Made by a program: the position numbers and the translations under genes. Source: a virus. Taken from it: 64,000 nucleotides of DNA. Below are positions 1-64,000 of the stretch, one piece after another. The notes under the pieces were generated by a model that saw only the letters and a program-made list of their open reading frames with translations, ran no database searches and was not told the DNA's origin. Within the stretch, counting starts at the first letter, position 1, and each line of letters opens with the position of its first letter. Location of the stretch: positions 1 to 64,000 of IMG/VR virus record IMGVR_UViG_3300009124_000007; one strand, written 5' to 3'.

Positions 1-1
1 A

Positions 2-1612
2 CGTGCAAACGTTGCTCAGGAATTTACTAATGAGCAAATTGCCGAATTTGCAAGATGTTATAATGATCCAATATACTTCATCAAGAAATATGTGAAGATC
101 GTGTCGCTAGACAAAGGTCTAGTTCCTTTTGACATGTATCATTTCCAAGAGGAAATGGTAGATAAGTTTCATAAAAATAGATTCAATATTGCAAAACTAC
201 CTCGACAGTCTGGTAAGTCTACTATTGTTACGTCATATCTTCTATGGTATGTTATCTTCAATGATAACGTAAACGTTGCAATTCTAGCAAACAAAGCAGC
301 AACGTCCCGCGAGATGTTGCAACGTTTGCAGAGATCATATGAAAACTTACCTAAGTGGTTGCAGCAGGGTATTGTTCAGTGGAACCGTGGTTCTCTAGAA
401 CTAGAAAATGGTTCAAAACTTATGGCAGCATCCACGTCCAGTTCTGCTGTTCGTGGTATGTCGTTCAACGTCATCTTCCTAGACGAATTTGCGTTCGTTC
501 CAAACCACATTGCAGATGAGTTTTTCTCCTCTGTATATCCTACCATCTCTTCTGGTAAATCTACTAAAGTTATTATCATCTCGACGCCACACGGGATGAA
601 CATGTTCTACAAACTATGGCATGATTCAGAGCGTGGTAAGAATGAGTATGTAAGCACGGAGGTTCATTGGTCAGAAGTTCCTGGGCGTGATGCGAAGTGG
701 AAAGAACAAACCATCGCCAACACGTCTGAGCAGCAGTTCAAAGTTGAGTTTGAGTGTGAGTTCTTAGGATCGGTTGACACGTTGATCAGTCCATCCAAAT
801 TACGAACTATGGTCTACAATGACCCGCTGGTTCAAAATAAAGGTCTCTCAATTTATGAGCAAGCACAGAAAGATCACAACTATGTAATTACGGTTGACGT
901 TGCCAGAGGCGTTTCTGGAGACTATTCCGCATTTGTTGTAATTGATACGACTACTATACCATATAAATTAGTAGCAAAGTATAGGAACAATGAAATCAAA
1001 CCTCTGCTGTTTCCAAACATTATTATTGATGTAGCAAAAAATTATAACCATGCATACATCTTAGTGGAAGTGAATGATGTTGGCGGACAGGTTGCAGACA
1101 TTATTCAGTATGATTTGGAATATGAAAATCTACTGATGGCATCGATGCGTGGTCGTGCTGGTCAAGTAGTTGGTCAGGGGTTCTCTGGTAAGAAAACCCA
1201 GATGGGTGTGAAGATGTCTACGGCAGTAAAAAAAGTTGGATGCCACAATCTAAAAGCATTGATTGAGGAAGATAAACTAATCATCAATGACTATGACATC
1301 ATTGCGGAGTTGACTACATTTATTGAAAAGGGTCAGACATTCCAAGCGGAAGATGGATGCAATGATGACTTGGCAATGTCTCTTGTTATTTTTGCTTGGT
1401 TATCAACGTCGGATTACTTCAAAGAGTTGCATGACGATGATATTCGTAAAAGAATTTATGAGGATCAACGGGAAGCAATTGAGGAAGATATGGCACCATT
1501 TGGATTTATGGATGATGGTCTTGGATCAGATGTAATGGTAGATGCGGATGGTGATGTTTGGCATACGGATGAGTACGGAGATCGTGCGTATATGTGGGAG
1601 TATCTAAGTTGA
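2..1612 (+). CDS. gp17: Large terminase subunit, 5' end cut by window
   Basis: DNA-packaging motor: an ATPase domain drives DNA into the prohead and a C-terminal nuclease cuts the concatemer. The frame is open back to position 2, and residues before the first possible GTG (92) already fit the T4 gp17 family (NDPIYFIKKYVKIV), so the true start lies before the window. Walker A is LPRQSGKST (about 197-223). Walker B is VIFLDEFAF (about 472-498). The nuclease domain starts near VDVARGVSGDYSAF with conserved acidic residues. The gene stands directly before the sheath gene, as in T4. Roughly 536 codons are visible. Confidence 0.96.
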   Translation, partial: RANVAQEFTNEQIAEFARCYNDPIYFIKKYVKIVSLDKGLVPFDMYHFQEEMVDKFHKNRFNIAKLPRQSGKSTIVTSYLLWYVIFNDNVNVAILANKAATSREMLQRLQRSYENLPKWLQQGIVQWNRGSLELENGSKLMAASTSSSAVRGMSFNVIFLDEFAFVPNHIADEFFSSVYPTISSGKSTKVIIISTPHGMNMFYKLWHDSERGKNEYVSTEVHWSEVPGRDAKWKEQTIANTSEQQFKVEFECEFLGSVDTLISPSKLRTMVYNDPLVQNKGLSIYEQAQKDHNYVITVDVARGVSGDYSAFVVIDTTTIPYKLVAKYRNNEIKPLLFPNIIIDVAKNYNHAYILVEVNDVGGQVADIIQYDLEYENLLMASMRGRAGQVVGQGFSGKKTQMGVKMSTAVKKVGCHNLKALIEEDKLIINDYDIIAELTTFIEKGQTFQAEDGCNDDLAMSLVIFAWLSTSDYFKELHDDDIRKRIYEDQREAIEEDMAPFGFMDDGLGSDVMVDADGDVWHTDEYGDRAYMWEYLS

Positions 1613-1628
1613 TTGAAAAATAGCATTT

Positions 1629-1636
1629 TATAAATA
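1629..1636 (+). promoter_or_regulatory. T4-type late promoter box before gp18
   Basis: TATAAATA matches the T4 late promoter consensus exactly. It sits about 40 nt before the sheath ATG, in the short gap after gp17. The window encodes gp55 and gp45, which would recognise it. Confidence 0.75.
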
Positions 1637-1676
1637 TTTCTAGAAACTGTAAAGATTCTTCTAGGAGTTATTAGAC

Positions 1677-3953
1677 ATGCCAGCAAACAATCAGCTATCT
1701 CCTGGTGTAGTTGTTCTAGAACGCGACCTCTCCACTAGTACAGTTGTTCAGCAGGGAACGGTTGGTGCCATTACTGGCCCATTCCGTTGGGGTCCTGTAA
1801 ACGACATTGTAGAGTGCAGTGAAGAGGATGAAGTTGTAGATCGCCTCGGAAAGCCAGATGATTATAACTACGAGCATTGGTTCTCGGGTATCCAATTCTT
1901 GAACTATGGTGGACTGCTCAAAGCAGTTCGTACCGATAGTGCAGATCTCAGAAACGCTGTTTCTGACGGTACTGCTACACCCGTGACAACAGTCAAGATC
2001 AGAAACAGCGAGGAGTACACTCAAACTTTTGAGGATCCTGCAACCGCTAATGCTTGGCACTATGCTGTTCGCTACCCTGGTACTTATGGTAACAGCATCC
2101 GCATGTTTGTTACCGATGCTGGGGCAGACCAAATTTTGGCACTTCCTGCTCCTGGTTCGGGTAACGAATGGGAATTCGTTTCTGCAGAAGCACTATCTGC
2201 TGCTAGTGGTGCTGCTGGTAAGGTTTACAACTACAGAATCAAACTGACCCTAACTTCGGTTGTCGGTACTTTCGCAGCAGGTGCTACAACCACGATCGAT
2301 GTTGCTGGTTCTTCCGAGACTGTCACCGTTGTTTCTTACGACGCCAAAGACAAAGTTCTTGAGATTCAACTTCCTGCAGGTGGTATCACTGGTATTCTTG
2401 CTGCAGCACAAACAATCACTCAGGGTACGAACACTGCTGCTATTGCTGCAGACGGTATCAAGCGTGAACTTCTGGTAAAACTGAATAAGGGTTCTGTCCA
2501 GTTTGCTGCTAGCGATAGCGTCGATGACACTAACACCACTTCGGTTACTGTTGATAGCGTTCGTGCTGAGTATCCTGAGCGTGAGTATCTTCCTGGTCAG
2601 CGTTGGATCAGCGTAGCACCTCGTCCTGGCACTTCCAGAATCGCTTTTGAGAAGGGTGGTCACAATGACGAACTTCACATCCTGGTCATGGACTTCGATG
2701 GTGGTATCACTGGTACTCCATATCAACTAGTTGAGAAGTTCCTCGGTCTCTCTAAAGCAAGCGATGGTAAGAGCACAGTTGGTGAAACCAACTACTATAA
2801 GGAAGTTCTGAAGCAACGCTCTAACTACATCTATTGGGGTGAGCACACCGATGAGGTCTTCGTTTCTGGTGCAAACGAAGCAGCGGGTCAGTGGGGTCTA
2901 ACTCTGGTAAACAGAGAGTTCAACCTAATCCGTAACACTCGTGGTACAGTTCTAGAGCCAGACTCTACTGTTACTCCTACAACTCTCGGTAACTCCACTC
3001 TATTCTATGACTTCAAAGGTGGTGCTGACTATCAACTAGCAGGTAGTGAGTATCAGTTCACTTCTGATGATCTGAACACTGCATACAGCATGTTCGATGA
3101 TCCTGAGTCTGTAGAAGTCAACTACATCATTGGTGGTCCTACTGGCGTTAGCACAAGCGCAGGTCTTGCTAAGATCGCTCACATCGTAACCATTTGCGAA
3201 AAGCGTAAGGATTGCATGGCATTCTTCTCGCCCCTTCGCGCTAACATCATCGGTCGTACCGATGGCGATGAAATCGCAGAAGAGATTGTAAAATTCTTCG
3301 ATATGGCACCTTCGAGTTCCTATGTCGCATATGACTCTGGTTACAAGTACATCTACGATAAGTACAACGATAAGTACCGCTACATCCCATGCAACGCTGA
3401 CGTTGCAGGTCTAGTTCTGAACACTGCACTTACTGCAGAACCATGGTTCTCGCCCGCAGGTTTCCAGCGTGGTAACATCCGCAACAGCATCAGACTCGCA
3501 TTCTCTCCAAAGAAAGACCAGCGCGATAAACTGTATGCATCTCGCGTAAACCCAGTTGTAACATTCCCTGGTCAGGGCACTGTTCTTTACGGTGATAAGA
3601 CCGCTCTGTCCTATGCATCTGCATTCGATAGAATCAACGTTCGTCGTCTATTCATCGTAATCGAGAAGGTTATCTCGACTGCTGCTAAGACAATCCTGTT
3701 TGAGCAGAACGATGACGTAACACGTAACTCCTTTATTGGTCTGGTCGAGCCATACATGCGTGATGTTCAGGGTCGCAGAGGCGTTTATGACTTCCTAGTC
3801 AAGTGTAATGCTTCCAACAACCCACCCGATGCAATTGATCGTGGTGAGTTCTACGCAGAAATCTTCGTAAAACCAACCCGTACCATCAACTACATCACTC
3901 TGACCTTCACTGCAACACGCACTGGAGTCAACTTTAGCGAAGTCGCTAACTGA
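1677..3953 (+). CDS. gp18: Contractile tail sheath protein
   Basis: Main subunit of the contractile sheath around the tail tube. At 758 residues it is about 100 longer than T4 gp18. The N-terminal LSPGVVVLERDLS start and the C-terminal core (VNPVVTFPGQGTVLYGDKT, then RRLFIVIEKVI) are characteristic of phage sheath proteins. Residues about 180-290 form a low-complexity Thr/Val/Ala/Gly-rich stretch that looks like an inserted surface domain. AGGAG lies about 10 nt before the ATG. The tube gene follows. Confidence 0.95.
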   Translation: MPANNQLSPGVVVLERDLSTSTVVQQGTVGAITGPFRWGPVNDIVECSEEDEVVDRLGKPDDYNYEHWFSGIQFLNYGGLLKAVRTDSADLRNAVSDGTATPVTTVKIRNSEEYTQTFEDPATANAWHYAVRYPGTYGNSIRMFVTDAGADQILALPAPGSGNEWEFVSAEALSAASGAAGKVYNYRIKLTLTSVVGTFAAGATTTIDVAGSSETVTVVSYDAKDKVLEIQLPAGGITGILAAAQTITQGTNTAAIAADGIKRELLVKLNKGSVQFAASDSVDDTNTTSVTVDSVRAEYPEREYLPGQRWISVAPRPGTSRIAFEKGGHNDELHILVMDFDGGITGTPYQLVEKFLGLSKASDGKSTVGETNYYKEVLKQRSNYIYWGEHTDEVFVSGANEAAGQWGLTLVNREFNLIRNTRGTVLEPDSTVTPTTLGNSTLFYDFKGGADYQLAGSEYQFTSDDLNTAYSMFDDPESVEVNYIIGGPTGVSTSAGLAKIAHIVTICEKRKDCMAFFSPLRANIIGRTDGDEIAEEIVKFFDMAPSSSYVAYDSGYKYIYDKYNDKYRYIPCNADVAGLVLNTALTAEPWFSPAGFQRGNIRNSIRLAFSPKKDQRDKLYASRVNPVVTFPGQGTVLYGDKTALSYASAFDRINVRRLFIVIEKVISTAAKTILFEQNDDVTRNSFIGLVEPYMRDVQGRRGVYDFLVKCNASNNPPDAIDRGEFYAEIFVKPTRTINYITLTFTATRTGVNFSEVAN

Positions 3954-3964
3954 TTTATTATTGA

Positions 3965-3971
3965 CTAAATA
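3965..3971 (+). promoter_or_regulatory. Late promoter box before gp19
   Basis: CTAAATA, a one-base variant of the T4 late box, lies 23 nt before the gp19 ATG in the gp18-gp19 gap. Confidence 0.6.
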
Positions 3972-3993
3972 ACCGCTAGGAGAATAAATACCA

Positions 3994-4611
3994 ATGGCAC
4001 TTAGTACAATCGACGCTTTCAAAGCTCAGGTCGCCTCGGACTTCGCCAGACCTAACCTATTTGAGGTAATGCTCAATTTCCCAGGAGCTCTGGATATTGA
4101 CAACAAAGATTCCCTCAAGACTCTAGGCAAGTTTACCGTCCGCGCAGCAAACCTCCCATCTTCTCAGATGGGTGTGATTGAGGTTCCCTACAGAGGTAGG
4201 GTTCTCAAGATCGCTGGTGACAGAACATTCGAGCCATGGACTGTTACCATCATGAACGATACCAACTTTGCACTCCGTAGTGCATTTGAGGCATGGTTCT
4301 CTGCAATCCAAGCACAGAACGAGAACTACACTTCTCTTGCTACGCTTGGTGATGAGTCTGACGAGACTGGTTACTTTGCAGATATGCAGGTAACTCAACT
4401 CTCCAGAGACTCTCGTGCTGGTCAGGGTTCTGGTAACCAGGAAGCAGGCACTGCCGAGAACAAGCCTCTACGTCGTTACGAGTTCATGAACATCTTCCCA
4501 AGCAACATCTCCGCAATCGATCTTGATTTCGGTAGCAATGATGCAATCGAAGAGTTCACTGTTGAGTTCCAAGTTCAGTACTGGAGACTTCTCAGCAACG
4601 ACGCTCAGTGA
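3994..4611 (+). CDS. gp19: Tail tube protein
   Basis: Forms the inner tube that carries DNA during injection. 205 residues, somewhat longer than T4 gp19. The PNLFEVMLNFP start and the segment VIEVPYRGRVLKIAGDR are typical of T4-like tubes. It follows the sheath gene and precedes the portal, the T4 order. The protein at 9939 shares the same elements (ELPYRG, then a xFExWTV-like or xFEDFTV strand), which points to a common fold. Confidence 0.94.
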   Translation: MALSTIDAFKAQVASDFARPNLFEVMLNFPGALDIDNKDSLKTLGKFTVRAANLPSSQMGVIEVPYRGRVLKIAGDRTFEPWTVTIMNDTNFALRSAFEAWFSAIQAQNENYTSLATLGDESDETGYFADMQVTQLSRDSRAGQGSGNQEAGTAENKPLRRYEFMNIFPSNISAIDLDFGSNDAIEEFTVEFQVQYWRLLSNDAQ

Positions 4612-4615
4612 TCCG

Positions 4616-4623
4616 TATAAATA
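4616..4623 (+). promoter_or_regulatory. Late promoter box before gp20
   Basis: A perfect TATAAATA, immediately after the gp19 stop and 23 nt before the portal ATG. Confidence 0.75.
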
Positions 4624-4645
4624 AAACGGAACTTCAATTATTATA

Positions 4646-6301
4646 ATGTCTCAACTCTTTGGTTTTTCAATAGAGAGAGCAAAGAAGGTCCCTAAGGGGC
4701 CTTCTTTTGTTCAGAAAGATAACTTAGATGGAACTTACCCAGTATCGGGTGGGGGTCACTACAGTTATGCTGTTGATTTCGACGGCGCTGTTCGTAACGA
4801 GTGGGAACTTATTTCTCGATATAGAGAAATGATTCTTCAACCCGAATGCGATAGTGCCGTCGATGATATTGTGAATGAAACGATTTGCGGAAACTTTGAT
4901 GATGTCCCAGTTGAAATTGAACTGAGTAATCTAAAAGTTTCCGACAAAATCAAGAAACTTATCCGCGAAGAATTCGACGAGATTATTCGTCTCTTGGATT
5001 TTGAAAATCGCTCGTATGAGATTTTCCGTCGCTGGTATGTTGACGGCAGATTATTCTACCATAAGGTTATTGATCCCAAAAATCCTAATAGTGGAATTGT
5101 AGAACTGCGTTATATCGATCCTCGTAAGATTCGCAAAATCAAAGAGATTGAAAGCAAACCAGTACAAAAAGGTGCTGGTATTGATGAGGCATTATCTCAG
5201 AAGTCTGTTGAGTATTTCCTTTATCATCCAAAAGGTCTGAAAGCACTCAACTCTGTTGGTGGTGGGGCGCAACAAAATGGTTTGAAAATTGCGTCAGATT
5301 CTGTCACCTACGTCCACAGTGGAATCATGGATCTGAATAAGAACATGGTTCTTTCACACCTTCACAAAGCAATCAAAGCAGTCAATCAACTGCGAATGAT
5401 TGAAGACTCTCTGGTTATCTACCGTTTGAGTAGAGCACCAGAACGTCGTATTTTCTACATCGATGTTGGTAATCTACCCAAACAAAAAGCGGAACAATAT
5501 CTCCGCGAAGTCATGGGTCGTTATCGTAACAAACTTGTTTATGATGCTAACACTGGTGAGATTCGTGATGACAAGAAGTTCATGTCTATGCTAGAGGACT
5601 TCTGGTTGCCACGTAGAGAGGGTGGTCGTGGTACAGAAATCACTACTCTACCTGGTGGTCAAAATCTCGGAGAACTTGAAGATGTCAAGTATTTCCAAAA
5701 GAAACTATATAAAGCATTGAATGTTCCCGAGTCTCGTATGGAGACCGAACAAACATTCAACATCGGTAGAGCAGCAGAAATTACTCGTGACGAAGTAAAG
5801 TTTCAGAAATTCGTCGCAAGACTTCGCAAACGTTTTAGCGAACTTTTTACTGATCTACTGAAAACACAACTCATTCTAAAGGGAGTTATCTCCATTGAAG
5901 AATGGGAAATGATGAAGGAGCATATTCAGTTTGATTACGTTGCCGATAACTATTTTACGGAACTGAAAGAACTGGAGATCAACAACGAAAGAATGAACAT
6001 GGTGAACTCTATGGATCCTTTTGTTGGTAAATACTTCTCGCTTGAATACATCCGTCGTCAGGTTCTCAAGCAAACCGACCGCGAAATTCTTGAAATCGAT
6101 AAACAAATCGAACAGGAAATGAAGGACGGTTTGATCCAAGATCCTAACGATCCTATGGGAGAAATGATGGGTGGTGGTATGGCACCTGAAGAAGGTGCTG
6201 CAGCAGATCCATCAAATCCTGTAGATGCTGAAGGTGGTGAAGAACCACTTTTCACTAAGGATGATCTGGACGCGGAAGACAAGAAACTTTCCAAGTTCTA
6301 A
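4646..6301 (+). CDS. gp20: Portal vertex protein
   Basis: Forms the dodecameric ring at the head vertex through which DNA enters and leaves; also nucleates prohead assembly. 551 residues, close to T4 gp20 (524). Recognisable segments include ECDSAVDDIVNE, RWYVDGRLFYHKVID, ELRYIDPRKIRKIKE and RAPERRIFYIDVGNLPK, all hallmark gp20 sequence. The C-terminus is a Met/Gly/Glu-rich tail. It lies between the tube gene and the core and protease genes. Confidence 0.97.
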   Translation: MSQLFGFSIERAKKVPKGPSFVQKDNLDGTYPVSGGGHYSYAVDFDGAVRNEWELISRYREMILQPECDSAVDDIVNETICGNFDDVPVEIELSNLKVSDKIKKLIREEFDEIIRLLDFENRSYEIFRRWYVDGRLFYHKVIDPKNPNSGIVELRYIDPRKIRKIKEIESKPVQKGAGIDEALSQKSVEYFLYHPKGLKALNSVGGGAQQNGLKIASDSVTYVHSGIMDLNKNMVLSHLHKAIKAVNQLRMIEDSLVIYRLSRAPERRIFYIDVGNLPKQKAEQYLREVMGRYRNKLVYDANTGEIRDDKKFMSMLEDFWLPRREGGRGTEITTLPGGQNLGELEDVKYFQKKLYKALNVPESRMETEQTFNIGRAAEITRDEVKFQKFVARLRKRFSELFTDLLKTQLILKGVISIEEWEMMKEHIQFDYVADNYFTELKELEINNERMNMVNSMDPFVGKYFSLEYIRRQVLKQTDREILEIDKQIEQEMKDGLIQDPNDPMGEMMGGGMAPEEGAAADPSNPVDAEGGEEPLFTKDDLDAEDKKLSKF

Positions 6302-6304
6302 ATA
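6298..6304 (+). promoter_or_regulatory. Late promoter box before core-protein gene
   Basis: CTAAATA overlaps the gp20 stop codon and lies 23 nt before the next ATG. The same 23-nt spacing is seen before gp19, gp20 and the gene at 9939. Confidence 0.55.
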
Positions 6305-6326
6305 GTATATACGGAGTGACGTAATT

Positions 6327-6668
6327 ATGTCTGAATTGGCACAAGATATTGTGGATAAAGTATTTGCTGGTGACAAGACTGGCACGATCGATGCAGTTGG
6401 TGCTGCAATTCAAGATCGAGCATACGACCTAATCCAGCAAAAGAAAGTCGAAGTCGCACAACAGTGGGGTTTCGAGTTGGACCAAACAGGTCAGGCAGCA
6501 GCAGATGAAGTTTCCGCTTCTCTTCCCGATGGGACTGACGAACCACAAGATTATGAAGTTGATGGTCGAATGCCTCATGATCCTCCCGAGGAATATGAGG
6601 AACCAACAGTAGAAACAACCCCAGAAGAAGAGGACACAGAAAATGAAACTGATCTCGGAACAGATTGA
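6327..6668 (+). CDS. Putative prohead core protein (gp67/gp68 position)
   Basis: 113 residues. The first half is helical and mixed-charge (DIVDKVFAGDKTGTIDAVGAA). The last 35 residues are very acidic (PEEEDTENET). It sits between portal and prohead protease, where T4 has the small core proteins gp67 and gp68. I assign the role by position and composition, not by a recognised domain. Its 3' end overlaps the protease gene by 26 bases. Confidence 0.6.
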   Translation: MSELAQDIVDKVFAGDKTGTIDAVGAAIQDRAYDLIQQKKVEVAQQWGFELDQTGQAAADEVSASLPDGTDEPQDYEVDGRMPHDPPEEYEEPTVETTPEEEDTENETDLGTD

Positions 6669-7287
6669 AGAAGTAAAATTTATTGCTGAGGAAACCGAAG
6701 GCAAGAAAAATTACTTTATCGAAGGAATCTTTCTTCAGGGAGAGATCAAAAACCGTAATGGGAGAATGTATCCCATGGCAGTTCTTGATCGCGAAGTTGG
6801 GAAGTACACTGAAGGTTTTATTCAGACTGGACGTGCTCTCGGTGAGTTGGGTCATCCCGATGGTCCTACTCTAAATCTAGATCGCGTTTCCCATAAGATC
6901 ATGTCTCTCCAAAAAGAGGGCACGAACTATGTGGGTCGCGCTAAAATTCTTGGTACACCAATGGGAGAAATTGCCAAGAATCTACTTGACGAGGGAATCA
7001 AACTGGGTGTTTCTTCACGCGGTATGGGTTCACTGGTCAAGAAAGAAGGATATCAAATGGTAGCAGATGATTTCATGCTTGCTACCGCTGCTGATATTGT
7101 AGCAGATCCTTCCGCTCCTGATGCATTTGTTGATGGAATTATGGAAGGAAAGGAATGGGTGTGGGATAACGGCATTTTGAAGGAAGCACAGGTTGCACAA
7201 ATCAAACAAGTTATTGATGAAGCAACTCTAATCAACCTTCAGGAGCGCAAAGTTTCCGCGTTCAAGTCATTTCTACAAAGTTTGTAA
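6643..7287 (+). CDS. gp21: Prohead core protease
   Basis: Serine protease that cuts scaffold, capsid and internal proteins after L-x-E or I-x-E sites during head maturation. 214 residues, matching the family. The catalytic-site segments are visible: GELGHPDGP with the likely catalytic His (about residue 69), and LGVSSRGMGS with the likely catalytic Ser (about residue 126). The start overlaps the previous gene, so translation is probably coupled. It lies directly before the scaffold. Confidence 0.94.
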   Translation: MKLISEQIEEVKFIAEETEGKKNYFIEGIFLQGEIKNRNGRMYPMAVLDREVGKYTEGFIQTGRALGELGHPDGPTLNLDRVSHKIMSLQKEGTNYVGRAKILGTPMGEIAKNLLDEGIKLGVSSRGMGSLVKKEGYQMVADDFMLATAADIVADPSAPDAFVDGIMEGKEWVWDNGILKEAQVAQIKQVIDEATLINLQERKVSAFKSFLQSL

Positions 7288-7289
7288 AG

Positions 7290-7297
7290 TATAAATA
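7290..7297 (+). promoter_or_regulatory. Late promoter box before gp22
   Basis: A perfect TATAAATA right after the gp21 stop, 41 nt before the preferred scaffold start. Confidence 0.7.
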
Positions 7298-7337
7298 ATC
7301 TATAGAAAAGCAAATGCCGACTAAAGGAGAAACACAA

Positions 7338-8408
7338 ATGTCTACTACTCTCGATAAAGAGTTTGAAGCGCATATGTCTGAGGAGACCGTCTCTGAGGAA
7401 GCAGCTACTGGTTATGCTGCAGTGAAAAAAGGCGCTAAATCTGGTGAAAAGATTGATCGTTCTGGTGCTAAATATGCCGAAATCGGTGGCACTAAGAATG
7501 ATTCCGAGGAAGGTGCTGCAGGCACTAAGAACCTCGGTGCTGCCGCTTCGGGTGCTGTAAGCGTCGAAGGCGACAAAACTCTGAAGACCAAACCATCCGA
7601 TGCATCCAGTGCAATGCCTGGTGCTCTTTCTGGTAAAATCTTTGACGAGGTAGAGACCGATGAAGAAGAGACAATCACTGAAGCCGAGTACGACTTTGCT
7701 GAAGATGTTGACGCTCTTGTCGCTGGTGAAGACCTCTCCGAAGAATTCAAAGATCGCGCAAAAACAATCTTTGAAGCAGCAGTAACTTCTAAAGTAAATG
7801 CAGAAGTTGCAGCACTAAAAGAAGCATTTGAGTCTGAACTTGAACAGCAAGTTGCAGCACTCAAAGAAGAATTGGCCACACAAGTTGACGATTACCTGTC
7901 GTATGCTGCTCAACAATGGATGACCGAGAATGAACTCGCCATTGAGCACGGTATCAAAAACGACATTGCTGAATCGTTCATGTCTGGTCTAAAAGGTTTG
8001 TTCACAGAACATCACATTGGTGTTCCTGAGGACAAGTTCAACATGCTGGAAGGCATGACTGAACAGCTTGATGAGATGGAAGGAAAACTCAACGAGCAAA
8101 TCGACACCAACGTCCAACTCAATAAGCAGTTGGGTTCTTATATGAAAATGGGTATTGTGAGCGAAGTCGCTGCAGGTCTCGCTGAGACTCAAAAGGAGAA
8201 GCTTGCTTCTCTGGCAGAGGGTGTTGAGTTTGAAAGTGAAGAAGATTTTCGTAAGAAAGTCGAAACTATTAGAGAATCCTACTTTACTCGCCGCGAAGCA
8301 GTAACTGCAGATGCGACCGAGGACGCAGAACCTCTGGTAGAAGAAGTCCAGCACACAAATACAGCGATGAGCAGATATGTGGATGCTCTAGCACGCTGGT
8401 CTAACTAA
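7338..8408 (+). CDS. gp22: Prohead scaffolding core protein
   Basis: Internal scaffold on which the capsid assembles; later degraded by gp21. The frame is open from an ATG at 7314, but AAAGGAGA at 7323-7330 sits 8 nt before the ATG at 7338, giving MSTTLDKEFEAHMSEE, so I choose 7338 (356 residues). The protein is very acidic. Residues about 140-280 are strongly helical and heptad-like (ELEQQVAALKEELATQ). It lies between protease and major capsid genes, the T4 order. Confidence 0.93.
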   Translation: MSTTLDKEFEAHMSEETVSEEAATGYAAVKKGAKSGEKIDRSGAKYAEIGGTKNDSEEGAAGTKNLGAAASGAVSVEGDKTLKTKPSDASSAMPGALSGKIFDEVETDEEETITEAEYDFAEDVDALVAGEDLSEEFKDRAKTIFEAAVTSKVNAEVAALKEAFESELEQQVAALKEELATQVDDYLSYAAQQWMTENELAIEHGIKNDIAESFMSGLKGLFTEHHIGVPEDKFNMLEGMTEQLDEMEGKLNEQIDTNVQLNKQLGSYMKMGIVSEVAAGLAETQKEKLASLAEGVEFESEEDFRKKVETIRESYFTRREAVTADATEDAEPLVEEVQHTNTAMSRYVDALARWSN

Positions 8409-8420
8409 TTGTAATTATTT

Positions 8421-8427
8421 GTAAATA
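8421..8427 (+). promoter_or_regulatory. Late promoter box before gp23
   Basis: GTAAATA, a variant of the late box, 30 nt before the major capsid ATG. An AACGGAG ribosome binding site follows at 8439-8445. Confidence 0.5.
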
Positions 8428-8456
8428 ACTATTTTTTCAACGGAGTAACAATTCAA

Positions 8457-9854
8457 ATGGCTGATCTCAGACAACTCCAGGAAAAGTGGGCACCCGTTCT
8501 TGACCACGAAGCACTTCCTAAAATTGAAGATGCTCACAAGCGCGGCGTCGTCGCCCAAATCCTGGAAAACCAAGAAAAAGCACTTACAGAAGAGGCACAA
8601 GTTCTCTCTGAGACTGTTCAAACAGTCGGTACAGGCGGTTTCGGTGGCGGTGCCACTGCAACTGGTCCTGTCGCAGGTTTCGACCCCGTTCTGATCTCCC
8701 TGATCAGACGCTCGATGCCCCAACTGATCGCTTACGATATCGCAGGCGTTCAACCCATGACTGGTCCTACTGGACTGATCTTCGCAATGCGTACTGCTTA
8801 TGGCAGCGAGCGCGATGCAACCAACGCCAACTTCCGTGAGGCATTCTTCAACGAGCCTAACGCAGGTTTCTCTGGTGGTCCTGGCACTGGTCTTGCTAAC
8901 TACGATCCTACCGCTTCTGGTAGCGCAGTCAACGATGCTGAAGGCAGCAACCCTGGTCTCCTCAATGACAGCCCTGCTGGCACCTATGAGGTAACTGGCG
9001 ATGCAACTGGCATGAGCACCTCTTCTGCTGAAGCACTGGATGACAGCGCAGCAGGTACTGCTTTCCGCGAAATGGGCTTCTCGATCGAGAAGGTAACCGT
9101 TACCGCTAAGAGCAGAGCACTGAAGGCAGAGTACAGCCTCGAACTGGCTCAAGACCTGAAGGCAGTTCATGGTCTAGATGCAGAGCAGGAACTCAGCAAC
9201 ATCCTTTCGACTGAGATCCTCGCTGAAATCAACCGTGAAGTTGTTCGTACCGTATACAGCAACGCTGTTGCAGGTGCTCAGAACAACACCGCAACTGCTG
9301 GTATCTTCGACCTCGACGTTGACTCCAACGGTCGTTGGTCTGTTGAGAAGTTCAAAGGTCTTCTGTTCCAGATCGAGCGCGATGCTAACGCAATCGGTCA
9401 TGAGACTCGTCGCGGGAAGGGCAACATCATGATCTGCTCTGCAGACGTTGCTAGCGCCCTCTCCATGGCAGGCGTTCTCGACTATGCTCCTGCTCTGAAC
9501 GGCAACAACGGTTTGATCCCTGACGACACCTCCAGCACCCTGGTTGGTACTCTGAACGGTCGCATCAAAGTCTACGTTGACCCCTACTCTGCAAACGTAA
9601 GTGACAAGCACTTCTACGTCATGGGTTATAAGGGTTCCAGCGCATATGACGCAGGTCTCTTCTACTGCCCATACGTTCCTCTGCAGATGGTTCGTGCAAT
9701 CAACCCTAACACCTTCCAGCCCAAGATTGGCTTCAAGACTCGTTACGGTATGGTTTCCAACCCATTCGCACAGGGTCTCACCCAGGGCACTGGTGCTCTC
9801 ACCGCGAACACCAACAAGTACTATCGTCGCGTACAGGTTGCTAACCTCATGTGA
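8457..9854 (+). CDS. gp23: Major capsid protein
   Basis: Builds the hexamers of the head shell. 465 residues. The N-terminal propeptide (LRQLQEKWAPVLDHEALP) ends at a probable gp21 site, L50-S51-E52. The following N-arm, residues 56-79, runs from TVGTGGF to AGFDPVL and is nearly duplicated in the protein at 45927. The shell core includes MRTAYGSERDATNANFREAFF and ends with a SNPFAQG-type segment. Codon use looks GC-richer than in neighbouring genes, as expected for the most highly expressed protein. A strong terminator follows. Confidence 0.98.
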   Translation: MADLRQLQEKWAPVLDHEALPKIEDAHKRGVVAQILENQEKALTEEAQVLSETVQTVGTGGFGGGATATGPVAGFDPVLISLIRRSMPQLIAYDIAGVQPMTGPTGLIFAMRTAYGSERDATNANFREAFFNEPNAGFSGGPGTGLANYDPTASGSAVNDAEGSNPGLLNDSPAGTYEVTGDATGMSTSSAEALDDSAAGTAFREMGFSIEKVTVTAKSRALKAEYSLELAQDLKAVHGLDAEQELSNILSTEILAEINREVVRTVYSNAVAGAQNNTATAGIFDLDVDSNGRWSVEKFKGLLFQIERDANAIGHETRRGKGNIMICSADVASALSMAGVLDYAPALNGNNGLIPDDTSSTLVGTLNGRIKVYVDPYSANVSDKHFYVMGYKGSSAYDAGLFYCPYVPLQMVRAINPNTFQPKIGFKTRYGMVSNPFAQGLTQGTGALTANTNKYYRRVQVANLM

Positions 9855-9879
9855 TATAGGCACTTCGCTTTTCTACTTC

Positions 9880-9905
9880 AGAGACCCTTCGGGGTCTCTT
9901 TTTTT
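9880..9905 (+). terminator. Terminator after gp23
   Basis: AGAGACC and GGTCTCT arms enclose a CTTCGG-type loop, followed by a T run. It ends the head-gene cluster. Confidence 0.9.
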
Positions 9906-9907
9906 GT

Positions 9908-9914
9908 CTAAATA
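9908..9914 (+). promoter_or_regulatory. Late promoter box before tail gene at 9939
   Basis: CTAAATA directly after the gp23 terminator T run, 24 nt before the ATG. Confidence 0.6.
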
Positions 9915-9938
9915 AGAATGTAGCAGACTCATAAAAGA

Positions 9939-10529
9939 ATGTCTCAGTGGTACGAAAGGGAAATCCAAAACAAAAATTATCTCTCTCCGATTGGTTTCCG
10001 TCTATTGATCCAGAAGGCACCAAAGGTTTCTTTTATGTGTCAAGATGTTGCTATACCATCAATCAATCTTGGTTCTGTAGAACTTCCATATAGAGGTTTT
10101 GTAACTACACCCGTTGAAGGTAACATCAAGTTTGAAGATTTTACTGTAGAATTTCTAGTCGATGAAGATCTAGAGAACTGGTTAGAAATCTATGATTGGA
10201 TTAGGGGTTTGGGTGTTGCTGCAGCAGCATCTGACAGATACGACTACCTAGAATCAAAGTTCAAAATCGGTGGTCAATCAGACATGTACAGAGCAGCAAA
10301 AGGAAACGAGAAGACTTCCGATACTGTTTTGATGGTTCAGAATAATAACTATGCTTTGAATTTTGAGATCGTTCTTAGAGATTGCTTCCCAATATCTCTA
10401 ACACCTCTACCATTCAATGTTACAAGTTCTGATAACAATTACATGACAGCAAGAGCAACGTTTAGATATACTTATTATGATGTATATAAATCTTACGATG
10501 CCTCTGGAGATCCAACTAGGGGGGGATAA
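9939..10529 (+). CDS. Tail tube-like or tail completion protein (gp3 position)
   Basis: 196 residues. The segment SVELPYRGFVTTPVEGNIKFEDFTVEFLVD parallels gp19's VIEVPYRGR and FEPWTV strands (quoted loosely; see both proteins), so I read it as a tube-fold protein. Cyanophages carry a gene annotated as gp3 (tail completion and sheath stabiliser) right after gp23, so it may cap the tube. The gp3 label rests on position; the tube-like fold rests on sequence. Its stop overlaps the next start (TAATG). Confidence 0.75.
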   Translation: MSQWYEREIQNKNYLSPIGFRLLIQKAPKVSFMCQDVAIPSINLGSVELPYRGFVTTPVEGNIKFEDFTVEFLVDEDLENWLEIYDWIRGLGVAAAASDRYDYLESKFKIGGQSDMYRAAKGNEKTSDTVLMVQNNNYALNFEIVLRDCFPISLTPLPFNVTSSDNNYMTARATFRYTYYDVYKSYDASGDPTRGG

Positions 10530-10993
10530 TGAAAATCGAATTTCATCATAGATGGGGTGGACAAGAAACTTGGTATACCAAGTCAATGGATTGGGCACGA
10601 AACCAGAAGTATCCATGGAACCAGATTTATAAAGGAATAATTCAATGGTTGTGGAAACATTGGGTTGATGGTAAAATCGAAATGGAAATGGATTCCGTTG
10701 ACAAACAAACAGAATCAATTGTAAAACAATGGGAAAAAGATGATGAGCGACCAAGACCAGAAATCGTGGAGACTGGAGTATTTGGAGAAGAAGGTTGGTC
10801 TATCTCCATGTCAGATCCAAATCTTGACAGAGGGTCCGAAGAGTCTGAGTCAGGCATGGGCACTACAAGCAATGAAATACGATTGGCAGAAAAAATTTCA
10901 GATCCGTGGGACTACTCAGGAGACTGGAACGACGCATTTATAGGATTTGATAATGAATTTAGAAAACATTCAGGAGATGTGGAAACGAGATAG
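10529..10993 (+). CDS. Hypothetical Trp- and acid-rich protein between gp3-like gene and uvsY
   Basis: 154 residues, not recognised. The first half is aromatic and basic (RWGGQETWYTKSMDWARN, QWLWKHWVDGK); the second half is acidic, with Ser/Glu-rich stretches. The start overlaps the preceding stop (TAATG), indicating coupled translation, and the end overlaps uvsY by 41 bases. Its place between a tail gene and a recombination gene gives no clear role. Confidence 0.7.
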   Translation: MKIEFHHRWGGQETWYTKSMDWARNQKYPWNQIYKGIIQWLWKHWVDGKIEMEMDSVDKQTESIVKQWEKDDERPRPEIVETGVFGEEGWSISMSDPNLDRGSEESESGMGTTSNEIRLAEKISDPWDYSGDWNDAFIGFDNEFRKHSGDVETR

Positions 10994-11381
10994 TGTTATC
11001 GATTCCGATCTCTACTGTGAGGAATCTACCAGGATTCCACAACTACATCAAAAGTACATGGAGTTGTTCAATACGTTCTTTCTAATGCAGAAGGAGCAAG
11101 AAGCAAAATTGAAAACAACTAAGCGTGATAAATGGTTATATTACAAAGGCAGAGCACCAGCATCAGTGTATAAGGATGCACCATTCGATCTAAAACTCAC
11201 CACCAGAGAAGAGATCGATATGTTTATCGAAGCAGATGAAGAGTACCAGAAGGTCATTCTAAAACTAGACTACATAGGACAGGTATTAGCATTTCTTGAT
11301 TCGGTTCTAAGGCAACTGAACAACCGAACATTCCAAATCAAGAATGCAATCGAGTGGCAAAAGTTTCAGAATGGATTATGA
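10953..11381 (+). CDS. uvsY: Recombination mediator UvsY
   Basis: Loads UvsX recombinase onto single-stranded DNA covered by gp32. The frame opens at a TTG (10947) but the ATG at 10953 (MNLENIQEMWKRDSVIDSD) is the natural start, giving 142 residues against 137 in T4. The N-terminal helix MxLExIQEMWKxD, the KWLYYKGRAP segment and the C-terminal FQIKNAIEWQKFQNG match the family. The ATGA overlap with the next gene suggests coupling. Confidence 0.92.
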   Translation: MNLENIQEMWKRDSVIDSDLYCEESTRIPQLHQKYMELFNTFFLMQKEQEAKLKTTKRDKWLYYKGRAPASVYKDAPFDLKLTTREEIDMFIEADEEYQKVILKLDYIGQVLAFLDSVLRQLNNRTFQIKNAIEWQKFQNGL

Positions 11382-11932
11382 GGTACGGTGACCCTTACAT
11401 TATTGTTGACATTCCCCCTATTACATGGGGGAACATAAAAAAACATCTGGAAACCATTCCCGTAGAAGGAGCAAAACTTTTCGGGAAAAAGGGTTTGGAA
11501 GATCAAAAAGGTATCCGCGACTCATATGTTGGATGGGTTAGTGAACCTAAAATTCTTGATTTGTTCTTCGATATGGGAGAGCAAGTCAATAAGAAAGCAG
11601 GTTGGAATCTAGACATTCAATATTTGGAACCACTCCAATATACCGTTTATCACAGAGATGGATTCTACGACTGGCACGTAGATCAACACCACATCTGCGA
11701 TGGAGAGACTAGAAAAATATCATTTACCTGTTGGGTGAATGATGACTATGAAGGAGGGGAGTTTGATTTAGAGTTACATCACCCAGGTCATAATCCCAGA
11801 CATAAATCTTTCTTTGCTCAACCAGGTAAAGCAATTTTCTTTATGTCTGATTATTTTCACCGCGTGCGTCCCATTACATCTGGCGTGCGTAAATCTTTAG
11901 TAGGTTGGTTTTCAGGTCCTCCATATGTCTAA
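11378..11932 (+). CDS. 2-oxoglutarate/Fe(II) oxygenase, prolyl-hydroxylase-like
   Basis: Predicted dioxygenase; substrate unknown. The double-stranded beta-helix iron site is visible as HVD in WHVDQHH and the distal His in DYFHRVRP, followed by the 2-oxoglutarate-binding Arg in SGVRKSLVGWF. The frame is open from a GTG at 11354, but ATG 11378 overlaps the uvsY stop as ATGA, so I choose it (184 residues). This is one of four such proteins in the window (also 23245, 35122 and 55003). Confidence 0.88.
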   Translation: MRYGDPYIIVDIPPITWGNIKKHLETIPVEGAKLFGKKGLEDQKGIRDSYVGWVSEPKILDLFFDMGEQVNKKAGWNLDIQYLEPLQYTVYHRDGFYDWHVDQHHICDGETRKISFTCWVNDDYEGGEFDLELHHPGHNPRHKSFFAQPGKAIFFMSDYFHRVRPITSGVRKSLVGWFSGPPYV

Positions 11933-13388
11933 TATCAAGATCCGTAAAAAGAACGAAGTATATTTGAAGGTAGAAACAGAACCTCATATTCACTATGAGT
12001 TGTCAGAGTTCTTTTGTTTTGAAGTTGAGTCTGCAAAATTTATGCAGCGTCAGCAACGTTATAAGCGTTGGGATGGAAAGATTCGCTTGTACTCCCCTGG
12101 CACAGGAGAAATCTATGTTGGATTGCTAGACTACCTAACTGACTGGGCATATGAGCGAGGGTATAGTTGGGAGTTTGAAGAGTGTAAATTCTTTGGGCAC
12201 CCAAAGGAAGAGAATGAAATGATCACTCCTGAGGGGGTCGTAGGTTTCGTAAAATCTCTGGGTCTACCACATCGCGTTCGGGATTATCAGTATAAAGCAA
12301 TATACGAGGCACTAAGATATAATAGACGACTTTTACTATCTCCGACAGCTTCTGGAAAGAGTCTGATGATTTACTCATTGGTCCGCTTCCATGTAAACGC
12401 TGGCAGGAACATCCTCATAGTAGTACCTACCACCAGTTTGGTAGAGCAGATGTACAAAGACTTTGAGGAATACGGATGGATGGCGTCCGAATATTGCCAC
12501 AAGATATACGCGGGGGCAGAAAAATACACGAATGCCCAGGTAGTAATTACCACTTGGCAATCTGTCTATAAGGAACCGCGTAAGTGGTTTGACAGGTTCG
12601 ATGTCGTGATTGGTGACGAGGCACACCTTTTCAAAGCTAAATCTCTTACTTCTCTTATGTCTAAGTTGCATGAGTGTAAGTATAGGATTGGATTTACTGG
12701 AACACTTGATGGAAGCAACACCAATCAACTAGTTTTGGAAGGTGTATTTGGTAGATGTAGTCAGGTCACTAAAACTAAAGACCTAATGCAAGCAGGTCAT
12801 GTTGCTAAACTCAAAGTGAAGATACTTGTTTTTCAACATAAGCAACAATCATTTTCAAACTACCAGGAAGAAATAGATTATATTGTATCTCACGAAGGGC
12901 GCAATAATTTTATTCGTAAACTAGCACAAGAACTCACTGGAAATACTCTAGTCTTATTCAACTATGTAGAGCGTCATGGAGACCCTCTTTATGAGATGAT
13001 AAATAATAGTACCAACAGACCAGTATTTTATGTACATGGTGGAGTAGAGGTACAAGATAGAGAAAGAGTTCGGACTATCACCGAACAATCAAATGACGCA
13101 ATTATCGTTGCATCCTTCGGCACATTCTCTACTGGTATCAATATCAAAAATCTACATAACGTTATTTTTGCTAGTCCTTCTAAGTCCAGAGTGAGGAACC
13201 TTCAATCAATAGGTCGTGTTCTGAGGAAAGGTGAAAATAAATCTCAAGCAGTGCTATATGATCTCGCTGATGACACTTCCAAAGGAATGTCTAGGCGAAA
13301 CTATACTCTGAATCACCTAATCGAAAGAGTAAAGGTGTACAACGAAGAGAAATTTGATTATGAAATCTTGGAAGTAAAGATCAAGTAG
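11925..13388 (+). CDS. uvsW: DNA/RNA helicase UvsW
   Basis: Superfamily 2 helicase that unwinds R-loops and branch-migrates recombination intermediates, switching T4 from origin-initiated to recombination-driven replication. 487 residues, as in T4. The N-terminal DNA-binding part has QRYKRWDGKIRLY. Walker A is SPTASGKS, the DEAH box is VIGDEAHLF, motif III is GFTGTL, and motif VI is QSIGRVLRKG. It overlaps the previous gene by 8 bases. Confidence 0.96.
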   Translation: MSNIKIRKKNEVYLKVETEPHIHYELSEFFCFEVESAKFMQRQQRYKRWDGKIRLYSPGTGEIYVGLLDYLTDWAYERGYSWEFEECKFFGHPKEENEMITPEGVVGFVKSLGLPHRVRDYQYKAIYEALRYNRRLLLSPTASGKSLMIYSLVRFHVNAGRNILIVVPTTSLVEQMYKDFEEYGWMASEYCHKIYAGAEKYTNAQVVITTWQSVYKEPRKWFDRFDVVIGDEAHLFKAKSLTSLMSKLHECKYRIGFTGTLDGSNTNQLVLEGVFGRCSQVTKTKDLMQAGHVAKLKVKILVFQHKQQSFSNYQEEIDYIVSHEGRNNFIRKLAQELTGNTLVLFNYVERHGDPLYEMINNSTNRPVFYVHGGVEVQDRERVRTITEQSNDAIIVASFGTFSTGINIKNLHNVIFASPSKSRVRNLQSIGRVLRKGENKSQAVLYDLADDTSKGMSRRNYTLNHLIERVKVYNEEKFDYEILEVKIK

Positions 13389-13392
13389 AACT

Positions 13393-13833
13393 ATGCTCAA
13401 TTATGTAAAGCACAATGAAGAGTTTCATTGTACTGTCAAACTAAAAGACGGTGCAGAGATCATTGGTCGTGCAATGGTATCTTACGATGATGAGATACAG
13501 ACACATGTTGTGTACATTCAGGACCCAGTACAGATCAATGTCATCATCAACGACAAAGGTGATGGAAAAGCAGTCCGAGGTATAGGATTCTCCAAGTGGA
13601 TGAACTTCTCTGACGAAGACTTCTTTATCCTTACTGAGAATAACATTCTGACTATGGCATCTCTTGCACCTGAAATGATTGGCATGTATGAGATGTTCTT
13701 GATCAGTGAAGAAGAAGATAAACTGAAAGATACAGACATTTACAAGAACTCTCAACCAGCAGACACTATCAAAGGGTGCTTAGGCACCATCGAAGAAGCA
13801 CGTCAGAAGTTAGAAGACATATTCAAAAAGTAA
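13393..13833 (+). CDS. Conserved cyanophage protein with Sm-like N-terminus (candidate)
   Basis: 146 residues. The start TVKLKDGAEIIGRAMV has the V-x-L-x-(D/N)G pattern of an Sm1-type strand turn. The C-terminal part NNILTMASLAPEMIGMYEMFL reads like the corresponding tails of the proteins at 30911 and 31239 (strand, then acidic or DP helix). I therefore group the three as one family. The Sm-like fold is inferred; no RNA-binding residues can be proven. It sits between uvsW and gp55. Confidence 0.65.
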   Translation: MLNYVKHNEEFHCTVKLKDGAEIIGRAMVSYDDEIQTHVVYIQDPVQINVIINDKGDGKAVRGIGFSKWMNFSDEDFFILTENNILTMASLAPEMIGMYEMFLISEEEDKLKDTDIYKNSQPADTIKGCLGTIEEARQKLEDIFKK

Positions 13834-13887
13834 CTATAAGAGTTCCTTTGAACCCTGGCAGTGTTATTCTACAGAGAAATGAATGAC

Positions 13888-13916
13888 TTGTCAAGTTCTT
13901 TTGTTCGTGCTATACT
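13888..13916 (+). promoter_or_regulatory. Sigma70-type promoter before gp55
   Basis: TTGTCA (13888-13893), a 17-nt spacer, then TATACT (13911-13916). It lies in the 106-nt gap before gp55, one of the larger gaps in this region. Confidence 0.7.
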
Positions 13917-13939
13917 TTTGTCAATGGTAAAATAAACTA

Positions 13940-14482
13940 ATGCTCAGAACTCCAGTGAAAAGAAAAAAAGAACATTACGTTGACAACAAACAGTTTCTTT
14001 CTGCAGTTATTGAGCTGAGAAATTATTTCCTGGAAGGTCAACATCTTGGACATAAGAGTCATATCGAGTCGGTAAACTATTTTCGGAATCATAGAGATAG
14101 AAGAACTAGTGTTAGGTTTCGTAGATGCTACGAGTATTTGGGAGATTGCTTCCTAAAGATTTCTACACACCTATCATATAGACCAAATTTCATCAACTAC
14201 ATGTACAAAGATGACATGATCAATGATGGAATTGAAAACTGCATTCAGTATGTTCTAAACTTCAATCCAGAAAAATCTAAGAATCCTTTCGCATACTTTA
14301 CTCAGATTGTTTATTACGCTTTCCTACGAAGGATAGCAAAAGAGAAACGTCAACTTGACATCAAAGATAAAATGATTGAGAAGTCTGGTTTTGATGACAT
14401 CGCTTCTGTAGATGAAGGTGATACCTATGGAAACAGTTATCACCAGATCAAATCCAAAATCGAAATGAGAATGAACTACTGA
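13940..14482 (+). CDS. gp55: Late-transcription sigma factor
   Basis: Replaces the host sigma factor on RNA polymerase and directs it to the TATAAATA-type late boxes seen through this window. 180 residues, matching T4 gp55 (185). Family segments: NKQFLSAVIELRNYF, PNFINYMYKDDMINDGIENC, and FNPEKSKNPFAYFTQIVYYAFLRRI, which corresponds to the sigma region 2-like helix pair. The end overlaps gp47 by one base (TGATG). Confidence 0.95.
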   Translation: MLRTPVKRKKEHYVDNKQFLSAVIELRNYFLEGQHLGHKSHIESVNYFRNHRDRRTSVRFRRCYEYLGDCFLKISTHLSYRPNFINYMYKDDMINDGIENCIQYVLNFNPEKSKNPFAYFTQIVYYAFLRRIAKEKRQLDIKDKMIEKSGFDDIASVDEGDTYGNSYHQIKSKIEMRMNY

Positions 14483-15528
14483 TGAAAGTTTTACTAATCA
14501 CTGACCAACATTTTGGTGTACGCAACGATAATCAAGCATACATTGAAATGTATAAAAAGTTTTATGGAAATTTAGTAATTCCTTTTATTGACAAAATGGG
14601 TATCGACACTATCATCTGCTTAGGTGATACCTTCGATAAACGCAAGTCCATCAACTTTATGTCTCTAGATGAGGCAAAGCAAATGTGGTTCGACCCTCTT
14701 GAACAGATGGGTGTGAAGATGTACATGCTTGTGGGTAATCATGACATCTACTACAAGAACACCCTCAGGATCAATGCACCCGCAGAACTATTGGGATCTT
14801 ATAACAACATCGACGTTGTTGAATCTCCCACTACAATTACACTTGATTCTACTGATATACTTCTTCTCCCATGGATTTGTGATGACAACCGAGGAGACGC
14901 CCTACGAGAAGTCCAAAGCAGTACTGCTACTGTCTGTATGGGCCATCTTGAGCTTGACGGTTTTGAAGCTCATCCTGGTGCTTTCATGAAGGGTGGTATG
15001 AATGCATCTGTCTTTGATCGTTTCGATAAAGTGTTCTCTGGACACTTCCACATGAAGTCTTCTAGGGGCAACATCAACTATCTGGGTAATCCATATCAGT
15101 TGTACTGGAATGATTATGGATGTAAGCGTGGGTTCCATGTCTTTGACACTGAAACTCTGAAGACCACTTTCTATCGTAATCCCAATGACATGTTCCGAAA
15201 GGTTTACTACAACAACGGTACAGTCAGGTTCGATAATCAAGAATCTATTGAAGGTACATATGTAAAACTTATCGTTGAGGAGAAAGAGAACCACGCAGAG
15301 TTTGATGAGTTCCTCAGAGAACTGCAGGAAATGAAACCAGCAGATCTCAACATTATTGAAAACCTTTCTGTTGACTTAGAAAATGGTGACGTTGATGTCG
15401 GGGAAACCGAAGATACTCTTACCCTTCTAGAAACCTACATAGATGAAGCAAAAGACAAAATAAAGGCAGACACAGATTCAATCAAGAAACTTCTCAAGTC
15501 CCTATACATCGAAGCGTGTGAGATCTAA
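14482..15528 (+). CDS. gp47: Recombination nuclease subunit, Mre11-like
   Basis: Nuclease half of the gp46/gp47 complex that resects DNA ends. 348 residues. Phosphoesterase motifs run in order: TDQHFG, CLGDTFDKR, LVGNHDIYY, and the late SGHFHMKS; all metal ligands appear present. Coupled to the next gene (TAATG) and encoded just before gp46. Confidence 0.96.
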   Translation: MKVLLITDQHFGVRNDNQAYIEMYKKFYGNLVIPFIDKMGIDTIICLGDTFDKRKSINFMSLDEAKQMWFDPLEQMGVKMYMLVGNHDIYYKNTLRINAPAELLGSYNNIDVVESPTTITLDSTDILLLPWICDDNRGDALREVQSSTATVCMGHLELDGFEAHPGAFMKGGMNASVFDRFDKVFSGHFHMKSSRGNINYLGNPYQLYWNDYGCKRGFHVFDTETLKTTFYRNPNDMFRKVYYNNGTVRFDNQESIEGTYVKLIVEEKENHAEFDEFLRELQEMKPADLNIIENLSVDLENGDVDVGETEDTLTLLETYIDEAKDKIKADTDSIKKLLKSLYIEACEI

Positions 15529-15779
15529 TGTATATCCTAGTTGCCACAGAAAGTGGAGGTGTGTATGCCTCTAGAGATCAGAACAGAAAAAAAGTAGTTC
15601 AAATTTTTGTGGAAGAGGATGATGCTACCAGATATCTGGGAATGTTAGATGCAGAAGGGTTTCAAGAAGACCTAGAAGTTACTGAAGTAGATATAACAGT
15701 AGTGGTTGCCAACTGCAAGAAATACGGTTATAATTACTGCATTGTAGAACCAAATCAGTTAGTGATACCCCCCTCATGA
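15528..15779 (+). CDS. Small protein resembling cyanobacterial DUF3110
   Basis: 83 residues between gp47 and gp46, overlapping both (TAATG in front, ATGA behind). The segment VQIFVEEDDATRYLGMLDAEGF resembles the E-x-D-D-A-x-R-Y helix of DUF3110 proteins from cyanobacteria and plastids; that resemblance is from memory and not tested. If right, it is a host-derived gene placed inside a recombination operon. Function unknown. Confidence 0.6.
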   Translation: MYILVATESGGVYASRDQNRKKVVQIFVEEDDATRYLGMLDAEGFQEDLEVTEVDITVVVANCKKYGYNYCIVEPNQLVIPPS

Positions 15780-17497
15780 TTTTATTTGAAAAGATTCGAT
15801 GGAAGAACTTCTTATCAACTGGTAACCAGTTCACGGAGTTCAACCTGATGGATTGTTCTTCCACGTTGGTGATTGGCAGAAACGGTGCTGGCAAATCAAC
15901 CATCTTGGATGCTTTGTGCTTTGGTCTATTCAACAAACCATTTCGTAAAATCAACAAACCACAGTTAGTAAATACCATCAACGAAAAAGACTGCATCGTT
16001 GAGGTGGAGTTTTCTGTAAACATGTTTCATTACAAAGTTGTAAGGGGAATCAAACCAACTAAATTTGAGGTATACAAAGATGGACAACTCTTGGATCAAG
16101 ATGCTGCATCAAAAGATACTCAAAAGTACTTGGAGCAGTCAATTCTCAAACTCAACTACAAATCTTTTACACAGGTCGTCATCCTGGGAAGTTCAACGTT
16201 TGTACCGTTCATGCAACTCCCAGCAGCTCATCGAAGGGAAGTAATTGAGGATCTGCTGGACATCGGCATTTTTTCTAACATGAATACAATCCTGAAGGAT
16301 CGTGTTAGTGCTTTGAGACAGCATCAGAGTGATTGCGATCACATGCTCAAACTTGCATCTGAGAAAGTGTCAATGCAAGAACGCAACATTGAGAATCTAG
16401 AGAAGGTTACTGACGATAGACTCTTAGAGAAACAAAACAAAATCTCTGACAATCAGAAAGAGATTGAGAAACTACAAGAAACAATTCTTGAACTGAAAAA
16501 AATAATTGATACAAAAGAAAACAATGCCGATGAACGGCATGATGTTTCTGAACGTATTGACAAACTCAAGATCATGCGAGCAAAGATCTCCGAGAAGAAA
16601 CGCATGGTAGCAAAAGAACTCAAGTTCTTTATAGACAATGATACTTGCCCAACATGTCGTCAAGCAATTCAACCAGACTTCAAAACAAATCGAACTGCAG
16701 AACTAGATGCTAAGGAGATTGAGTATGAAGATGCATTGGGTCAAATCACAACTACCATTGATCAGTCTGTTGAATCTCTGCATGTTTTGGAAGAGAAGTC
16801 TAAAGAACTTGCAGATCTCCGTTCTAACTACAACATACACGAACGAGAGGTTGTTCGATTTGAGTTTGAGAATCTAAACCTCAACAAAGAAATTATTGCT
16901 TTGCAATCAAATCAAACTGATGTTGATGCTGAACGAAAAACTCTAAATCAACTTAGAGAAGAGTATGGCAAAACTAAGCAAGACTGTGCTAGTATAAGTA
17001 AAGAGTGCGACGAATACCGAATCGTTTCTAACCTACTGAAGGATTCGGGAATCAAGAGTCGAATCATCAAGAAGTACATCCCTGTGTTCAATCAACTTAT
17101 CAATAAGTATTTGCACAGTATGGACTTCTACGTCAACTTCACACTTGACGAAAACTTTGATGAGAAAATCAAGTCTCGATTCCGTGACGACTTTTCTTAT
17201 GCATCGTTCTCTGAAGGTGAGAAGCAGAAGATCGACCTGGCACTCCTCTTCACTTGGCGAGAAATCGCACGAATGAAGAACAGCGTCTCTACCAACCTCC
17301 TGATTTTGGATGAGGTTTTCGACTCCTCACTAGACGATGGTGGCACACAAGAACTTCTAAAGATCTTGCGTAATCTGGGAAATGATGCTAATATATTCGT
17401 CATCTCCCATAAGGGAGAAATCCTAGTCGATAAGTTCCTCAGAACTGCTATCTTTGAGAAGGTCAATGACTTTTCCAAAATGCGTTATGATGGATGA
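15776..17497 (+). CDS. gp46: Recombination nuclease subunit, Rad50-like SMC ATPase
   Basis: ATPase half of the end-resection complex. 573 residues, near T4's 560. Walker A is GRNGAGKST. A long coiled coil (about residues 180-420) is broken by a zinc-hook motif NDTCPTC. The ABC signature is SFSEGEKQKIDLALLF and Walker B is LLILDEVFDSS. The start overlaps the previous stop (ATGA). A UUCG-capped hairpin and tRNA-Pro follow. Confidence 0.97.
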   Translation: MILFEKIRWKNFLSTGNQFTEFNLMDCSSTLVIGRNGAGKSTILDALCFGLFNKPFRKINKPQLVNTINEKDCIVEVEFSVNMFHYKVVRGIKPTKFEVYKDGQLLDQDAASKDTQKYLEQSILKLNYKSFTQVVILGSSTFVPFMQLPAAHRREVIEDLLDIGIFSNMNTILKDRVSALRQHQSDCDHMLKLASEKVSMQERNIENLEKVTDDRLLEKQNKISDNQKEIEKLQETILELKKIIDTKENNADERHDVSERIDKLKIMRAKISEKKRMVAKELKFFIDNDTCPTCRQAIQPDFKTNRTAELDAKEIEYEDALGQITTTIDQSVESLHVLEEKSKELADLRSNYNIHEREVVRFEFENLNLNKEIIALQSNQTDVDAERKTLNQLREEYGKTKQDCASISKECDEYRIVSNLLKDSGIKSRIIKKYIPVFNQLINKYLHSMDFYVNFTLDENFDEKIKSRFRDDFSYASFSEGEKQKIDLALLFTWREIARMKNSVSTNLLILDEVFDSSLDDGGTQELLKILRNLGNDANIFVISHKGEILVDKFLRTAIFEKVNDFSKMRYDG

Positions 17498-17506
17498 CAG
17501 TTTCTA

Positions 17507-17522
17507 GGGGACTTCGGTCCCC
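17507..17522 (+). other. UUCG-capped hairpin between gp46 and tRNA-Pro
   Basis: GGGGAC and GTCCCC arms close a TTCG loop, with no T run after it. It sits 5 nt before the tRNA, so it may be an RNA processing or stabilising element and not a terminator. Confidence 0.6.
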
Positions 17523-17526
17523 GCTA

Positions 17527-17600
17527 CGAGCATTAGCGCAGTTTGGTAGCGCATTCGCTTTGGGAGCGAAGGGTCGTAGGTTCAAATCCTACATGCTCGA
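17527..17600 (+). tRNA. tRNA-Pro (TGG)
   Basis: Acceptor arms CGAGCAT and ATGCTCG pair fully. The D-arm region AGCGCAGTTTGGTAGCGC, the anticodon arm with loop TTTGGGA (anticodon TGG) and the T arm with GGTTCAAATCC are all standard. The discriminator is A; the CCA end is not encoded. It reads CCA proline codons and is followed by a strong terminator. Confidence 0.95.
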
Positions 17601-17620
17601 CTCCGTGTGAAGGAAGTGTA

Positions 17621-17645
17621 AGGAGGGCTTGACGCCCTCCTTTTT
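17621..17645 (+). terminator. Terminator after tRNA-Pro with CTTGAC loop
   Basis: GGAGGGC and GCCCTCC arms enclose TTGAC, followed by TTTTT. The loop also supplies the -35 of the promoter at 17629. Confidence 0.88.
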
Positions 17646-17657
17646 CTTTGCTATATT
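17629..17657 (+). promoter_or_regulatory. Sigma70-type promoter nested in the terminator
   Basis: TTGACG (17629-17634), a 17-nt spacer, and TATATT (17652-17657). The -35 is in the loop of the terminator hairpin. It would restart transcription for the small-gene set from 17678. Confidence 0.65.
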
Positions 17658-17677
17658 GCAGGAAAATTTTTCACCCC

Positions 17678-17869
17678 ATGTACAAACCTTATTCTCCTGA
17701 GTGGCACCGCCATAGATACTTGAAGGAAGCACTTGATAAGTATATCGATGATGGTGTGGACAACCAAACCATTTTGAACGATATCCTAAATATAGTCAGT
17801 GCTCGTGCTGAAACCGCATATAGCGAGTTTAGTAGACTAAATGATCTAGAGTCAAAATTGAGGGAATAG
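17678..17869 (+). CDS. Small conserved hypothetical protein
   Basis: 63 residues from the ATG at 17678 (MYKPYSPEWHRHRYLKEA); the frame is open from a TTG at 17648, but that would start upstream of the promoter's transcript. Aromatic/basic N-terminus, then acidic helices. It is the first gene after the promoter nested in the terminator. Function not recognised. Confidence 0.75.
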   Translation: MYKPYSPEWHRHRYLKEALDKYIDDGVDNQTILNDILNIVSARAETAYSEFSRLNDLESKLRE

Positions 17870-17870
17870 T

Positions 17871-18188
17871 ATGCTTTCGACTGCATATCGTAAAAGGTTA
17901 GAGGGGATCTGCCAAAAGATATCCATGGGGGAAGAGGTAGATCTACAAGATATGATTTGGGCAGAAAAAATTGCTAAGTCATATACCACTGCTAGAGACT
18001 GGTTGAATCAAGCAAGACGCAAAGCAGCAAATCCAGATATGCAGGAAGGTAGTATGGATGATTTTATGAATAGGATGGGATTAGGTGACCCCGACCCATC
18101 CAATCACAAAACGGGGTTCGGTTCTGCAGATGAAATTGTAGACTGGTTCAACAGAGACAAACCTGATGATTGGAGACAACGTGACTAA
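17871..18188 (+). CDS. Conserved hypothetical protein
   Basis: 105 residues, mostly helical (LEGICQKISMGEEVDLQDM) with an acidic, Pro/Trp-containing tail (DWFNRDKPDDWRQRD). Starts one base after the previous stop. No recognised domain. Confidence 0.75.
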   Translation: MLSTAYRKRLEGICQKISMGEEVDLQDMIWAEKIAKSYTTARDWLNQARRKAANPDMQEGSMDDFMNRMGLGDPDPSNHKTGFGSADEIVDWFNRDKPDDWRQRD

Positions 18189-18408
18189 CGACTTTCTTGA
18201 TAATCTGGCAAACCATCAATACCAGAAAATGAATAATGAACCCATGATAAAAGGTGATTGGCGCAAAGCAACTAATAAAGCAATTGCTGCCAATCTCATT
18301 GAAAGTCTTGAAAAACTTTTAGGTGGGGAAGCAAAGCATTACATTTGCTGTGATAGAACTACCGAACATGAAAAAATTGTAATCGAGTATAACCACAAGA
18401 ACAAATGA
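18181..18408 (+). CDS. Small hypothetical protein
   Basis: About 75 residues. I prefer the GTG at 18181 because GGAG at 18172-18175 is well placed and the GTGA overlaps the previous stop region; an ATG at 18166 is the alternative. Contains NKAIAANLIESLEKLLG and a Cys pair (YICCDR). Not recognised. Confidence 0.65.
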   Translation: MTNDFLDNLANHQYQKMNNEPMIKGDWRKATNKAIAANLIESLEKLLGGEAKHYICCDRTTEHEKIVIEYNHKNK

Positions 18409-18644
18409 TTCAAGCACTAGTGTATGGTAACGGCGGTCAAGAATCTGAACGAGCAATTATGGTTCTTGAAGCATGTGGTCAGGATGTAAGAGAATTCTTA
18501 CTAGGTGCTGACTTTAGCGACAAACAATTCAGAGCAGAATTTGGATCGGAAGCAGAGTACCCACAGATTGCCATTGGGTTGGACCATCGTGGCAGTTTGA
18601 AGGAAACTCTCAAGTACATGAGTGACAAAGGGATGTTCACCTAA
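18405..18644 (+). CDS. Glutaredoxin-like protein lacking the CXXC site
   Basis: 79 residues. The layout matches a glutaredoxin fold: strand ALVYGNGG, helix ESERAIMVLEACG, then DFSDKQFRAEFGSEAEYPQIAIGLDHRGSLKETL (quoted in part), including the cis-Pro 'YPQI' and the G-x-L-K-E-T-L helix. The active-site CxxC position is replaced by NGGQ, so redox activity is unlikely. It could be a binding or regulatory derivative. ATGA-type overlap with the previous gene. Confidence 0.68.
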   Translation: MIQALVYGNGGQESERAIMVLEACGQDVREFLLGADFSDKQFRAEFGSEAEYPQIAIGLDHRGSLKETLKYMSDKGMFT

Positions 18645-18661
18645 GGAACTGGCACAGTAGT

Positions 18662-18691
18662 TTGACGGGTTGACCTATGGGACGCTATAAT
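18662..18691 (+). promoter_or_regulatory. Sigma70-type promoter overlapping the start of the CobT-like gene
   Basis: TTGACG (18662-18667), an 18-nt spacer, TATAAT (18686-18691). A second TTGACC lies at 18670. The -10 falls inside codons 4-5 of the gene if ATG 18677 is the start, so a transcript from here would lack that ATG. Confidence 0.6.
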
Positions 18692-20818
18692 GGTTACATA
18701 CCAAAAGAACCAGAGATGACCGTCAACACCGAAGTCAAAGGTACTCTTGCCAAACTGCTGGCAACTGAGAATCTGACCATCGAACATCGTAAGACTAGTA
18801 CTGCTTACTTTGACGTTGAGCGTCGTTTGCTTGCCCTGCCTATCTGGAAGGACGTTACGGGCGACGTATACGACCTTTTAGTGGGTCACGAAGTTGGTCA
18901 TGCACTCTATACCCCTGCAGATGATTTCGGCACTGCTCCAAAGGATTATGTGAACGTTCTGGAGGATGCTCGGGTTGAGCGTAAGATGAAGGTAACTTAT
19001 CCTGGTCTTCGTAAGTCCTTCTTCAAAGGATATCAAGAACTCAACAACCGCGACTTTTTTGCTGTTGAGGGTTGTGACATCTCTAAGATGAATCTGATTG
19101 ACCGTATCAATCTTCATTACAAGATTGGCGGTGAATTTGATGTACCTTTTACGGAAGAAGAACAGGTATGGGTTGATCGTGTTGGTGCGACTATCACCTT
19201 TGCCGACGTTGTAAAACTTGCTGAAGAACTTTATGCATATGCAAAGGAGTGTCAGAAAAAGCAAGAACCTGTTCCGACTCCTCCTACTCAGGCGCAGGGT
19301 TCGTCCAACTCGGACGAATATGATCCTCCGTCAAACTCACAAACTGATGAGACATCTGACGAGGGAGAAGATACTGACAGTGATAGCGATAGCGATTTTG
19401 ACGAGAGCGACGTTGATCCTTTTTCTCTAGATTATACAGATCCTTCTGTTTCTCAAACAGAACGTGCATGGACTGATAACCAGCATACCCTGGTTGATGA
19501 TGATGCTAAAGAATGGATCTACCTAGATCTTCCTAAAATCAAACTGGACAATGTGATTGTGCCGTGGAAAGTTGTTCAGAATGATCTGGGTCAGTATTTC
19601 GCTGAGCATGAAGGGATTCGTTCTTTGGACATGACTTATGGAAAGTATGAAGAGTACAAGAAGTCTGCTCAGAAGTCTGTCAACTATCTGGTCAAACAGT
19701 TTGAGATGAAGAAGTCTGCAGCAGAGTATGCTCGTGCTGCTACGTCTAAGACTGGTGTTATCAATACCAACAAACTGCACAATTACAAGTTTAGTGATGA
19801 CATCTTCAAGAAGGTAACTGTGCTGCCTGATGGTAAAAATCATGGTCTGATCTTCCAGTTGGATTGGTCTGGTTCTATGCATGATGTGATGATGGATACT
19901 ATCCGTCAACTCTATAATCTGATCTGGTTCTGTAAGAAGGTGCAGATTCCTTTCCTGGTCTATGCATTCCAATCACAGGATCACCACTACGGTGAAGTTT
20001 CTCCAGATAAGTTTGAAATCAAAGAGAACACTCTCTCTGTTGCTCACGATTTTAGTCTGATTGAGTTGTTCTCTTCTAAGATGAACAATAGGCAACTTGA
20101 TAATCAGATGAAGTATGTGTGGGCACAGTGTTGGGGAATGACTTCAAACTGGGCAACTCACGGTTCTGCATGGAAGTATAGTCTTGGTTCTACTCCTCTG
20201 GCAGAAGCAATTCTCTGCACTAAGGAACTGGTCAAGAGATTTCGAGCAGTGGAAAAGATTGAGAAAGTCAACGTAATTGCCCTGACTGATGGTGAGGCAA
20301 ACCCTCTCAGGTTTGTTGTTACCAAACGTGAAAGCGAGAAGTATGGTGATCACTGGGTCCAAGATTACCTGTGTCACAATATCCGCAAAGTTTTTATCCT
20401 TCGTGATCCTGTCACTGGATATCAACGTAAGATCAATCCTTCTCCACACAAGACCACACTGGAGATTGTATCTTTTGTTAGAGAGATTACAGATTATAAC
20501 TGGATTGGATTTAGACTCTGTTCTAAGTCTGATGTTCAGCACCTGCTCCGTTCGATATTACCCAATGAAGAAGAAATCAGTGCTATCATGAAGACGTGGA
20601 CAAAAGAACGTTATGCTGAGTTGAAGCATGATGGAGGATTCGATGTTCAATACTTCATTCCAAACCGATACATTGGTGGTGGAACAGATGATATTGAAGT
20701 AAAACAAAAGGGTGAGGTTGCCACAAAAGCAGAACTTACCCGAGCATTCCGAAAGCATATGGGTTCTAAAATGACTAATAAAACTTTGTTGAATAAATTT
20801 GTGGAGATGATCGCTTGA
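18677..20818 (+). CDS. CobT-like protein: HEXXH peptidase motif plus VWA domain
   Basis: 713 residues. A zinc-peptidase motif HEVGH lies near residue 70, a long acidic Asp/Ser-rich linker at about 200-260, and a von Willebrand A domain from about 385 with the MIDAS motif LDWSGSM (D-x-S-x-S). CobT of cobaltochelatase also ends in a VWA domain and works with the AAA+ protein CobS, encoded here at 21239. Whether it inserts a metal or is a different AAA+/VWA machine is open. A promoter overlaps the first codons, so the ATG at 18716 (MTVNTEVKG) is an alternative start. Confidence 0.82.
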   Translation: MGRYNGYIPKEPEMTVNTEVKGTLAKLLATENLTIEHRKTSTAYFDVERRLLALPIWKDVTGDVYDLLVGHEVGHALYTPADDFGTAPKDYVNVLEDARVERKMKVTYPGLRKSFFKGYQELNNRDFFAVEGCDISKMNLIDRINLHYKIGGEFDVPFTEEEQVWVDRVGATITFADVVKLAEELYAYAKECQKKQEPVPTPPTQAQGSSNSDEYDPPSNSQTDETSDEGEDTDSDSDSDFDESDVDPFSLDYTDPSVSQTERAWTDNQHTLVDDDAKEWIYLDLPKIKLDNVIVPWKVVQNDLGQYFAEHEGIRSLDMTYGKYEEYKKSAQKSVNYLVKQFEMKKSAAEYARAATSKTGVINTNKLHNYKFSDDIFKKVTVLPDGKNHGLIFQLDWSGSMHDVMMDTIRQLYNLIWFCKKVQIPFLVYAFQSQDHHYGEVSPDKFEIKENTLSVAHDFSLIELFSSKMNNRQLDNQMKYVWAQCWGMTSNWATHGSAWKYSLGSTPLAEAILCTKELVKRFRAVEKIEKVNVIALTDGEANPLRFVVTKRESEKYGDHWVQDYLCHNIRKVFILRDPVTGYQRKINPSPHKTTLEIVSFVREITDYNWIGFRLCSKSDVQHLLRSILPNEEEISAIMKTWTKERYAELKHDGGFDVQYFIPNRYIGGGTDDIEVKQKGEVATKAELTRAFRKHMGSKMTNKTLLNKFVEMIA

Positions 20819-21210
20819 AACACGTACTTTTTACACTCTATCGGTGTGATGTAGAATTGCTCAATGACCGAATGTTTATTGAGAATCTTTTGTATGAAAC
20901 TGCATCTGAATGTGGATCCACATTTCTAAATACAGTATCACACCAATTTGAACCTCAGGGTGTTACTGCGGTCACTTTGCTAGCAGAATCTCATATCTCA
21001 ATTCACACTTGGCCAGAGAATCAGATGGCAGTATGTGACATCTTTACCTGTGGTGATCATACTGATCCTATGAAAGGATTCTGGTTTATGAAAGAGAAAC
21101 TCAAGTCTCTTTGTGCGACTCATCGAGAATACATTCGTCCATTCGATACCCCTGTGCCAGTTGATGAAGCGGTTTCTACCGTGGTCAGTCACGGCACTTC
21201 CGTGCTATAA
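20815..21210 (+). CDS. speD: S-adenosylmethionine decarboxylase
   Basis: Makes decarboxylated SAM for spermidine synthesis. 131 residues. The pyruvoyl-forming Ser lies in AESHISIHTWPE, which is self-cleaved before the Ser; a second signature is DIFTCGDHTDP. The start codon is TTG at 20815, overlapping the CobT-like stop (TTGA) with GGAG upstream, so translation appears coupled. Placed between the two Cob-like genes. Confidence 0.93.
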   Translation: MKHVLFTLYRCDVELLNDRMFIENLLYETASECGSTFLNTVSHQFEPQGVTAVTLLAESHISIHTWPENQMAVCDIFTCGDHTDPMKGFWFMKEKLKSLCATHREYIRPFDTPVPVDEAVSTVVSHGTSVL

Positions 21211-21238
21211 TTACTAGGTAATCAAAGGAAAACACTCC

Positions 21239-22315
21239 ATGCCTCGCAAGTCTCAAGTTACTACTGAAAATCTGGTCAATCAACTGACTGATATGTTCGG
21301 TGTTGAGGTTGGTGCTGATCAAGTCCGTACTGCTGCTGATCAGATGGGTATCTCTTACCCCACTGCTTGCAAACGTTTGGATCAGTACAAGACCAGTCGT
21401 GGTAAGTGGAACCTTACTGCTCAAGAAGTTCGTCAAAAAGTAGAGACTATCGTTCACAATCTCGTTCCCGAAGTCAATGATTCCTACGTCCCTTTCGGTA
21501 ATTTTGTCGATATCAAGAAAGTTGTTCGCTCTGGGCAATTTTATCCTGTCTTCATCACTGGTCTTTCTGGCAATGGAAAAACTTATTCCGTGGAACAGTC
21601 TTGCGCTCAACTTGACCGTGAACTGATCCGAGTCAACATTACTATTGAAACTGATGAAGACGATCTTCTTGGCGGTTTCCGTCTGGTTGACGGTAATACT
21701 GCTTGGCACAATGGTCCTGTGGTTGAAGCTCTTGAGCGAGGTGCTATTCTCCTCTTGGACGAAATCGATCTGGCGTCCAACAAAATTCTTTGTCTACAGT
21801 CTATTCTCGAAGGCAAAGGTGTTTTCCTGAAAAAAATTGGTCGTTATGTAAAACCCGCTAAAGGATTCAATGTTATTGCAACTGCAAATACTAAAGGTAA
21901 AGGCAGCGATGACGGTCGCTTTATTGGAACTAACGTTCTCAATGAGGCATTCCTAGAACGATTCCCCATCACCTTTGAGCAGGACTATCCCACTGCTGCA
22001 ACTGAAATCAAGATTCTACAAAACGTTGGTGCCGACGATCAGTTTGCTGATAACCTAGTCAAATGGGCAGGTGTTATCCGCAAAACTTTCTTTGATGGTG
22101 GAGTTGATGAAGTCATCACCACTCGTCGCCTGGTGCATATTGTTCAGGCATATCAAATCTTCGGTGATCGCATCAAAGCAATCACCAATTGTGTCAACCG
22201 TTTTGATTCTGACACCAAACAATCTTTCCTCGAACTTTATTCTAAGGTTGACGCAGGAGAGGATTCCGAGTACAATCAAGAAAACCAAAATCTTCTACAT
22301 GATGAACAAGTATAA
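21239..22315 (+). CDS. cobS: CobS-like AAA+ ATPase
   Basis: MoxR-class AAA+ ATPase, annotated in cyanophages as the cobaltochelatase CobS subunit. 358 residues. Walker A is GLSGNGKTYS (about residue 108), Walker B is ILLLDEIDLAS, sensor region IATANTKGKG, and the arginine-finger region is FLERFPITFE. The N-terminal 60 residues carry a helical segment (QMGISYPTACKRLDQY). A TATAAT at 21206-21211 lies upstream without a clear -35. Likely partner: the VWA protein at 18677. Confidence 0.93.
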   Translation: MPRKSQVTTENLVNQLTDMFGVEVGADQVRTAADQMGISYPTACKRLDQYKTSRGKWNLTAQEVRQKVETIVHNLVPEVNDSYVPFGNFVDIKKVVRSGQFYPVFITGLSGNGKTYSVEQSCAQLDRELIRVNITIETDEDDLLGGFRLVDGNTAWHNGPVVEALERGAILLLDEIDLASNKILCLQSILEGKGVFLKKIGRYVKPAKGFNVIATANTKGKGSDDGRFIGTNVLNEAFLERFPITFEQDYPTAATEIKILQNVGADDQFADNLVKWAGVIRKTFFDGGVDEVITTRRLVHIVQAYQIFGDRIKAITNCVNRFDSDTKQSFLELYSKVDAGEDSEYNQENQNLLHDEQV

Positions 22316-22589
22316 TGAAGATCAACTCCTGAAGGAGTTGCGTGATTACATTGCCAGCACGTATGGTCAACATTATTCTGCTGGCAATGATAGCATTCAG
22401 ACTCTAGATCTGATTGAAGCATGTGGTGATGCTGAGGCATTCTGTCGGAGTAACATCCTGAAGTATGCATCTCGATATGACAAGAAGGGCAGTGCTCGTC
22501 GTGACATTATCAAGATTCTGCATTACGCATTGCTTCTTCTTCACTTTAGTGACAAATCTGCACCCCCTATTGAAACGTATCCTCAATGA
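22302..22589 (+). CDS. DUF3310-like small protein
   Basis: About 95 residues from MNKYNEDQLLKELRD; a longer open frame upstream is an out-of-frame shadow of cobS. The H-Y-(S)AGNDSIQTLDLIEACG segment, then FCRSNILKYASRYDKKGSARRDI, matches the DUF3310 pattern (His-Tyr, then N-x-x-K-Y-x-x-R, then K). These proteins are often found in phage nucleotide-metabolism contexts. Overlaps cobS by 14 bases and gp45 by 4. Confidence 0.78.
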   Translation: MNKYNEDQLLKELRDYIASTYGQHYSAGNDSIQTLDLIEACGDAEAFCRSNILKYASRYDKKGSARRDIIKILHYALLLLHFSDKSAPPIETYPQ

Positions 22590-23248
22590 GTATGACCGTC
22601 CTTACCCGAGACACTGTTGACATTCTTCAAAACTTTGCCACGATCAACAATTCTATTGTGATCAAACCTGGCAATACTATCGGGACTCTTAGCGTCAATA
22701 AGAATATTCTTGCTTCGGCAGATGTTCCTGAGGAGTTTGAACGTCAAATCTCTATTTACGATTTGGGTTCGTTTATTGCAGGAACTAAATTCTTTGACAC
22801 TCCCAAACTCGTCACTGACAATGATAACTATGTGACAATCACCGAGCAGGCAAATACCAGGAAGCGAGCAAAGTTCTACTATGCTGACCCTGATATTATT
22901 GTTCAACCACCCGAAAAAAACATTCAACTTCCTTCTATTGATGTTGAATTTGATCTGTCTGGTAATGATCTGAAGCAACTTCTTGCTGCTGCAGCAACTT
23001 ACCGTGTACCTGATCTCTGTGTGTATGGTGATGGTGAGTCTATCAGTCTTTGCATCACCGATAAGAAGAATGATACTTCCAACACATATTCTGTGGAAGT
23101 CGGTGAGACCGACAAAGAGTTTTGCTACTGCTTCAAAGTGGAGAACCTCCGAGTCGTCAATCGTAACTACACTGTCAGTATCAGCAATGCTAACGTTGCA
23201 TATTTTGATGGTGGCAACATTCGTTACTGGATTGCACTTGAACCATGA
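22586..23248 (+). CDS. gp45: Sliding clamp
   Basis: Trimeric processivity factor for DNA polymerase and, in T4, the enhancer of late transcription together with gp55. 220 residues, near T4's 228. Recognisable segments: FATINNSIVIKPGN, FDLSGNDLKQLLAAAATYRVPD and the C-terminal GGNIRYWIALEP. ATGA overlap with the previous gene; the clamp-loader genes follow. Confidence 0.95.
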   Translation: MSMTVLTRDTVDILQNFATINNSIVIKPGNTIGTLSVNKNILASADVPEEFERQISIYDLGSFIAGTKFFDTPKLVTDNDNYVTITEQANTRKRAKFYYADPDIIVQPPEKNIQLPSIDVEFDLSGNDLKQLLAAAATYRVPDLCVYGDGESISLCITDKKNDTSNTYSVEVGETDKEFCYCFKVENLRVVNRNYTVSISNANVAYFDGGNIRYWIALEP

Positions 23249-23787
23249 ATCAATATGAATTCTATGGTTGTGATGAACTACCAGGAATTCTAGATCAGAA
23301 GGAGTGTATCTTTCTAAAACGTGAACTGGATACTGAGTTTGCAACTCGTCCAGTTCATTTCGATGAGGGCAGAGGATTGGTCAAGATGATCTATCGACCA
23401 AAACCTGCCCTCTTTGTATTTGAGAGACTTCACTATTTTCTAGAAAGGTATCTCAATACAAAACTCTATCCAACGTATTGGTTCACCACACAATACTATA
23501 ACAAGTCTTATATGGCAGCACATACGGATAGGGAAGCATGTGAAGTGTCCGTCAGTCTGAATGTACACCAGGATAATCCCTGGCATCTAAAGGTAAAAGA
23601 TAAGACAGGAAAGAAACATTCGCTTGCCACTCCACCAGGAGATGCTGTATTATACAATGGTATAGAGTGTGAGCATTGGAGAACTCCTTACTCAGGTCAA
23701 AACTACACCCAACTATTTTTACATTATGTCAAACAAAGTGGAAAGTACTCAAGATACAGATACGACTCTAACTGTGAGGGAGTTTGA
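23245..23787 (+). CDS. 2-oxoglutarate/Fe(II) oxygenase-like protein
   Basis: 180 residues. The iron-binding H-x-D is in AAHTDREACEVSVSLNV; the distal His is in GIECEHWRTPY; a Gln (NYTQLFLHYV) takes the usual position of the 2-oxoglutarate-binding Arg/Lys, which is unusual. GDAVLYNG is a typical core strand. Overlaps gp45 by 4 bases. Substrate unknown. Confidence 0.82.
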   Translation: MNQYEFYGCDELPGILDQKECIFLKRELDTEFATRPVHFDEGRGLVKMIYRPKPALFVFERLHYFLERYLNTKLYPTYWFTTQYYNKSYMAAHTDREACEVSVSLNVHQDNPWHLKVKDKTGKKHSLATPPGDAVLYNGIECEHWRTPYSGQNYTQLFLHYVKQSGKYSRYRYDSNCEGV

Positions 23788-24280
23788 TTACGTCAAACGT
23801 GACTGTGGATCCTGCAATGAATGCTGTAAGGGTTATCTCTACGGTGATGCACATGGCGTTCCATTCTATCCTGATAATCCCTGTCATTATCTTGACATGA
23901 AGTCACCCTGTGGTGGGTGTACAATCTACAACGATCGTCCTGCTATTTGTAGAGACTTCAAGTGCTGGTGGTTGATGAGTCAACAAGTTCCTAACTGGAT
24001 GAAACCAGAACTTTCTAAGGTCATCGTATACACTCGTGAGTTCACCGATGTGGATGGTGAATACTTGGAAGAAGGTGAGACTATTCAGTGGGTTTCTATG
24101 GTAGAATGTGGTCAAAAGGTAGACTCGATTGTTCTGTCTTGGGTCATCCAGCAGGCACAACGCACTCAGTCTAACCTTCATTATCAGGTGAACAAGCAAG
24201 ACCATTATCTTGGTTCTGCTCAGTTCCATCAATTTGTCAGCGATTCAAGTGGTTTCCAATTCAAGCGAAATGAAAAATGA
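23726..24280 (+). CDS. YkgJ-like Cys-cluster protein
   Basis: About 184 residues from MSNKVESTQDTDTTLTV; the frame is open from 23669. The cluster CGSCNECCKGYLYGD, then CHYLD, CGGCTIYNDRPAICRDFKCWW, matches the YkgJ (CxxCC...C...C) zinc/iron-chelating domain. Role unknown. It overlaps the oxygenase gene by 62 bases, which is long for this genome, so the start may be later; overlaps gp44 by 11. Confidence 0.78.
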   Translation: MSNKVESTQDTDTTLTVREFDYVKRDCGSCNECCKGYLYGDAHGVPFYPDNPCHYLDMKSPCGGCTIYNDRPAICRDFKCWWLMSQQVPNWMKPELSKVIVYTREFTDVDGEYLEEGETIQWVSMVECGQKVDSIVLSWVIQQAQRTQSNLHYQVNKQDHYLGSAQFHQFVSDSSGFQFKRNEK

Positions 24281-25214
24281 TTTTCTGTGGGTAGAGAAGT
24301 ATCGCCCTCAAACTGTGGAGGAGTGCATCCTCCCAGAAGAGACGAAAGAGATCTTTCAGGGATTTGTAGAACAGGGTGAGATCCCTAACCTGCTCCTGTC
24401 TGGTTCTGCTGGTGTTGGTAAGACCACCATTGCTAAGGCACTCTGCCGTCAACTTGGCGTGGACTGTATGGTCATCAACGGATCCGACGAGGGTCGTTTC
24501 TTGGACACTGTGAGGAACCAGGCAAAGACCTTCGCAAGCACCGTCTCTCTGACCTCTAGCGCCCGCCATAAGGTCCTTATCATCGATGAGGCAGACAACA
24601 CCACCCCAGACGTGCAACTGCTCCTGAGGGCGTCTATTGAGGAGTTCCAGAAGAACTGTAGGTTTATTTTCACCTGCAACTTCAAGAACAAGATTATCGA
24701 ACCTCTGCACTCTCGTACCACTGTTGTTGACTTCAACATCAATGGTAAGACAAAGCAGCAACTCTGTGCCAGTTTCATGAAACGCTGCCAGCATATTCTC
24801 GATGAGAATGAGATCGAGTATTCACCTAAGGTTGTGGCAGAACTGATCATGAAGTTCTTCCCCGATTTCCGTCGCACTCTGAATGAACTGCAGCGGTATT
24901 CAACCACTGGAAAGATTGACACTGGTATCATGGCAGTGTGTTCAGATGCTACCTATGATGCACTTGTGAAGTCCATGAAGGACAAGAAGTTCACTGATGT
25001 GAAGAAGTGGGTTGAGCAGAATCTAGATAACTCTCCTGCTATGATTATGCGTGGAATTTACGATCGCATGTATAATGTTATGCAGAAGCAGAGCATTGCT
25101 GCTGCTGTTTTGATCATTGCTGAGTATCAGTACAAATCTGCTTTTGTTGCAGACCAAGAAATCAACCTGCTTGCCTGTTTGACCCAACTTATGATGGAGT
25201 GTGAATTCGTATGA
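24270..25214 (+). CDS. gp44: Clamp loader large subunit
   Basis: AAA+ ATPase that opens and loads gp45. 314 residues from MKNDFLWVEKYRPQTVEE (the family's usual start), near T4's 319. Walker A is GSAGVGKTT, Walker B is VLIIDEADN, and TCNFKNKIIEPLHSR carries the sensor/Arg-finger region. ATGA-type overlap with the Cys-cluster gene. A Dam-like gene is inserted between it and gp62. Confidence 0.96.
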   Translation: MKNDFLWVEKYRPQTVEECILPEETKEIFQGFVEQGEIPNLLLSGSAGVGKTTIAKALCRQLGVDCMVINGSDEGRFLDTVRNQAKTFASTVSLTSSARHKVLIIDEADNTTPDVQLLLRASIEEFQKNCRFIFTCNFKNKIIEPLHSRTTVVDFNINGKTKQQLCASFMKRCQHILDENEIEYSPKVVAELIMKFFPDFRRTLNELQRYSTTGKIDTGIMAVCSDATYDALVKSMKDKKFTDVKKWVEQNLDNSPAMIMRGIYDRMYNVMQKQSIAAAVLIIAEYQYKSAFVADQEINLLACLTQLMMECEFV

Positions 25215-26047
25215 ACCTAAAAACCCCTCTTCGCTATCCTGGTGGTAAATCTCGTGCCACTAAAAAACTCGCACAGTTTCTGCCTGACATGAGTCAGGTT
25301 CGTGAGTTCCGTGAACCCTTCCTGGGAGGTGGTTCTGTGGCACTCTACATGACTCAGATGTACCCACATATGTCTGTATGGGTCAATGACCTGTATGAAC
25401 CTTTAGTGAACTTCTGGAAGGTCTTGCAGACCGATGGTAAGAAGATGCGCGATGAACTCGTTCAACTCAAGAATCGCCATCCAGATCCTGCATCAGCGAA
25501 GGTTTTGTTTCTAGAGGCAAAAGAATATCTACAGCATTCTATCAAGAAGACTGAACCTTTTCATCGTGCTGTTAGTTTCTATGTGGTGAACAAGTGTTCG
25601 TTCTCTGGTCTCACTGAGTCTTCTTCTTTCTCGAATGCAGCATCAGATTCCAACTTCTCGATGCGTGGCATTGATAAACTGCCCGAATACCAGATGCTGA
25701 TTCGTAACTGGAAAATCACAAATCATTCTTACACTCAGGTGCTGGGTAATGGGGAAGACATCTTCATCTATCTCGATCCCCCATACGATATCAAAGACAA
25801 TCTGTATGGTAATAAAGGTAATATGCACGCTACATTCAATCACGATACCTTTGCAAAGGATTGTGAGAATCATGCAGAACGAGTCAAGATGATGGTCTCA
25901 TACAACTCCAGTCAATTGATTCGAGATCGATTCATGAACTGGCATCCTTATGAGTTTGACCATACCTATACCATGCGATCTGTTGGTGATTACATGGCAG
26001 AGCAACAAGAACGTAAAGAATTGGTACTAATCAACTATGGCATTTGA
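25211..26047 (+). CDS. dam: DNA adenine methyltransferase, Dam-like
   Basis: Transfers methyl from SAM to N6 of adenine. 278 residues. N-terminal LRYPGGKSRATKKL, SAM-binding FREPFLGGGSV, and the catalytic IYLDPPYD motif (DPPY) are all present. ATGA overlap with gp44 and an 11-base overlap with gp62 show full integration into the clamp-loader operon. GATC is the family's usual target, and GATC is common in this window. Confidence 0.92.
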   Translation: MNLKTPLRYPGGKSRATKKLAQFLPDMSQVREFREPFLGGGSVALYMTQMYPHMSVWVNDLYEPLVNFWKVLQTDGKKMRDELVQLKNRHPDPASAKVLFLEAKEYLQHSIKKTEPFHRAVSFYVVNKCSFSGLTESSSFSNAASDSNFSMRGIDKLPEYQMLIRNWKITNHSYTQVLGNGEDIFIYLDPPYDIKDNLYGNKGNMHATFNHDTFAKDCENHAERVKMMVSYNSSQLIRDRFMNWHPYEFDHTYTMRSVGDYMAEQQERKELVLINYGI

Positions 26048-26438
26048 CGAGAACTATCCCCTCAAAGATTATCTGAACAGTATCAATAAGACTAAGAAGA
26101 ATCTGCTGAGGGATGGTGATCCTATGTGGGAAAAGAAGTATCCTGCATTCATTGTCAACAAATGTATGTCTCATCACTTGGATACGATCATGTATGCCAA
26201 TGAGATGAATCAGTATTCCGATCTAGATAATCTCTTGCAGTATGACTTTTTTATAAATACTGTGAGACCACGGCAGAGATTTTCTCCGTGGGGTAAGAAG
26301 GAAAAAGTACAAGACCTCGATATTGTCAAACAGTATTATGGTTATAGTAATGAGAAGGCATTAGATGCTCTTCGCATTTTGACTTCTGACCAACTTGAAT
26401 ACATTAGATGTAAACTGAATACTGGTGGTAAAAGATGA
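26037..26438 (+). CDS. gp62: Clamp loader small subunit
   Basis: Partner of gp44 in the clamp loader. 133 residues (T4: 187). Recognised by PLKDYLNSINKTKKNLL, YPAFIVNKCMSHHLDTI and FSPWGKK, plus position. The stop overlaps regA (ATGA). Confidence 0.9.
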   Translation: MAFDENYPLKDYLNSINKTKKNLLRDGDPMWEKKYPAFIVNKCMSHHLDTIMYANEMNQYSDLDNLLQYDFFINTVRPRQRFSPWGKKEKVQDLDIVKQYYGYSNEKALDALRILTSDQLEYIRCKLNTGGKR

Positions 26439-26863
26439 TCGAGAACGAAGTACAGTGGGATAAAAACAGCATGATTGAAGTTACTCTGGGGGAACCAGAT
26501 GACTTCTTGAAAGTGAGAGAAACTCTCACTCGTATTGGCGTAGCATCTCGCAAAGAGAAAAAACTATACCAGTCTTGTCATATTCTTCACAAGAAAGGAC
26601 AATACTACATTGTTCATTTCAAAGAATTATTCGCCCTAGACGGTAAGACTTCTAACATTACCAGTAATGATCTGCAACGCAGAAATAGAATCATTCAACT
26701 TCTGTCCGACTGGGGTCTCGTGAGCATTGTGTCTTCAGACTCAATTCTCGATATGGCACCTTTGAGTCAAATCAAAGTTATTTCTTATAAAGATAAAGGT
26801 GAGTGGCAACTTGAGTCGAAGTACAACATCGGCAAAAAGAAGCAACCCACTGAACAGACATGA
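26435..26863 (+). CDS. regA: Translational repressor RegA
   Basis: Binds start regions of early mRNAs and blocks translation, including the clamp and clamp-loader messages in T4. 142 residues (T4: 122). Segments typical of RegA: MIEVTLGEPDDFLKVRETLTRIG (in part) and KLYQSCHILHKKGQYYIVHFKELFALDGK (in part). In the same operon as its likely targets, as in T4. Confidence 0.94.
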   Translation: MIENEVQWDKNSMIEVTLGEPDDFLKVRETLTRIGVASRKEKKLYQSCHILHKKGQYYIVHFKELFALDGKTSNITSNDLQRRNRIIQLLSDWGLVSIVSSDSILDMAPLSQIKVISYKDKGEWQLESKYNIGKKKQPTEQT

Positions 26864-27138
26864 CGGAAACAACAAAAGAAACGAAAGCAGTAAAAAGAGA
26901 TAAGGTTGATTGGCATGACGAGGGAGTTGCAACTCTAGTGAGAGTTATTATTCTCTCTTGGTCAGCATTTATTCTCACACTAAACTATGTTACCATCCCA
27001 GGTTGGCAACAAAGACAAATTGATCCCACTTTCATTGCCAGCGTCTTTACTGGGACGTTAGCTACTTTCGGGGTTCAGACAGCAAAGAAGAAAGAAGAAG
27101 AAAAGAAAGAGGAAAAGAAAGAAACTAAAGTAGAATAA
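26860..27138 (+). CDS. Small membrane protein
   Basis: 92 residues. Two hydrophobic stretches (LVRVIILSWSAFILTLNYV and FIASVFTGTLATFGV) are followed by a Lys/Glu-rich tail. Overlaps regA by 4 bases. No family recognised; a membrane-anchored role is all that can be inferred. Confidence 0.72.
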   Translation: MTETTKETKAVKRDKVDWHDEGVATLVRVIILSWSAFILTLNYVTIPGWQQRQIDPTFIASVFTGTLATFGVQTAKKKEEEKKEEKKETKVE

Positions 27139-27140
27139 TT

Positions 27141-27947
27141 ATGGAAATACAGGAACTGGGTATTAGCACACCTAATATCAAAGGGGTTGAAATACCTGTC
27201 ATTGATGCAACAATTCCAGTTCCTAGAACAGATATTTTTATTGGACCACCAGTAGTGGTCAACATCGGACTTCCCATTGTTGACGTTCCAGGTTGTGTGG
27301 AAGCACACGAAACTAATAATGCCAAGAATAATCAGATCAAAACAGATGACCAGAGAGGCACATATGTAGTCTGTGATGGTGGTATTCCTAGTTACAATCC
27401 AATCAATTTTGAACCTGAGCAGATAATCCCTACTGCTCCTGCTGGTGTTGATACTAGAGAAAAAGAGAACCCAAAACCACCAGGGCAGGTAGAACTACCT
27501 CAGGCAGCACCACCTGCTACTGCTAAGGTAGATTGCCCTACGGCAGCACAGCAATCAAAGGAACCTGTCGGAACATATGTAGAGGGTTTCCGAAAGAAGG
27601 TTGTTGAATATAAACTAATAGGCAACGAGTGTGTCCAGATAACAGAAGCAGTCCCACTACCTCAACAGATAGTAGCAGGACTGCCTAGTGGTGGTCAGGT
27701 TGTTCAGGTGGGTGGTGTTGCTGTGATTGCTACTGCATCAGCACTGCTAGCAAAACCGTTGGCAGACATCCTACTAAAGGCAGTCAAACCAACGGTCAAG
27801 AAAGTGATGAAGAAGATTGCTACGATCAGGAAGAAACCTATTCCCGTCCTGTCGTCAGGGGAGCGCCGAGCAGAGCAGCGTCAGATGAACCACGCTGTTC
27901 GGGAGTTGCGTTCTGTGTTCCCGAGGAAGAAGAAACGGAAGGGATAG
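27141..27947 (+). CDS. Conserved cyanophage protein, possible virion component
   Basis: 268 residues. The first 60 residues are rich in Ile/Pro/Val with repeating I-P-V motifs (EIPVIDATIPVPRTD). The middle is Pro/Ala-rich. A hydrophobic segment (VAVIATASALLAKPLADILL) precedes a very basic tail (PRKKKRKG). The last 110 bases overlap the - strand gene at 27838 tail to tail, and in that stretch the codons (tcg, cgc, cga, cgg, agg) differ from neighbours. Function unknown. Confidence 0.7.
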   Translation: MEIQELGISTPNIKGVEIPVIDATIPVPRTDIFIGPPVVVNIGLPIVDVPGCVEAHETNNAKNNQIKTDDQRGTYVVCDGGIPSYNPINFEPEQIIPTAPAGVDTREKENPKPPGQVELPQAAPPATAKVDCPTAAQQSKEPVGTYVEGFRKKVVEYKLIGNECVQITEAVPLPQQIVAGLPSGGQVVQVGGVAVIATASALLAKPLADILLKAVKPTVKKVMKKIATIRKKPIPVLSSGERRAEQRQMNHAVRELRSVFPRKKKRKG

Positions 27948-28728
27948 TGTGACGGTGTGGTTTGACAGCATTCACGTTATTCACTACAACATCAGCACAG
28001 ATTTTATAGTAAGGACTACGTGGGTGGAATTGGATTCCTTTGAGCATCAAATCACCACAATTCTTGAGACGGGCAATCTCAAAATCTAATCTCTTGTTAG
28101 CAACTAACTGAGAGTTCAATTCAATTTGAGTTTGTGCTGCTTTCTTACATAGATCCTGCAACTTCTTATCGGTAGGTGTGCTCCATGTCATAGAGAATCC
28201 CAGACCTAAGTTGTAGTTATCTTTCTGTCCTGTTCTTACAGGAACACGATAAAGCACAGACCCAGGATTATCAGGAGCACCATCCTCATCGAGATCCCGC
28301 ATATCGTACACAGGATCATAATAATATGGCTCGTATGGTTTGGTAGCAGATGCACTTCCAGTTACATATGGTGTGAAATTTCTGGTAGGTCCCTGACACT
28401 GGATTCCTCCACCGTAGGTGTTGGTGATGTATGGACCCTGTAAGACTTGGATTGCTTGGTTCGTGACTGAACCAGAGGAATTAGCAACAGGAGCAGCAGT
28501 AGCACTAACACCGCCCACCTCTGCGGAGGCTCCATTTCCATAACAAAATGCTCCTAATGTAATTATTGTGAGAAGATACTTGTAGTGTCTGTGACGCTTG
28601 TTACTTCTGTTGTTCTTTGTATAATTGTTTGGTTGCTGAGACCAGGACCCTGATACGTTTCTGTGAACTGAAACGCTGCTCCTGGTGTTGTCTGTGTGAA
28701 GGTTGGTTTGCTGTTGATTCCTGTCCAT
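27838..28728 (-). CDS. Secreted-looking protein, start uncertain
   Basis: Up to 296 residues. A Sec-type signal (KYLLTIITLGAFCYGNGASA) lies about 50 residues in from the only ATG, at 28728; between them there is no ATG, GTG or TTG. Starting at 28728 would overlap the upstream gene by 166 bases. So translation may start at a rare codon, or the N-extension is real. The mature part is Gly/Ser/Tyr-rich, then has a conserved-looking Cys pair region (LKNCGDLMLKGIQFHPR). Third of three - strand genes. Confidence 0.68.
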   Translation of the reverse strand: MDRNQQQTNLHTDNTRSSVSVHRNVSGSWSQQPNNYTKNNRSNKRHRHYKYLLTIITLGAFCYGNGASAEVGGVSATAAPVANSSGSVTNQAIQVLQGPYITNTYGGGIQCQGPTRNFTPYVTGSASATKPYEPYYYDPVYDMRDLDEDGAPDNPGSVLYRVPVRTGQKDNYNLGLGFSMTWSTPTDKKLQDLCKKAAQTQIELNSQLVANKRLDFEIARLKNCGDLMLKGIQFHPRSPYYKICADVVVNNVNAVKPHRHTIPSVSSSSGTQNATPEQRGSSDAALLGAPLTTGRE

Positions 28729-28997
28729 GTCGAAGTCACGCCATCTATAGTTACATTGTTTGTTCCAGTGCCAGGAGATAAATTACCTGAGGCACTTACA
28801 CCACTCCCAGTTACAGAGTATTGATACCCTGTGTTATAGTCCATCGAGTTGATGGTTTCCGTTATTTTTTGTGTTGTCTCTGTGTGACTGGTCATCGACC
28901 CCTGTGTGAAGTTTGGGACCACGGGGACCCCCAGGGCAGCAGCAGGTATGGCAAATACACCCGCCACACTTAGGACACACCAACGAATCATATTCAT
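28563..28997 (-). CDS. Secreted Thr/Ser-rich protein
   Basis: 144 residues. N-terminal signal peptide (MIRWCVLSVAGVFAIPAAALG), then a Thr/Ser/Gly-rich beta-like body (ETTQKITETINSMDYNTG). GAGG lies before the start. Second in a - strand set of three; the gap to the first gene is 11 nt. It might form an extracellular or virion-surface fibre; no family recognised. Confidence 0.74.
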   Translation of the reverse strand: MNMIRWCVLSVAGVFAIPAAALGVPVVPNFTQGSMTSHTETTQKITETINSMDYNTGYQYSVTGSGVSASGNLSPGTGTNNVTIDGVTSTWTGINSKPTFTQTTPGAAFQFTETYQGPGLSNQTIIQRTTEVTSVTDTTSIFSQ

Positions 28998-29008
28998 TAC
29001 TATTTACC

Positions 29009-29461
29009 TCAGTCAATGACAGTGATCTCAGTAACGAATTGTCCTGTTGCAGATGAACCAGCACCACCAGCAGTCAGCGTGATAGCATGAGTTCTGTCAA
29101 TCGTACCTGCAAGTGTGCTAGCAGAACCAGCAGCATAAGAGCTAAGGTTACCGAAGTTGGGAACATCACCTGTGCTAACAGCAGATGCAGGAACACTATC
29201 TGCTGCGTTGTATGTTTCACTCAACGACCAATCTTGACCAGATGTAGTGACAGTGTATGTGCCAGCACCAGTGGAAACACCACCCATCGTGCCTGCCGTG
29301 ATGTTAGAACCAGAAGCAGAATAACTACCACCGATTCTCACTGCAGTAGAGCGAGCAGCATCAACAGTCAGTTGGACCGAAGAGGCGTGCTTAGTAACAA
29401 GACCACCAGCGTATGCAGGGGTTGCCATCAAAATCATTACGATAGGAAGAAGTTTACGCAT
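29009..29461 (-). CDS. Secreted Gly/Ser/Ala-rich protein
   Basis: 150 residues. Clear signal peptide MRKLLPIVMILMATPAYAGG with an AYA cleavage site, then a low-complexity Ser/Thr/Ala/Gly body that reads like repeated beta strands. GGA precedes the start. First gene of the - strand set. Low-complexity content resembles structural or adhesive proteins, but I cannot name a family. Confidence 0.75.
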   Translation of the reverse strand: MRKLLPIVMILMATPAYAGGLVTKHASSVQLTVDAARSTAVRIGGSYSASGSNITAGTMGGVSTGAGTYTVTTSGQDWSLSETYNAADSVPASAVSTGDVPNFGNLSSYAAGSASTLAGTIDRTHAITLTAGGAGSSATGQFVTEITVID

Positions 29462-29618
29462 TTTTCCATCGATTAGAAGTCCTATCTATATGTAGGTCGG
29501 GAAAACCTTACAGAGAAATACGGTTGACACCACTCATTTATTTCTAATAAGTTGTGTATATAATATGGTTGCCTTCGGGGACCACACATCAAACTCGCTT
29601 ATAAAAGGAGCATAACAA
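29462..29618. promoter_or_regulatory. Divergent intergenic region before hsp20
   Basis: 157 nt between the outward-facing - strand set and hsp20. A TTGACA at 29524 and a TATAAT at 29559-29564 lie 29 nt apart, too far for one sigma70 promoter; the TATAAT probably works with a weak -35 or as a phage-type promoter. AAAGGAG precedes hsp20. No clear - strand promoter seen. Confidence 0.5.
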
Positions 29619-30065
29619 ATGACTGGACTGCGTAAGTTTGGCACCAAAGATCTTGGTGCGATCATCGACGCTGCTGAGCGTTATAGCGTCGGACTAGATG
29701 ACATTTTTTATAGACTACATTCCTATGGAATGGGGTCAGTCAACGAAGCGTATCCCCCTTACAATCTCGTGAAGGAATCCGAGATCAAGTGGAGGATCGA
29801 GATGGCACTTGCTGGCTGGTCGAAGGACGAGATTGAAGTTTCTACAGAATCTAACGTCCTCCTAGTCAGGTCTAAGGCGGCGAAGTCTAAAGGAGAAGAA
29901 GAGTACATGCATCGTGGCGTTGCAACTCGGACTTTCGCCAGAGGATTCAACTTGAGTGATGATGTTGAGATTGGTGATGTATCTTTCCAAAACGGAATGC
30001 TTGTGGTAGAATTGAGGAAGATCATTCCAGATCATCAGAAACTCAAGATTTATGATATTACATGA
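29619..30065 (+). CDS. hsp20: Small heat shock protein
   Basis: ATP-independent chaperone that holds unfolded proteins; common in cyanomyoviruses. 148 residues. Alpha-crystallin domain from about residue 50 (IKWRIEMALAGWSKDEIEVS) to the end, with the late G-x-L motif in QNGMLVVELRK. ATGA overlap with the next gene. Confidence 0.93.
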   Translation: MTGLRKFGTKDLGAIIDAAERYSVGLDDIFYRLHSYGMGSVNEAYPPYNLVKESEIKWRIEMALAGWSKDEIEVSTESNVLLVRSKAAKSKGEEEYMHRGVATRTFARGFNLSDDVEIGDVSFQNGMLVVELRKIIPDHQKLKIYDIT

Positions 30066-30466
30066 TTCTAAAAAAACTTAGATTGAAACAGCGATGGTCT
30101 AACAGACCCCGCACTCGTAGAGAGTGGGTAAGATTATATGTTTCATATCTGAAGCGTATTCCAGAGAGGCAATACTGGCCAATCTTTATTATTCTGTCTC
30201 TCTACTTCGTCGTTCCGATGAGTGAGATTACCGTAACACTTGGAGCACTTCTCTATTTCAAATTTGAAAAGAGAGTTCGACCATCTATTGAAAAACTAAC
30301 CAGCAGATTGCCCGACTGGTTGCGTTATGGTGGCAGTATCATCTTCTTCCTAGTGATGATTGATGACACTTTGTTTTATTTTGGTTTGATGGCTCTGGCA
30401 TTCTGGAGCAGCAAGCAAGTCCAGAAGGAAGAAAATAATGTTATCTGTGAGGATACAGACACATGA
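30062..30466 (+). CDS. Membrane protein, unknown
   Basis: 134 residues. Basic N-terminus, then about three membrane segments (YWPIFIILSLYFVVPM, SIIFFLVMIDDTLFYFGLMALAFW and a weaker middle one). Coupled to hsp20 and to the next gene by ATGA overlaps. No family recognised. Confidence 0.72.
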   Translation: MILKKLRLKQRWSNRPRTRREWVRLYVSYLKRIPERQYWPIFIILSLYFVVPMSEITVTLGALLYFKFEKRVRPSIEKLTSRLPDWLRYGGSIIFFLVMIDDTLFYFGLMALAFWSSKQVQKEENNVICEDTDT

Positions 30467-30654
30467 AATATCTGAAGGTATTACTTCATCCTATTACTCA
30501 ATTCAACCTGTTGGTTGTGGGGTTTCTGATTGTAATTCAGGGACTCCACCTTCAAGCCCATTACAGTATGGATCTTGATGTAGAATCTTATGTGACTGCC
30601 TTCTGTAAAAAGAATCTTGAAAAGTGTGAGAGAATTATCTCTAACTTTGATTGA
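30463..30654 (+). CDS. Small single-span membrane protein
   Basis: 63 residues with one membrane segment (FNLLVVGFLIVIQGLHL) and a short soluble tail with two Cys. ATGA overlap with the previous gene; a terminator follows 20 nt later. Confidence 0.7.
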   Translation: MKYLKVLLHPITQFNLLVVGFLIVIQGLHLQAHYSMDLDVESYVTAFCKKNLEKCERIISNFD

Positions 30655-30672
30655 TATATAGTATACAACTAA

Positions 30673-30703
30673 AGAGACTCCCGCTGGGGGTCTCTTTTTA
30701 TTT
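30673..30703 (+). terminator. Terminator after the hsp20 operon
   Basis: AGAGACTCCC and GGGGGTCTCT arms with a short loop, then TTTTTATTTT. The next gene's ribosome site follows at once. Confidence 0.88.
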
Positions 30704-30714
30704 TGGAGGACATA

Positions 30715-30945
30715 ATGAATGTATTTGTGAACTGTTGTCCCAGTGGTTACAATGGTGAATCAGAACTAATCACAGTAGAAGTCCCATCAAAGTTTACTGA
30801 TGAAATGCTATCTTATGCTAGACTACTGTCTGATGAGTATGGCGTTTCCGAACGTAAAATTGTAAAGGACATCATCAAAGAATCGGCACTTGAAATTGAA
30901 AGGAGGTATTATGAGCGTAAAGATCGCAAGACTAAGAAACGGTGA
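30715..30945 (+). CDS. Small hypothetical protein
   Basis: 76 residues. The GGAGG at 30706-30710 selects ATG 30715 (MNVFVNCCPSGYNGESE) over the TTG at 30703. N-terminal Cys pair, then a helical C-terminus rich in charge (ALEIERRYYERKDRKTKKR). Overlaps the next gene by 35 bases. Not recognised. Confidence 0.7.
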   Translation: MNVFVNCCPSGYNGESELITVEVPSKFTDEMLSYARLLSDEYGVSERKIVKDIIKESALEIERRYYERKDRKTKKR

Positions 30946-31285
30946 GGATGTCATCTCTGACATTCGTGAAGTACACTCTTCACCAGAACCAGAAGATGCT
31001 AGTGTTCCTATTGCATGGCAGTTGAATTATCCATATTCAATTCAAGTCTTGAGCATTCAGGCAGATGACGGTGTTGGTAAGATTCAAAAGATCAGTGAAC
31101 CTGAGTTGTTCTTTCAACCATGGGCACCACTTGCTTCTAAATCTGACATCATGCTCAGACTGGAAGAAGTCGTGAGTCTTTATGACCCTCACGATGCAGT
31201 AATGGAAAAGTATCAAGAAATTATGGAGGCACAGCAAGATGGACAACGTGAAAGTTCTTCTACTGAAGAACGGGAATCTGAATGA
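30911..31285 (+). CDS. Sm-like family candidate
   Basis: 124 residues from ATG 30911, chosen by AGGAGG at 30901-30906. It opens with VKIARLRNGEDVISDIREV and ends FFQPWAPLASKSDIMLRLEEVVSLYDPHDAVMEKY (in part). The same plan (opening strand with N-G or D-G turn, then a strand and DP-x-x-x-V-x-x-x-Y helix) occurs at 31239 and, looser, at 13393. Acidic Ser/Glu tail. Fold inferred only. Confidence 0.68.
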   Translation: MSVKIARLRNGEDVISDIREVHSSPEPEDASVPIAWQLNYPYSIQVLSIQADDGVGKIQKISEPELFFQPWAPLASKSDIMLRLEEVVSLYDPHDAVMEKYQEIMEAQQDGQRESSSTEERESE

Positions 31286-31499
31286 TTATCTGATCGGTAG
31301 GGTTCAGGAACTAGATGAAGAACCCTCAGTCTTTATTGAGAAGTGTTATCGTATTACTGGCGAAGATATGGAACCATATCCTCGTTACAGCAAACAACGC
31401 GATCTCTTCTTGACATCCGACTCGATCTTTACTATAGTGGATCCGAACAAAGCAGTGTTAGAACTGTATTTGGATAAGGAGAAAAGCGAACCTTCATGA
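31239..31499 (+). CDS. Sm-like family candidate, short paralogue
   Basis: 86 residues. VKVLLLKNGNLNDYLIGRVQEL, then DLFLTSDSIFTIVDPNKAVLELYLD (in part): the same opening and DP-x-x-x-V-L-E-x-Y ending as its neighbour at 30911, so a tandem duplication is likely. Overlaps the neighbour by 47 bases and the DNA polymerase start by 4. Confidence 0.68.
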   Translation: MDNVKVLLLKNGNLNDYLIGRVQELDEEPSVFIEKCYRITGEDMEPYPRYSKQRDLFLTSDSIFTIVDPNKAVLELYLDKEKSEPS

Positions 31500-33976
31500 G
31501 TTTCTATACTAACGTCGAACTGATCGGTGACAACGTGTTGTATCGTGGGTATGAGAATGGGCAGCGAGTCCAGTCTCGTACCCATTTTTCTCCCACGCTG
31601 TTTATTACTTCAAACAAGAAGGAGAAGCACAAGACTCTAACTGGAAAGGACGTAAAACCAATCCAGTTTGAATCGCCTCGTGAAGCACGAGAGTTCATCG
31701 GTAAGTATGAAGATGTGCATGGCGTAGAAGTTCATGGATATGAGAGGTTCGTTTATCAATTCATCTCAGACCAGTTCCCTGGCGAGATTGAATATGATAT
31801 GACCCAGATGAATATCATTACGATTGACATTGAGGTTGCATGTGAGAATGGATTCCCTGATGTAGAAAGTGCAGCAGAAGAAATGCTGCTGATCACAGTC
31901 AAGAATATGATGACAAAAGAAGTCATCACTTGGGGCACTAGGGAATACAATACGGATCAAATTGAATATCGTGTCTTCTGGACTGAGCAGGAGATGCTAA
32001 ACGATTTTGTTGGGTGGTGGGTAGATAACACCCCCGATGTTGTAACAGGATGGAACTGTAACCTGTATGACATTCCATACCTGTGTCGTCGTATCAATCG
32101 TGTCCTAGGTGAGAAGTGGATGAAGTCCCTGTCACCATGGAACAAAGTGAACGAGCGAGAGATTGTAATCATGGGCAGGACTCAACTTGCCTATGAAGTT
32201 GTTGGTGTGTCTGTTCTGGACTATCTGGATCTGTATAAGAAGTTTACTTATACCAACCAAGAGTCATACAAACTAGACCATATTGCCAATGTAGAACTGG
32301 GGCAGAAGAAACTCGATCACTCCGAGTTCGATACTTTCAAAGATTTCTATACACAAGATTGGCAGAAGTTCGTCGTCTACAACATTCTTGACGTGGAACT
32401 GGTGGACAGACTTGAAGATAAAATGAAGTTGCTTGAACTTGCATTGACTATGGCATATGATGCCAAAGTGAACTTTGAGGATGTTTATAGTCAGGTCCGC
32501 ATGTGGGACACTCTAATCTATAATTATCTAAAGGATCGCAACCTCGTGGTTCCACCACGAAGAGGTGCCAAGAAAGATGAAAAGTATGCAGGTGCTTATG
32601 TCAAAGAACCGATTCCTGGAAAGTATGATTGGGTTGTGTCTTTTGACCTCAACTCTCTGTACCCTCATCTTATTATGCAGTACAACATCTCGCCAGAGAC
32701 ACTGGTCGAGAAACGACATCCCTATGCCACAGTTGACAAAATACTTTCTAAGCAAATAGAAGTTGATAGAGAGTATTGTGTATGTGCTAATGGTGCTCAG
32801 TACCGCAAAGATGTGCATGGGTTCCTACCCGAAATGATGCAAAAAATTTATGATGAACGAAAGATTTACAAGCGTAAGATGTTGGATGCAAAACAAGAAT
32901 ACGAAGCATCTCCGTCCGATTCACTTCAAAAGACCATTTCTAGATACAACAACTTCCAAATGGCAAGAAAGATCCAACTCAACTCTGCCTATGGTGCCAT
33001 TGGAAACCAATACTTCCGCTACTACAATCTGGCAAATGCTGAGGCGATCACTCTCTCGGGTCAAGTCTCGATTCGTTGGATTGAGGGGAAGGTAAACGAC
33101 TACCTAAACAAACTACTAAAAACGGAGGACCACGATTATGTTATTGCCAGTGATACTGACAGCATCTATATCTGTCTTGATCTACTTGTCCGTAGCGTAT
33201 TTGATGTACAGAATGTTCCTGCAGAGAGGATCGTCAACTTTCTCGATGCTGCCTGTAAGGAGCGAATCGAACCATTCATCGAACGATCCTACCAGGAACT
33301 AGCAGACTATGTTGGTGCTTATGAACAGAAGATGTTCATGAAGCGCGAGAACATTGCTAACAAAGGTATCTGGACTGCTAAGAAGCGATACATCCTCAAC
33401 GTCTGGGACAGTGAGGGTGTTCGCTATGAGAAACCTAAACTGAAGATGATGGGTATTGAAGCAGTCAAGTCTTCAACCCCTGGTCCCTGCAGGCAAAAGA
33501 TCAAAGACGCACTGCAGGTTATTATGAATGGTACTGAAGAAGAGGTGCAGAAATTTATTGCTGACTTCCGAGAAGAGTTTCGATCGTTGCCAGTCGAAGA
33601 TATTTCATTCCCACGAGGTTGTAACAATCTAAATAAGTGGTCGAGTCCAGCGACCATCTACTCGAAGGGAACACCTATCCATGTACGTGGCGCTTTGCTC
33701 TACAACTTCCACATCAAAAATAATAAACTCACTCACAAGTATCAACTTATTCAGGATGGTGATAAAGTCAAGTTTGTTTATTTGAAGACCCCAAACAAAA
33801 TCGGTGAGAACGTTATTAGTTTCATCGGTACGTTTCCTATGGAATTGCAACTTGACAATCAGGTAGACTATGACCTACAATTCGACAAGAGTTTTCTTGA
33901 ACCATTGAAAGTCATCATGGACACTATTGGGTGGAAGTCCGAAAAAGTAGCATCACTGGAGTTTCTATTTGGATGA
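31496..33976 (+). CDS. gp43: DNA polymerase, family B
   Basis: Replicative polymerase with 3'-5' exonuclease. 826 residues (T4: 898). Exonuclease motif IDIEVACENGFPD, palm motif A FDLNSLYPHLI, motif B KIQLNSAYGAIGN, motif C ASDTDSIYI. Uninterrupted, with no intron or intein. ATGA overlap with the Sm-like gene and with the small gene at 33973. Confidence 0.98.
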   Translation: MSFYTNVELIGDNVLYRGYENGQRVQSRTHFSPTLFITSNKKEKHKTLTGKDVKPIQFESPREAREFIGKYEDVHGVEVHGYERFVYQFISDQFPGEIEYDMTQMNIITIDIEVACENGFPDVESAAEEMLLITVKNMMTKEVITWGTREYNTDQIEYRVFWTEQEMLNDFVGWWVDNTPDVVTGWNCNLYDIPYLCRRINRVLGEKWMKSLSPWNKVNEREIVIMGRTQLAYEVVGVSVLDYLDLYKKFTYTNQESYKLDHIANVELGQKKLDHSEFDTFKDFYTQDWQKFVVYNILDVELVDRLEDKMKLLELALTMAYDAKVNFEDVYSQVRMWDTLIYNYLKDRNLVVPPRRGAKKDEKYAGAYVKEPIPGKYDWVVSFDLNSLYPHLIMQYNISPETLVEKRHPYATVDKILSKQIEVDREYCVCANGAQYRKDVHGFLPEMMQKIYDERKIYKRKMLDAKQEYEASPSDSLQKTISRYNNFQMARKIQLNSAYGAIGNQYFRYYNLANAEAITLSGQVSIRWIEGKVNDYLNKLLKTEDHDYVIASDTDSIYICLDLLVRSVFDVQNVPAERIVNFLDAACKERIEPFIERSYQELADYVGAYEQKMFMKRENIANKGIWTAKKRYILNVWDSEGVRYEKPKLKMMGIEAVKSSTPGPCRQKIKDALQVIMNGTEEEVQKFIADFREEFRSLPVEDISFPRGCNNLNKWSSPATIYSKGTPIHVRGALLYNFHIKNNKLTHKYQLIQDGDKVKFVYLKTPNKIGENVISFIGTFPMELQLDNQVDYDLQFDKSFLEPLKVIMDTIGWKSEKVASLEFLFG

Positions 33977-34125
33977 GTAAAAAGTACATCGTATCCTATC
34001 AAAAAGCATTTGGTTTCTCTGTCCGTGAGGAGAAAGAGTTTACGAATGAAGAAGACGCAAAATGGTTTTCCCGTGCCATGAAACGGGCACAATATATCAC
34101 AACAATTTTGGAGGACAAAGCGTGA
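33973..34125 (+). CDS. Small protein between DNA polymerase and uvsX
   Basis: 50 residues from [20 protein letters not shown]; start overlaps the polymerase stop (ATGA) and its stop overlaps the uvsX GTG (GTGA). Mixed strand/helix, basic. The tight coupling to both neighbours supports a real gene; function unknown. Confidence 0.72.
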
Positions 34126-35138
34126 ATTTTCTACAGGATGTAGTAAAGGAGATTGGTAATGAGTATGCTGGTTTGGTTGCTGACGGAGTGGCAGCAGGAG
34201 ATACTGAGTCTTACATTGATACTGGTAGTTACATTTTCAATGCTCTGGTTAGTGGTTCAATCTACGGTGGAGTCCCCTCAAACAAGATCACTGCTATCGC
34301 TGGTGAGTCTAGTACTGGCAAGACTTTCTTTTGTCTTGGGATTGTCCAGCATTTTCTTGAATCTAACCCCGATGCTGGGGTAATCTACTTTGAATCTGAG
34401 TCTGCTATTACTAAAAGTATGATCGTTGAACGTGGCATTGATGCCAATCGTATGATGATCGTTCCTGTTACTACTGTGCAGGAGTTTCGTACTCAAGCAC
34501 TGAAAATTCTCGATAAGTATCTTGAGGTAAAGAAAGAAGATCGTCAACCTATGATGTTTGTTCTGGATTCTCTAGGCATGTTGTCCACAACAAAGGAGAT
34601 TGAAGACTCCTCTGAGGGCAAAGAAACGAGAGATATGACTCGCGCACAAGTCACTAAGGCAATCTTCCGTGTACTGACCCTGAAACTAGGTAAGGCAAAT
34701 GTTCCTATGCTGGTGACTAACCATACATATGACGTGGTTGGTGCCTATGTACCCACTAAGGAGATGGGTGGAGGTAGCGGTCTCAAGTATGCTGCCAGCA
34801 CTATCATCTATCTCTCCAAGTCAAAGGAGAAAGATGGTAAGGAAGTGATCGGCAACATTATCAAGTGTAAAGCACATAAGTCTCGTTTGACAAAGGAGAA
34901 CTCTCAGGTTGAAACCCGTCTTTACTACGATCGTGGACTGGACAAGTATTACGGACTACTGGAACTGGGTGAGAAGTACGGAGTCTTCGAGCGGGTGGGG
35001 AATCGTATCAAGATTGATGGTACTTCTGTTTATCCTAAGAGTATTCTCAGCGATCCTGAGAAGTATTTCACGCCAGAAATAATGCAGGCACTTGACGAAT
35101 CAGCAGCAAAGGAGTTTAGATATGGAAACGACGCTTGA
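34122..35138 (+). CDS. uvsX: Recombinase UvsX, RecA-like
   Basis: Strand-exchange protein. The start is the GTG at 34122, with GGAGG at 34110-34114; the open frame before it is not coding. 338 residues. Walker A is GESSTGKT, the Walker B region is [11 protein letters not shown], and the DNA-binding loop region follows [21 protein letters not shown] (in part). Overlaps the oxygenase gene at 35122. Confidence 0.96.
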
Positions 35139-35682
35139 TAACTATATCAGAGAGTACGATAACATCGTTCCACCTACTTTCTGCAATCATGTAATCAATA
35201 CATTTGAACTATCTGAGAAAGTAGAGGTCGATAGAGAATTTCGTCCTAAGTGGGAGGAGTTCAATATCTCTCAACACTACGATGATCCCCAATATGGATT
35301 GATTCAAAATGAAGTACAAAAGTATTTCATTGATGCCATCAAACTGTATATGGAAGACCTGCAATGTGGTGTGGACTTCCCTGCAAAGTATTGCTTTGAG
35401 GAATATCGTATCAAAAAGTATAGAGCACATAGTGAAGATCAGTTCAGAGACCACGTTGATGTACAAGATCTTCGTTCTGCTAGACGATTCATGGTCGTCA
35501 TGCTATACTTGAACAGTGTTGATGAAGGTGGTGAAACACATTTCCCTCTAATCAATCGGACAGTGAAACCTCAAACAGGAAAACTTCTTCTGTTCCCATC
35601 AAACTGGCAGTATCGACATGCTGGTAGACCAGTTCAATCTAACAACAAGTACATTCTCGGATCCTATCTCCACTACCTATGA
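35122..35682 (+). CDS. 2-oxoglutarate/Fe(II) oxygenase, prolyl-4-hydroxylase-like
   Basis: 186 residues; ATG 35122 follows AAAGGAG. Iron ligands: H-x-D in FRDHVDVQD and the distal His in [10 protein letters not shown]; the 2-oxoglutarate-binding Lys is probably in [37 protein letters not shown] (in part) is the typical P4H core. Lies between uvsX and gp41 with overlaps at both ends. Confidence 0.9.
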
Positions 35683-37061
35683 ACATCGAAGAATTGATTA
35701 TAAATAACCTTTTGTTTCAAGAGGAGTATAGTCGTAAGGTTCTTCCGTTCATAAAGAGAGAGTATTTTTCTACGAACTCTTTGGGTATTCTCTTTGAAGA
35801 AGTCCAGAGTTACATTGAGAAGTACAATAAAGTAATCAGTCCTGAGATCTTATCCATTGAGGTTGAGAACAGATCTGATTTGAATGAAGACCAATACAAA
35901 GAAGCGTCTTCTGTTATTGGATCTCTTTCTGGCGACAAGAGTGAGTTGCAATGGATTCTCGATTCTACTGAAAGGTGGTGTCAAGAACGTGCAATCTATC
36001 TTGCCCTGATGGAATCAATCAAGATTGCAGACGGACAAGATGCTAAGCGTGAGAAGGGAGCAATCCCCCAGATCCTCTCTGAAGCATTGGGTGTATCATT
36101 TGACACTCACATTGGTCACGATTACATTTCAGATTCAGATGAAAGATTTGCCTCTTATCATAAAGTTGAAAAGAAAATCCCCTTCGATCTGGATTTCTTC
36201 AATAAAATTACGAAGGGCGGTCTCCCTAACAAAACTCTCAATATCGCACTCGCTGGCACTGGCGTTGGCAAATCTCTGTTTATGTGCCACTGTGCTGCCG
36301 CTACCCTCCTCCAGGGCAAGAACGTCCTTTATATCACACTGGAAATGGCAGAGGAGAAGATCGCAGAGCGTATTGACGCGAATCTTCTCAACGTCAAAAT
36401 CCAAGAGTTAGGTAATCTTCCCAAACCTATGTTTGATAAGAAGATCAATAGTCTTGGGAAGAAGACACAGGGCAAACTAATCATCAAAGAGTATCCTACT
36501 GCGAGTGCTCATGTCGGACATTTTTCTTCTTTGTTTAGTGATCTTGCTCTCAAGAGGGACTTTAGACCCGATATTATCTTCGTGGATTACCTCAATATTT
36601 GTGCTTCATCAAGATATAAGGGAAGTCTCGTCAACTCGTATACCTATGTCAAAGCAATTGCTGAAGAACTACGGGGTATGGCGGTGGAGCATGATGTACC
36701 TGTGGTGTCTGCTACGCAGACCACTCGTGCTGGTTATGGTAGCAGTGACGTTGATATTACTGATACTAGTGAATCCTTTGGTCTTCCTGCCACTGCTGAT
36801 CTTATGTTCGCCCTTATTTCTACTGAAGAACTTGAGGGTATGAATCAGATCATGGTCAAGCAGTTGAAGAACCGCTACAACGATATCTCCATAAACAAAC
36901 GATTCTGCGTGGGTATTGACAGGGCAAAGATGAGGTTGTATGATGTAGAGCAATCAGCTCAGGATGATATTCAAGATTCGGGACAGACTGAATCTTCACG
37001 ACCATCTATTCTAGACAAATTCAAAACAAACAAAACATTCCAAGATCTAAAGTATGATTGA
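35679..37061 (+). CDS. gp41: Replicative DNA helicase
   Basis: Hexameric DnaB-like helicase of the primosome. 460 residues, as T4. Walker A is LAGTGVGKSLF, Walker B is IIFVDYLNI, and the DnaB-type motifs continue in VVSATQTTRAGYGSSDVDITD (in part). Partner of the gp61 primase at 47263. ATGA overlaps at both ends. Confidence 0.96.
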   Translation: MNIEELIINNLLFQEEYSRKVLPFIKREYFSTNSLGILFEEVQSYIEKYNKVISPEILSIEVENRSDLNEDQYKEASSVIGSLSGDKSELQWILDSTERWCQERAIYLALMESIKIADGQDAKREKGAIPQILSEALGVSFDTHIGHDYISDSDERFASYHKVEKKIPFDLDFFNKITKGGLPNKTLNIALAGTGVGKSLFMCHCAAATLLQGKNVLYITLEMAEEKIAERIDANLLNVKIQELGNLPKPMFDKKINSLGKKTQGKLIIKEYPTASAHVGHFSSLFSDLALKRDFRPDIIFVDYLNICASSRYKGSLVNSYTYVKAIAEELRGMAVEHDVPVVSATQTTRAGYGSSDVDITDTSESFGLPATADLMFALISTEELEGMNQIMVKQLKNRYNDISINKRFCVGIDRAKMRLYDVEQSAQDDIQDSGQTESSRPSILDKFKTNKTFQDLKYD

Positions 37062-37455
37062 CCTTCAAAAATATGTCGAATTCGTTGACTCTACTACTTC
37101 TTCGCCCAGTAAAAACTACTATGATTTTGCCCAGCGCATTGCCGTTCTGCAGGATCAGGAATTTCCTACCGAGCGACTGCTTACTGCTGCTGTAGGTATG
37201 TCTGCTGAGGCAGGTGAGTTTACTGAGATTATCAAGAAGATTATCTTTCAGGGCAAACCCGTCAATGAAGAGAATCTATTCCACCTAAAGCGTGAACTGG
37301 GTGACATCATGTGGTATGTTGCTCAAGCATGTATGGGTCTTGATATTTCTCTTGATGAAGTGATTCAAATGAATTTTGAAAAACTGACTGCCCGCTATCC
37401 AGAGGGTGCTTTTACTATCGAACATTCCGAAAACCGTAAGGAGGGTGACCTGTGA
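37054..37455 (+). CDS. mazG: MazG-like nucleotide pyrophosphohydrolase
   Basis: Hydrolyses nucleoside triphosphates, proposed in cyanophages to act on dNTPs or on the alarmone (p)ppGpp. 133 residues. The metal site is visible: EAGEFTEIIKK (E-x-x-E) and KRELGDIMWYV (E-x-x-D). Overlaps gp41 by 8 bases. Confidence 0.9.
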   Translation: MIDLQKYVEFVDSTTSSPSKNYYDFAQRIAVLQDQEFPTERLLTAAVGMSAEAGEFTEIIKKIIFQGKPVNEENLFHLKRELGDIMWYVAQACMGLDISLDEVIQMNFEKLTARYPEGAFTIEHSENRKEGDL

Positions 37456-37598
37456 CCAATCGCGAATTTATTGACAAGAACGGTAACACTTGGACTTGGG
37501 AGGAAACTCCTGAGACTATTGAAGCACTGAAGAAACTACATTCATCTGTAGTGGATACTGAACTAAAACGACCAAACAAACCAAGTAATAATGCTTAG
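37452..37598 (+). CDS. Very small acidic protein after mazG
   Basis: 48 residues from the GTG at 37452 (GTGA overlap with the mazG stop). Reads TNREFIDKNGNTWTWEETPE, then helical, ending NKPSNNA. Overlaps the next ATG by 8 bases. The overlaps at both ends and GAGGGTGACCT upstream support it. Function unknown. Confidence 0.62.
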   Translation: MTNREFIDKNGNTWTWEETPETIEALKKLHSSVVDTELKRPNKPSNNA

Positions 37599-37788
37599 TT
37601 TCTGGATTCACTTGGTAGCATTCTTCCAAGTTGTCGTGATGAATTGCATTCAACCTGCCAACTGGAAGTATTGCTACCGTGTTGACCAGTGGTTGATCCC
37701 AGATCTTGTAGAAGGTTATGAGATCTGGACTCAGAAAAAACATCCTTATCAAAACGAAAAGGAATACCTAAATCGCATTGATAAATAA
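37591..37788 (+). CDS. Small protein with hydrophobic N-terminus
   Basis: 65 residues. MLSFWIHLVAFFQVVVMNC is a membrane or signal-like segment, followed by an aromatic/charged tail. Start overlaps the preceding gene. The stop overlaps a late-like box and a terminator follows. Confidence 0.68.
   Translation: MLSFWIHLVAFFQVVVMNCIQPANWKYCYRVDQWLIPDLVEGYEIWTQKKHPYQNEKEYLNRIDK
37780..37787 (+). promoter_or_regulatory. Late promoter box before gene 37812
   Basis: GATAAATA, one base off the consensus, 24 nt before the next ATG, the same spacing as for known late genes here. It sits just before a terminator hairpin, so its transcript would begin inside that hairpin. Confidence 0.5.
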
Positions 37789-37811
37789 GGGGGTAGAGTC
37801 CCCTCTTTTTT
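37789..37811 (+). terminator. Terminator after the mazG set
   Basis: GGGG and CCCC arms around TAGAGT, then CTCTTTTTT. The T run touches the next ATG. Confidence 0.75.
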
Positions 37812-39233
37812 ATGGCTTCCACAATGTATAATATGCCTCTTGCTGAGGCTAAAAAGAAAGCAAAGACCATGAAGATTGATACACTCTTCAATAAAGCCGT
37901 GGCGGGAATACCAGAACCAGAATACTTCTTTGCGGATTCTCTGTGGAGACCCAATACAAGATCTATGTGGACGATCAAAACTGGTGAAAACAATATTGAT
38001 AAAATTGAAGAAATTCTTAGTAAAGAAGATCCGAATGTAGATATCAAAGTCAAAGCAGGAAAAGCGACTTTGGATTATCAAATGGGTCAGTATAAAATTA
38101 GATGGATTGCAAGTAATAAGAAATCTGCAGGAGCAGCAGATGCTAAGACAACTGCTATGCAAGAGAGAGCATCTGCATGGATTTTTCGTAGAGTCTTGAA
38201 TGATAACCAATCTTATAATTCTTGGACAGACATCAAACAAGATGCTAAGTATGGTGAACTTGAAAAGATATATCCAAATGTAGAAGAAGAGTGGTTGAAA
38301 GTATTCTATGCACAGCAAGCAAGAATGCTCAAAGAATTCGCACCAACGAAATTTTCTGAGTTCAATCGTGATGGTGGATTCATGGATTATATTACTAAAG
38401 TTGTTAGGGAAAAATTTGGTATCAGTAAGAAAGATACTTGGAACCCAGCAGACATTTGGTGCATTCAGGATGAGGCTGGTGTGACCAGATTGATTGAACA
38501 AACTGTAGATGGTAATGGATCTCAAACTATTCTTGAATTGAACGCAGTTCTTAGGAAGTTGTATCGTGATCGTAAGGTAGTTGGAATCTCTCTAAAGAAA
38601 GTATCGGGCAAAGTTGCTAAGTTTGAAGAAGTCAATGTTAGAGAAGATGCATTGAATGATGATTATAACTTTGATATCAAGAGTTATGAATGCAAAGTCA
38701 ATTTGAAAAATGGTGATGAGTGGGATTCGCTTGCATGTAGAATCATTGTTGGATCTAATGATGCTGAATATAACTTTCAGATTCAGGGGAATGATACCAC
38801 TAAGGAATCAAATCTAAAATTTGAACCAACACAAAAGGGAGCACAAGCAGCTCGTATGGGTAAGGCACCAGTTGACATGGTTGCTAAACTAATTGAAGAT
38901 AATAAAATGGATTTTGAAAATAATCATAATAAGTACCCAGCTAATGCAACTGAGTTCAATAAAAAGGCAGATGAATATAAGAAACTATTCAGCAAACTAA
39001 AAACAAAGGGAGTTGATGTTGGAGGAGTTACAAAGCAGACTGACTTTCTTGTAAATATTCAAACTGTATTTGCAAACAAACCACATACAGCAAAGGCAAA
39101 ACTCATGGAGATGAAATTTATTGAAGCAGTTATTGATCTGGATGATAAGAAACGAGAAGAGTTCATGACTGATATGGTCTTCATCGCTGCCAAGAAAGGC
39201 AAACGCTTTGGACCATTTGGCAAACTGTACTAA
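37812..39233 (+). CDS. Conserved cyanophage protein, possible nuclease fold
   Basis: 473 residues, Lys-rich and AT-rich in codon use. The segments PADIWCIQ (about residue 215) and, after LNAVLRKLYRDRK, VVGISLKKVSGK resemble the D ... (E/S)-x-K core of restriction-like nucleases in spacing and context (DIW, then ISLKK), but this is weak evidence by eye. No ribosome site is visible before the ATG, which follows the terminator T run. Late box upstream suggests a virion or late role. Confidence 0.62.
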   Translation: MASTMYNMPLAEAKKKAKTMKIDTLFNKAVAGIPEPEYFFADSLWRPNTRSMWTIKTGENNIDKIEEILSKEDPNVDIKVKAGKATLDYQMGQYKIRWIASNKKSAGAADAKTTAMQERASAWIFRRVLNDNQSYNSWTDIKQDAKYGELEKIYPNVEEEWLKVFYAQQARMLKEFAPTKFSEFNRDGGFMDYITKVVREKFGISKKDTWNPADIWCIQDEAGVTRLIEQTVDGNGSQTILELNAVLRKLYRDRKVVGISLKKVSGKVAKFEEVNVREDALNDDYNFDIKSYECKVNLKNGDEWDSLACRIIVGSNDAEYNFQIQGNDTTKESNLKFEPTQKGAQAARMGKAPVDMVAKLIEDNKMDFENNHNKYPANATEFNKKADEYKKLFSKLKTKGVDVGGVTKQTDFLVNIQTVFANKPHTAKAKLMEMKFIEAVIDLDDKKREEFMTDMVFIAAKKGKRFGPFGKLY

Positions 39234-39263
39234 AAGCAGGGACTATATAAAAACTGTCACAAG

Positions 39264-39286
39264 ACCCCCGCCACGGGGGTTTTTTC
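39264..39286 (+). terminator. Terminator
   Basis: CCCCCG and CGGGGG arms with a CCA loop, followed by TTTTTT. Ends the unit of gene 37812. Downstream, AAGGG (39299) and CCCTT (39318) can pair just before the next ATG. Confidence 0.9.
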
Positions 39287-39324
39287 ATGCTAGTATATAA
39301 GGGTCAAAGAAAAACGCCCTTTCT

Positions 39325-40299
39325 ATGCCTGCTAATACTCATCTGGAACACCCCGAAGACATGGTTTTCCACGGGGAGTATATAAGTCTGCTCAACTTTT
39401 TCTACAATCTGCCGTCCAATCAGCGTGTATCAGTCAAGTGGGACGGTGCCCCTGCTTTGGTATGGGGTATATGCCCTTCCTCGGGTCGCTTCTTTGTAGG
39501 AACTAAGTCGGTTTTCAATAAGCGCAAGATCAAGATCAACTATAATCACCATGATATTGATATGAATCATGGTGACAATCCTGCTGTAGCATCTATTCTT
39601 CACGTTGCATTTGAGTGTCTTCCTGTTCCTGGCAACGGAGGTTATCTGCAGGGAGACTTCATTGGTTTTGGCGATACCAATACTTTCAAACCCAATACCA
39701 TTGAGTATCGGTTTGACAATACTATCAAGCAATCTATAGTTGTTGCTCTCCATACTCGTTATGAGGGTGCTTTTATCGAACCTCGCGTTCAGTTTGGTAT
39801 TAGTACCAACGATGTTATTTGGTCAGATCGTCGTCAAGATCGCTGCTATCTGATTGACACTGCCCATGCATCTGTGGAATACAAGTCTGTCTTCGGTAAG
39901 ATGTATCGCACTCAACTTGCAAAGTTTTTTGCTCACCGTGCTAAGTTTCCTGCTGCTCGTGCAACCACTCAGTACCTGAAAACTCACGTCAATAAATACA
40001 TCCGCCATGGCATCATGCCCACTGCTACTGAGATGTACGATTCGTTACCTGATAAATATAAGAGTCAAGTGAACGTTGATTTGTTTCGCCTCTTTGAGGT
40101 TATCTATAATCTGAAAAACAAAGTGATGAAACATATCGTTGTTTATAACCAAGCAGAATGTTACATTGATGGTCAACCCACTGATCATGAAGGTTTCGTG
40201 ATTACCAGTTCTGGTCAAACCTATAAAATGGTGAACAGGTTGGAATTTAGCAAAGCGAACTTTACCCTAGATAAAAATTGGACGAATGAAAAAGTTTAG
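39325..40299 (+). CDS. Ligase-like nucleotidyltransferase candidate
   Basis: 324 residues. VSVKWDGAPALVWG has the K-x-D-G motif I of DNA/RNA ligases and capping enzymes (Lys would carry the nucleotide). Near the end, HEGFVITSSG fits motif IV (E-G-x-V-I) and TYKMVNR fits a motif V Lys. FECLP...GDFIGFG may hold motif III. Similar cyanophage proteins are usually annotated as unknown (I believe DUF6267). Activity is inferred from these motifs only. It overlaps the nucleotidyltransferase gene at 40286 by 14 bases. Confidence 0.75.
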   Translation: MPANTHLEHPEDMVFHGEYISLLNFFYNLPSNQRVSVKWDGAPALVWGICPSSGRFFVGTKSVFNKRKIKINYNHHDIDMNHGDNPAVASILHVAFECLPVPGNGGYLQGDFIGFGDTNTFKPNTIEYRFDNTIKQSIVVALHTRYEGAFIEPRVQFGISTNDVIWSDRRQDRCYLIDTAHASVEYKSVFGKMYRTQLAKFFAHRAKFPAARATTQYLKTHVNKYIRHGIMPTATEMYDSLPDKYKSQVNVDLFRLFEVIYNLKNKVMKHIVVYNQAECYIDGQPTDHEGFVITSSGQTYKMVNRLEFSKANFTLDKNWTNEKV

Positions 40300-41458
40300 C
40301 ACCTTCCTTAGCGAGGCGGCAAAATCCACAGCAGGACAGCAAGCAGAGAAACTAGGACTTACCCATGCTGGGTATGGTCGCTGGATGAACAAACGTGGCG
40401 AGGTGACACACATCTCAAAGCAGGGCAAACTGATTCCTATAGCACAACAACCCGAAGTAGCACCAGATGGAGGAGAGGCACCAGCACCCGAAGCGCAACA
40501 ACCCGCTGCGCCAGAAGCACCTGGAGAGGTATCTAAAGGTCCGATTACTATTACTTTTGGAAGATTCAATCCTCCTACTACAGGGCATGAAAAACTCATT
40601 CAGCAGGTAGCATCACAAGCAGGTGATGGTGACTATCGAATCTACCCATCACGCTCCCAGGATCCTAAGAAGAATCCTCTGGATCCAGAAACTAAGGTGC
40701 ATTACATGCGCTTGGCATATCCAGATCATGCTCATGCTATCCACAATGATGATAATATGAAGAGCATCTTTGATGTTCTTGAGGGACTATATGGTGAGGG
40801 GTATAGTGATGTCAATATTGTAGTTGGTGGCGATCGAGTAAAAGAGTTTGATGCTCTCGCTAACAAGTACAACGGCAAACTTTATAACTTTACCAGCATC
40901 AATGTGAAGTCTGCTGGTGATCGTGACCCAGATGCTGATGATGTATCTGGCATGTCTGCATCTAAACTTCGTGCTCATGCAGCAGAGAATGACTACGAAT
41001 CTTTTTCTTCTGGTTTGTCTAAGAACCTAGAGGATAAGCACAAGAAAGAACTGTTTGCACATTTGCGTGGTAATATGAAGATGGAGGAGGCAGAAGATTT
41101 TGCTGAAGCATCTTTTGTTCTTCATGAAGTTGCTCCCAAACTAGATCCTACAAGTTTACGTGAAGCATATTACAACAAAGAAATTTTCAAAGTCGGACAG
41201 ATTGTTGAGAATTTGAACACTGGTGTGATCGGTAAGGTTGTATCACGCGGTGTAAATTACGTTATATACATAGATGAGCATGAGGAAATTTATCGCGGTT
41301 GGTTGAAGGATCTCGTGGAGAGAAACGACATCAAACGCTTTGATTTTACTCCGCTTGGTAAGATTGGTACAGATGAACTAGCACATAAAGTTGCTGCTAT
41401 GACACCTGGACAATTTATTCAGAAGATAAATAAAAGAAACAAAACTGCTGAACGATGA
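40286..41458 (+). CDS. Cytidylyltransferase-like protein with capsid-targeting-like N-terminus
   Basis: 390 residues. The N-terminus MKKFSTFLSEA strongly resembles the T4 capsid-targeting sequence of internal proteins (MKTYQEFIAE) and ends in L-S-E, a gp21 cleavage pattern also found in this phage's gp23. From about residue 90, TITFGRFNPPTTGHEKLI is the nucleotidyltransferase HxGH-type motif (T-x-G-H), and SGMSASKLRAHA is the second (S-x-x-x-x-R-like) motif. The C-terminal part is a separate domain. Predicted: an enzyme packaged in the head. ATGA-type overlap with the next gene. Confidence 0.82.
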   Translation: MKKFSTFLSEAAKSTAGQQAEKLGLTHAGYGRWMNKRGEVTHISKQGKLIPIAQQPEVAPDGGEAPAPEAQQPAAPEAPGEVSKGPITITFGRFNPPTTGHEKLIQQVASQAGDGDYRIYPSRSQDPKKNPLDPETKVHYMRLAYPDHAHAIHNDDNMKSIFDVLEGLYGEGYSDVNIVVGGDRVKEFDALANKYNGKLYNFTSINVKSAGDRDPDADDVSGMSASKLRAHAAENDYESFSSGLSKNLEDKHKKELFAHLRGNMKMEEAEDFAEASFVLHEVAPKLDPTSLREAYYNKEIFKVGQIVENLNTGVIGKVVSRGVNYVIYIDEHEEIYRGWLKDLVERNDIKRFDFTPLGKIGTDELAHKVAAMTPGQFIQKINKRNKTAER

Positions 41459-42498
41459 ACTACGAAGCACTGCCTGGAATGGAAGAAGCACTAAGACTAG
41501 TGCAAGAAAAGAAGATGAGCAAAGAAGCTCATAAGAAAGCTGCTAAGGCGGGCAAGCGTTGGCAGGACTCCGATGGTGACGGTAAGTGGTATGAACCTGG
41601 TGAGGATGTAAAAGAAGCAAAGAAGGATGACACATATCTGGAAACGGATATGAAGAAGCGCCAAGCAAATAACGAGAAGGCTCGTAAGGAACTTGCAAAG
41701 GGTCCTCAAATGAAGAACCCACACTTTGAAGAAGTCCAACTAGAAGGTGTCCGTGACACTGACCCAGAGAAGGGCACTGAAGAGAGAAAGGCACGTCTTG
41801 AGAAGAAGCGTGGCATGAAACTCGATGACCATCCTCAGTATAAGAAGGAAGAGGTTGAACTAGACGAGAACCGTGCTGCTGCTCGTGCTGCTGGTGGTTA
41901 TAAGGATGACAGCAAGAAGCAGACCGATCCTTCTAAGGCAGGTTTCACTGGCATCTCTGGTAGCATCAAAGACATCATGCGCCAGAACAAAGAGATCGAA
42001 GCAGCAAATAAAGCAAAGGCGAAGAAGGAAGAAGTAGAACTTGAGGAAGGTAAGAACAAAGAAGGAAAAGAGCAGGGTGTTGACGGTAAAGCATGTTGGA
42101 AAGGTTACCGCTATGCTGGCACCGAGAATGGTAAGGACAAGTGCGTTCCTGCTAACGAGGAACTAGAGACCATGGAAGCAAGTCTGCTTGAGTCTGGTCT
42201 GTTCTCTGATGATGAAGTACGTTACATCATCGGTGAGAAGTTCGACGAACTTGAGGAACTCTACAAAGGTAAGCACGGTCAGTCTGAGAAAGAGTATCAG
42301 GATGGTCGCTCTGATGGCGGCAAGATGGTTTCGGGTGACAGCAAGCACAGTGGTGCTGCATACTCCTCCCGTGCTGTCAAGAATAGTGGTCCTAATCCTG
42401 CAGGTGGATCTAAGAAACCTCAGGGTCAGGGTCGTATGACTTCTGGTGCTCGTGCTGATCTACAGTATCGTAAGGCAAATATGAAGGCAGGTAAGTGA
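41455..42498 (+). CDS. Lys/Glu-rich putative internal virion protein
   Basis: 347 residues, very rich in Lys and Glu. Repeated short motifs KKEEVELDE and KKEEVELEE contain L-x-E patterns suited to gp21 cleavage. DSDGDGKWYEPGED resembles a calcium-binding D-x-D-x-D-G loop. A segment ACWKGYRYAGTENGKDKCVP holds a Cys pair. The gene is between the CTS-bearing enzyme and another basic protein. I infer a structural or packaged role; no known family recognised. Confidence 0.68.
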   Translation: MNYEALPGMEEALRLVQEKKMSKEAHKKAAKAGKRWQDSDGDGKWYEPGEDVKEAKKDDTYLETDMKKRQANNEKARKELAKGPQMKNPHFEEVQLEGVRDTDPEKGTEERKARLEKKRGMKLDDHPQYKKEEVELDENRAAARAAGGYKDDSKKQTDPSKAGFTGISGSIKDIMRQNKEIEAANKAKAKKEEVELEEGKNKEGKEQGVDGKACWKGYRYAGTENGKDKCVPANEELETMEASLLESGLFSDDEVRYIIGEKFDELEELYKGKHGQSEKEYQDGRSDGGKMVSGDSKHSGAAYSSRAVKNSGPNPAGGSKKPQGQGRMTSGARADLQYRKANMKAGK

Positions 42499-44675
42499 TG
42501 GCAGACGAAAAGAAAGTCACTGGTAAGCAATCCAAAATCAAAGTCAACCCACGATCTGAAGAAATAATGGAACGCAGAACTAATATCGCAAGACAAATCC
42601 TCGGCAATAAACTCACAGAAATGAGAGTTGCCGATGACTTTGATCACTTTGCAGCAGATCATTTCACTGATGAAGAACTTCTAGAAATCTGCGAAGAAGT
42701 TCTCTCAGAAATGAATACTGAAGATCTGGAAGAGATCTGTGAAGCGATTGAAACTAACCTGGAAGTCATCTCTGAGAGAATGGATCCTAAAGAGATCCAA
42801 CGTCGTAGAGACCAGGCAAAGGATAGACTTGCAACTGGTGCTGCAATGAAGAAAGCAGCAGAAAAGTCTGCTGCAGAGAAATCCTCAACCACATCTTCCG
42901 ATGCAAAACCATCTCGTGCAGAACGTGTCAAGTCTGCTCTCAAGAAAGCTGCTTCGACCACTAAGAATGTCGCTAAGAAAGTCGCTAAGGGTGCTGGAGA
43001 GGTCGCTGGTGCTGCTCGTGCTGGCTACCGCGATGCTGCGGGTTCCTCATCCTCTGGAAATACTGCTGGATCTTCTAGTGGTTCTTCTAGTAGTTCTTCT
43101 TCTTCCTCTAGTGGCGGTGGGTCATCGTCTGGAGGCAGTGGGGAGAACAGAGTCAGACTTCGTGACAGACTGAAAGGTGCTATCAAGAAAGGTGTAGGCA
43201 AACTTGCACGTTCAGTATCTCGTGGTGCTCGCAACGTTGCTCGTAAGATGGGTGAAGAAACTGTACTTGGTTTCTCCGCATTCATTACTGAAGGCAAAGT
43301 CAAGTGTAAGGAGTGTGCTGGCAAAGGTTGCAAGCACTGTGGTGATAAGGGTTACATGGTGACCCATGACTGCTCCAAGAAAGTAGAACATGCTGAGTGG
43401 GGTATTGGTGAGTGTATTGCTGAGCAGCATACACTAGATGAAGAAGGTAACATCACTCACTACGATGTTCAGTTTGAGCATGGTTTGGAAGAGAATGTAT
43501 CTGTAGAGGTTCTCAAGACTCTTGTCTCTGAAATGCATGAACATGCTATCAACTACGACAAGAACCAGGAGGTACTTGGCGAAAAAAAGGATGAAGAGGG
43601 GTTCGCTGGTGAAGCAACCTCTTACAAAGGTGTAGTAATCAGACGTACCAAGTCTGGTTATGAAGCACCTAGATTCAATCTAAAGAGCAATTCTGTCGAT
43701 GGTATCAAGCAGAACATCGATAAAGAGATTGCTAAGGTTGATGAGTCCTACAAACCAGATGCTGCTAACAACTACAACGGTCCTCTCTATGCTCCCTGGA
43801 CTGCTGTGAAGAAAGAAGATGTAGAATATGTTGATGAGGATTCCCGTCGTATGAGCAATAAGCAACATACTGCTCGTGTAAAACAAAACATCAAAACTTT
43901 TGGAAGTAATTTCACTCCACCCAATAACTATGACCCCGATGCTAATCGTGGTAAGGGTGAAGTTGTTACTCGTAAACAGATGGAGAAGAAGCGTCGTAAG
44001 GCACTTCGTCAAGAAGAAACTATCCTAGAGCGTGGTGACTATTGGCATCCAGATCCTGAGAAGGATAAGAAACTGGGTGGTCCTGGTGCTAACCAACGTG
44101 CTCGTGAAGATCGTGGATCTAAATCTTCTTCCTCTTCTTCCTCCTCCTCTTCCGATTCTAAGAAACTGAAGCCAGGTGAGTCCTATATGGACTATGCTAA
44201 GCGTCAGAAGTCGGGTAAGTCTTCTTATGCGTCCAGTGGTAAGACTGCTCGTGAGCGTCTTCAGAAAGCAGGTGCAAAATTTTCGACTCCTGCTAAGAAA
44301 GAAGGACTCCGTGATAAGATCAAGCGTAAGTTGGGTCTGAAAAAAGAAGAGTTTGCCATGCAGGAAGGCAGAGCAGAAGATGCACAAGCATCTCTAGCAA
44401 AAGTCAAAGCACGTCAGAAGGTTCTCGATGCACATGAGAAGAAGACTGGCAGGAAACTTGACATCTCTAAGACACCTGAGCACAAAGCACACAAGAAAGA
44501 ATTCCCTGGTGCTAAACGCACTGGTAAGAAAGTTCCTGGTGCTAAGGAGACTCCTGCTGAAACTCAGCGTAGACAAACCAATCGTCAGGTTTCTAGGGTC
44601 GTCAAGCATGGTTACACTTCTAAAGAAAAGAAAGAAGTTGAATCGATGGCAAAGCATACCTCAGCAAGAGATTGA
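42498..44675 (+). CDS. Large basic Ser-rich protein with DnaJ-like zinc finger, putative internal virion protein
   Basis: 725 residues. Order: acidic helical N-terminus; Lys/Ala-rich stretch resembling histone-like tails (KKAASTTKNVAKKVAKGAGE); poly-Ser/Gly linker (about 185-220); VLGFSAFITEG, like an internal capsid-targeting/gp21 site (F-I-T-E); CKECAGKGCKHCGDKG, a DnaJ-type C-x-x-C-x-G-x-G zinc motif; a second poly-Ser run; and a basic C-terminus. Suggests a packaged DNA-binding protein cut by gp21. Start by TGATG overlap. Confidence 0.7.
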   Translation: MADEKKVTGKQSKIKVNPRSEEIMERRTNIARQILGNKLTEMRVADDFDHFAADHFTDEELLEICEEVLSEMNTEDLEEICEAIETNLEVISERMDPKEIQRRRDQAKDRLATGAAMKKAAEKSAAEKSSTTSSDAKPSRAERVKSALKKAASTTKNVAKKVAKGAGEVAGAARAGYRDAAGSSSSGNTAGSSSGSSSSSSSSSSGGGSSSGGSGENRVRLRDRLKGAIKKGVGKLARSVSRGARNVARKMGEETVLGFSAFITEGKVKCKECAGKGCKHCGDKGYMVTHDCSKKVEHAEWGIGECIAEQHTLDEEGNITHYDVQFEHGLEENVSVEVLKTLVSEMHEHAINYDKNQEVLGEKKDEEGFAGEATSYKGVVIRRTKSGYEAPRFNLKSNSVDGIKQNIDKEIAKVDESYKPDAANNYNGPLYAPWTAVKKEDVEYVDEDSRRMSNKQHTARVKQNIKTFGSNFTPPNNYDPDANRGKGEVVTRKQMEKKRRKALRQEETILERGDYWHPDPEKDKKLGGPGANQRAREDRGSKSSSSSSSSSSDSKKLKPGESYMDYAKRQKSGKSSYASSGKTARERLQKAGAKFSTPAKKEGLRDKIKRKLGLKKEEFAMQEGRAEDAQASLAKVKARQKVLDAHEKKTGRKLDISKTPEHKAHKKEFPGAKRTGKKVPGAKETPAETQRRQTNRQVSRVVKHGYTSKEKKEVESMAKHTSARD
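43055..43140 (+). repeat. Poly-Ser/Gly codon repeat
   Basis: A run of tct/tcc/agt/ggt codons encoding Ser and Gly within the protein at 42498. A similar run of tcttcc codons is at 44120-44160. These are in-frame low-complexity linkers, prone to length change. Confidence 0.75.
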
Positions 44676-44710
44676 GCATATATAAGGTATAATCCTATTT
44701 GGTAACACCC

Positions 44711-44911
44711 ATGGTATCATTTCTACTTCCACTTGCTTATAAAGTAGTCGATGCTGCAGTTGCTAAGATTCCTGATGATGCAGAACTAGGTGAGAAACTC
44801 ATCGATCTCTGTCTTCTGATCGTTGGCAAAGCAGTAAAACTAACTAAGACTACTGCTGATGATGAACTATTTGAGAAGGTAAAAGAAGCACTCCAAACCC
44901 GCGAGGGTTGA
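44711..44911 (+). CDS. Small conserved hypothetical protein
   Basis: 66 residues from ATG 44711 (MVSFLLPLAYKVVDAAVAKI). Amphipathic N-terminal helix, then acidic helices. TATAAT at about 44690 lies upstream, but no good -35 is seen. Function unknown. A strong terminator follows. Confidence 0.7.
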   Translation: MVSFLLPLAYKVVDAAVAKIPDDAELGEKLIDLCLLIVGKAVKLTKTTADDELFEKVKEALQTREG

Positions 44912-44917
44912 GTTTTA

Positions 44918-44940
44918 GAGGGGCAAAAGCCCCTCTTTTT
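44918..44940 (+). terminator. Terminator after gene 44711
   Basis: GAGGGGC and GCCCCTC arms with AAAA loop, then TTTTT. It merges with a late box (TATAAATA) in the T run. Confidence 0.92.
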
Positions 44941-44947
44941 ATAAATA
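44940..44947 (+). promoter_or_regulatory. Late promoter box before Ig-domain gene
   Basis: A perfect TATAAATA starting in the last T of the terminator, 37 nt before the ATG at 44977. Confidence 0.7.
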
Positions 44948-44976
44948 AATATTAGGAAAACATTCGGGGAACACTC

Positions 44977-45561
44977 ATGTCTTTATACGGAAGAGTTGAC
45001 TCTGTTGCCAACCAGACCGCTGTTGGTCTTACTAGAGGTAATGGCGCAGGGTCTGCAACAGAAACAATTGTTTTCGTTGACGAAACGGAAGCAGGTCTTG
45101 CAGCAAACAAAGAGCGTGGCATCACTGCTCCTGGTTGGTGGGCATATCGTACCTACACTGATGCAGCAGGTAGCACCCGTCATAAAGCAGAGCACCTGAT
45201 GGTTCTCACTAATCCTGAGGCAAACGCACAAGAGACTCTCGCTGACGACACCATCGCAGCAGACGTTCAAGCACTCATCACCATCTCTGCACAACCTACC
45301 GATCAGACCACCGTCAGCGGCGCAGCAACCTTCAGCGTTACTGCTGCTTGTGATAACAGTGGCACGGTTACCTTCCAGTGGCAGAAGAAGACAGCAGGTA
45401 GCACCCGCTATGTCAACGTCTCTGGTGCAACCTCTGCATCTCTGGCACTCACAGGTCAAACCGCATCCGAAACTGGTGACAAGTATCGCGTCAAGTTGAA
45501 TGCTAACGTTGGTGCTCCTGAGGTTATCTCTGATGCTGTAACACTAACATTTGGCACCTGA
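44977..45561 (+). CDS. Virion structural protein with Ig-like domain
   Basis: 194 residues. The first 80 residues (SLYGRVDSVANQTAVG, GITAPGWWAYRTYTDAAG) read like a cyanophage head or neck decoration protein. From about residue 100, ITISAQPTDQTTVSGAATFSV, then TVTFQWQKK and GDKYRVKLNAN, form an Ig-like beta sandwich such as those on phage surfaces. Codon use is GC-rich, like gp23, suggesting high expression. Late box upstream. Confidence 0.78.
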   Translation: MSLYGRVDSVANQTAVGLTRGNGAGSATETIVFVDETEAGLAANKERGITAPGWWAYRTYTDAAGSTRHKAEHLMVLTNPEANAQETLADDTIAADVQALITISAQPTDQTTVSGAATFSVTAACDNSGTVTFQWQKKTAGSTRYVNVSGATSASLALTGQTASETGDKYRVKLNANVGAPEVISDAVTLTFGT

Positions 45562-45567
45562 TAATAT

Positions 45568-45930
45568 ATGAACTTCAGCGAACTGAATGCTAATAACTAC
45601 ATTCTGTTCGCCATCAAACATTATGAAAATCCTCAGAGCGTAACGCGAGAGGATTTTGATGAAGACATGAAACGCTTCAAGTATCTCAAGAGATTGTTCA
45701 AGAGATACTTGAAGTCTCATGATTTGAGAACTCATCTCATCATCAATCATATTATTATTTTGTATAATGTTTTTGGCGAAGCAGCAACACCGTTACTCTT
45801 TTTCAAACTGGAAAGGGAGTATTGGCCTTTGCTAAAAACCTTTCTATTATTTTTGAATAAATATCCTGTAGGCATGTTGCCAGGATTAGATATCGAAGAA
45901 GAAATTCAAGAGGAGCTTGATAAACTATGA
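45568..45930 (+). CDS. Conserved cyanophage protein
   Basis: 120 residues, helical, rich in Leu/Phe/Tyr (FKYLKRLFKRYLKSHDLRTH and WPLLKTFLLFLNKYPVGMLPG). Acidic end. Stop overlaps the next start (ATGATGA). No function recognised. Confidence 0.72.
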   Translation: MNFSELNANNYILFAIKHYENPQSVTREDFDEDMKRFKYLKRLFKRYLKSHDLRTHLIINHIIILYNVFGEAATPLLFFKLEREYWPLLKTFLLFLNKYPVGMLPGLDIEEEIQEELDKL

Positions 45931-46841
45931 TGACCGTAGGTACTGGTGGTTTTAGTGGTTCCGCTGCAGCAACTGGACCTGTAGCAGGGTTCGATCCTGT
46001 CTTGGATTTTCGTAAGAGAATGGCAAACAAGATCAAAGATCATCCTTATGCCCAGCAGTATAAGGAGAAGCGTAAGAAAGCAAAAAAACTGAAAGAGGCA
46101 ATGGATCGCCATGCCCATCAGGTTGCTCATCTCTACCAGTACAAAGTAAACATCCCTGAAGTGGGTGAAACTATTATCTTCGCATCTTCGCAAGCAGAAC
46201 TAACAATGAAGATGCGTCTTCTTATCAACCCACGCTATCGTGGTGATGTAAAGATTGATAGAATCTTCCCTTCTGATGCTGGAAAGTTTTATAACGAAAA
46301 GAGAATGAAAGCATATAAAAATCTCCCTGAGCAGATGGAAGATCCTGCAGACAAAGCAGCAGCTGCTTCGGCAAAGAAAGAGCAAGATGCTGCTAAGAAG
46401 GCAAATGATGCTGCTAAGAAACAAGCAGCAGCACTGAAGAAGCAACAGTCGCAGAAAGAAATTGCCACCAAGATTGCTGCAGAGAAGAAAAAAATTCAAC
46501 TGAAGACTGCAGAGATGCAGAAAACACTGCAAACTAAGATTGCAGGCATGAAAAAAGCAGCAGCATCTGGCGCATCTACTGGTGGTGTTGCCGAAGAGTT
46601 CATGCATGAATCTTCAGGTGGTAACATCGATGCAATCAAAAAGATTGCTGATAGCAATCAACCAGGTAAGATTACATTCTTGAATGGCGAGAGTTTCCAA
46701 CTCCAACCAGCAATTGCACAGAAAATTTTCCAAGCATACGAGACACTAGGTATGCAAAGGAACAAAGCGAAGTTTAGTAATGCTGCAAATGAGAATACAC
46801 AATCATTCCAAAAGATCTTAGATTTTGTGGGGCAGTCATAA
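45927..46841 (+). CDS. Virion protein candidate beginning with a copy of the gp23 N-arm
   Basis: 304 residues. Residues 3-26 (from TVGTGGF to AGFDPVL) match residues 56-79 of this phage's gp23 at about 21 of 24 positions, yet the DNA uses different codons at many of them, so the match is kept at the protein level. The rest differs: basic DFRKRMANKIKDHPYAQQY, an Ala/Lys-rich coiled coil (about 135-215) and a helical C-terminus. The motif may bind the same partner that the capsid N-arm binds inside the head. Two adjacent ATGs (45927 and 45930); TAATG with the next gene. Confidence 0.78.
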   Translation: MMTVGTGGFSGSAAATGPVAGFDPVLDFRKRMANKIKDHPYAQQYKEKRKKAKKLKEAMDRHAHQVAHLYQYKVNIPEVGETIIFASSQAELTMKMRLLINPRYRGDVKIDRIFPSDAGKFYNEKRMKAYKNLPEQMEDPADKAAAASAKKEQDAAKKANDAAKKQAAALKKQQSQKEIATKIAAEKKKIQLKTAEMQKTLQTKIAGMKKAAASGASTGGVAEEFMHESSGGNIDAIKKIADSNQPGKITFLNGESFQLQPAIAQKIFQAYETLGMQRNKAKFSNAANENTQSFQKILDFVGQS

Positions 46842-47266
46842 TGGCCTTCGGTCTTCAAAAATTAGCAGTTCTTGAATCCAAACTCGATATTTATGAAGAT
46901 CTCTCTAAAGAGATGCTTGACAAACTTGAAAGAGCAGTCGGGACTATCTCTGAGAATAGCAATAAGATTGCTATAATTCTTGAGCGTCATGAGGCACGTC
47001 TAGATGAAGGCGACAAAGCAAACGATGCCATCCTAAAAATGGTGAATGATCACCAGAAGTATGATGAAAGAATGTTCAATAACTTTGCAGAGAAGTTAGA
47101 GACTCTAGAGAAGAAGGTAGACGATAATCAAAAGATGCTCTGGATGGTCACCGTGAGTGCTGGTGCAGTCATCTTTGTATTACAGATGCTACCTCAACTG
47201 GGATTACGGTTGACTCCTACTGGATCGTCTGCTAGCATAGGGACAGCAATCCACCGTTCTGCATGA
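46841..47266 (+). CDS. Coiled-coil protein with C-terminal membrane segment
   Basis: 141 residues. A long coiled coil (LEKKVDDNQKMLW and preceding heptads) ends in a membrane segment (MVTVSAGAVIFVLQMLPQLGL) and a Thr/Ser tail. The plan resembles XhlA-type haemolysin or holin-associated proteins, but could also be a virion coil. TAATG start overlap; ATGA with gp61. Confidence 0.7.
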   Translation: MAFGLQKLAVLESKLDIYEDLSKEMLDKLERAVGTISENSNKIAIILERHEARLDEGDKANDAILKMVNDHQKYDERMFNNFAEKLETLEKKVDDNQKMLWMVTVSAGAVIFVLQMLPQLGLRLTPTGSSASIGTAIHRSA

Positions 47267-48258
47267 GCACAGTTGATATGAGGTTTGCGGATCTTGTGGG
47301 TCCGAGACTTCAGAAGTTTGTCCGTAAGAAGAGCGGACTATGGAACTTTCGTTGTCCTTATTGTGGGGACTCGCAGAAGTATCAGAACAAAGCACGAGGA
47401 TACTTCTTCCTGAAGAAGAATGACATCGTGTACAAGTGTCACAACTGTGGTGTTGGGAGGTCTTTCGGTGGGTTCCTGAAGGATAATGCTCCTGATCTCC
47501 ATGATGAATATGTCATGGAAAGGTACAAGAAGGGATTGACTGGTAAAGGTAGAAATGTTGCTGACCCAGAGTTCAAAACTACCAAACCTGTCTTCATATC
47601 TAAACCTACAGGTCTTACAAAAATTTCTGACCTAAATATTTCTCACCCAGCAAAGAAATATCTTCTAAGCAGACAGTTACCAGAAGACGCAATGCAGCGT
47701 CTATATTACGTTGATAGATTTCAGCACTGGGTCAACACACAAAAGAAAACTTTTCCAAATTCAAATGCTGATCATCCACGAATCATTATCCCTCTTATCG
47801 ATAGAGATGGAAGTTGGTTTGGGTTTCAGGGCAGGTCCCTAAATCCTAAGGATAAGATGAGATATATTACTATCATGTTAGATGATAGCAAACCAAAGAT
47901 TTATGGATTGGACAAAGTTGATGACAAACGAACAGTCTACGTCACAGAAGGACCCTTTGACTCCTATTTCATTAGGAACTCTGTTGCTATGTGTGGTAGC
48001 GATGTTGACTACCGCTCTCTATCTTATCGAGATAGGGTCTGGGTCTTCGATAATGAACCAAGAAACAAAGAGATCGTTGCAAAGATTGCAAAGACCACCG
48101 AGTCAGGAGATAAGGTAGTCATCTGGCCTTCTAGCATCAAAGAGAAAGATCTAAATGATATGTTCATTGCTGGTCACGACGTTCAGTCTGTGGTAGAATC
48201 TAATACCTTCAGTGGTTTACAAGCACAAGTCAAATTTTCAGAGTGGAAAAAAGTATGA
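47263..48258 (+). CDS. gp61: DNA primase
   Basis: Makes RNA primers with gp41. 331 residues (T4: 342). N-terminal zinc ribbon (RCPYCGDSQKY and YKCHNCGVG) and a Toprim-type domain (VYVTEGPFDSYF, then WVFDNEPRN). Overlaps nrdA by ATGA. Confidence 0.94.
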   Translation: MSTVDMRFADLVGPRLQKFVRKKSGLWNFRCPYCGDSQKYQNKARGYFFLKKNDIVYKCHNCGVGRSFGGFLKDNAPDLHDEYVMERYKKGLTGKGRNVADPEFKTTKPVFISKPTGLTKISDLNISHPAKKYLLSRQLPEDAMQRLYYVDRFQHWVNTQKKTFPNSNADHPRIIIPLIDRDGSWFGFQGRSLNPKDKMRYITIMLDDSKPKIYGLDKVDDKRTVYVTEGPFDSYFIRNSVAMCGSDVDYRSLSYRDRVWVFDNEPRNKEIVAKIAKTTESGDKVVIWPSSIKEKDLNDMFIAGHDVQSVVESNTFSGLQAQVKFSEWKKV

Positions 48259-50558
48259 GTAACGGCATCAAAGTTGTAAAGCGAGACGGAAGTACCGAGA
48301 AGATCAATCTCGATAAGGTACATAAGATGGTTGAACATGCCTGTGCAGGTCTTGCAGGTGTTTCTGCTTCTCAGGTTGAGATCAGTTCTGGTCTACAATT
48401 TTTCGATGGTATCAAGACTAGCGACATTCAAGAGATTCTTGTACGTTCTGCAAATGATCTGATTAGTTTGGAAGCACCCAACTATCAGTATGTGGCAGCA
48501 CGACTGTTGTTATTTGGTCTTCGTAAGAGAGTGTATGGCGAGCACCCAGATAATCACCCACCTCTCCTAGAACATTGTTACAAATGCGTAAGTGGAGCAG
48601 TATATGAAGGGCAAATTTTGCGTAAATATACTGCAGAGGAATGGGCACAAATTGATAGTTGGATTGATCATGATCGTGACATGCTATTCACTTATGCAGG
48701 TCTACGTCAGGTCGTTGACAAGTACCTCGTGCAAGATAGAAGCAGTGGCGAAGTATATGAGACGCCACAATATATGTACATGATGATCGCTGTTACTCTG
48801 TTCCAAGATTATCCTAAGGAGACTCGTCTCGAATATGTCCGACGCTACTACGACGCAATCTCAAAGCACAAAATCAACATCCCAACCCCTGTCATGGCAG
48901 GAGTTCGGACGCCACTTCGACAGTTTGCTAGCTGTGTTCTTGTTGATGTTGATGACACCCTCGATAGTATCTTTAGCAGCGACATGGCTATTGGTTACTA
49001 CGTTGCTCAACGTGCAGGAATCGGCATCAACGCAGGTCGAATCCGTGGCATCAACAGTAAAATCCGAGGCGGAGAGGTTCAACACACAGGTGTGGTCCCC
49101 TTCCTCAAAAAGTTTGAATCAACTGTGCGATGCTGCACACAAAACGGCATCCGAGGTGGGTCAGCTACTGTCCACTTTCCTATCTGGCACCAAGAGATAG
49201 AAGATATCATTGTTCTCAAGAACAACAAAGGTACAGAAGACAATCGCGTAAGGAAACTTGACTACTCAATCCAGATTTCAAAACTGTTCTACGAACGATT
49301 CATCCAGAACGGAGACATCACCCTCTTCAGTCCGCATGACGTACCAGGTCTGTATGATGCTTTTGGCACTCCTGAGTTTGATGATCTCTATATCAAGTAT
49401 GAATCTGATGAATCAATTCCTAAGCGATCTGTCCGTGCTCAAGAACTCATTCTGGACCTCCTGAAGGAGAGAGCAGAGACTGGTCGTTTGTACATCATGA
49501 ACATCGACCACTGTAACTCCCACTCTTCATTCAAAGATAAGGTAAACATGTCCAACCTGTGTCAGGAGATCACTCTCCCCACAGATCCTATCGATCACAT
49601 CGATGATGATGCAGGTGAGATTGCTTTGTGCATTCTGTCTGCTATCAACGTTGGTAAGATCAAGTCCCTGGATGAGATGGAGAACCTCTGTGACCTCGCT
49701 GTGAGGGGTCTGGATGCCCTTATTGACTATCAGGGATACCCAGTTGCTGCTGCTAAGCGTTCGACTCTTGCTCGCCGTTCTCTGGGCATTGGTTTCATCG
49801 GTCTGGCACACTACCTCGCTAAGCATGGATACTATTACAGTGAACCTCAGGCACTCACCCTAGTACATAAATTGACTGAGGCATTCCAGTACAACCTCCT
49901 GAAAGCATCTAATGAACTTGCAAGAGAGTATGGTCCATGTGCAGCATATGATCGTACTAAGTATGCAGATGGTATTTTGCCGATCGATACATACAAGAAG
50001 GAAGTTGATGAGTTAGTAGACCCAGAATACGATTATGATTGGGATAGTTTACGGGATGCTATCGCCCGCCACGGACTACGGAACTCAACACTGTCCGCAC
50101 AGATGCCATCAGAGAGCAGTTCCGTTGTGTCAAATGCCACAAACGGAATCGAACCACCTAGAGACTACTTGTCCATCAAGAAGAGTAAGAAGGGTCCGCT
50201 CAAGCAGATCGTTCCTCAGTATGGTTCTCTCAAGAATAACTACACGCTTCTCTGGGACATGCAGTCCAACGAAGGATACATCAACGTAGTGGCAGTTATC
50301 CAAAAGTTCTTCGACCAAGCAATCTCTGGTAACTGGTCTTACAACCCCGAGAACTATCCAGATAATGAAGTGCCTGTTTCTGTGATGGCACAAGACTTCC
50401 TCAATACATACAAGTATGGTTGGAAGACTTCTTATTATCAAAACACATATGACAACAAAAAAGATGCAGACATCGACGAGAAATCTGAGAATGTTGACAT
50501 CCTTATCCAACAACTGCTAGAATCAGAGGAGGAAGATTGTGAGTCCTGCAAAGTCTAA
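48255..50558 (+). CDS. nrdA: Ribonucleotide reductase large subunit, class Ia
   Basis: Reduces ribonucleotides to deoxyribonucleotides for DNA synthesis. 767 residues from MSNGIKVVKRDGS (ATP-cone start), overlapping gp61 as ATGA. Substrate-site Cys in FASCVLVDVDD, the active-site loop NLCQEITLPT, and the C-terminal redox pair in EEEDCESCKV are present. nrdB follows. Confidence 0.97.
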   Translation: MSNGIKVVKRDGSTEKINLDKVHKMVEHACAGLAGVSASQVEISSGLQFFDGIKTSDIQEILVRSANDLISLEAPNYQYVAARLLLFGLRKRVYGEHPDNHPPLLEHCYKCVSGAVYEGQILRKYTAEEWAQIDSWIDHDRDMLFTYAGLRQVVDKYLVQDRSSGEVYETPQYMYMMIAVTLFQDYPKETRLEYVRRYYDAISKHKINIPTPVMAGVRTPLRQFASCVLVDVDDTLDSIFSSDMAIGYYVAQRAGIGINAGRIRGINSKIRGGEVQHTGVVPFLKKFESTVRCCTQNGIRGGSATVHFPIWHQEIEDIIVLKNNKGTEDNRVRKLDYSIQISKLFYERFIQNGDITLFSPHDVPGLYDAFGTPEFDDLYIKYESDESIPKRSVRAQELILDLLKERAETGRLYIMNIDHCNSHSSFKDKVNMSNLCQEITLPTDPIDHIDDDAGEIALCILSAINVGKIKSLDEMENLCDLAVRGLDALIDYQGYPVAAAKRSTLARRSLGIGFIGLAHYLAKHGYYYSEPQALTLVHKLTEAFQYNLLKASNELAREYGPCAAYDRTKYADGILPIDTYKKEVDELVDPEYDYDWDSLRDAIARHGLRNSTLSAQMPSESSSVVSNATNGIEPPRDYLSIKKSKKGPLKQIVPQYGSLKNNYTLLWDMQSNEGYINVVAVIQKFFDQAISGNWSYNPENYPDNEVPVSVMAQDFLNTYKYGWKTSYYQNTYDNKKDADIDEKSENVDILIQQLLESEEEDCESCKV

Positions 50559-50571
50559 AGAAGTATCTGGT

Positions 50572-51702
50572 ATGACCGTATTCAACAAAAAGAAAGTAAA
50601 CAGCAAGAAACAACCTATGTTTTTTGGACAACCACTCGGTGTCCAACGCTATGACGGATTCAAGTATCCAGTATTTGATCGACTAACGCAGCAGCAACTG
50701 GGGTATTTCTGGAGACCTGAAGAGGTCTCCCTCCAGAAGGATCGTGCAGACTATGCACAACTGACTCCTGAGCAAAAGCATATCTTCACCAGCAACCTGA
50801 AGTATCAGATCATGCTGGACTCTGTGCAGGGTCGTGGTCCTGGTATGGCATTCATTCCATACTGCTCCCTCCCTGAACTGGAAGCATGTATGACTGTGTG
50901 GGAGTTCATGGAGATGATCCACTCTCGTTCATACACATACATCATCAAGAATGTGTACTCTGACCCAGGTGAGGTGTTTGATACTATTCTCGATGATGAA
51001 CGTATCATCCAGCGTTCTGCTTCTGTTACTGAATCGTATGATCAATTCATTGAACATGCTCATCAGTATGACAACACTACTACTTGGGAACTTGCTAAGG
51101 AAGGACACGTATCTGGTATCTACGATCGTGTCGAACTGAAGCGTAAACTCTATCGTGCTATTGCTAATGTCAATATCCTGGAGGGCATCCGCTTCTATGT
51201 TAGTTTTGCTTGCAGTTTTGCTTTCGGTGAAAATAAACTCATGGAAGGTTCTGCAAAAATCCTATCCCTTATTGCTCGTGATGAGAATCAACACCTGGTG
51301 ATCACTCAAAACATCATGAACAAGTGGCGTGATGGAGATGATCCTGAGATGCAGCAGATTGCTATCGAAGAGGAAGAGAATGTCATCAACATGTTCCGTC
51401 AGACCGTGGATGAAGAGAAGGCATGGGCAGAGTATCTGTTCAAAGATGGATCTATGATCGGTCTGAATGAACGTCTTCTTGGTCAGTATGTTGAATGGAT
51501 TGCTAACCGTCGTATGAAAGCGATTGGCATCAAACCTATCTATGATATCCCTGCTAAGAACAACCCTCTGCCCTGGACTGAGCACTGGTTGAACAGTAAG
51601 GGTCAACAAAATGCACCTCAAGAAACGGAGATTGAAAGTTATGTCATCGGAGGAATCAAACAAGATCTCAAAGCAGACACCTTCGCAGGGTTCTCCCTCT
51701 GA
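50572..51702 (+). CDS. nrdB: Ribonucleotide reductase small subunit
   Basis: Houses the di-iron/tyrosyl radical cofactor. 376 residues from MTVFNKKKVNSKKQPMFFG, the usual family start; an in-frame GTG at 50539 has a stronger site (GAGGAGG) and would add 11 residues, so the start is open. Iron ligands: E in LPELEACMTVWEFMEMIHSRSY (in part) with the E..H pattern, and E..DENQH in the second half. Follows nrdA. Confidence 0.96.
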   Translation: MTVFNKKKVNSKKQPMFFGQPLGVQRYDGFKYPVFDRLTQQQLGYFWRPEEVSLQKDRADYAQLTPEQKHIFTSNLKYQIMLDSVQGRGPGMAFIPYCSLPELEACMTVWEFMEMIHSRSYTYIIKNVYSDPGEVFDTILDDERIIQRSASVTESYDQFIEHAHQYDNTTTWELAKEGHVSGIYDRVELKRKLYRAIANVNILEGIRFYVSFACSFAFGENKLMEGSAKILSLIARDENQHLVITQNIMNKWRDGDDPEMQQIAIEEEENVINMFRQTVDEEKAWAEYLFKDGSMIGLNERLLGQYVEWIANRRMKAIGIKPIYDIPAKNNPLPWTEHWLNSKGQQNAPQETEIESYVIGGIKQDLKADTFAGFSL

Positions 51703-51922
51703 GATTCAAAAGGACCTCTACACAGAGGTCACTAACTATTATAACAATCAGAGTGACGCTTGGATAGATAGTCTTTATGATGAGCTCATCAATAGCGGTA
51801 ACGAATTAGAAGACCATGAAAATTTCTTCGATATTTGGGACAAAAACTACGCCAAGCGTCAACTCCTCAGAAGACTCAAAGCAGAAGAACCAGACGTGGA
51901 CCTGGACGAAATGGGGCAATAA
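51641..51922 (+). CDS. Small acidic hypothetical protein
   Basis: 93 residues from MSSEESNKISKQTPSQG, overlapping nrdB by 62 bases. The body SDAWIDSLYDELINSGNELEDHE is acidic with an ending rich in Arg/Leu. Overlap is long, so the start might be later. Function unknown. Confidence 0.62.
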   Translation: MSSEESNKISKQTPSQGSPSEIQKDLYTEVTNYYNNQSDAWIDSLYDELINSGNELEDHENFFDIWDKNYAKRQLLRRLKAEEPDVDLDEMGQ

Positions 51923-52091
51923 CGTTGATATTCCTGAACGTCTCACAAAAGAACAGGTTCAGGAAATGATCGATAAGGCTATTGACAACCACAATAAAAC
52001 TGCTACAATGATATCAGCATCGATAGGAGGGGTTCTCCTCTTCTTCTATGCTCATGGTGTACTCGCTGTGATCGATCGTGTATCACACTGA
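51816..52091 (+). CDS. Small membrane protein, start uncertain
   Basis: The convincing part begins near 51924 (NVDIPERLTKEQVQEM) and has one membrane segment (ISASIGGVLLFFYAHGVLAVI). The ATG at 51816 would overlap the previous gene by 107 bases in another frame and its first 35 residues look like a shadow; the next ATG is 51966, giving 41 residues. I cannot decide the start. Confidence 0.55.
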   Translation: MKISSIFGTKTTPSVNSSEDSKQKNQTWTWTKWGNNVDIPERLTKEQVQEMIDKAIDNHNKTATMISASIGGVLLFFYAHGVLAVIDRVSH

Positions 52092-52105
52092 ACAGCACCA
52101 TGTCG

Positions 52106-52113
52106 TATAAATA
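52106..52113 (+). promoter_or_regulatory. Late promoter box before the riboswitch
   Basis: Perfect TATAAATA, followed by the inverted repeat GGTAAC-AATA-GTTACC (52118-52133) at the expected 5' end of the transcript. Confidence 0.65.
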
Positions 52114-52140
52114 ATATGGTAACAATAGTTACCACTTATA

Positions 52141-52190
52141 CGTTCATCTTACAATTATAGTAAGACGCAAGTAAGTCGCGGAACGGAGCG
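52141..52190 (+). ncRNA. Glutamine-type riboswitch (glnA / Downstream-peptide class)
   Basis: CGTTC (52141-52145) can pair with GAACG (52181-52185) as P1. CTTAC (52148-52152) pairs with GTAAG (52160-52164) as the inner stem. The junction ACGCAAGTAAGTC resembles the conserved GGAAGUA-like core of glutamine riboswitches known in cyanobacteria and cyanophages. A second CGTTC (52189-52193) can pair with the same GAACG, and GGAG (52185-52188), the likely ribosome site of the ATG at 52199, is in the competing structure. This fits a switch on translation. Class assigned from memory of the consensus. Confidence 0.72.
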
Positions 52191-52198
52191 TTCATCCT

Positions 52199-52393
52199 AT
52201 GTTATCATTGGCACTCATCTTTTTTAGTCACGTCCCAGTGGAGAATTATCTTCGCTGTGAAGACTATGAATGGTTGAAGCAGGGACTACAAGAGACAACT
52301 CTTTTCACTCCCTTTGAGAAATCTGATATTCTCATCCACTGGATGAATCATACAGATCCTCATTGTTTTGATAGCAAGGACGCACACGACTGA
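52199..52393 (+). CDS. Small protein controlled by the riboswitch
   Basis: 64 residues: a short hydrophobic N-terminus (LSLALIFFSHVPV), then acidic/aromatic helices ending MNHTDPHCFDSKDAHD. It begins 9 nt after the riboswitch, the typical arrangement of the Downstream-peptide class, whose short products have been linked to nitrogen metabolism. Function unknown. Confidence 0.72.
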   Translation: MLSLALIFFSHVPVENYLRCEDYEWLKQGLQETTLFTPFEKSDILIHWMNHTDPHCFDSKDAHD

Positions 52394-52436
52394 AGGAACG
52401 GGATTTAATTATCTCATTTCTTTAGGAGTACCTACA

Positions 52437-52601
52437 ATGAACACACTAACCCTTATCAAGAAGCAGATCCAGAAGCAAGCAGCACTTCACGATGCTCAGA
52501 TTGCGATGACCACTTATCGTGGTGTTCGCTATGAGTGCCAGCAAGGTGCTGAAGAAGTTCATGGAACATTCTGCTATCGCGGTCACACTTATAACAAGTG
52601 A
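52437..52601 (+). CDS. DUF4278-like small protein
   Basis: 54 residues from MNTLTLIKKQIQ, with AGGAG about 9 nt before the ATG. The Y-R-G-V-R-Y ... CYRGHTYNK pattern (two Y-R-G boxes) matches small cyanobacterial DUF4278 proteins as I recall them. Host-like. An upstream ORF reading into 52368 is a shadow. Confidence 0.7.
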   Translation: MNTLTLIKKQIQKQAALHDAQIAMTTYRGVRYECQQGAEEVHGTFCYRGHTYNK

Positions 52602-52602
52602 T

Positions 52603-52770
52603 ATGGAAAACTATGTCTATCATCATGATGACATGGATAAAGATAGCAGACCACCCAGTTGTTATCAACTCAAATATAGAGGAGTAACATACTGGTCCTG
52701 CTATAATATGCACTTGCATGAATACTTTGAGCGTCTGCTTGAAGTTGAAGCAAGTAACAGGGGACGGTGA
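52603..52770 (+). CDS. Small protein with one Y-R-G box
   Basis: 55 residues from MENYVYHHDDMDKDSRPP. Contains LKYRGVTYWSCY, again the Y-R-G-V-x-Y box, so probably related to its neighbour. Acidic helical end. Starts one base after the neighbour's stop; the stop is inside the terminator hairpin. Confidence 0.68.
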   Translation: MENYVYHHDDMDKDSRPPSCYQLKYRGVTYWSCYNMHLHEYFERLLEVEASNRGR

Positions 52771-52788
52771 CATACCGTCCCTTTTTTT
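52761..52788 (+). terminator. Terminator after the riboswitch-controlled set
   Basis: GGGACGG and CCGTCCC arms around TGACATA, then seven Ts. The first arm overlaps the last codons of the preceding gene. Confidence 0.92.
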
Positions 52789-52824
52789 ATGTCTGCGAAT
52801 AGATATAGCAGACGCTAATTCATT

Positions 52825-52992
52825 ATGCCGAGATCTGCTTTGAACAAGAATGACATGCTCTACAGGGTCTACAAACTAAAGACTGGTCTGCATGACGGAA
52901 CCATGTGGGGAGACGCCTCAGAGGAGCATAAAGAGGGCGTACACGATGCCTTAGGGAAGGTGCTAGAGATTCTAAACGAATACTCCTCTTGA
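52825..52992 (+). CDS. Very small hypothetical protein
   Basis: 55 residues (MPRSALNKNDMLYRVYKL ... VLEILNEYSS). Mixed charge, helical C-terminus. It fills the gap after the terminator. No ribosome site stands out, so it rests on the intact reading frame and position. Confidence 0.55.
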   Translation: MPRSALNKNDMLYRVYKLKTGLHDGTMWGDASEEHKEGVHDALGKVLEILNEYSS

Positions 52993-53040
52993 CATACATA
53001 TCTAAAATAACTAGAATCAACACTGTCAGGGTTGGAAGAG

Positions 53041-53193
53041 ATGGAACAGAGAAAGCTAAAAGAGATTATCAATGATCTAGAGAAAGTTCTAGATGATTTG
53101 AAATCAGAGGTCTATTCGGACCCTTCTAAATATCTTCAAGACATTGGATCCAATGTCAAGATTGGAGATGATAACGATGGAGAAGCAGATTGA
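53041..53193 (+). CDS. Very small acidic coiled-coil protein
   Basis: 50 residues: MEQRKLKEIINDLEKVLDDL is an amphipathic coil, then an acidic tail. Its last bases overlap the start of the endonuclease-like gene. Function unknown. Confidence 0.58.
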   Translation: MEQRKLKEIINDLEKVLDDLKSEVYSDPSKYLQDIGSNVKIGDDNDGEAD

Positions 53194-53626
53194 TTATGAA
53201 AACCCCTGGATTTATGAAGGTACTCCCTTCACTAGCGAGGATATTGGTGATTACTACGGGTTTGTGTACAGTATCCGTAACCTCATTTCTGATAGGCGTT
53301 ACATTGGCAGAAAGTACTTCTGGTCGTTACGAAAGCCTAGAGGCAAAAGTAGGAGAGTTAGAAGTGAAAGTGACTGGAAGAAATACTATGGCAGTTCTGA
53401 TGAAGTTGCTGCAGATGTCAAAGAGTATGGAAAGATACAGTTTGAAAGAACTATAATCAGCCTACATAAAACAAAGGGTCAATGCAATTTTGAAGAGACC
53501 CGACAACTTTTTCTACACAATGTACTAACGGAGGAGATGTCAGATGGAACACCTGCTTACTACAACAGCAATATTCTCGGTCGGTACATGCGGAAGGACT
53601 ATTTCCGAGGTGGCACTTGCTCTTGA
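53177..53626 (+). CDS. Putative GIY-YIG-like endonuclease
   Basis: 149 residues from MEKQIDYENPWIYEG. YYGFVYSIRNLISDRRYIGRK (in part) fits the paired GIY (here G-F-V-Y) and YIG strands; the following Lys/Arg-rich stretch and SDWKKYYGSSDEV occur in phage nucleases of this kind. The Glu of E-E-T-R-Q-L may be the catalytic Glu. It could be a free-standing homing or host-DNA-degrading enzyme. A promoter begins inside its 3' end. Confidence 0.72.
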   Translation: MEKQIDYENPWIYEGTPFTSEDIGDYYGFVYSIRNLISDRRYIGRKYFWSLRKPRGKSRRVRSESDWKKYYGSSDEVAADVKEYGKIQFERTIISLHKTKGQCNFEETRQLFLHNVLTEEMSDGTPAYYNSNILGRYMRKDYFRGGTCS

Positions 53627-53652
53627 CGCACCAGGGTAACACCTGCTATAAT
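53623..53652 (+). promoter_or_regulatory. Sigma70-type promoter before gene 53670 and tRNA-Arg
   Basis: TTGACG (53623-53628), an 18-nt spacer, TATAAT (53647-53652). The -35 overlaps the stop of the previous gene. Confidence 0.72.
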
Positions 53653-53669
53653 TACGGAGTAGTCAACCA

Positions 53670-53897
<228 letters not shown>

Positions 53898-53937
53898 TTC
53901 CTCGCAAGAGGAAATGTTCAATGCTTAGGACAGAGAT

Positions 53938-54138
53938 ATGACTACCGCACAAAAGTTCGCACCTGTAACCAACATTCTTCGCGATGCCGTTACAGGAGAT
54001 GTAAGTCTCGACACTGACTATCCTATTATTTTCCAAAAGGTCTATAGACATTACGAGGAAAAAGGTGTAGACTTCTATGGTAACTCAGAAGAGGATTACG
54101 CAATCCTCATCGACCGTCTTGAAATTGACTTGTTCTAA
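53938..54138 (+). CDS. Small hypothetical protein
   Basis: 66 residues, AGGAC upstream. TAQKFAPVTNILRDAVTGDV, then helical and acidic with Tyr. Not recognised. Confidence 0.68.
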   Translation: MTTAQKFAPVTNILRDAVTGDVSLDTDYPIIFQKVYRHYEEKGVDFYGNSEEDYAILIDRLEIDLF

Positions 54139-54141
54139 ACT

Positions 54142-54381
54142 ATGAAAACCAAAGTCCTCCTAGAACGTTATCCTTATCGATACGTGGAGTGTGGCATCCT
54201 AGAAATCAATGGGATGCCCGACTTCCGTCTCCAAAAGGCAAATGAGTACACAAAGCGATACTCTGACATCTATCTTTTTGACAATGGCGCTCAATGTTCA
54301 CTCGCTATTGAGGACTTTGAATACACGAAATGGTTAGATCCTGATCGTGTTCCCTGTTATGTACGTGATTCCTGCTCTTGA
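54142..54381 (+). CDS. Small hypothetical protein
   Basis: 79 residues. LLERYPYRYVECGILEINGMP, then a mixed strand/helix body and two late Cys. Three bases after the previous stop. Not recognised. Confidence 0.68.
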   Translation: MKTKVLLERYPYRYVECGILEINGMPDFRLQKANEYTKRYSDIYLFDNGAQCSLAIEDFEYTKWLDPDRVPCYVRDSCS

Positions 54382-54383
54382 TT

Positions 54384-54599
54384 ATGAACGTGTATGATCA
54401 GGCAGTTGCTTCTGCAAAAGAAGCATTCAAAACTGCCCTAGATACTGATGTAGATGCTTCTACATTGTCTGAACTCTGGAGACATTATCTTGGACTACGA
54501 GCAATCGTTGACAAGATTGCCCAGACAGACAAACCACAATTCAATATTGATTTACAACAATCGCCTTTGACTTTTGGAGATGATCGCATCAGTCTCTAG
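54384..54599 (+). CDS. Small hypothetical protein
   Basis: 71 residues from MNVYDQAVASAKEAFK. Helical, acidic. It begins 2 bases after the previous stop and is the last gene before the structured non-coding region. Confidence 0.66.
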   Translation: MNVYDQAVASAKEAFKTALDTDVDASTLSELWRHYLGLRAIVDKIAQTDKPQFNIDLQQSPLTFGDDRISL

Positions 54600-54902
54600 T
54601 CTTTGCCAATAGACTCTAAACTAGATGGTTGTAACGCATGAGAGATGTTTATACAACTCGTTGACGCGAACACCCCAAAAGAGTTTCCCCGTTCTCACAA
54701 AACGGGGTGGTGGAGTCAATTATGACCCTCTTAGTCTCGGGAAGACATAAAACTCGCCCTGGTCGGGATGGTCCTAGGACCCCTGGAGTTTCCTGCTTCT
54801 CTCAAAAGCAGGTGGTGCGGATGGGAACTCTCCCGCCTGTTTCTTATTTCAGTAAAAAATAAGTGGCGAGCCTGCTCTGGGGGACTTGACCCTCCCCCTC
54901 AA
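54600..54902 (+). ncRNA. Structured non-coding region with three like-built hairpins
   Basis: No credible gene. Three hairpins share one plan: 7-bp stem and 7-nt loop, GTTT just before and TGG just after. A: CCCCGTT (54687-54693) with AACGGGG (54701-54707), loop CTCACAA. B: CCTGCTT (54792-54798) with AAGCAGG (54806-54812), loop CTCTCAA. C: CTTATTT (54843-54849) with AAATAAG (54857-54863), loop CAGTAAA. The stem bases differ but pairing is kept. A perfect palindrome GGTCCTAGGACC is at about 54770-54781, and GGGGGA/TCCCCC (54879-54898) encloses CTTGAC before tRNA-Leu. Possibly an unknown RNA. Confidence 0.55.
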
Positions 54903-54984
54903 GCACATGTGGCGGAATTGGTAGACGCGCTGGGTTTAGGTTCCAGTGACTTATGTCGTGGAGGTTCAAGTCCTCTCATGTGTA
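54903..54984 (+). tRNA. tRNA-Leu (TAG)
   Basis: 82 nt with a long variable arm, as expected for Leu. Acceptor GCACATG pairs with CATGTGT (one G-T). TGGCGGAATTGGTAGACGC is the classic Leu D region. Anticodon loop TTTAGGT gives TAG. T arm GGTTCAAGTCC. No encoded CCA. An open frame that crosses it is not a gene. Confidence 0.95.
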
Positions 54985-55002
54985 TACAATGAACTTAGTA
55001 TT

Positions 55003-55650
55003 ATGACTCTTCTAAATCTTTTTCCCTGTCCAATTATTCGAGAACCTGCTCATCCCGAACATAACTATCACCAGGTACAGCAAGAGATCCTACCTATCCT
55101 GAAAGCAGTAGAGGAAGGTGATCTAGAATGTGTGTCTTACATCTATAGAGACTGTAAGAAAGACAAGCAACTTGCTAAGGTCGGTAATGTTCTACCCACT
55201 TGGCAGATTGAAGATGATCTGATTGGCAAATACAATCTAGTAAATCTAGAGAAACGTATCTACGAGGCACTAGGAAAGTATTTGGGTTTCATCAAAGCAA
55301 ATAAATCTGAGCACAATAAAGAAAACAAGAGTGCTGTTATCAAATGCTCTTGGATCAATATTGCCGAACGTGGAAAGTCCCACGACATTCATGCTCATCC
55401 TGGGTATGATATCGCTGGCATTTATTACTTTAGGGTGTCTGAAGATCAGGGTGGTATTACCTTCAACAATCCTAACATGATGGTGTATAATGGTAACTTC
55501 CCTGAGGGTCAGATGACTCCCATGAGTATGGAGATCATTCCACAAGACGGAGATCTCTTCTTGTTTCCTGCCTGGTTGCAGCACGGAACAAGACCAAACA
55601 AAACTGATGACCCTAGGGTCAGTATTTCATTCAACATCAACATCGAATAA
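55003..55650 (+). CDS. 2-oxoglutarate/Fe(II) oxygenase-like protein (TIGR02466 type)
   Basis: 215 residues from MTLLNLFPCPIIREPAHPEH; upstream in-frame sequence belongs to tRNA-Leu. SWINIAERGKSHDIHAHPG carries H-x-H in place of the usual H-x-D; GDLFLFPAWLQHGTRPN carries the distal His; RVSISFNI has the cosubstrate Arg. This matches a conserved family often listed as TIGR02466. Fourth such protein in the window. Confidence 0.82.
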   Translation: MTLLNLFPCPIIREPAHPEHNYHQVQQEILPILKAVEEGDLECVSYIYRDCKKDKQLAKVGNVLPTWQIEDDLIGKYNLVNLEKRIYEALGKYLGFIKANKSEHNKENKSAVIKCSWINIAERGKSHDIHAHPGYDIAGIYYFRVSEDQGGITFNNPNMMVYNGNFPEGQMTPMSMEIIPQDGDLFLFPAWLQHGTRPNKTDDPRVSISFNINIE

Positions 55651-55652
55651 TT

Positions 55653-56153
55653 ATGCAAATCCCTGATACTCTTCTCCGCCATCGTATTGATGGTAAATTT
55701 GTGGACGTGAGAACCCACGAGGTGTTCGGAGGCAAACGAGTCGTTGTCTTTGGACTGCCTGGTGCATTTACTCCTACCTGTAGCACTAAGCAACTGCCTG
55801 GTTTTGAAAAACTGTATACTGACATTACCACTCTTGGTATTGATGAAATCTATTGTACTTCTGTCAATGATTCGTTCGTGATGGATGCTTGGTTCAATGA
55901 CCTGGGTATTCGTTATGTGAAACCTTTTGCTGATGGTTCTGGTCACTTTGCTGCCATGATGAATATGCTTGTGACTAAAACTAATCTTGGTTTCGGTCTT
56001 CGTTCTTGGCGTTATGCTACCATCATCAATAACCTGGAAATTGAACTGATGCGTGAGGAAGAGGGCAAACGTGATGATGCTGAAGACGATCCGTTTGAAA
56101 TCTCTAACGCAGAAGGTATCCTAGAATACCTAAAGACACATCCGACTGCTTGA
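55653..56153 (+). CDS. Peroxiredoxin
   Basis: Reduces peroxides, which rise under light stress. 166 residues. The peroxidatic site is FGLPGAFTPTCSTKQLPGF with Cys in P-T-C-S, as in the Prx5 group. A second conserved helix contains CTSVNDSFVMDAW. It lies just before the hli genes and the hli promoter overlaps its stop. Confidence 0.9.
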   Translation: MQIPDTLLRHRIDGKFVDVRTHEVFGGKRVVVFGLPGAFTPTCSTKQLPGFEKLYTDITTLGIDEIYCTSVNDSFVMDAWFNDLGIRYVKPFADGSGHFAAMMNMLVTKTNLGFGLRSWRYATIINNLEIELMREEEGKRDDAEDDPFEISNAEGILEYLKTHPTA

Positions 56154-56178
56154 CAAGAATGTAAAAATACTATATAAT
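56150..56178 (+). promoter_or_regulatory. Sigma70-type promoter for the hli genes
   Basis: Perfect TTGACA (56150-56155), a 17-nt spacer, and TATAAT (56173-56178). Likely read by host polymerase early in infection. The -35 overlaps the peroxiredoxin stop codon. Confidence 0.88.
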
Positions 56179-56204
56179 TCTGTAGTAAATCTTTACAAAG
56201 CATT

Positions 56205-56423
56205 ATGACCGTCACAACTAATGAGCAGGGGCAGAACAATATGTTCGCTGTTGAACCTGCAATGTACATGACTGATGAAGACCGCGCTAAGTATGGCATG
56301 GAGTCTCATGCAGAACGTGCAGAAAAACTAAATGGTCGCACTGCAATGCTTGGATTTGTTGCTGCAGTCATCTCGTATGCTACTACGGGTAGCGTGTTCT
56401 TCTTTGGAGCATTTGGGTTCTGA
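56205..56423 (+). CDS. hli: High-light-inducible protein
   Basis: One-helix chlorophyll-binding-family protein that protects photosystems. 72 residues. The helix signature is AEKLNGRTAMLGFVAAVISY (E-x-x-N-G-R-x-A-M-x-G). The N-terminal extension is long and polar. Right after a consensus promoter. Confidence 0.93.
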   Translation: MTVTTNEQGQNNMFAVEPAMYMTDEDRAKYGMESHAERAEKLNGRTAMLGFVAAVISYATTGSVFFFGAFGF

Positions 56424-56426
56424 TCT

Positions 56427-56576
56427 ATGCCAAATCCAAATGCTCTTTACGAGGACATGCAGAAGCTCGATGATTTGTATGAAGAGCTACTGTGGCATCC
56501 TGACGATGAATTACAATTTACCCACGATGGCACTAAGGTCATCATTATCAACAAAACATTGGAGGAAAAATCATGA
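56427..56576 (+). CDS. Small acidic protein between hli genes
   Basis: 49 residues: MPNPNALYEDMQKLDDLY, then EELLWHPDDELQF and a short strand. ATGA overlap with the second hli. Conserved-looking but not recognised. Confidence 0.66.
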   Translation: MPNPNALYEDMQKLDDLYEELLWHPDDELQFTHDGTKVIIINKTLEEKS

Positions 56577-56680
56577 ATGAAAAAGCAGAACGTATCAATG
56601 GTTGGGCAGCAATGATCGGTGTGATCGCTGCTATGGGTGCATACGCAACCACTGGTCAAATCATTCCTGGAATTTGGTGA
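56573..56680 (+). CDS. hli: Short high-light-inducible protein
   Basis: 35 residues. The signature AERINGWAAMIGVIAAMGAY (E-R-I-N-G-x-x-A-M-I-G) is clear; almost the entire protein is the one helix. GGAGG is 7 nt before the ATG. Coupled at both ends (ATGA before, TGATGG after). Confidence 0.88.
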   Translation: MNEKAERINGWAAMIGVIAAMGAYATTGQIIPGIW

Positions 56681-56763
56681 TGGCACTAGCAGTACTGGCA
56701 GTCATTCTTTTTGGCACTTTTGTTGGTGCTGCCGTCATGACACAATCGGGCGAAGAAAACTGA
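56680..56763 (+). CDS. Tiny single-span membrane protein
   Basis: 27 residues: MALAVLAVILFGTFVGAAVM, then a polar tail. Start overlaps the hli stop by one base. It has the size and plan of a small photosystem subunit, but I do not recognise it as a named one. Possibly a thylakoid peptide. Confidence 0.6.
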   Translation: MALAVLAVILFGTFVGAAVMTQSGEEN

Positions 56764-56772
56764 ATAGAAAGA

Positions 56773-56800
56773 AGGGGGGTCTTGACACCCCTCTTTTTTT
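56773..56800 (+). terminator. Terminator after the hli genes with CTTGAC loop
   Basis: GGGGT and ACCCC arms around CTTGAC, followed by CTCTTTTTTT. The loop is also the -35 of the next promoter. Confidence 0.85.
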
Positions 56801-56810
56801 ATTCTAATAT
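56782..56810 (+). promoter_or_regulatory. Promoter nested in the terminator
   Basis: TTGACA (56782-56787) in the hairpin loop, a 17-nt spacer, TAATAT (56805-56810). Would drive the lysozyme-like gene at 56852. Confidence 0.58.
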
Positions 56811-56851
56811 ATACTCTGAGTCGTCACTCGAATCATTTCTCTTGGAGACGA

Positions 56852-57460
56852 ATGCTGAGTTCAATTATTTCGATGCGCTTCAAAAACTTTATACCTGCTG
56901 CTGTAGTGGCAACTGCTCTTATTTCTCCTGCATGTGCAAAATCTAGCGTTGACGTTACTGTCAATGAGGAGAAGGCAGTACCCATCGAAGTGGTAGCAAA
57001 AGAGTGGAAGTGTCCTACCTGCAATAATAACGAGCAGTATGTTCTCGACCAACTCCAAGAAAAAACCAAGATCTCAGATCGTAATGCACTTGCAACGATT
57101 ATGGGAAATATCAAATCTGAAAGCAACTTCATTCCCAACATTTGCGAGGGAGGGGCTAGAGTTCCTTACAACGCTTGCCGTAGCGGGGGTTATGGTCTTA
57201 TTCAGTGGACCAGTCTAGGACGCTACAATAACCTCGGTAAGTTTGCTATACGCTACGGTTACGACCCTTCCACTCTTGAAGGTCAGACGGCATATATGAT
57301 CAACGAAAGCGTCTTCCAACGCTACCTTCCTGAGTTTGAAGGTACTGGTAAGACCATTGATCAGTATATGGTTGCTGCATACTACTGGTTGGGTTGGGGC
57401 ATCAAAGGTCACCGCCAACTCTATGCTTATGACTACCACAAGAAACTGGTATTTGCCTAA
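56852..57460 (+). CDS. Lysozyme-like protein with signal peptide
   Basis: 202 residues; GGAG before ATG 56852. N-terminal signal or anchor (FIPAAVVATALISPACA). From about residue 70, ATIMGNIKSESNFIPNICEG (catalytic-Glu-type helix), RSGGYGLIQWTSLGRYNNL and AYMINES fit the phage lysozyme fold (Phage_lysozyme2 type) as I recall it. WKCPTCNN is a Cys pair. It could be the endolysin, exported by Sec, or a virion enzyme. Its place between hli and psbA is unusual. Confidence 0.78.
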   Translation: MLSSIISMRFKNFIPAAVVATALISPACAKSSVDVTVNEEKAVPIEVVAKEWKCPTCNNNEQYVLDQLQEKTKISDRNALATIMGNIKSESNFIPNICEGGARVPYNACRSGGYGLIQWTSLGRYNNLGKFAIRYGYDPSTLEGQTAYMINESVFQRYLPEFEGTGKTIDQYMVAAYYWLGWGIKGHRQLYAYDYHKKLVFA

Positions 57461-57484
57461 GTAAAAATACTCTAATTCAGGGGC

Positions 57485-57513
57485 TTGACGGATTCCCGAA
57501 CCCCTGCTATACT
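57485..57513 (+). promoter_or_regulatory. psbA: Sigma70-type promoter for psbA
   Basis: TTGACG (57485-57490), a 17-nt spacer, TATACT (57508-57513). The -35 is in the loop of a CAGGGG/CCCCTG hairpin (57478-57506) that ends just before the -10. Confidence 0.82.
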
Positions 57514-57529
57514 AAATAGGTAAACAAAT

Positions 57530-57668
57530 GTAACGGACCTTTACGGAGTCGTTACAAACCCCTGCCGCTTGACCGAGACTAGGCAGGGTTACCAATCCGT
57601 CTCTCATATCCTTACCTGAGGGTGGTAAGGAAATAAGTATCTCCACCATTTCCCTGATGGACCTACTT
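57530..57668 (+). ncRNA. psbA: Structured psbA leader RNA (PhotoRC-type candidate)
   Basis: Four hairpins fill the leader: GTAACG (57530-57535) with CGTTAC (57550-57555); CCCTGCC with GGCAGGG (about 57560-57588); CCTTACC (57610-57616) with GGTAAGG (57624-57630); and AAGTA...CCAT with ATGG...TACTT (about 57634-57668). Conserved RNA motifs (PhotoRC-I/II) are known before psbA in cyanobacteria and cyanophages. I assign by position and structure, not by alignment. Confidence 0.66.
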
Positions 57669-57682
57669 CTTTGTACAATTTC

Positions 57683-58765
57683 ATGGCTAACTCTACTCTC
57701 GTTCAACAACGACAACAATCTACCTGGGACAACTTCTGTGACTGGGTAACTAGCACTGACAACCGTCTTTATGTTGGTTGGTTCGGTGTCCTGATGATTC
57801 CCTGCCTCTTGGCAGCGACCATCTGCTTCATCGTTGCCTTCGTGGCAGCACCTCCCGTCGATATTGACGGTATCCGTGAACCCGTCGCTGGTTCGCTTCT
57901 CTACGGTAACAACATCATCTCTGGTGCAGTTGTTCCTTCTTCTAACGCTATCGGTCTTCACTTCTATCCCATCTGGGAAGCAGCAAGTCTGGATGAATGG
58001 CTCTATAACGGTGGTCCTTTCCAACTCGTTATCTTCCACTTCCTGATCGGCATCTATGCTTACATGGGTCGTGAGTGGGAACTTTCTTACCGTCTGGGTA
58101 TGCGTCCCTGGATCTGCGTTGCATACTCTGCTCCAGTCGCTGCTGCGAGTGCAGTGTTCCTCGTCTATCCTTTCGGTCAGGGTTCTTTCTCCGATGCTAT
58201 GCCTCTGGGTATCAGTGGCACCTTCAACTACATGCTTGTCTTCCAAGCAGAGCACAACATCCTGATGCACCCCTTCCACATGCTCGGCGTAGCAGGTGTG
58301 TTTGGCGGTTCTCTGTTCAGTGCAATGCACGGTTCGCTGGTTACTTCTTCGCTGGTTCGTGAGACCACCGAAAATGAGTCACAGAACTATGGTTATAAGT
58401 TTGGTCAAGAAGAAGAGACCTACAACATTGTCGCTGCTCACGGTTACTTTGGTCGTCTGATTTTCCAGTACGCATCGTTCAACAACTCCCGTTCGCTGCA
58501 CTTCTTCCTCGCAGCATGGCCTGTTGTCGGCATCTGGTTCACTGCTCTTGGTGTTAGCACCATGGCATTCAACCTGAACGGTTTCAACTTCAACCAGTCC
58601 ATCATTGATGGTCAGGGTCGCGTTCTGAACACCTGGGCAGACGTTCTCAACCGTGCTGGTCTTGGTATGGAAGTCATGCACGAGCGTAATGCTCACAACT
58701 TCCCTCTTGACCTCGCTGCTGCTGAAAGCACCCCTGTTGCTCTCACTGCTCCTTCTATCGGTTGA
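57683..58765 (+). CDS. psbA: Photosystem II D1 protein
   Basis: Replaces the fast-damaged host D1 to keep photosystem II working during infection. 360 residues from ATG 57683 ([12 protein letters not shown]), the normal start. Reaction-centre segments such as [40 protein letters not shown] and [15 protein letters not shown] are present. The C-terminal extension after Ala-344 is processed. No intron. Confidence 0.98.
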
Positions 58766-58786
58766 TATGGAACCTGGTAGTTTCAA

Positions 58787-58814
58787 CCCCGCTGCTCAGG
58801 TGGCGGGGTTTTTT
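58787..58814 (+). terminator. Terminator after psbA
   Basis: CCCCGC and GCGGGG arms, then TTTTTT. Confidence 0.9.
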
Positions 58815-58830
58815 ATAGGCATTCTTACTA

Positions 58831-58860
58831 TTGCACTTCCGTTACTTTGTGTGGTATTAT
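58831..58860 (+). promoter_or_regulatory. Weak sigma70-type promoter before psbD
   Basis: TTGCAC (58831-58836), an 18-nt spacer, TATTAT (58855-58860). Starts the psbD unit if used. Confidence 0.5.
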
Positions 58861-58894
58861 TATGATTGGTAATTTGGAACCAGAGGAAAATGTT

Positions 58895-59131
58895 ATGAGC
58901 GACAATCGTTTCACCCAAGATGATCTATGGCACATGATGCATGATCTAGGGTGGGATGTTAGTACAGATGACATCTCACTAGAAATTGGGGGAACATCTG
59001 TTTATGGTATTGATGGTGCTGGTACTAAGTGGGCACCAAAATTAGGTACTCGAAAGTACAACCAGGATGCCTTTATCGTGATCAAAAATCGTTCACGCAA
59101 TCCTGTAATCCCTTCTAAACCTATGGAGTAA
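58895..59131 (+). CDS. Small acidic protein before psbD
   Basis: 78 residues from ATG 58895, chosen for the AGAGGA site; an in-frame ATG at 58862 lacks one. MSDNRFTQDDLWHMMHDLG, then DISLEIGGTSVYGIDGAGT and KYNQDAFIVIKNR. Four bases before psbD. Not recognised. Confidence 0.7.
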   Translation: MSDNRFTQDDLWHMMHDLGWDVSTDDISLEIGGTSVYGIDGAGTKWAPKLGTRKYNQDAFIVIKNRSRNPVIPSKPME

Positions 59132-59134
59132 TAA

Positions 59135-60193
59135 ATGACTACAAGTACACTTTCACAAAAATATCAAAGGGGGTGGTTCGATGTACTCGACGACTGGCTC
59201 AAGAGAGATCGTTTCGTTTTTGTTGGCTGGTCTGGACTTCTTCTTTTTCCCACTGCTTATCTTGCTCTTGGGGGTTGGCTCACTGGAACTACTTTCGCGA
59301 CGAGCTGGTATACCCACGGACTCGCTTCTTCCTATCTTGAGGGTGCGAACTTTCTTACTGCAGCAGTTAGTTCTCCAGCAGATGTTATGGGTCATTCTCT
59401 TCTGCTTCTCTGGGGTCCTGAAGCTCAGGGAGATTTCGTCCGCTGGATCCAACTTGGGGGACTCTGGACTTTTGTGGCGCTCCACGGAGCCTTTGCTCTC
59501 ATTGGTTTCATGCTTCGACAGTTTGAACTTGCACGTCTGATTGGTATTCGTCCTTACAATGCAATTGCTTTTTCAGGTCCTATTGCTGTATTCGTTAGTG
59601 TTTTTCTTATCTATCCTCTGGGACAGTCGTCGTGGTTCTTCGCGCCGTCGTTCGGGGTCGCAGCAATCTTCAGGTTCCTCCTCTTCCTTCAGGGGTTCCA
59701 CAACTGGACACTGAATCCATTTCACATGATGGGTGTAGCAGGTATCCTGGGTGGTGCATTGCTCTCAGCAATCCACGGTGTTACCGTAGAAAATACTCTT
59801 TATGAAGATGGTGAACAAGCAAATACTTTCAAAGCATTTGATTCGACTCAGGAAGAGGAAACTTATTCCATGGTCACTGCTAACCGATTCTGGTCTCAGA
59901 TTTTTGGTATTGCTTTCAGCAATAAGCGTTGGTTGCACTTCTTTATGCTTTTCGTTCCTGTCATGGGACTTTGGACAAGTTCTATTGGTATCATCGGTCT
60001 CGCACTCAATCTTCGTGCTTATGACTTTGTGTCTCAGGAAGTTAGAGCAGCAGAGGATCCAGAGTTTGAAACTTTCTATACGAAAAACATCCTCCTCAAT
60101 GAAGGACTCCGTGCCTGGATGGCTCCAGTAGACCAACCTCATGAGAACTTCGTGTTCCCTGAAGAGGTCTTGCCAAGAGGCAACGCTCTGTGA
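59135..60193 (+). CDS. psbD: Photosystem II D2 protein
   Basis: Partner of D1 in the reaction centre. 352 residues, the normal length. [40 protein letters not shown] and [16 protein letters not shown] are characteristic. GGAG precedes the ATG. Followed by a terminator and then a gene that opens in the terminator's T run. Confidence 0.98.
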
Positions 60194-60202
60194 TATAATA
60201 AG

Positions 60203-60225
60203 GGGGTCTTCGGATCCCTTTTTTT
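60203..60225 (+). terminator. Terminator after psbD
   Basis: GGGGTC and GATCCC arms (one G-T) with TTCG loop, then seven Ts. The next ATG follows at once. Confidence 0.88.
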
Positions 60226-60633
60226 ATGACCTACGAAGCAACGGTCGAATTCAAGTTTGATGCTACCTACACTCACTCCTATGGTGGATTTGGTTCTACT
60301 ATTGGTGATGATGACTTCCTACCTGAAGAGCATTATGTGATCACTGCACCTGCTGCTGATCTCAATGCCAAACAGTATTTCAAACTGTTTGAGAAGTTCA
60401 TGCTATGTGTAGGCATGTGCCCCTCATCTATCAGATCAGGTGCTATGTCGTTGGTCTTCAACGATTATGTTACTGAGGAAGAGCAGCGTAAGGTCTGTAA
60501 AGAGTATGAACTGACCATGGATGAGGACCTGGAGAAGAAATACCAGGACTTCAAAGAGCGTGATGCTCAGTGGGCAAAGATGAATGCTCATTATAAAAAT
60601 AACTTTGAAGATAGTGCTAATGGAGTAGCATGA
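60226..60633 (+). CDS. Conserved cyanophage protein
   Basis: 135 residues. Tyr/Phe-rich strands (YEATVEFKFDATYTHSYGGF), then an acidic helical half. No ribosome site, since it directly follows the terminator T run. ATGA overlap with the HNH gene. Function unknown. Confidence 0.7.
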   Translation: MTYEATVEFKFDATYTHSYGGFGSTIGDDDFLPEEHYVITAPAADLNAKQYFKLFEKFMLCVGMCPSSIRSGAMSLVFNDYVTEEEQRKVCKEYELTMDEDLEKKYQDFKERDAQWAKMNAHYKNNFEDSANGVA

Positions 60634-61028
60634 CTGAAAGGGATCGTAAAGCAGAGTATCAACGTTTATCACCAGAAGCAAAGGCAAGAAAGAGTGCTCG
60701 CAATCAACTACCAGAAGTAAAACAAAAGAAAAAAGAATACTATCAAAGAGACAAACATTTGATAAAGGAAAGATACCATCAGAATTTTGCTATTGTGGTC
60801 AAGTTCTTGGAAGAAAGAGATAACCATGAGGGATGTATCAAATGTGGTAGCAAAGAACGACTAGAACTTGATCATATCAATCAACAAGACAAAAGTTGGA
60901 ATCCAAAGCGTAGTATGGCTTCCAAAGTTTTATCAGAAAACTTTTGGGAAGAAATCAACAAGTGCCAACTCTTATGTTTTGATTGTCACAAACAAAAAAC
61001 CATTCAACAACTTAGGAAAACCCCATGA
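60630..61028 (+). CDS. HNH endonuclease
   Basis: 132 residues. Basic helical N-terminus; CIKCGSKERLELDHINQQDKSW (in part) has a C-x-x-C and the first His of the HNH; NKCQLLCFDCHKQKT has the second half with C-x-x-C-H. Free-standing phage HNH enzymes are often homing endonucleases; it lies two genes after psbD, a likely target region. Overlaps both neighbours by ATGA. Confidence 0.85.
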   Translation: MTERDRKAEYQRLSPEAKARKSARNQLPEVKQKKKEYYQRDKHLIKERYHQNFAIVVKFLEERDNHEGCIKCGSKERLELDHINQQDKSWNPKRSMASKVLSENFWEEINKCQLLCFDCHKQKTIQQLRKTP

Positions 61029-61366
61029 CTATCCCACATTTCAAATCCCAACATGATTGGGAAGCATTTACCCAAATCTTTGATAGTCAGTGGCATTGTA
61101 AGAAAGCACTGCTAGATCGTGTCAAAGATGATATGTTCCCCAATACATCCTGGAACGGACTTACCGCAAAGTCTATTGAAGTTATCAATGACATCGTAAC
61201 AAATCTCCTGTACGATGTAGATCGTAAGTTCAAAGAGACCCACCAGGACTACAAGACTGAGGATGATGAAATGTTCATTCCTTATCGCTCATTCAAAGAG
61301 AATGTGCTTGAAGCATTGAATGAAGCACTCACACCCTATGAGTTGCAATATAAGGAACCGCAGTGA
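61025..61366 (+). CDS. Conserved hypothetical protein
   Basis: 113 residues. PHFKSQHDWEAFTQIFDSQW, a Trp/Asn turn (FPNTSWNGLT), then helices with an acidic patch (YKTEDDEMFIPYRSFKENV). ATGA overlap with the HNH gene. Not recognised. Confidence 0.7.
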   Translation: MTIPHFKSQHDWEAFTQIFDSQWHCKKALLDRVKDDMFPNTSWNGLTAKSIEVINDIVTNLLYDVDRKFKETHQDYKTEDDEMFIPYRSFKENVLEALNEALTPYELQYKEPQ

Positions 61367-61371
61367 TCTAA

Positions 61372-61557
61372 ATGTGGAGAATTTGGGCAAAAGCATTAGG
61401 GGAGAAGCATGGACGAAACGACAAAGAAGCAGATCTTATTGCTTGCATACGCACCATTATTTTTATTTCTTACTTGGTCACTAACTGTTTTATTATATCT
61501 GGAGTAATTCGACACTGGAATGACGTACCACAATCCCAAATCGAAACCACCAAATGA
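61372..61557 (+). CDS. Small membrane protein
   Basis: 61 residues. MWRIWAKALGEKHGRNDKEAD is a polar amphipathic lead, then one membrane segment (TIIFISYLVTNCFIISGVI). Similar small proteins are common in cyanophages. Function unknown. Confidence 0.7.
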   Translation: MWRIWAKALGEKHGRNDKEADLIACIRTIIFISYLVTNCFIISGVIRHWNDVPQSQIETTK

Positions 61558-61666
61558 TGATGAACTTATGGGAGAAATCGATGTCGATCGTGACATGCTT
61601 GAATGGTTGTATGGATTTGATGAAGACGAAGACACCTATGATGATCTCAGTGGTACAGAACTATGA
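61520..61666 (+). CDS. Very small acidic protein
   Basis: 48 residues: MTYHNPKSKPPNDDELMGE, then EWLYGFDEDEDTYDDLSGT. Very acidic. Overlaps the membrane protein by 38 bases in another frame. Supported by an ATG and an intact frame only. Confidence 0.58.
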   Translation: MTYHNPKSKPPNDDELMGEIDVDRDMLEWLYGFDEDEDTYDDLSGTEL

Positions 61667-61705
61667 CATATAGATATAGAGTGAGTGTTTGAACCAGATA
61701 CATAG

Positions 61706-63043
61706 ATGGCATTTTACCGTCCTGAAGGAAACTTTGGACCTGTATGTGATCCTATTGGAGTTATCACAGCAGGGTCGGATCCTGTTGTCATTGATGAACA
61801 AATTTCTGATAATGATTTCAAACCCTGCAAAGGGTTTGCTGAGTATCCACCCAATCCATCTTGGGTAACAATGCCAACTCAAACTAGAGTTCTTTGTAGG
61901 GAGATTGAAGGTGGTGCTGTCGAATATAAGTTTGAAACTGACATTGAATCGGATGCCCTTTATGTGGCAGAAGAGATCAATAGACGTATTGCCGAACTAA
62001 CACTAGCAGCAGTACCACCTGCCGTTCCATTTGAACCATATGATCCCAATAGATATTGCCAAGAATTTTTTGGTGATACAAAATTGTATCCTGAAACACT
62101 AAACGGGGTAACAACTTACTATAAACTAAAGTCAGTACCGAGATCTTATAGTGTCACCCACACTACCTGGGATGATGAGATGAATGTAGAAGCAGCATGG
62201 ATCTCACAGGGTGTCTGTAGTTTTGAAGATAAAACAATTGCTGGTGGTACTGCTGCATATGTTGTTACTGACTTCACTGTAGACACTACAGGAACACACA
62301 CTCTAAGATATAGATTTTCTAAACAGGGTGAGGTGTGGTTGAATTACTTTGATGAGAATCCAAACAATAGAATACAGTTGTTGAATGTAACTGAGACCAG
62401 ATCTTCTTATGACAACTCACAGTTTGAAACCAAACAAGTAACCCTTACTGAGGGAGATTATAAACTTTATATTGTAATTGAAAATCCAACAGTAGGAACT
62501 TTCAAGAAACTATGGGATGATTCTCCTGCTGCTGTAGGTATGCAAATCTATGAGGGTTCTTACAGCAGCAGTACGGTGAATGGTATACCTACCTCTGTGG
62601 GTATCGTAACATCAAGCAGTCAGGGTTCTACATACACAAGTTCCTGGGGTCAGAATTGGATCCGAGATGATGATGATCAGTCTGGAGTGTTTGCACTTTC
62701 TGAAGGTGGACAAGAGTACAATGTTAGTTTCTCTAACTCTGGTCTCACAGGAACAGCAAAGGTAAAACCAATTGTGACTCATACATATAACGCAACCACC
62801 CAACAAAATGAGTACATCACTACTGCAGAATGGACAGTCCATGATGTAACTGCATTTGGTAGTGGCAAATCAGTTGACGATAGGATCACTATCAGTTATA
62901 CTGGATCTGTTGGTGGAACAATTACTGCAGACGTAAAAGTCTTTGCAGTTACAAATCAAACTACCACTACAGGTACAAAGATTTGGTCCACAAGTGAAAA
63001 CCTTACAGGTTATTTTAGGTCTACAACTCCCTTTGATGATTGA
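61706..63043 (+). CDS. Virion structural or fibre-like protein
   Basis: 445 residues. N-terminal AFYRPEGNFGPVCDPIG and a Pro/Asp-rich linker (EPYDPNRYCQEFFGD), then beta-rich Thr/Ser domains (THTLRYRFSKQGEVWLNYFDEN in part, resembling a carbohydrate-binding sandwich), ending in GSVGGTITADVKVF repeats. This plan fits a tail or neck fibre. Family not recognised. Confidence 0.68.
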   Translation: MAFYRPEGNFGPVCDPIGVITAGSDPVVIDEQISDNDFKPCKGFAEYPPNPSWVTMPTQTRVLCREIEGGAVEYKFETDIESDALYVAEEINRRIAELTLAAVPPAVPFEPYDPNRYCQEFFGDTKLYPETLNGVTTYYKLKSVPRSYSVTHTTWDDEMNVEAAWISQGVCSFEDKTIAGGTAAYVVTDFTVDTTGTHTLRYRFSKQGEVWLNYFDENPNNRIQLLNVTETRSSYDNSQFETKQVTLTEGDYKLYIVIENPTVGTFKKLWDDSPAAVGMQIYEGSYSSSTVNGIPTSVGIVTSSSQGSTYTSSWGQNWIRDDDDQSGVFALSEGGQEYNVSFSNSGLTGTAKVKPIVTHTYNATTQQNEYITTAEWTVHDVTAFGSGKSVDDRITISYTGSVGGTITADVKVFAVTNQTTTTGTKIWSTSENLTGYFRSTTPFDD

Positions 63044-63315
63044 TGGAAATTAGTAAAGACAATCTACCAGATTCTGTAAAGAAACTAATCGGTGACGATG
63101 AGTTTGTCATTGAAACTTTTTGTCCAGATCAAGACCCTGCTCTTACCGAAGCATTCGGTATGGATCCTGTCGAACGTGAGATTATGAAACTGCAATCTCA
63201 ATATCAAATGAGAAAAGCAGTAGATGAACTGAACAAAGTTCGCTTCCCAAAGAAATATAAGAAGCGTAAAACTTCTAAAAAACATTCAGTTTTGGACGAG
63301 TTGAAAAACTTATAA
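63043..63315 (+). CDS. Small protein with basic tail
   Basis: 90 residues from ATG 63043 (MEISKDNLPDSVKKLIGDDE). Acidic first half, then a basic stretch KKYKKRKTSKKHS. Starts at the previous stop (TGATGG). Not recognised. Confidence 0.68.
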   Translation: MEISKDNLPDSVKKLIGDDEFVIETFCPDQDPALTEAFGMDPVEREIMKLQSQYQMRKAVDELNKVRFPKKYKKRKTSKKHSVLDELKNL

Positions 63316-63318
63316 ATA
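63311..63318 (+). promoter_or_regulatory. Late-type box after gene 63043
   Basis: A perfect TATAAATA overlapping the stop of 63043, about 175 nt before the next gene. It may give a late transcript of the beta-rich protein gene in addition to its sigma70 promoter. Confidence 0.55.
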
Positions 63319-63384
63319 AATTCACGCAACCAATTGTTACGTTTTACAACAGAGGATGGTGCCTCAACTACTCGCGCCAATCTG

Positions 63385-63413
63385 TTGACCTGACCACGGT
63401 TATGTGGTATAAT
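63385..63413 (+). promoter_or_regulatory. Sigma70-type promoter before the secreted beta-rich gene
   Basis: TTGACC (63385-63390), a 17-nt spacer, TATAAT (63408-63413): close to consensus. The leader has a hairpin GAAGGGT/ACCCTTC (63423-63442). Confidence 0.85.
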
Positions 63414-63493
63414 AAACAAAGCGAAGGGTAGTCGAACCCTTCCGACATCTGTGGGTAACCATTCCACAAGCAAAAATTACGAGGTAAACTACT

Positions 63494-63865
63494 ATGATCA
63501 AATCCGCATTCGCAGCTCTGGCTGCTGCTCCCCTTTTCGCTGGCGCTGCTTTTGCAGGTCCTTACGTGAACGTCGAAGCTAACTCTGGTTGGACTGGTTC
63601 TAACTATGGTGGCACCGCTATCGATAACCATATTGGTTACGAAGGTGCTCTGGGTGAGTCTGCTTCTTACTACGTTCAGGGTGGCGCTACCGTCAAACTT
63701 CCTGATGGTGGTGACGCTAAGTGGGTTCCTTCTGGTAAGGCAGGCGTTGGCGTCGGTCTGACCGATTCTCTCGGTGCTTACGGCGAAGTCTCCTTCGTTG
63801 GCAGCGGCGAGTCTGGTGTTGACCGTGGTTACGGCACCAAAGCTGGTCTCAAGTGGACCTTCTGA
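63494..63865 (+). CDS. Secreted beta-rich protein, possible outer-membrane type
   Basis: 123 residues; ACGAGG before the ATG. Signal peptide MIKSAFAALAAAPLFAGAAFA with an A-F-A cleavage site. The mature part alternates polar and nonpolar residues with Gly/Ser (YVQGGATVKLPDGG, GAYGEVSFVGSG) and ends in W-T-F, the terminal Phe seen in outer-membrane beta barrels. At about 100 mature residues it is small for a barrel. Strong promoter and GC-rich codons suggest high expression. Confidence 0.72.
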   Translation: MIKSAFAALAAAPLFAGAAFAGPYVNVEANSGWTGSNYGGTAIDNHIGYEGALGESASYYVQGGATVKLPDGGDAKWVPSGKAGVGVGLTDSLGAYGEVSFVGSGESGVDRGYGTKAGLKWTF

Positions 63866-63889
63866 TCCTTCCTACATAGCGTAGAAGTG

Positions 63890-63912
63890 GGGGACCTTCG
63901 GGTCCCCTTTTT
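63890..63912 (+). terminator. Terminator after the beta-rich gene
   Basis: GGGGACC and GGTCCCC arms with TTCG loop, then TTTTT. Confidence 0.93.
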
Positions 63913-63926
63913 ATTCGGAGATAATT

Positions 63927-64000
63927 ATGAACTTCAAAGTATATACACGTACAGGTTGCCCTTATTGTGATAAAGTAAAGGCAGTTCTTAGTGGCAAAGG
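63927..64000 (+). CDS. grx: Glutaredoxin, 3' end cut by window
   Basis: Only the first 24 codons are visible: MNFKVYTRTGCPYCDKVKAV, with the C-P-Y-C redox site. CGGAG at 63916-63920 marks the start. The gene would regenerate ribonucleotide reductase (nrdAB here) or other thiols. Confidence 0.85.
   Translation, partial: MNFKVYTRTGCPYCDKVKAVLSGK

What the first reader, a model, noticed from the sequence alone, without database searches (positions are those of the whole stretch)
40286..44675. Three consecutive genes look like head-packaged proteins processed by gp21
40286 begins MKKFSTFLSEA, close to the T4 capsid-targeting sequence (MKTYQEFIAE) and ending in L-S-E like this phage's gp23 site. 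41455 has repeated VELDE and VELEE sites. 42498 has FSAFITEG, an internal version of the tag, within a Lys/Ser-rich DNA-binding-like protein. Together they form an operon of putative internal proteins, one of them an enzyme, that would be injected with the DNA.
Basis: partly seen in the sequence, partly recalled or inferred. Interest (0 to 1): 0.7.

Follow-up and report, generated by a model that had tools for sequence, protein, structure and literature searches.

The report
Tagged enzyme packed in cyanophage heads
A virus of marine cyanobacteria puts on one of its enzymes the same kind of ten-residue address tag that phage T4 uses to load proteins into its head, and relatives of this enzyme have been found inside purified virus particles, so it is probably carried in the head and delivered with the DNA at infection.

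Summary
The window is 64 kb of a 77-kb T4-like cyanophage contig. ORF 40286 starts MKKFSTFLSE|A, a T4-type capsid-targeting sequence (CTS). In 16 orthologues the four positions that matter in T4 IPIII (4, 7, 8, 10) are invariant or conservative, other tag positions vary, and the linker behind is only 20% identical. Orthologues were found in virions of S-SM1, S-SZBM1, S-CREM2 and S-SCSM1 (literature); I read the tag in the first three. A regex fixed beforehand gives four hits in the whole S-CREM2 genome, all virion-detected proteins (SAM lyase, kinase, this enzyme, a small protein). Behind the tag lies a mobile ~36-residue domain, absent from Pfam, which also fronts kinases and gp12-like proteins (hhalign E 1e-14 to 1e-15). 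The enzyme has an NMN/NaMN-adenylyltransferase-like fold; substrate unknown. For ORF 42498 head packaging is plausible: a homologue is virion-detected and the internal FSAFITEG is matched in S-ShM2. For ORF 41455 the 'gp21 sites' are not above chance. Cleavage and injection are inferred, not shown. Not found in the papers searched: the link between this known virion enzyme and a CTS, and the shared tag-plus-domain module.

The parts
40286..41458 (+). Nucleotidyltransferase (NMNAT/cytidylyltransferase-like, T4-GC190 orthologue), 390 aa, with N-terminal CTS
   Evidence: phrog_395 E=2.9e-120, PF01467 E=4.5e-4; 77.9% to S-ShM2_181 = T4-GC190
40286..40315 (+). T4-type capsid-targeting sequence MKKFSTFLSE; predicted gp21 cut after codon 10 (E|A)
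   Evidence: positions 4, 7, 8, 10 conserved in 16/16 orthologues; compare T4 IPII/IPIII MKTYQEFIAE|A; the cut is inferred
40340..40441 (+). Mobile post-tag domain (aa 19-52), shared with cyanophage kinases and gp12-like proteins
   Evidence: hhalign E=1.2e-14 and 1e-15; profile search; AF2 helix + 4 strands
40442..40537 (+). Disordered, poorly conserved Pro/Gln-rich linker (aa 53-84)
   Evidence: pairwise identity 0.20; pLDDT<50
40538..41080 (+). Nucleotidyltransferase core (aa 85-265) with TxGH and SxSxxR-type motifs
   Evidence: best PDB match NaMN adenylyltransferase 8aih E=6.5e-5
41141..41323 (+). Conserved C-terminal beta-rich domain (aa 286-346), low-confidence model
   Evidence: pairwise identity 0.47; strands in a low-confidence model
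41455..42498 (+). Modular Lys/Glu-rich protein, 347 aa, two KKEEVEL[DE]E motifs; virion membership unsupported
41842..41868 (+). KKEEVELDE (aa 130-138)
   Evidence: loose gp21-site count not above chance
42022..42048 (+). KKEEVELEE (aa 190-198)
42498..44675 (+). Lys/Ser-rich protein (725 aa from ATG; GTG 42495 also possible), histone-like N-terminal half, candidate internal head protein
   Evidence: aa 48-255 homologous to virion-detected S-SZBM1 gp139, E=1.4e-27
43272..43292 (+). Internal CTS-like motif FSAFITE followed by G (candidate gp21 site)
   Evidence: shuffle P=0.0028; FGEFVTEG at the same place in S-ShM2
41425..41432 (+). NATAAATA late promoter-like site 30 nt before ORF 41455, position kept in six relatives
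40051..40058 (+). NATAAATA late promoter-like site 235 nt before ORF 40286
   Evidence: counterparts at 232-235 nt in S-ShM2, S-SSM4, P-SSM4
37780..37787 (+). GATAAATA late promoter-like site before ORF 37812
6643..7287 (+). gp21 prohead core serine protease (presumed processing enzyme)
   Evidence: PF03420 E=4.8e-33
8457..9854 (+). gp23 major capsid protein with candidate site VLSE|T
   Evidence: PF07068 E=1.3e-148

Best explanation
ORF 40286 encodes a late-made nucleotidyltransferase that is loaded into the prohead core by a T4-type capsid-targeting sequence (residues 1-10). The prohead protease gp21 then most likely removes the tag after Glu10; the mature protein (post-tag domain, flexible linker, enzyme, C-terminal domain) stays in the DNA-filled head and is probably delivered to the host with the DNA. 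It belongs to a wider set of cyanophage virion enzymes that share the tag and, in several cases, the mobile post-tag domain. ORF 42498 is plausibly a DNA-compacting internal head protein with an internal copy of the tag. Shown here: tag conservation, its association with virion-detected proteins, the shared domain. From literature: detection of orthologues in virions. Inferred: core binding, gp21 cleavage, injection, substrate.
For: Tag positions 4, 7, 8, 10 conserved in 16/16 orthologues while the linker is 20% identical; these are the T4 IPIII targeting/processing positions (PMC9026906). Orthologues detected in virions: S-SM1 (tag MKKFSAFLNE|A), S-SZBM1 gp140 (MRFRQFIIE|A), S-CREM2 gp154 (MKNFSSFLTE|A), S-SCSM1. 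Pre-fixed regex: 4 hits in S-CREM2, 4 of 4 virion-detected, p=0.0029. Tag also on SAM lyase and kinases. Post-tag domain shared by nucleotidyltransferases, kinases and gp12-like proteins. The phage has gp21, gp22, gp23. Late promoter-like sites.
Against: No N-terminal peptide mapping exists, so cleavage is unproven. Some orthologues lack the tag (P-HM2, ACG-2014e) or have a degenerate one (S-8S55, S-PRM1). S-SZBM1 gp191 and gp192 are tagged but were not detected (small proteins, only 30 proteins found). The authors of the proteome papers allow that such enzymes could be contaminants. gp13 and gp154 rest on 1 and 3 peptides.
Confidence: 0.78

Rival explanations
1. The enzyme is an ordinary intracellular auxiliary metabolic enzyme that merely co-purifies with virions; the N-terminal motif is a family feature unrelated to head targeting.
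For: The enzyme core occurs without tag in jumbo coliphages (ELP-22) and in P-HM2 and ACG-2014e; authors name contamination as a possibility.
Against: Detected independently in four phages by different groups; the same tag sits on unrelated virion-detected proteins; the tag is conserved where the adjoining linker is not.
Confidence: 0.1
2. It is a structural or scaffold component: the tagged protein serves prohead core assembly (like IPIII in T4) and enzymatic activity or injection is secondary or lost.
For: T4 IPIII deletion affects head assembly (PMC9026906); the gene is a cyanophage core gene next to other head-protein genes.
Against: Superfamily motifs TxGH/HxGH and SxSxxR are kept in the orthologues, which suggests an active enzyme; tag also on SAM lyase and kinase.
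Confidence: 0.15
3. All three genes, encode gp21-processed internal proteins injected together.
For: S-SZBM1 gp139, homologous to aa 48-255 of ORF 42498 and in the matching gene position, is virion-detected; FxxF[ILV]xE in ORF 42498 P=0.0028 and matched in S-ShM2; S-SZBM1 gp194, homologous to its C-terminal half, has an internal tag in front of a domain that is N-terminally tagged in S-CREM2 gp6.
Against: Loose gp21 sites in ORF 41455 are at chance level and the repeat motif varies in relatives (KKEELEQVDE, KKEEVEYVEE); S-SZBM1 gp138, related to it, was not detected.
Confidence: 0.35

Closest known systems
T4 internal proteins IPII/IPIII (and Alt) with capsid-targeting sequence, processed by gp21
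   Same: N-terminal 10-residue tag with the same key positions and E|A junction; detected in virions; phage has gp21/gp22/gp23
   Different: Cargo is a nucleotidyltransferase with an extra post-tag domain; no sequence relationship to the IPs beyond the tag; cleavage and injection not demonstrated
Cyanophage virion cytidylyltransferase / NMNAT (T4-GC190; S-SM1, S-SZBM1, S-SCSM1, S-CREM2)
   Same: Orthologue; same gene neighbourhood; tag present in the three sequences read
   Different: Published work reports virion presence but, in the papers searched, no targeting signal
Cyanophage virion kinases (S-CRM01 PKN8, S-CREM2 gp14)
   Same: Tag or tag-like N-terminus and homologous post-tag domain; reported in virions
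   Different: Kinase in place of the nucleotidyltransferase; the domain occurs twice in S-CREM2 gp14
Nicotinate/nicotinamide mononucleotide adenylyltransferases (NadD, NadM)
   Same: Fold and superfamily motifs
   Different: Sequence identity under 20% in the structural alignment; substrate untested; TTGH in place of HxGH here (HxGH in S-SZBM1 and S-CREM2)

Membership tests
T4-type CTS-bearing internal head protein | N-terminal ~10-residue tag with aromatic 4, F7, I/L8, E10 | tested here: met
   16/16 orthologues
T4-type CTS-bearing internal head protein | Presence in the virion | tested here: met
   For orthologues only, from published MS: S-SM1, S-SZBM1, S-CREM2, S-SCSM1; not for this phage
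T4-type CTS-bearing internal head protein | Removal of the tag by gp21 after E10 | not testable with these tools
   gp21 gene present; junction E|A conserved; no N-terminal peptide data
T4-type CTS-bearing internal head protein | Ejection into the host with DNA | not testable with these tools
   Needs infection experiments
T4 IPI/IPII/IPIII proper | Homology beyond the tag | tested here: not met
   Families matched are cytidyltransferases, not internal proteins; the tag-plus-domain profile finds nothing in T4
Cyanophage T4-GC190 cytidylyltransferase | Sequence orthology and gene order (DUF6267 upstream, head proteins and gp61 downstream) | tested here: met
NMN/NaMN adenylyltransferase | Nucleotidyltransferase fold with (H/T)xGH and SxSxxR-type motifs | tested here: met
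NMN/NaMN adenylyltransferase | Activity on NMN or NaMN | not testable with these tools
   fold matches NadD, PPAT and NMNAT alike
gp21-processed protein (ORF 41455) | Excess of gp21 sites over chance | tested here: not met
   7 against 4.3 expected, P=0.12
gp21-processed protein (ORF 42498) | Conserved internal CTS-like site | tested here: inconclusive
   P=0.0028; matched in S-ShM2, not found in S-SZBM1 gp139 or S-CAM22

The most novel reading that the evidence does not exclude
T4-like cyanophages use a modular delivery system: a T4-type tag removable by gp21 and, in many cases, a mobile ~36-residue domain are attached to unrelated enzymes (nucleotidyltransferase, kinase, SAM lyase, gp12-like protein), so that scanning for the tag predicts the set of enzymes each phage injects at time zero; internal tags let one polypeptide be cut into several cargo proteins in the prohead.
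Probability: 0.55. Interest if true: 0.85.

Novelty: new variant of a known kind. Interest (0 to 1): 0.7.

Why it matters
Several groups found 'non-structural' enzymes in cyanophage virions and could not say whether they are cargo or contamination. A T4-type targeting tag on these proteins gives a mechanism and a sequence rule. The rule makes it directly testable which proteins some of the ocean's commonest phages inject at the start of infection, and it extends T4's best-known packaging signal to a distant phage family. It also points to possibly injected SAM lyases (which would blunt restriction-modification), kinases and nucleotide-cofactor enzymes.

Tried and rejected
Reading every L/I-x-E in ORF 41455 as a gp21 site: rejected, counts are at chance level. 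NAD+ rebuilding pair (NMNAT plus NAMPT): no PF04095 protein in 15 records, so no support. Sequence search of solved structures with the orthologue alignment: only a chance-level hit. A second regex ([KRQ].?[FY]..[FY][ILVF].E) was partly shaped after seeing S-CREM2 gp136 and gp154, so the statistic quoted uses only the regex fixed. S-SZBM1 alone gives no enrichment with that regex (0 of 2 tagged proteins detected; gp140 has a tag one residue shorter and escapes it). The 'Cas9' label of S-CREM2 gp12 was not adopted: no Pfam match.

Full report
WHAT THE WINDOW IS. The window is bases 1-64000 of a 76,966-base viral contig. It holds gp17 to gp23-type genes in T4 order on the + strand. It is a T4-like cyanophage; for the protein in question the closest isolate is S-ShM2 (77.9%).

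THE OBSERVATION. The three ORFs overlap by a few bases (40286-41458, 41455-42498, 42498-44675). The phage's gp23 has the candidate site VLSE|T, and the contig encodes gp21 (PF03420), gp22 (PF25623) and gp23.

THE TAG ON ORF 40286. I aligned 16 non-redundant orthologues: marine cyanophages of several genera, freshwater metagenome phages (MKSYRDFLSEG, MKRYKEFLNEA), S-CREM1, S-CREM2 and S-SZBM1. Position 7 is F in 16/16, position 10 is E in 16/16, position 8 is L or I in 16/16, position 4 is F, Y or L in 16/16, position 11 is A or G in 15/16; positions 3, 5, 6 and 9 vary. Mutagenesis of T4 IPIII assigned targeting to residues 4 and 7 and processing to 8 and 10 (PMC9026906). T4's own IPII/IPIII tag is MKTYQEFIAE|A and its gp23 carries FGSFLTE|A. 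The linker at residues 53-84 has a mean pairwise identity of 0.20 against 0.58 for the tag, so the tag is under selection of its own. More distant tagged orthologues are MC09 (MKGFSNFLIE|A) and, weaker, Stenotrophomonas phage DLP6 (MKNIKDILE|A); the jumbo coliphage ELP-22 enzyme has no tag. P-HM2 and ACG-2014e lack it and S-8S55 and S-PRM1 have a degenerate form.

VIRION EVIDENCE. The orthologue (cyanophage core cluster T4-GC190) was found in purified S-SM1 particles (PMC3037559); I read its tag, MKKFSAFLNE|A. S-SZBM1 gp140 (PMC9146016 Table 1) has MRFRQFIIE|A. S-CREM2 gp154 (PMC10665884 Table 3) has MKNFSSFLTE|A. S-SCSM1 ORF91 was detected too (PMC9602691; tag not read). To test whether the tag predicts virion proteins in general I used the regex M[KR].[FYLI]..[FYLMI][ILVM].E, fixed before S-CREM2 was fetched. 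Among 3,148 candidate start codons of the complete S-CREM2 genome it gives exactly four hits, gp6, gp13, gp14 and gp154, and all four are among the 52 of 219 proteins detected by the authors (hypergeometric p = 0.0029; 4e-4 if only non-structural proteins are counted). gp6 is a SAM lyase by Pfam (PF23780) and gp14 a kinase. The virion-detected gp136 (MQTFSMFFSE, Lys-rich), gp12 (LRFASFMAEA from residue 17) and, weakly, gp15 (MNFSEFNES) have related N-termini. In S-CRM01, S-B68 and S-H34 the neighbouring quartet gp15-gp14-gp13-gp12 recurs with tag-like N-termini.

THE POST-TAG DOMAIN. Residues 19-52 (AEKLGLTHAGYGRWMNKRGEVTHISKQGKLIPI) form a small domain (predicted helix and four strands) that Pfam does not hold. 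With the tag left out, its profile matches the equivalent stretch of cyanophage kinases (hhalign E = 1.2e-14) and of gp12-like proteins (E = 1e-15) (these E-values are for single pairwise comparisons). A profile search of 20 records finds tag-plus-domain in 16: the nucleotidyltransferase in most, kinases and gp12-like proteins in cluster C, and a 961-aa phrog_3561 protein in ACG-2014f. So tag plus domain behaves as a movable front end for unrelated proteins. Some tagged proteins (S-CREM2 gp6 and gp154, S-SZBM1 gp140) lack the domain, so it is not needed for packaging; a part in keeping cargo folded, core-bound or ejectable is a guess.

INTERNAL TAGS AND ORF 42498. This ORF has FSAFITE|G at aa 260-266 (GTG numbering; shuffle P = 0.0028); its S-ShM2 homologue has FGEFVTE|G at the same place. 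S-SZBM1 gp139, homologous to its N-terminal half and in the matching gene position behind the nucleotidyltransferase, is virion-detected. A natural experiment supports internal tags: S-SZBM1 gp194, homologous to the C-terminal half of ORF 42498, carries FITYREFIAE|G inside, and the domain right behind it is homologous to the SAM lyase of S-CREM2 gp6 (39% over 121 aa, E = 2e-14), where the tag is N-terminal. P-SSM4 has YYQDFIKLVE|G and AG-345-E02 MRTFQEFQQLCE|G in front of the same domain. ORF 41455 has no such support beyond its place; S-SZBM1 gp138, related to it, was not detected.

EXPRESSION. NATAAATA, the cyanophage late promoter (PMC2984593), occurs 16 times on the + and once on the - strand of the window. 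One copy lies 30 nt before ORF 41455 and has a counterpart 27-42 nt before the same gene in six relatives; others precede ORF 37812 and the head protein at 44977. A copy 235 nt before ORF 40286 has counterparts in S-ShM2, S-SSM4 and P-SSM4. This fits late expression at the time of head assembly. Some copies lie in coding sequence, so conserved peptides could contribute.

THE ENZYME. AlphaFold2 gives its best confidence at residues 85-265, within a model of low overall confidence (mean pLDDT 56.6). The best solved matches are NaMN adenylyltransferases (8aih, E = 6.5e-5), then phosphopantetheine adenylyltransferases and archaeal NMNAT. TTGH and SASKLR correspond to superfamily motifs (motif knowledge from memory). 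The substrate is not decided. Early supply of a dinucleotide cofactor such as NAD+ is a possible use for an injected enzyme, but no NAMPT partner was found.

HOW IT LIKELY WORKS. Late transcription; the tag binds the gp22-type core; the shell closes; gp21 cuts after E10 and frees the enzyme; DNA is packaged around it; ejection carries it into the host. Core binding, cutting and ejection are inferred from T4.

JUDGEMENT. The virion enzyme was already known. The targeting tag on it and the shared module were not found in the papers searched (an open-access library that misses most subscription journals).

Noticed in passing
45927-46841 (compare 8457-9854): This phrog_696 protein begins MMTVGTGGFSGSAAATGPVAGFDPVL, a near copy of the stretch of this phage's gp23 just behind its VLSE site (TVQTVGTGGFGGGATATGPVAGFDPVL). 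S-CREM2 gp160, virion-detected, likewise resembles its own gp23 arm. A gp23-arm mimic of unknown purpose.
   Followed up: partly
L005, S-SZBM1 gp194 (record 123252-125375); L050 P-SSM4; L049 AG-345-E02; L047 S-CREM2 gp6: SAM lyase-type domains (PF23780) of cyanophages stand behind CTS-like tags, N-terminal in some and internal in others, which suggests virion-delivered anti-restriction.
   Followed up: partly
L025, S-CREM2 7704-13331; L042 S-CRM01; L043 S-B68; L044 S-H34: A four-gene block (gp15, kinase gp14, small gp13, gp12) with tag-like N-termini in all four genes recurs in cluster C cyanophages; all four S-CREM2 products are virion-detected.
   Followed up: partly
L025, S-CREM2 gp12 (7704-10313): Published as CRISPR-Cas9, but it has no Pfam match (E up to 0.1) and belongs with phrog_3561 of unknown function; the Cas9 label looks doubtful.
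   Followed up: no
L037, Bellamy gp170 (annotated start at 7049): The annotated start misses the tag: the open frame continues upstream to MKSLFQFLNEA at 7001.
   Followed up: yes
39325-40299: A DUF6267 protein is a near-constant upstream neighbour of the enzyme, and phrog_455 covers both as one chain; its function and any virion presence are unknown.
   Followed up: no
43293-43360: Right behind the internal tag of ORF 42498 is a cysteine-rich zinc-finger-like stretch, CKECAGKGCKHCGDKGY; in S-PRM1 a similar stretch (CPECKGDGCKHCDDKGY) sits elsewhere in the homologue.
   Followed up: no
whole window: TATAAATA occurs 8 times, all on the + strand, against 1.6 expected, several just before gp18, gp20, gp22 and the head protein at 44977.
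   Followed up: yes

Follow-up and report, generated by a model that had tools for sequence, protein, structure and literature searches.

The closest described counterpart of the peptide reported here is the N-fist of T4 gp23, which comprises residues 66-91 at the mature N-terminus and makes contact with four subunits, of which two belong to the next capsomer (PMC9958956, PMC7136217). It has no ordered structure in the prohead, and expansion carries it onto the outer surface. Around the portal vertex, the five distal subunits also have it disordered, since it there faces the portal and not a capsomer (PMC9958956, PMC7136217). T4 additionally has the small basic head proteins IPI, IPII and IPIII, which bear a capsid-targeting sequence. 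Targeting by this sequence depends mainly on residues 4 and 7 and processing on residues 8 and 10, with an Asp at residue 10 inhibiting the latter (PMC9026906). The parts of the T4 sources covered here describe no copy of the gp23 N-arm on these proteins. The cyanophage gp23 presented here likewise carries approximately 25 residues at its mature N-terminus directly after the predicted gp21 cut; however, a like segment is also found on separate proteins, and it is equated with the N-fist by its position after the cut and not by sequence. A literature search (titles and abstract beginnings, among the matches listed) gave no report of a gp23-arm tag shared with a second protein.

The gp23 arm and the N-terminus of P

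The window analyzed is a stretch of 64,000 nucleotides (positions 1 to 64,000 of IMG/VR record IMGVR_UViG_3300009124_000007). The features compared first are the following:

6643..7287, forward strand, gp21 prohead protease (Pfam Peptidase_S77, E-value = 4.8e-33)
7314..8408, forward strand, gp22 scaffold (Pfam T4_CASP, E-value = 4.1e-82)
8457..9854, forward strand, gp23 major capsid protein precursor (465 aa; Pfam Gp23, E-value = 1.3e-148)
8604..8612, forward strand, L50-S-E52, predicted gp21 cut that would free the gp23 N-arm, directly before the matching segment
8622..8693, forward strand, gp23 residues 56-79, the segment matching the P tag
45927..46841, forward strand, P, an open frame of 304 aa (phrog_696 = T4-GC 426, orthologue of Syn9 gp190), probably a minor head protein with a gp23-like N-terminus
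45933..46004, forward strand, the tag (P residues 3-26), sharing 21 of 24 positions with gp23 residues 56-79

The original prediction held that the start of mature gp23 is copied at the start of P and that the likeness is kept at the protein level, and both statements were confirmed. The next best 24-residue stretch to the gp23 segment in the six frames of the window, an unrelated one, reaches 10/24, while 14 of the 21 identical residues of the tag lie in different codons, with a DNA identity of 52/72. By analogy with the T4 system, gp21 would cut gp23 at L50-S-E52, and the segment is thus placed at the start of the mature protein, as had been proposed. An L-x-E precedes the arm in all 80 gp23 arms taken from IMG/VR. 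Pfam sets the start of the gp23 capsid domain at residue 72; the tag copy starts at the predicted gp21 cut and stops where the capsid domain starts. Searching the 76,966-base record that contains the window with a tag profile gave two clear matches, gp23 and P, and a weak third (E-value = 0.086) lying antisense within P.

Behind the tag, P is composed of the following parts:

46005..46094, forward strand, variable basic linker (residues 27-56; majority fraction 0.41 and 28% gaps in 37 sequences)
46089..46097, forward strand, possible gp21 site L55-K-E57 (E57 invariant in 37/37 aligned sequences)
46125..46319, forward strand, conserved alpha/beta domain with the motif QYKVxIPEVGET (residues 67-131; from conservation and the AF2 model)
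46344..46565, forward strand, long helix, likely a coiled coil (residues 140-213; AF2 model)
46617..46829, forward strand, C-terminal alpha/beta region (residues 231-301), found in a subset of P proteins

Few parts of P are conserved as well as the tag, which is on par with the main domain and far above the linker, the mean majority-residue fraction in 37 sequences being 0.85 for residues 3-26, 0.41 for residues 27-56 and 0.80 for residues 67-131. The AF2 model from the same number of sequences (mean pLDDT 74, pTM 0.28) places the alpha/beta domain at 67-131 and the long helix at 140-213, in agreement with the coiled coil expected from the first inspection, with another small region at the C-terminal end; residues 1-20 have a pLDDT of 39-46, and the tag has no confident structure. 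A PDB fold search with this model yielded no match at E <= 0.001, and its search against 987 chains was set aside as uninformative, the best row being a helix match with Z 6.0. BFVD gave seven matches at E <= 0.001, of which the named ones are uncharacterized phage proteins. Concerning processing, the window's P starts directly with the tag, with neither an N-terminal capsid-targeting leader nor an E ahead of it. Between tag and domain, a strict [LI]xE[ASGNTM] occurs in nine of 43 distinct P relatives; the residue two before E57 does not keep a hydrophobic character across the 37 aligned sequences, so a second gp21 site at E57 is a possibility.

P is a full-length member of phrog_696 (residues 1-302, E-value = 1.9e-98) and lies between DUF7207 and gp61, an order repeated in 22 fetched cyanophage records. 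Both PHROGs and the RefSeq records of cyanophages name this family 'major head protein'. Since the phrog_696 profile meets the window's gp23 at residues 52-79 only, and P gives no match to the Pfam Gp23 capsid domain up to E 1, the label appears to derive from the shared tag; the name was probably borrowed from gp23 and is a probable annotation error.

Distribution of P and the relation of its tag to gp23

Tblastn with P retrieved 283 of 50,697 phage records, all of them named cyanophages or phages of Synechococcus or Prochlorococcus. For the tag searches, 22 diverse P-encoding records were fetched. With the window's gp23 as the sole query, the P tag was the second match at E <= 0.001 in 17 of these 22 genomes. 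The profile, which was partly built from the same genomes, found both gp23 and P in 21 of them (E-value < 1e-10). Absence of the match from other cyanophages with both genes, which would have refuted the original prediction, is therefore not what is seen. The exception is S-H38, where the profile finds gp23 only and P retains just the first tag residues, APTNSVG. No third tagged place was found by the profile below E 0.006 in the 22 genomes, the further matches above that value being short or antisense. From IMG/VR, 302 relatives of P were obtained and 80 kept, and the tag is present in all 80; in 17 of them a MINE start stands ahead of it, which reads as an I-x-E site. The GPxAG[FY]DP stretch is conserved, its spacing included. 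The likeness between P and gp23 is thus real, widespread, conserved at the protein level and not unique to this phage.

Two irregular forms of P were also seen. In P-RSM1 (L006, around 1477-2000), tag and body are in different frames and no P gene is annotated. A P relative at 2303-2884 of L129 has approximately 65 extra N-terminal residues, rich in Ala, Gly and Lys, and its tag is therefore internal.

Own pairs of gp23 arm and P tag outscored permuted pairs (p = 5e-5). A simple Mantel test on 22 of the 23 cluster-B pairs gave r = 0.20 (p = 0.08), and the partial test on the same pairs, in which gp23 body and P domain were controlled for, gave r = -0.08 (p = 0.74); P-RSM1, whose tag and P body are in different frames, was dropped for that reason. 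Strict covariation within genomes was accordingly rejected, the own pairs being better than permuted ones yet holding nothing beyond phylogeny, and coevolution of the P tag with the gp23 arm is not claimed. Additionally, the gp23 arm is shortened while the P tag is still long in nine of 23 genomes (ACG-2014a, metaG-MbCM1, P-RSM1, S-CAM22, ACG-2014b, S-SM1, Syn30, S-CAM8 and S-RIM2). Given these shortened arms and the lack of a link beyond phylogeny, the P tag does not have to be an exact copy of the gp23 arm in the same genome. Strict mimicry of the own arm is weakened by these results, which are still compatible with a shared site.

The same cluster-B result, together with the near loss of the tag in S-H38, is what would be expected if the tag were a functionless relic of a partial gp23 duplication or recombination. 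We regard this explanation as very improbable, because between the window and S-ShM2 the P tag differs in three of 26 residues, with ten further codons silently changed, while the linker differs in 17 of 39 residues with eight silent changes, and because similar peptides occur in distant phages and in a second protein family, both described below.

The gene slot after DUF7207 and a second carrier family

The gene upstream of P anchors a slot that is found well beyond the P-encoding phages:

45568..45930, forward strand, DUF7207 gene (phrog_407), overlapping the start of P by 4 bases

DUF7207 was found in 485 phage records, and the gene after it was read in 80 further IMG/VR loci. Starts were picked mechanically as the first ATG near the end of DUF7207. 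Among the products of the 80 loci, 76 were distinct; L352, a wrong gene, was excluded by its length, leaving 75 of 46-115 residues for testing. Most slot proteins are small, with a gp23-arm-like peptide between a helical leader and a basic tail. Compared with 40 of 95 distinct gp23 arms, 51 of the 75 score above the 99th percentile of shuffles. Most of the 24 below this threshold have a shortened version, such as GxIAGTxEAGDDPPV, that is weakly gp23-like. Among 601 ORF starts taken from these loci as controls, three exceed the threshold, and two of these are tagged proteins that the slot rule had missed. These figures bear on the view that the tag is a common flexible linker resembling gp23 by composition only. 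Its richness in Gly and Ala and its low model confidence would fit such a linker. However, composition-preserving shuffles, which contradict this view, and control ORFs seldom reach the observed scores, and the GPxAG[FY]DP stretch is conserved with its spacing, which makes a mere likeness of composition extremely improbable.

Slot protein and gp23 arm of the same genome are alike (shuffle p <= 0.01) in 36 of 38 genomes, 23 of the 38 belonging to cluster B; the two that are not significant are G007 and G009. The test used the first 60 residues of the slot protein or a shorter stretch. For Sinorhizobium phage phiM7, which is not a cyanophage, TNTGNI occurs both in the gp23 arm and near the C-terminus of the slot protein; the C-terminal 51 residues were used here and were chosen after the match had been seen by eye, so that this p value is not a prior one. 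Run on 22 further records, many of them fragments, the tag profile gave one match in 20, two in G018 and none in S-SKS1. Tag profiles miss the slot proteins of G006, G007, G009 and S-SKS1, although the slot is present in them. For S-CREM2, no slot protein was recognized from its description (PMC10665884). On sequence grounds, the gp23-arm-like tag belongs to the slot after DUF7207, also in phages without P.

A second carrier was met in S-SM2, where the profile matches gp23 and T4-GC 1207 but misses the slot protein. T4-GC 1207 of this phage (142 aa) has a leader ending in LKE, then a near copy of the phage's own gp23 arm, and then a body of its own. Its alignment with P covers the tag alone (E-value = 0.007), a second stretch of 11 residues having an E-value of 0.68, and it has no PHROG match up to E 1. 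Among 113 gp23 arms, that of S-SM2 itself ties for the best match to this tag. In S-SKS1 the slot itself is occupied by a T4-GC 1207 relative (E-value = 7e-27), while in L322 such a relative lies approximately 1.4 kb upstream of DUF7207. As judged from these alignments, the tag is also borne by a second protein family that is alike to P in the tag only. Proteins of the T4-GC 1207 type with a gp23-arm tag lie at 1377-1805 of L167 and 98-448 of L322. The C-terminal 30-40 residues of the S-SM2 protein are common to other cyanophage proteins.

Leaders, virion proteins and a proposed head role

Like IPI, IPII and IPIII of T4, the slot proteins are small and basic, and some slot relatives start with roughly ten leader residues, the last of them E; the window's P has no such leader. 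An [LI]xE lies within the first 45 aa of 60 of the 75 slot proteins, as opposed to 28% of shuffles. A stricter pattern, modelled on the T4 targeting sequence and on the positions given for it (PMC9026906), fits four of the 80 slot loci, one of which ends in D. These sites, and the L-x-E ahead of the tag in every one of the 80 gp23 arms, would agree with the tag being a signal for prohead entry or a gp21 substrate, in which the core or the protease handles gp23 and the slot proteins and nothing binds an N-fist site. We consider this possible but unlikely. The sole protein of the window, on both strands, that fits the leader pattern is the cytidyltransferase-like T4-GC 190 (40286-41458), whose leader ends in LSE and in which neither the window comparison nor the tag profile detects a tag; leader and tag are therefore separable. 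Moreover, no third tagged place came up in the 22 P genomes, and some 25 shared residues past the cut would exceed what a protease site needs.

The presence of P in virions is indirectly supported by record notes. In a 50-kb stretch of the S-ShM2 record, eight of 79 features carry the note 'similar to Synechococcus phage S-SM1 protein', namely gp18, gp19, gp20, gp21, gp23, gp3, T4-GC 190 and the P orthologue. No such note is found on gp22 or on the replication genes. S-SM1 virions have been reported to contain 41 proteins, including gp21 and a member of the T4-GC 190 family (PMC3037559). As the note marks the P orthologue in the same manner as known virion proteins, P may well have been seen in S-SM1 virions. 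The QB2 record, in turn, describes the P orthologue as a T4-like structural protein. Another head protein of the window (phrog_613), a neighbour at 44977-45561, has a weak Hoc-like match to phrog_4069 over residues 99-186 (E-value = 0.00044).

The record notes of S-ShM2 and QB2 suggest that P stays in the virion, and so speak against an assembly regulator that does not reside in the shell, a slot protein binding the scaffold gp22 or the portal through a sequence that gp23 shows inside the prohead. In its favor, the N-terminal region of T4 gp23* lies inside and is disordered before expansion (PMC9958956). On balance, we judge such a regulator distinctly unlikely.

The reading that we prefer, and to which we give an even chance, is that P serves as a minor head protein and attaches to the gp23 lattice by mimicking the N-fist. 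The copy of the gp23 free end on the P gene in many T4-like marine phages suggests that the product plugs into the head like a shell subunit, and from the same position after the cut and the like length of the tag, the simplest reading is that slot proteins sit in gp23 N-fist sites. In this proposal, slot proteins, P included, would enter the prohead, some of them by a T4-like leader with an [LI]xE site at its end. The protease gp21 would cleave off this leader and the gp23 prodomain in one and the same step; the P of cluster B would have lost most or all of its leader. The exposed arm might then bind the gp23 lattice where the N-fist of a neighboring capsomer normally sits, and would fix to the shell the basic tail of the small slot proteins or, in P, the alpha/beta and coiled-coil body. 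Natural docking places would be sites without a gp23 N-fist, for instance next to the portal. A more general version, which we hold to be doubtful, is that in cyanobacterial and rhizobial T4-like phages small N-fist mimics enter the prohead, are freed with gp23 by the same protease in the same step and fill the empty N-fist sites at the portal and pentameric vertices, their basic tails tying the shell to the DNA.

The work thus offers a testable head role for the P gene, whose relatives occur in 283 phage records and whose slot neighbor occurs in 485. As a reasoned proposal concerning function, P would belong to the T4-type minor head proteins and would have taken over the free end of the major capsid protein. 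If this is true, a phage places other proteins in the shell by giving them a copy of its shell protein's free end.
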